Source: Nanobdellota archaeon
GTDB lineage: Archaea; Nanobdellota; Nanobdellia; Woesearchaeales; JAGLGH01
Reading direction: 5' to 3'
DNA: 10,375 nucleotides
Assembly (NCBI GenBank): GCA_023144115.1
Contig: JAGLGH010000168.1
Location: 1-10,375, forward strand
Under the pieces are notes generated by a model. That model did no database searches. It was not told where the DNA came from and saw only the letters and a list, made by a program, of their open reading frames with translations. Positions 1-10,375 of this stretch are shown one piece after another. The position numbers were made by a program, and so were the translations under genes. Every line of letters begins with the position of its first letter. Within the stretch, counting starts at the first letter, position 1.

Positions 1-382
1 TTTCTTCTGCTTTCTTTTCTTCAGGCTTTGCTGCTGCTTCTTTAGCCTTTTTTGTTTCTTCCTCTGCTTTTTTCTTAGCTTCTTCTGCAGCTTTCTGCTT
101 TTTCTCTATTTTCTCCAAAGCCTTTTTACCAATTCTGGGTTCAAATCTCTCCATGCTCTCTGCAGATCCATAAATAAAAGCTGTCACATCTGCTGTGGGA
201 TAACCATAATCAGTATCAATTTTTTTGACTAAGATGTTATCTGCCTTTGCTTTCATCTGCGAAGCTATAGAATCCCTTACTTTTTCCATTGCAGGAGTAG
301 CTCCTGTAAAGCTAAGTCTTGCTGAAATCTCAATCCTGTCAATAAGCTTATTTTCCTTTTTTTCTAATATCTTTAATTCCAT
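1..382 (-). CDS. rps24e: 30S ribosomal protein S24e, C-terminus beyond the window
   Basis: Small-subunit ribosomal protein shared by archaea and eukaryotes. The N-terminal 90 or so residues match the family: an opening MELKILEKKENKL strand, an SFTGATPAMEKV segment, then NILVKKIDTDYGYPTADVTAF followed by Y-GS and a basic region, the S24e core. The ATG at 382 is preceded by a GGTG Shine-Dalgarno motif. From about residue 98 the protein becomes a Lys/Glu/Ala low-complexity tail with KKAEEE-like repeats. No stop occurs before position 1, so at least 127 residues are encoded; S24e proteins are usually about 100. The tail may be a disordered charged extension, or the gene may continue into something else. 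It lies 30 nt downstream of spt4 on the same strand, the standard archaeal order. Identity is secure; only the extent of the tail is open. Confidence 0.93.
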   Translation of the reverse strand, partial: MELKILEKKENKLIDRIEISARLSFTGATPAMEKVRDSIASQMKAKADNILVKKIDTDYGYPTADVTAFIYGSAESMERFEPRIGKKALEKIEKKQKAAEEAKKKAEEETKKAKEAAAKPEEKKAEE

Positions 383-412
383 TTTAACACCTTGTAAAAT
401 ATACGAGAAGAA

Positions 413-601
413 TTACCTTGTCTTGATCGCGTATTCCCCTTTTTCTTCGAGTCCAACTTTCCTGCCAATCTCTGATTTATTGGCATCCAGGATGCTTATT
501 CTTCCTTGCCAGCTGTTTGCAAATGAGCTTGTTTTGCAGATTGGACATTCGTTTCCTTCAATTAGCCTTTTGCATCTTTTGCATGCTTTTTTCTTTGCCA
601 T
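413..601 (-). CDS. spt4: Transcription elongation factor Spt4 (RNA polymerase subunit E'')
   Basis: A 62-residue zinc-binding elongation factor that pairs with the NGN domain of Spt5 and holds the complex on the RNA polymerase clamp. Two CxxC knuckles are visible (Cys7/Cys10 and Cys19/Cys22). They are followed by the family's SSFANSWQGRISILD strand, an NKSEIGRKVG segment and a terminal KGEYAIKTR. Length is normal for archaeal Spt4. The ATG is 1 nt past the rpo7 stop, and its Shine-Dalgarno (GTGAGGA) lies inside the last codons of rpo7, so the two are very probably translationally coupled. Confident on family and operon position. Confidence 0.95.
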   Translation of the reverse strand: MAKKKACKRCKRLIEGNECPICKTSSFANSWQGRISILDANKSEIGRKVGLEEKGEYAIKTR

Positions 602-602
602 C

Positions 603-1172
603 TTATGTCCTCACTTCGCCTTGGGGGTTTTGGGGAGAGTCTTTTGCCTCTTCAAGCCATTCAATCTTTCCCAGATTTGGCTGCCTCATAGTAAGACCTA
701 ATTTTGGATTGGTCACATCCTTATAAGATAATGCGATTATCCTTGCCCTGCAAAGGTCATTTACTTTCAGCACCTTGTGGCTCTCTTTGCCTGCAAGAGT
801 CTTCTCCTTTGAGAATGAAACAAAGTCATCCATTGTCTGTGATATATGTATCATGCCCTCAATAGGACCCATACTGATGAATGCTCCAAAATCAGCAATA
901 TCCCTTATCTTGCCAAGCACTACTTCCTGCAGTTCAGGCTTGAATGTAAGGAGCCTGAATTTAGCATGGTAATATGAAGCTCCATCACCAGGAATGATTA
1001 TCCCTTCTCTTATCTCATCAACAGATGACACATCAATCACTATGCCCAATTCCTGTGAAATATAACCATCATACTTGTTTTTTATCCTTTGTGTGATTGC
1101 TTCCTCAAGAGGAAGGTCAAACAGATTGGGCGGCACCCTTATATAATCTTTTATTTCTGTTCTGTAGAACAT
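603..1172 (-). CDS. rpo7: DNA-directed RNA polymerase subunit Rpo7 (E', RPB7 homologue)
   Basis: Stalk subunit of archaeal RNA polymerase, which with Rpo4 forms the arm that binds emerging RNA and helps open the promoter. The protein has 189 residues, normal for the family. Residues 1-80 form the N-terminal tip/RNP-like domain (MFYRTEIKDYIRVPP, then GDGASYYHAKFRLLTFKP). Residues 82-165 form an S1/OB domain with the expected EVVLGKIRDIADFGAFISMG and EGMIHISQ signatures. The last 20 or so residues are a variable acidic tail. It is first in rpo7-spt4-rps24e. The start at 1172 has a GAGGG motif about 10 nt upstream, rather far for a Shine-Dalgarno. The 5' region is unusually structured (see the hairpin array). 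The older name is rpoE1. Confidence 0.96.
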   Translation of the reverse strand: MFYRTEIKDYIRVPPNLFDLPLEEAITQRIKNKYDGYISQELGIVIDVSSVDEIREGIIIPGDGASYYHAKFRLLTFKPELQEVVLGKIRDIADFGAFISMGPIEGMIHISQTMDDFVSFSKEKTLAGKESHKVLKVNDLCRARIIALSYKDVTNPKLGLTMRQPNLGKIEWLEEAKDSPQNPQGEVRT

Positions 1173-1190
1173 TTTTTTAAATCCCTCGAT

Positions 1191-1210
1191 TAATATTCAT
1201 GATAATATTA
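1191..1210. repeat. AT-rich inverted repeat next to the rpo7 start
   Basis: TAATATT (1191-1197) and AATATTA (1204-1210) are exact reverse complements around a 6-nt CATGAT loop. The repeat sits 18 nt before the rpo7 ATG and abuts the first triloop hairpin. It could be an extra leader hairpin or an operator-like dyad; AT-richness makes a chance origin possible. Confidence 0.5.
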
Positions 1211-1308
1211 GTTGGAGAGCAAAGCTCTCTAACTTACTTGGAAAACGAAGTTTTCTAAGTTCTTAAGGAACTTCGTTCCTCAAGACTTAATAAGCTATGC
1301 TTATCAAG
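1210..1308. repeat. Tandem array of four triloop hairpins with shared architecture
   Basis: Four hairpins follow each other with starts at 1210, 1236, 1261 and 1286. In plus-strand terms each has an outer 3-4 bp stem, one mismatch, an inner 6-bp stem and a 3-nt loop. H1: outer GTT/AAC, mismatch g-t, inner GAGAGC/GCTCTC, loop AAA. H2: outer CTT/AAG, mismatch g-t, inner GAAAAC/GTTTTC, loop GAA. H3: outer CTT/AAG, mismatch a-c, inner AGGAAC/GTTCCT, loop TTC. H4: outer CTT/AAG, mismatch a-c, inner ATAAGC/GCTTAT, loop TAT. The inner stems differ in sequence but keep full pairing and always close the loop with a C-G pair. The internal position is always G-T or A-C, two geometrically similar wobble pairs. 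Structure is therefore conserved between units while sequence is not. Function is unknown. Leader RNA of rpo7-spt4-rps24e is the simplest reading. Confidence 0.85.
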
Positions 1309-1309
1309 A

Positions 1310-1318
1310 TATATAAAG
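1310..1318 (-). promoter_or_regulatory. Probable TATA box for the rpo7-spt4-rps24e operon
   Basis: Read on the minus strand this is CTTTATATA, containing the archaeal TATA consensus TTTATATA. Transcription about 25 nt downstream would begin near 1287, giving a leader of about 115 nt that holds all four triloop hairpins before rpo7. The site is nearly symmetric (TATATAAAG on the plus strand), so orientation is not certain. A rightward transcript antisense to the PIN gene is the alternative. Confidence 0.5.
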
Positions 1319-1358
1319 GAATAATAAGACCTTTAAAAAGGTTTGGTTTTAATTCATC

Positions 1359-1379
1359 AAAATTTGCTATGCAAATTTT
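1359..1379. terminator. Strong triloop hairpin downstream of the PIN gene
   Basis: A perfect 9-bp stem, AAAATTTGC (1359-1367) with GCAAATTTT (1371-1379), closes on loop TAT. It lies 66 nt beyond the PIN stop on the minus strand. It shares the GC-TAT-GC apex of hairpin H4 and resembles the palindrome at 7299-7325. It could serve as a 3'-end signal for the PIN transcript or be another copy of a dispersed palindrome family. No clear T-run follows, so the terminator label is tentative. Confidence 0.35.
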
Positions 1380-1444
1380 AATTCGTGGTTTTTTATACCC
1401 TATTGTTATATCTTATAGAGGAAGATTTTAAGGTCAAAATTAGA

Positions 1445-1837
1445 TTATTTGAAAAATAAATACTTTTTCTGCCTCATGGAGATTATTCTTACTTTTTTCG
1501 CTTTTAACCTCTTCTGGAGGTCTATGTCCTGGGTTGCTACAATATCTTTTTCAAGGGAGACAATTATGTCATCCACAAGCCTGTCATCGTCTGAAGTATC
1601 AATAATGCTGATTTCGCCATCTCTTATTTTTTGCTCAATCATAAAAAGAACTAATTTGACATCTCTCTTTACTTTTCCTTTCTGTTCCTGAGCAATCTTA
1701 TTGAGTTCACCTATTGATTTATCAAGGATATGCAGCTCATACCTAAAATCTGCCAGCTTCTCTATTTCTGAGTATATATCAACCTTAAACTGGGCAGGTA
1801 TGAGAAGGAAATTTGTGTCTAAGATGATTTTGTTCAT
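1445..1837 (-). CDS. FCF1-like PIN-domain protein, probable rRNA-processing nuclease
   Basis: A 130-residue single PIN domain of the archaeal FCF1-like group (COG1412 type). Eukaryotic Fcf1/Utp24 cleaves pre-rRNA, so a role in rRNA maturation is a reasonable inference. It opens MNKIILDTNFLLIP, giving the first acidic residue Asp7. Other likely metal ligands are Glu44, Asp89/Asp90 and Asp104 in the typical IVATQDIDLQKRLK block. It ends with RIISMRQKKYL, a family hallmark. The ATG at 1837 is preferred over the one at 1885 because the extra 16 residues look non-domain, because 1885 would overlap the lipoprotein gene, and because a TATA box sits about 28 nt before 1837. It is next to rpo7, a common archaeal neighbourhood. 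Confidence 0.87.
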   Translation of the reverse strand: MNKIILDTNFLLIPAQFKVDIYSEIEKLADFRYELHILDKSIGELNKIAQEQKGKVKRDVKLVLFMIEQKIRDGEISIIDTSDDDRLVDDIIVSLEKDIVATQDIDLQKRLKAKKVRIISMRQKKYLFFK

Positions 1838-1859
1838 ATTTATATTAAGAAACATATTT

Positions 1860-1870
1860 GATATAAAAAG
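1860..1870 (-). promoter_or_regulatory. TATA box for the PIN gene
   Basis: On the minus strand this reads CTTTTTATATC, centred about 28 nt before the ATG at 1837. At the usual archaeal spacing, transcription would begin almost at the ATG, giving a leaderless mRNA; there is no Shine-Dalgarno there. The box overlaps the last codons of the upstream lipoprotein gene. Confidence 0.55.
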
Positions 1871-1874
1871 CTTC

Positions 1875-3494
1875 TCATAAGCCATGTTTTTTATATATAA
1901 AACTCAAATATCCTTCCCTTACTGATTGTACACAATCCTCTGTAAAACAGTAGCTGTATTTTTCTTTGGGAGGCCATTTTTTAACCCAGCAATCTCTGCC
2001 GTCGTCTGAGAGCCTGCCGCCTTCCTGTTTGCAGATCTCTGCTGCTTTCGGATATCCTGAACGCATCATATGAGATATGATCTTTTCCCTGCATTCTTTC
2101 TTTTTCTCTTCCACTTCACTTGGTCTTAAGTTGTTCATCTCTTTTATCCGTGATTTCATGTATTCTGTCAGATGTATTGTATCGCAGATATCAAGCGCAT
2201 TGCCCAAATCTGCTACATCATGCATGAGAGCTACCTCAATCTTGCAAGTTGAGACATACCTAAGTTCACCATATGGATCCCATTTGCCAAACACGATATT
2301 CTCGCAAATTCTCCAATTCTTTTCAACCAATGCTGTGCATAATATTCTGCTTGGCTCATGCTTTATCTTATTGCATGTGCCTATGTCTTTTGCGTTTTTG
2401 GCAATAATGTCATTGCATGTCTTCCAAAGAGATTCGTCATCTTTAAATTTATCACATGCTCTTGAGCTGGTCTCAGATGTGAATGCTTTTGCATAGCATT
2501 CTATGTGCTCAATATATGAATCTGGTATGCCTTTGCATATCTTTGTGTCACTCTCTTTTTCTGCGAAAGCTATCATACACCCATATTTTACTAAATCATC
2601 AGGTATGGCATTACAGTCTGACACATGCCCATCCTCAAGCAGCTCAGGCACAGTGAAATAATAACACCAGTCTATATAGGGGCTTCCAAACATCTTAGGG
2701 CATATTGATATATCTTTTTCAATCTTCAGGATACCTATCAGGCATTCATTAGGATCTCCTAAATTCATACAACCTTTATGATCCTGTGCTTTGATTGATG
2801 CAATTGTGTAGCATTGTTTGATGTCCTCCTTGTATCCATATTCATCTGTTATGTTTGCGCAGTATTGCCATTTTCCTGTTGAAGTTGCGTAATTGAAATA
2901 GCAATCATTCTTTTGAGATTTTTTTGGTATCATCTGACAGTATCCTAAATCTCCAGTTATATCTGCCGCTGCCAGATAGCAGTAGCTTTTTGCGATCTCA
3001 CTTGAGAGTTGTTCACAAATTTTTGTGTTTTTGGTCTTCTCGACTATGAATGCGTAGCATGCACCTATCATCTGTGACTGACCCATGCCTCCCATAGTTT
3101 TAATCTGATCGCAGTATGCTGTGTCAAGAGTTATCATCGCTTTGCACATCTTATCCTGCGATGTGGTGTCTTTTGTCATATTGCTCATCAGATCGCATAA
3201 GTCTTTGTCACCTTTTGCTAGGGCTACAGCCATTATGCATCCGTCCCTGAGAGGTCCTTCATCTATGTTTTTTATGCAGATATCAATATCTTTCTTATAT
3301 GCTGCAGATTTAGTAAAACAGGCTATCTTTTCTGCTTCAGAACTCATATCGATACAGTCTGCAGGGTTTTTGATAATCTCTTTTGAGATTTCTCTTGCTC
3401 CTGCTCCGGTGCCTGCACCCATTGGTTCTGTGCAGCCTGAGAGAACTATCACTGATAAGATAATTATTGTTAAAAGGATGATTTTGTGTTTCAT
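1875..3494 (-). CDS. Secreted lipoprotein built of paired-cysteine repeats
   Basis: A 539-residue predicted lipoprotein of unknown function. A hydrophobic signal (residues 5-18) ends in lipobox LSGC, with Cys21 the likely lipid-modified residue, followed by a Gly/Ala linker, so the chain should be anchored outside the membrane. Most of the mature protein is a run of short helical units with a recurring pattern, roughly C-x-x-I ... D-C-Y-x-x-x-A ... D-x-x-x-C, for example SYCYLAAADITGDLGYC and DCYFNYATSTGKWQYC. I count 35 cysteines: the lipobox Cys plus 34, which would allow 17 disulfides. The last 80 or so residues are charged, with Cys-containing blocks around CWVKKWPPK and YCFTEDC. The upstream radical SAM gene ends 23 nt before the start. 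A binding or scaffold role at the cell surface is inference. Confidence 0.85.
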   Translation of the reverse strand: MKHKIILLTIIILSVIVLSGCTEPMGAGTGAGAREISKEIIKNPADCIDMSSEAEKIACFTKSAAYKKDIDICIKNIDEGPLRDGCIMAVALAKGDKDLCDLMSNMTKDTTSQDKMCKAMITLDTAYCDQIKTMGGMGQSQMIGACYAFIVEKTKNTKICEQLSSEIAKSYCYLAAADITGDLGYCQMIPKKSQKNDCYFNYATSTGKWQYCANITDEYGYKEDIKQCYTIASIKAQDHKGCMNLGDPNECLIGILKIEKDISICPKMFGSPYIDWCYYFTVPELLEDGHVSDCNAIPDDLVKYGCMIAFAEKESDTKICKGIPDSYIEHIECYAKAFTSETSSRACDKFKDDESLWKTCNDIIAKNAKDIGTCNKIKHEPSRILCTALVEKNWRICENIVFGKWDPYGELRYVSTCKIEVALMHDVADLGNALDICDTIHLTEYMKSRIKEMNNLRPSEVEEKKKECREKIISHMMRSGYPKAAEICKQEGGRLSDDGRDCWVKKWPPKEKYSYCFTEDCVQSVREGYLSFIYKKHGL

Positions 3495-3515
3495 GATAAA
3501 TGGGTTTCTGCATTT

Positions 3516-3524
3516 GTTTATATT
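3516..3524 (-). promoter_or_regulatory. TATA box for the lipoprotein gene
   Basis: Minus-strand AATATAAAC, centred about 26 nt before the ATG at 3494, overlaps the stop codon of the upstream radical SAM gene. The spacing predicts transcription beginning at or next to the ATG, so a leaderless mRNA independent of read-through. No Shine-Dalgarno is visible before this start. Confidence 0.5.
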
Positions 3525-4987
3525 ATTTTCTGTTCCAATATCTTCATGTAGTATTTTGTAATTATATTTGATTCAATAAATGATGAAAAAGCTTGTTTTG
3601 CTTCAGGATTTTTCAATAAAAATTGTGTCATTCTATTTTTATATTGGATGGATCCATAAAAACGTCCATAAAGTTCTGATTGTAATTTTTGACATTCGTC
3701 TTCAGTTAGATTTTTATGAGAAAAAACTAAATGCGAAGTATCATGATTTTTCAGATTATCATCAGTGATAATATAATTAGAATAATCTTTAGTTCCAACA
3801 AATGGGGTATTTATGCTAATGCGAATACTGTGCAAATTCAAATTATTTATTTGAGGAATAGTCTTTCTGATTGACTCATTACTATCATCAACGAGCCCTA
3901 ACATAAGAAGACCATGATTAAAAATACCAGCTTCCTGAGACATGTTTAGTACTTTGTTTATTTTTTCTAATCTTTGATATTTCCTTTCATATCCGTTTGA
4001 TTCTTTTTGTAATTTGACAGGATTGATAGTTTCAATACCAAACATCAATTGAGTACAACCAGCTTTTTTCATCTTATTAAGCATTTTCTGATTTTGTGCG
4101 GTTGCTATATTGCTCATTGCATACCAATATAATTTTCCTTCTTTATCAAATTCAATTTTTTTCTCACATAATTCATCTAACCACTTTTTATTTGAGGTAA
4201 TATTCAGATCATTGAAAAAAACAATATTTGTTCCATATTTGTCTCTTAAGTGTTCTAATTCATACATAACATTGTCCACAGTGCGATAAATTACATTCCT
4301 ACCCCATTGAGATTCATTTGTGCAGAATGAACAGTTATAGAAACAACCCCTACTTGCAGTAATAGAGGCAAATCCTTTTTGATTCTTCAATGCAGGCAAT
4401 AATAAGGAACCAGGACTTTTATTCTTAGCAAGTTCTTTTGTTCGAAAAGGAAGTGCAAGAGAATCTAGATCTGTGTTTCTTGCCCTTGGAGGATTTTTAT
4501 AAACTTCTCCATCCTGCATATATGATAACCCATTGATATCTTCTAATTTCTTTGTGTGGGAGGTTATGCTTTCAAGCAATTCTTTTATTGTTTGCTCACC
4601 TTCTCCCCTTATTACATAATCAAAACTATCCTCTATTTGCCCCATTACAAAGTGACTGCCACCACCTATTACCAAGACATCCTTTTTCTCTTTTACTTTT
4701 TGGATAATTTTTTGCGCAGTTGGCAACATATAAGTATCTAAACTAAACAACAAGATATCTGGTTCCTCAAAAATAATTTTCTTTACTAATCCCCCAATAC
4801 CAACCCCATTTTTGTAATAGGGAATTGTAACTTTGTGTTTTTTTGATATTGCTGAAACAATATATTGCAATCCACTTGCTTCAACTTCAAAGCCAGAATT
4901 CCCAGATGGATCATAATGAGCATTATCAATATTTCTAGGATAAATTCCTACCAGAGATAGTTTTCTATTCAAATATTTTTTTGACAT
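3518..4987 (-). CDS. B12-binding-type radical SAM protein
   Basis: A 489-residue enzyme of the cobalamin-binding-domain radical SAM class (BchE/methyltransferase-like layout); substrate unknown. Residues about 35-145 form a Rossmann-like B12-type domain with DILLFSLDTY, VLVIGGGSHF and the FDYVIRGEGE motif typical of this class. The DxHxxG histidine motif of B12-ligating domains is not apparent, as in many relatives. The radical SAM core follows, with GCFYNCSFC giving the CxxxCxxC 4Fe-4S ligands Cys215, Cys219 and Cys222. Downstream are barrel segments such as IVFFNDLNIT and CTQLMFGIETINP. The ATG at 4987 is used; an in-frame TTG at 5008 would add 7 residues, and neither has a Shine-Dalgarno. 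By eye the gene is more AT-rich than its neighbours, which could hint at separate acquisition. Confidence 0.88.
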   Translation of the reverse strand: MSKKYLNRKLSLVGIYPRNIDNAHYDPSGNSGFEVEASGLQYIVSAISKKHKVTIPYYKNGVGIGGLVKKIIFEEPDILLFSLDTYMLPTAQKIIQKVKEKKDVLVIGGGSHFVMGQIEDSFDYVIRGEGEQTIKELLESITSHTKKLEDINGLSYMQDGEVYKNPPRARNTDLDSLALPFRTKELAKNKSPGSLLLPALKNQKGFASITASRGCFYNCSFCTNESQWGRNVIYRTVDNVMYELEHLRDKYGTNIVFFNDLNITSNKKWLDELCEKKIEFDKEGKLYWYAMSNIATAQNQKMLNKMKKAGCTQLMFGIETINPVKLQKESNGYERKYQRLEKINKVLNMSQEAGIFNHGLLMLGLVDDSNESIRKTIPQINNLNLHSIRISINTPFVGTKDYSNYIITDDNLKNHDTSHLVFSHKNLTEDECQKLQSELYGRFYGSIQYKNRMTQFLLKNPEAKQAFSSFIESNIITKYYMKILEQKII

Positions 4988-5008
4988 CGAGAAGGTAGTT
5001 ACTTGCAA

Positions 5009-5136
5009 GGAGTTAATATTATTGGCGCACCTGTCTGCCTTAATTAATTAAGATTATCAGCCTTTTTAGATCAGGCATCCAAGCAAGTTTAAAAATCTCA
5101 TAATACAAGAAATAGGGGTGCAATAATTTCTCCATA
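5009..5136. other. Short intergenic region upstream of the radical SAM gene
   Basis: On the minus strand it contains a TATA-like TTTTTAAACTTG near 5083-5094, which would give a leader of roughly 70 nt. Within that leader, GCCT (5078-5081 read on minus) can pair with AGGC (5061-5064) across a 13-nt interval, and a TTAATTAATTAA palindrome lies at 5040-5051. No coding potential was recognised. Confidence 0.35.
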
Positions 5137-5904
5137 CTACTCTTCCAGCATACTCATTGTCTTCATACAATCTCCAATAGGATCAGGGCTTTCGTTTATG
5201 ATAGTAGCATCTATCTTATACTTCAATAGATAAGAGAGCAGTTCTTTGATGTCTTTCTCTTCTGTTATCAAATGCTTTTTCTCGCCCTTTGCAGTCCATT
5301 CAATACCTGAGAAATGCGCATGTATATAGCCTAAGGGCTTGAGCTTTTTCATAACTTCATCATAATCTATCTTGCCTATGTTTCTTGCCTTTAGATGAGC
5401 AAAATCAACACAGATGTGGCAGCCAGTCTCTTTCTTCATCCTTATAAGCTCATCAAGATCGCCAAACTGCGAAGCCTTGCCTGTTGTTTCAGGGGCAAGC
5501 TCTATTTTCCATCTGTTCTTTTTTATTGTTTCATTAAGTTCAATTATGGCTTTCTTTATCAATTGGAAGACTTCTTCCTTGTCTCTTCCCTGATAAAATC
5601 CTGCATGGAAAACAACATACTTTGCTCCCATCTGGTGCCCTCTCTCGCAGCTGTCAATTATTCTTTTCTTTGATGCTGCAATCTTCTCTTTTTCTTTTGA
5701 TGCAAGATTTATGTAATAAGGCGCATGAATGGAAAGCATAAGCCTGCACTTCCTGTTAAGTTCGCCAAGCTTCTCGGCATCTGCCTTTTTCATCCTCACA
5801 CCATATGTGAACTCTACTTCAACTGCGCTAAGACCTAGTTCTGCAATATGCCCAATATTTTCAATAGGGCTTCCGCCAAAACCTGCAGGACCTATCCTGA
5901 TCAT
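5137..5904 (-). CDS. Endonuclease IV-like TIM-barrel protein (AP endonuclease family 2)
   Basis: A 255-residue member of the Nfo/xylose-isomerase-like TIM-barrel family, whose founders cut DNA 5' of abasic sites using three metal ions. Candidate metal ligands fall in the expected order: His60 (SIHAPY), His100 (VVFHAGFY), Glu139 (LAPETTGK), Asp167 and His170 (VDFAH), His195/His197 (IHAHFSG), His211 (GEKKHL) and Glu238 (INESP). The Asp two residues before the late His in E. coli Nfo appears to be Lys here. That GEKKHL form is, from memory, usual in the archaeal branch, so activity is plausible but not proven. Its ATG overlaps the antiporter stop (ATGA), so it is translated from the same mRNA. 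A sugar isomerase/epimerase of the same fold is the alternative. Confidence 0.85.
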   Translation of the reverse strand: MIRIGPAGFGGSPIENIGHIAELGLSAVEVEFTYGVRMKKADAEKLGELNRKCRLMLSIHAPYYINLASKEKEKIAASKKRIIDSCERGHQMGAKYVVFHAGFYQGRDKEEVFQLIKKAIIELNETIKKNRWKIELAPETTGKASQFGDLDELIRMKKETGCHICVDFAHLKARNIGKIDYDEVMKKLKPLGYIHAHFSGIEWTAKGEKKHLITEEKDIKELLSYLLKYKIDATIINESPDPIGDCMKTMSMLEE

Positions 5905-7235
5905 TTTGATTTCCCTTTTTTTGCTGCTGCCGGCTTAGGCTTGATTGGACAGGTCTTAGGAGCTAATGTGCCTTCCAGGGCAGTAGCTTCAGGGATAATT
6001 ATCTCACCTATAAAGAATTTAGAAACTCTTTGTATGACTGTAGAAACAAGAAGCGAATAGATAATAAAGACTACTATCAATGAGAGCATTTCCTTTGCTC
6101 CAGGCAGGCTTATGAAAGGAATCTGCCCAATGCCCTCAACACCTTCAACTATCTGGACAGAAGCAACAAGCATAGTAGTAAGACTGAATGCAACTGTTGC
6201 AGAGGCTATCCCTTTCTGTGCATTCAGCGCCATGAATATCTTCTCTTTAACCTTATATTTCAGATCTTTAAAAGATATAAGTATTGCAACATATCTTAGC
6301 AACAGATAGATAACAAATAAAAGAAGTGATTTGCCAAAGAAACTGAAAGTGAAAGGTATATCCACAGAGAGCCCTATCAGCACAAACACAAGAATCACCA
6401 GAGTATTGGCAAACATTGATGAATATTCTACAAGATGTGCAGTTTCTCTTTTGAAAAAATATCCAAAGAATAATCCCAATGTTGTTACTGCAAGGACTCC
6501 GCTGCCACCCAGGTTCTCTGCAAGTATATATGTGAGAAGGGATGCTGTCATTGTAGTGAGCGGACCCATTGCTTCAGGATACTTGCGGCTTATTATCTTA
6601 AATCCAACTATGCCTACAAGTATGCCTGCGCCGATTCCTGCAACAAACTGCTGAAGGAAAGGTCCTATCTGTTCAATGATGCTTGTAAGCAGAAATTCTA
6701 CCTTAACTCTTCCGATAAGGTCAAGGATTATGAATGGAAGAAGGACAATAATAGGAGTATTGACAATTGCTTCTACTTCAAGGAATTTTGCAAGCCTGTG
6801 TTCTGTTCCCCTAAACATCACAAGAACAGCAGCAGGTGCTGTGCCAGACATCAATGCTGCAAACATAAGGGCCATAAGCAGTGAAGGCTTGTCAAAGATT
6901 AAAAGCATAGCAATCGTCATCAAGACCAGGTTAAGCACCAGCCATATAAGAGTTGATTTTATGGCAAGGATAGAAAATTCGTCAAGCTCTTTAAGCTTGA
7001 ATCTTGTACAGGAGTCAAAAACTATCATCACAAGAGCAAGTATGCTTATGGATGTGAGAAATACAGGATCAAATGTTATTGAATATGCATGAGCACTAAT
7101 CTTATTCAACACAATACCACATAATACAAGAAGTAAAAGATTTGATATCTTGAGTCTTTTCGCTACCAGTGAAAGGATTATTCCAAGGAGAAGTATAATG
7201 GCTATATTTGTAAGATACAATAATGGCTGTGACAT
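5901..7235 (-). CDS. CPA-type cation:proton antiporter homologue lacking canonical acidic residues
   Basis: A 444-residue integral membrane protein with about 12-13 hydrophobic segments and the overall pattern of Na+/H+ exchangers of the CPA1/NhaP group. In that family TM4 carries TDP and TM5 carries ND, the Asp of ND being the ion-binding residue. Here the matching places read SGTAPAAVLVMF (Thr132-Ala133-Pro134) and EVEAIVNTPIIVLL (Asn159-Thr160), so both acidic positions appear lost. Asp74 in the VFDSCTRFKLKEL segment, Glu153/Glu155 and Arg314 remain. The C-terminus is a short Lys/Pro/Ala-rich cytoplasmic tail. The start has a good GAGG Shine-Dalgarno. It is coupled by a 4-nt ATGA overlap to the TIM-barrel gene. 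It may transport by another mechanism, carry another ion, or act as a sensor. Confidence 0.84.
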   Translation of the reverse strand: MSQPLLYLTNIAIILLLGIILSLVAKRLKISNLLLLVLCGIVLNKISAHAYSITFDPVFLTSISILALVMIVFDSCTRFKLKELDEFSILAIKSTLIWLVLNLVLMTIAMLLIFDKPSLLMALMFAALMSGTAPAAVLVMFRGTEHRLAKFLEVEAIVNTPIIVLLPFIILDLIGRVKVEFLLTSIIEQIGPFLQQFVAGIGAGILVGIVGFKIISRKYPEAMGPLTTMTASLLTYILAENLGGSGVLAVTTLGLFFGYFFKRETAHLVEYSSMFANTLVILVFVLIGLSVDIPFTFSFFGKSLLLFVIYLLLRYVAILISFKDLKYKVKEKIFMALNAQKGIASATVAFSLTTMLVASVQIVEGVEGIGQIPFISLPGAKEMLSLIVVFIIYSLLVSTVIQRVSKFFIGEIIIPEATALEGTLAPKTCPIKPKPAAAKKGKSK

Positions 7236-7260
7236 TTTTCCTCTTTTTATTAATTTATAT
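7236..7260 (-). promoter_or_regulatory. Leader and Shine-Dalgarno of the antiporter operon
   Basis: On the minus strand AGAGG lies 5 nt before the ATG at 7235, preceded by an AT-rich ATATAAATTAAT segment. A further TATA-like AATTTAATAAG lies at about 7279-7289, at a suitable distance to give a short leader containing this Shine-Dalgarno. Which AT-rich box is used cannot be told from sequence alone. Confidence 0.4.
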
Positions 7261-7298
7261 TCATCTCTTGAAGTGACACTTATTAAATTTTTGCTTTT

Positions 7299-7325
7299 TA
7301 AAAAATTTGTGAAACAAATTTTTTA
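7299..7325. terminator. Long triloop hairpin just after the DUF99 stop
   Basis: AAAAAATTTGT (7300-7310) pairs fully with ACAAATTTTTT (7314-7324) around loop GAA, and 7299/7325 add a twelfth pair. On the minus strand it begins immediately after the DUF99 TAG and its 3' arm ends in six T, so it could act as a transcription-end signal between DUF99 and the antiporter operon. Its triloop design matches the palindromes near rpo7. Confidence 0.55.
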
Positions 7326-7895
7326 CTAGGAGTCGCCCTTGCTTTCACCCCTCACTATTCCTGCAGAGATGAGGTGGGATATCCTCAATGGCTCTGGAAT
7401 CTCTGCATTTATTGTTGCAATCCTGATAACCTGTTTTACATAGTCCATATCGCATCCTGCATGCTGAGTGTATATCTTTCCTATTTTTACAGCTTTTCCA
7501 GCTTTTTCTATCAGCTTTATCCTGCTCTTTTTGCCAATCTTCTCAAGAATCTGCATGATATTTTCAAAATCAGGCAACCTTCTTATTATGACTATCACAG
7601 GGATTCCTGTCTTTTTATGAAGCTTGTGCATGTCAATTATGTTAAAGCCGCCAAATGCTATACCGTCGAGAAGGATTGCCTTCAGCTGTGTCCTGAACTT
7701 GCTTTTTTTTATCAGGCAGATGAGCTTTGTTGTTGCATCGTTTCCATCTACCTGTACCCTTGTTGACATTATGCCATTTATCGATGATCCTCCCCTCATT
7801 ACTGTGCCTACGACAAGAAGATCTTTGTCCTTGAATTTATTGAAAGGAGAATCATCAAATCCTACTATGCTTGAAAACTTTTTTAGCTGCTTCAT
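7326..7895 (-). CDS. DUF99/UPF0215 protein, endonuclease V-related fold
   Basis: A 189-residue archaeal conserved protein of the DUF99 family (COG1628 type), distantly related to endonuclease V; biochemical role not established. Diagnostic blocks appear in order: GFDDSPF with Asp14/Asp15, VVGTVMRGG, GIMSTRVQVDGNDAT, ILLDGIAFGGFNIIDM with Asp77 in an EndoV-like DG segment, IPVIVIIRR-PD, IYTQHAGC, and a terminal RISHLISAGIVRGESKG. Length is normal. The ATG at 7895 has no Shine-Dalgarno but a TATA box about 24 nt before it, so a leaderless message is likely. It is divergent from the PAS gene. Family assignment is firm; a nucleic-acid repair or RNA-processing role is inference from fold. Confidence 0.9.
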   Translation of the reverse strand: MKQLKKFSSIVGFDDSPFNKFKDKDLLVVGTVMRGGSSINGIMSTRVQVDGNDATTKLICLIKKSKFRTQLKAILLDGIAFGGFNIIDMHKLHKKTGIPVIVIIRRLPDFENIMQILEKIGKKSRIKLIEKAGKAVKIGKIYTQHAGCDMDYVKQVIRIATINAEIPEPLRISHLISAGIVRGESKGDS

Positions 7896-7995
7896 AGCTA
7901 TTATCGCATGTGTTGAAATATATTAATGTTTCTTTTTCATTTTGAAACGAAACTATTATAAAAACTCTTAATAATATACCCAAATAGACCTAAAA
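7896..7995. promoter_or_regulatory. Divergent promoter region between DUF99 and the PAS gene
   Basis: The leftward TATA box is AATATATTTC (7913-7922 read on minus), centred about 23 nt before the DUF99 ATG. The rightward box is ATTATAAAAAC (about 7954-7964); transcription would begin near 7983-7985, leaving a leader of about 12 nt for the PAS gene. Between them lies an inverted repeat at 7928-7953: GTTT/AAAC outer arms, inner TTTCA/TGAAA, loop TTT, including a GAAACGAAAC direct repeat. Its position between two TATA boxes suits a shared operator. Confidence 0.5.
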
Positions 7996-8901
7996 ATGTC
8001 AAAAAAAGAATTAGAAGAACTCTTCAAAAATCCAGCTATTCTGAATACGATACTGACTAAATTACCAATAGGATTGTGCCTGATGGATCATAAGTCAAAG
8101 CTGATATGGGGAAATGATAAATTCACAGCATGGTTTGGCTGCTTAAAAAACCTGATAGGCAGACCTTGTAGTTTGTTTCTGGAAACTGGAAAAAAGAGCA
8201 ACCACTTATCTGCAAAAAATCTAAAAACAAAAAATAATGAATCATATTACTGCTATGGGGCTACGCCAAAAACAAGAAATATATTCTTTGAATCGATTAC
8301 AACACCCATATCTGATAGCCAGGGAAAAATAAAATACATAATGAATCAGCTTACAGATATCACAAAATACAAACAGGTAGAGAAGATTCTGATTGAGAGC
8401 GAGAAAAGGTTTAATGATGTAGCAGAGAATGCTTTGGTATGGATATGGGAGGTTGATGTTGAAGGAAAATATATTTATGCAAGTTCTGCTGTTGAAAACA
8501 TTATGGGCTATAAGCCAGAGGAAGTGCTTAAAAAACATTTTTATGATCTTTTCCACCCTGATAACAAGGAGAAGATGAAAAATGCAGCGTTTAAAGCATT
8601 TGCTAAAAAAAAGCCTTTTCGTGAATTCCTAAACCTAAACATACACAAAAACGGCAAAGAAATCTGGCTCTCGACGAGTGGAATGCCTATAATTAATGAG
8701 AAAGGCAAACTTATTGGATACAGGGGCACAGATACAGACATAACAGAAAATACTAAATATAAAAAAAAGCTTGAAAAGGCTAATATTGAATTGCAACATA
8801 ATATAGAGGAACTTGAAAAGATGAATGACTTGATGATAGACAGAGAATTAATGATGATTAATTTAAAGAAGAAACTAAAAAGGCTTGAAAAAAAAGCTTG
8901 A
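7996..8901 (+). CDS. Tandem PAS-domain protein without an output domain
   Basis: A 301-residue cytoplasmic protein with two PAS sensory domains. PAS1 (about residues 12-125) shows ILTKLPIGLCLMDHKSKLIW and ends in a PAC-like IMNQLTDITKYKQVE. PAS2 (about 135-252) has RFNDVAENALVWIWEVD, SSAVENIMGYKPEEVL, DLFHPDNKEKM and a PAC segment IGYRGTDTDITENTKYKKKLE. Residues 252-301 form a Lys/Glu/Leu coiled coil ending in NDLMIDRELMMINLKKKLKRLEKK. That linker resembles the one found between PAS domains and partner domains of signalling proteins. No histidine-kinase, GGDEF or HTH domain follows before the TGA. It may signal by dimer or partner interaction, or be a shortened kinase. Ligand unknown. The start is set by the upstream TATA box. 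Confidence 0.85.
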   Translation: MSKKELEELFKNPAILNTILTKLPIGLCLMDHKSKLIWGNDKFTAWFGCLKNLIGRPCSLFLETGKKSNHLSAKNLKTKNNESYYCYGATPKTRNIFFESITTPISDSQGKIKYIMNQLTDITKYKQVEKILIESEKRFNDVAENALVWIWEVDVEGKYIYASSAVENIMGYKPEEVLKKHFYDLFHPDNKEKMKNAAFKAFAKKKPFREFLNLNIHKNGKEIWLSTSGMPIINEKGKLIGYRGTDTDITENTKYKKKLEKANIELQHNIEELEKMNDLMIDRELMMINLKKKLKRLEKKA

Positions 8902-8940
8902 TTCTAAAAACATTATTGTTCCCATCAGTTAATATAAACA

Positions 8941-9117
8941 TTAATTTCTGCTCCATAGGTCTTCAAGTATGGAAGTGTCTACAATATTTGTATCTGTTAT
9001 ATCCAAGTTAAATATTTCTTTTATGCTCTCAAAAGAGAGGATAAATATTAATATACCCCCTAGAGACTTTGGTGCTTCTTAATTAGCACTTAAAACATTT
9101 AGGATTACATCAATCAT
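8941..9117 (-). pseudogene. Possible remnant of a small protein, one internal stop
   Basis: On the minus strand an ATG at 9117 opens MIDVILNVLSAN, then meets TAA (9079-9081), after which the same frame stays open for 45 codons to a TAA at 8941. The second part is protein-like: a hydrophobic GGILIFILSF stretch and a C-terminal EDLWSRN. It has no ATG or GTG start of its own, only an internal TTG. There is no Shine-Dalgarno, and the region overlaps the presumed leader of the plus-strand gene. It could be a decayed gene fragment or chance; I do not recognise the family. Confidence 0.2.
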
Positions 9118-9126
9118 TCCAAAAAA

Positions 9127-9134
9127 GAGAGGGG
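9127..9134 (+). promoter_or_regulatory. Shine-Dalgarno of the helical-repeat gene
   Basis: GAGAGGGG lies only 3 nt before the ATG at 9138, a tight but usable spacing. It supports this start over the next in-frame ATG at 9192. Unlike several neighbours, this gene appears to have a leadered mRNA. Confidence 0.5.
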
Positions 9135-9137
9135 AAA

Positions 9138-10375
9138 ATGGAAAATAAATATGAAAAAAAGTCAAATCTTGAAGATGCAATAAATAAGTTAATGCCAGAT
9201 GATAAAGCAGAATATTATCTTAAAGTAAAAGATGAACAAAAAGCAACCCAAGAACTTCTGGAATATGATGATGCTAAAATGCCAGAGAATAAGGGTGATG
9301 TATTATGGAACTTTTTAGATTATAACATATTATTTTTTAACGATGAGAATATTCAAAAGATTGTAGATGGGGCACTTCGAAGTTTTATCCAATATAATGA
9401 TTATGAGTCTGCTATAAGCATTGCAAAAACATATTGTTATGATATAAGCAAGATTCAAGAAATTGAGATTAAAGAAACCAAATATAATGTTCAAGTAATT
9501 CTTGCCAATATCTTCAATTGGGATACAACTACAAAAACAGATAAATTTGGACGCGAGATTGAAAACGGAAATAAATCATATCAGAGAGAGGGGATAATAG
9601 ATTTCAATAAGAAAATAGAACAGATTGAAGCAAAATGCAGTGAACAGAATATTGAAGAAGATTTTATCACAACAGCTGCAGGAGATGCCATAAAGAGAGT
9701 TCTGAAAAATATTAATCTCATGGATATTCATAAAGCGCCAGACAGCAAATATCTGAAGAGAGGATATGAATTGAAGACACAGATAAAGAATGCTTACAGA
9801 CAATGCATAAGATATGAATCTGCAGCTAAAAAATGGGGCTACGAAGAAGAAAGATTAGAATTCCAGAAAGTAGCATTGCAGCTTTCAATGAAAAGAGATA
9901 TTGAAGGCATGACTCCTGAGGGGACAATTAGAAGGTTTGGCATTGATGAATCTGTTAAAGAGGAAGTAATTATAATGGAGTTTAATAGCAGATTGATTGA
10001 ATTAAAACATTATAAGAGCGCTTTTGATTTTGCTGAGAGAAATAATCTAGGTGAGGATCTAAAGAAAATGGCAGTTAAAGGAATAATAGAGACACATGTT
10101 TATGATTCAGAATCTAAAATCGGAAAATTGAATAAATTGGCAGGAAAATATGATCTCAAGGATTATTTAACTGAAGTTGCGACAAAAAAATACCATGAAT
10201 TTATCAAAAATAGAGACATAGATAAAGCGCAAGAATTAAATGGAGGATATGAATTGAATCTTAAGCCTGATAAAAAACTGATGAGAGATATAAGAGAAAT
10301 TAGGCTAAAAGAAATATCTGACCTATTGTGCAAAAGGCATTACACCAAATTACTGAATGTTGCAAAGAGTTATCA
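9138..10375 (+). CDS. Large helical-repeat protein of unknown function, 3' end beyond the window
   Basis: The frame stays open from the ATG at 9138 to the window edge, giving at least 412 residues. I do not recognise the family. The protein is hydrophilic, rich in Lys, Glu, Ile and Asn, with no signal peptide or membrane segment, so it should be cytoplasmic. It reads as almost entirely alpha-helical. A recurring degenerate unit shows an aromatic or acidic residue followed by A and a second helix: NDYESAISIAKTY (from residue 87), HYKSAFDFAERNNL (from 291), DIDKAQELNGGYEL (from 360) and HYTKLLNVAKSY (from 401). Spacing of the last three (about 69 and 41 residues) recalls alpha-solenoid or TPR-like folds. 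Its promoter and Shine-Dalgarno are its own. A scaffold or protein-binding role is inference from shape only. Confidence 0.85.
   Translation, partial: MENKYEKKSNLEDAINKLMPDDKAEYYLKVKDEQKATQELLEYDDAKMPENKGDVLWNFLDYNILFFNDENIQKIVDGALRSFIQYNDYESAISIAKTYCYDISKIQEIEIKETKYNVQVILANIFNWDTTTKTDKFGREIENGNKSYQREGIIDFNKKIEQIEAKCSEQNIEEDFITTAAGDAIKRVLKNINLMDIHKAPDSKYLKRGYELKTQIKNAYRQCIRYESAAKKWGYEEERLEFQKVALQLSMKRDIEGMTPEGTIRRFGIDESVKEEVIIMEFNSRLIELKHYKSAFDFAERNNLGEDLKKMAVKGIIETHVYDSESKIGKLNKLAGKYDLKDYLTEVATKKYHEFIKNRDIDKAQELNGGYELNLKPDKKLMRDIREIRLKEISDLLCKRHYTKLLNVAKSY

Follow-up and report, generated by a model that had tools for sequence, protein, structure and literature searches.

The window (the whole stretch of DNA analysed, 10,375 nt) belongs to genome G000, an assembly that is 87% complete, and carries an array of hairpins in the region upstream of an rpo7 gene. 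The features referred to below are the following:

603 to 1172, reverse strand: rpo7 gene with SHS2_Rpb7-N and S1 domains, the apparent insertion lying in its upstream region
1210 to 1309, forward strand: whole array of 100 nt, interpreted from excision and folding as two nested 50-bp double-hairpin elements
1210 to 1234, forward strand: putative hairpin A of the outer doublet, AGTT-G-GAGAGC / AAA / GCTCTC-T-AACT, from hairpin scans
1235, forward strand: predicted first base (T) of outer hairpin B, separated from the rest by the nested insertion, from excision of 1236-1285
1236 to 1285, forward strand: putative inner, inserted 50-bp doublet with hairpins A2 (1236-1260) and B2 (1261-1285), from excision and model match
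1286 to 1309, reverse strand: predicted remainder of outer hairpin B, TCTT-A-ATAAGC / TAT / GCTTAT-C-AAGA after rejoining T1235

Elsewhere in the window, the reverse strand at 1875-3494 encodes a 539-aa cysteine-rich protein that lacks a Pfam match at E 0.001 and, judged by eye, starts like a lipoprotein.

A preliminary description of this DNA had placed four hairpins upstream of rpo7, and these were confirmed at 1210-1234, 1236-1260, 1261-1285 and 1286-1308, as was the architecture given for each, namely an outer stem, one mismatch, a 6-bp inner stem and a triloop with a C-G closing pair. The mismatch is G-T in units 1 and 2 and A-C in units 3 and 4. The four hairpins are real and lie far beyond chance. 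Five triloop hairpins of at least 9 bp were observed in the intergenic stretch 1173-1444, and 2000 dinucleotide shuffles of this stretch contained none 1963 times and one 37 times. Folding against shuffled controls, a check named beforehand, gave RNA energies for 1210-1309 of -39.9 kcal/mol on one strand and -40.1 kcal/mol on the other, the shuffled energy being about -19 kcal/mol (z -6.3 and -7.0, 300 shuffles per strand), and the corresponding DNA folding energies had z values of -5.8 and -6.5 (200 shuffles per strand). The count of four has to be supplemented by a fifth, different hairpin at 1356-1382 in the same intergenic stretch, which has a 9-bp inner stem and a C.A mismatch; no further match to it was found in G000 and no counterpart in the alignment with G001, a genome of the same genus. 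As had been stated, the array is neither a simple tandem repeat nor a CRISPR: no direct repeat covers a unit, and both stem and orientation vary between units. Rfam gave four matches in the window, all below the gathering score and none on the array, a tRNA search of the window gave no match, and Rfam on 20 loci returned SRP RNA and tRNA only.

The unit of this family appears, from comparison of its copies, to be a 50-bp doublet in which two 25-nt hairpins of opposite orientation directly adjoin. From foot to loop, each hairpin consists of 4 bp, a single mismatch (G·T or A·C), 6 bp and a triloop, and units can be oriented by the mismatch as NNTT-G-6 bp-RNA-6 bp-T-AANN. When 41 loci (14 from G000, 27 from G001) were scanned for hairpins in general, with any mismatch allowed, 107 hairpins were returned. 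Of these, 97 have a triloop and carry the mismatch at a distance of exactly 7 positions from it; 50 of these mismatches are G·T and 47 are A·C, and no other kind was found there in any triloop hairpin of the scan. The doublet-counting script requires G·T and A·C, and the evidence on mismatches is taken from the general hairpin scans only. This single mismatch, 7 positions from the loop, serves as a polarity mark, and both ends of the element bear the same mark because hairpin A is forward and hairpin B reversed. The alternation between two wobble-like pairs, remarked on previously, is indeed seen in the array and is explained by the strand orientation of the paired hairpins, as G·T and A·C represent one unit viewed from opposite strands. 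The inverted order (A forward, B reversed) holds in 50 of 50 doublets by definition of the script, and the general hairpin scans agree. The triloops are purine-first in 100/100 units and A-final in 94/100; we take them to resemble GCGAAGC, a very stable DNA hairpin.

Cutting out 1236-1285 joins T1235 to 1286-1309, resulting in AGTT...AACT TCTT...AAGA with 20/20 pairs, and also recovers the base pair that is missing in the short fourth unit. The array is thus best read as an outer doublet with a second doublet apparently inserted between its two hairpins. The inner doublet is itself a match of the doublet model (R2, E 4.8e-13), its sequence being part of the set from which that model was built. 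With respect to the extent of the array, the start at 1210 stands, while the end is moved from 1308 to 1309, since unit 4 has 25 nt in full, its first base, T1235, having been split off by the insertion.

Stepwise removal of doublets found 50 of them in 34 of the 41 loci of G000 and G001 (one Woesearchaeota genus), with one doublet in 20 loci, two in 12 and three in two; pairing is 20/20 in 43 doublets, 19/20 in six and 17/20 in one. Seven loci gave no doublet, four being at or near contig ends (L003, L008, L092, L093) and three having truncated or decayed copies (L005, L082, L094). On the forward strand, 35 uninterrupted doublets were counted against none in 20 shuffled rounds (90,112 bases). 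Nine further four-hairpin arrays decompose in the same way as that of the window, with an outer doublet pairing at 20/20 in eight and at 19/20 in L087. With flanks sorted by hand, 13 of the 16 nested doublets lie at the A/B junction, directly behind the initial T of hairpin B, and the other three at the 5′ edge of the B triloop, C^TTT (L002, L004, L086). As four-hairpin arrays recur in many copies, these 16 are not all independent events. Insertion into the element's own junction and triloop leads to arrays whose length is a multiple of 50 nt. Apart from T-richness, inspection of the flanks at the insertion sites showed no target motif. Such self-nesting makes the apparent insertion rule readable from the sequence, including the ends, the length, the target and the lack of duplication.

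The pairing within the doublet is closely maintained. The proposal of selection on shape with compensatory change agrees with 23 aligned doublets (22 distinct), in which 99.8% of 440 cells pair; the units were chosen as hairpins, which biases this figure toward pairing, and the compensatory counts and slid controls are the better evidence. Two-sided change was found in 13 of 20 pairs, with none of 500 shuffles as high, and one-sided change in only two of the 440 cells. With the second lineage (described below) added, two-sided change extends to 14 of 20 pairs, and one cell of 320 is one-sided. The number of further pair types is not above that of the shuffles in either count (446 and 451 of 500 as high), as would be expected where few types recur. 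Compensatory change between units had been taken to arise within the one array; the paired changes of the stems hold, but the four array positions each have largely their own sequence type, common to other arrays, from which we infer that no divergence took place inside the array of the window.

Similar arrays are widely dispersed. A search of G000 with window positions 1180-1440 gave 13 matches on 12 contigs, and those outside the window have both ends within the hairpins of the array or no more than 2 bases beyond it. Fifteen units, the window's own among them, were used to build a covariance model of the 25-nt unit, which had at least 36 matches in G000 at E <=0.1 (150 of 1190 candidates scored), four of which are the opposite strand of another, so that at least 32 distinct places on 14 contigs are represented. 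When run over 60 genomes, G000 included, the model matched seven at E <=0.01, and G001, the only one of the same genus, gave at least 63 matches at this threshold with part of the candidates scored; the search of related genomes suggested in the preliminary description thus finds similar arrays, many of them in this genome of the same genus. An exact-unit scan of 84,980 species, from which the window's own records are possibly absent, identified 23 stretches, 22 in Candidatus Woesearchaeota archaeon CSMAG_1005 and one in Nanoarchaeota archaeon RS_12_52. Six genomes matched in a sample of 371 from the phylum, all of the same order, the share of the 371 from outside that order not being stated. 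Exact-unit scans of viral contigs with two patterns found 0 places for each.

In one genome, G013, a single true A unit occurs, in a variant context, together with two looser units. Genomes G012, G016, G071, G072 and G128, with one weak match each, are not considered members, their hairpins being different or solitary. Related triloop hairpins, seemingly in frame in the N-terminal part of signal-peptide-like genes, were noticed by eye at L044 (G015), L101 (G033) and L097 (G013), with T.T and A.A mismatches occurring in those of L097 and L101. These in-frame hairpins presumably resemble the Rickettsia palindromic elements.

Filled and empty sites of the doublet, as aligned here, differ by exactly 50 nt with no apparent target-site duplication. 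In 19 of the 27 fetched loci of G001 the array occupies the same site within a larger palindromic host element, and perhaps represents one insertion carried along with it. This host element is 174 nt long with 14-bp inverted ends GTAAGTAAAAAGTC (L062-L081 and L102-L121; G001 and G000), and its end pattern, with at most one mismatch, has 144 matches in G001 and 20 in G000, compared with six in each for the reversed control. The best flanking 8-mer is identical in 15 of 35 copies and has one difference in seven of 35 by script-chosen boundaries, which are unreliable for L072, L081 and L086. Among the copies of the host element its stems vary in step (by eye) and other palindromes are nested inside; no autonomous partner of it was identified. 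Twenty copies without a doublet measure 173-175 nt. Eight copies have one doublet, and seven of these measure 173-176 nt after excision, the eighth (L069) having other inserts. In an ungapped comparison with empty copies of equal length, four of the excised seven show 93-97% identity and two about 70%, and one has no partner of that length. L078 and L102, for instance, differ by 50 nt at GAGT^TTTGA and are 97% identical once the doublet is excised. Excision, besides insertion, could be the source of some empty sites. Upstream of rpo7, the window aligns to the G001 ortholog with a score of 146 once the array is removed, compared with 126 before, and TATT^TATATAAAGG of the window then stands opposite TATTTAGCTATAAGGG; the flank to the left of the insertion aligns only loosely.

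A second lineage of doublets was detected with the doublet model, which was applied to 352 genomes of the order, 17 candidates being scored in each. Ten genomes matched at E <=0.001 and four did so richly, namely G000 (15 matches, two of these being opposite-strand echoes), G001 (17), G119 (13) and G120 (17), each out of the 17 scored. G119 and G120 belong to another family of the order, and their doublet differs in hairpin B but follows the 4-1-6-3 grammar with identical mismatches. It is often central in a larger inverted pair of hairpins, H1-H2, and 24 copies of H1-H2 lack exactly 50 nt (13 in G120 and 11 in G119, counted by hand). The six empty copies that were read all have TTTTGTA^TATACAAA (6/6); in one copy, G120:C10, the difference is 49 and not 50. 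An extrahelical base near each foot was noticed by eye in H1-H2 (L164-L183 and L199-L204). In some composites of G119 and G120, H1 or H2 is present on one side of the doublet only with other DNA opposite, and larger composites may therefore also move.

The exact 50-bp unit, its dispersal, the 50-nt difference between empty and filled sites, the insertion into palindromes and into itself and the paired stem changes are very probably the marks of a mobile double hairpin. The array of the window is best explained as two copies, one nested in the other, of a non-autonomous mobile element 50 bp long, apparently a double hairpin with no spacer, and the copy upstream of rpo7 would then be an incidental insertion. 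A structured RNA leader of the rpo7-spt4-S24e mRNA, offered originally as a protein-binding one and here also considered as regulating translation, would account for the position of the array 38-137 nt upstream of the rpo7 start and for its strong RNA fold on both strands, but is not borne out and is now extremely improbable. The same type of array is dispersed over many other places, and a hairpin scan found none upstream of Rpo7 in 7/7 relatives with an ortholog (eight searched), G001 being among those lacking it. In addition, the hairpins face both ways, so that half carry the A·C mismatch on either strand, and one-sided changes are confined to two of 440 cells, whereas an RNA would tolerate G·U. 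The case may serve as a warning that strong covariation within a genome need not imply a functional RNA. It is also very unlikely that the doublet is the cargo of the 174-nt element, acting as a transposon with terminal inverted repeats, and spreads with it alone; the shared site in 19/27 G001 loci would suit such an arrangement, but the copies in the window, at L070, L085 and L090, in nested positions and in G119/G120 are located elsewhere.

With regard to how the mobile double hairpin may spread, its exact ends and length, lack of duplication, polarity-marked inverted ends and palindromic sites fit single-strand transposition in trans. The element would move as folded single-stranded DNA, and an enzyme provided in trans would recognise its ends by their hairpin form, reading the strict pairing, the fixed mismatch and the R-N-A triloop. 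This single-strand, in-trans step is proposed tentatively. It is possible, if rather doubtful, that the enzyme is a Y1 (HUH) tyrosine transposase, which would cut and join single-stranded hairpins like REP doublets and IS200/IS605 ends. The inverted doublet, the fixed internal mismatch, the lack of target duplication and the palindromic location are in keeping with this, and three of the four doublet-rich genomes have Y1 genes; but these genes, in G001, G119 and G120, say little, as Y1_Tnp occurs in 125 of the 352 genomes of the order. No Y1_Tnp match was found in the incomplete assembly of G000, and the Y1 genes that were read (in G001, G119 and G013 and one of two in G120) have no adjacent A/B units. 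The hairpin foot also has no GTAG-type tag, with no space for a guide sequence outside the hairpin, and the archaeal Y1 proteins covered in one survey are of the IS200-type subclass 1.1 only (PMC6006769). Y1 transposases show no clear association with the doublets, and the mobile double hairpin is considered well supported and the class of enzyme a guess. A separate observation is that the Y1_Tnp gene at L047 (G001) has a hairpin, CTATTGGTC TTT GACCAATAG, downstream at 1917-1937, which is perhaps its own end. Spread with no dedicated enzyme, through template switching, end-joining capture or an RNA intermediate, is unlikely. It would agree with the one-sided composites of G119/G120 and with ends lacking duplication, as reported for the hairpin elements of Allomyces (PMC2800124), and RNA-mediated ligation has been proposed for yeast GC clusters (PMC4478555), but a quantum of exactly 50 nt with precise ends, seen in two families, argues for recognition of the ends. 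Equally doubtful as the Y1 route, the doublet might be a minimal archaeal mobile DNA consisting of only its two end hairpins, with an undescribed enzyme putting exact 50-bp doublets into the centres and loops of palindromes with no duplication. The 50-bp doublet may point to an enzyme still to be found.

A number of known systems resemble the mobile double hairpin in part. Like MITEs, the doublet would be short and non-autonomous with inverted terminal repeats, but it differs from these in that the whole element consists of its two repeats and in having no target-site duplication, the difference being exactly 50 nt with the bases on either side conserved. Elements of the IS200/IS605 group are not known to create a duplication on insertion. 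Their transposase reads small hairpins of about 20-25 nt, which as described are subterminal and accompanied by guide sequences and a conserved target tetranucleotide, whereas the hairpins of the doublet are its ends (PMC6006769). In bacterial REPINs, or REP dimers with RAYT, short hairpins in inverted orientation form the proposed replicative unit, which is present in many copies, and some dimers are inserted within palindromes (PMC3116915, PMC3733652). As far as these accounts go, the doublet is alike in having two inverted hairpins, in being multicopy and in residing in palindromes. It differs in its exact 50-bp length with no spacer, in nesting in its own junction and loop, in its archaeal host and in the lack of GTAG or CGTC directly at the hairpin foot (none in 34 flank types); no flanked transposase was found, there being no Y1 gene flanked in the REP manner in G000, G001, G119 or at one of the two Y1 genes of G120. 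The literature on archaeal and DPANN palindromic and mobile-hairpin elements, searched by title and with few subscription journals covered, does not name the 50-bp doublet. The organellar double-hairpin and repetitive hairpin elements and the yeast GC clusters are likewise hairpin elements thought to be mobile; flanking duplications are reported absent from those of Allomyces (PMC2800124), and short direct repeats flank the GC clusters (PMC4478555). As in the organellar double hairpins, two adjacent hairpins of the doublet enter as one unit with no duplication, but the doublet is set apart by its location on an archaeal chromosome, its inverted pair, the one fixed mismatch per hairpin and the exact quantum of 50 nt. 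Double-hairpin mobile DNA, known in bacteria and organelles, would thereby be extended to the DPANN archaea.
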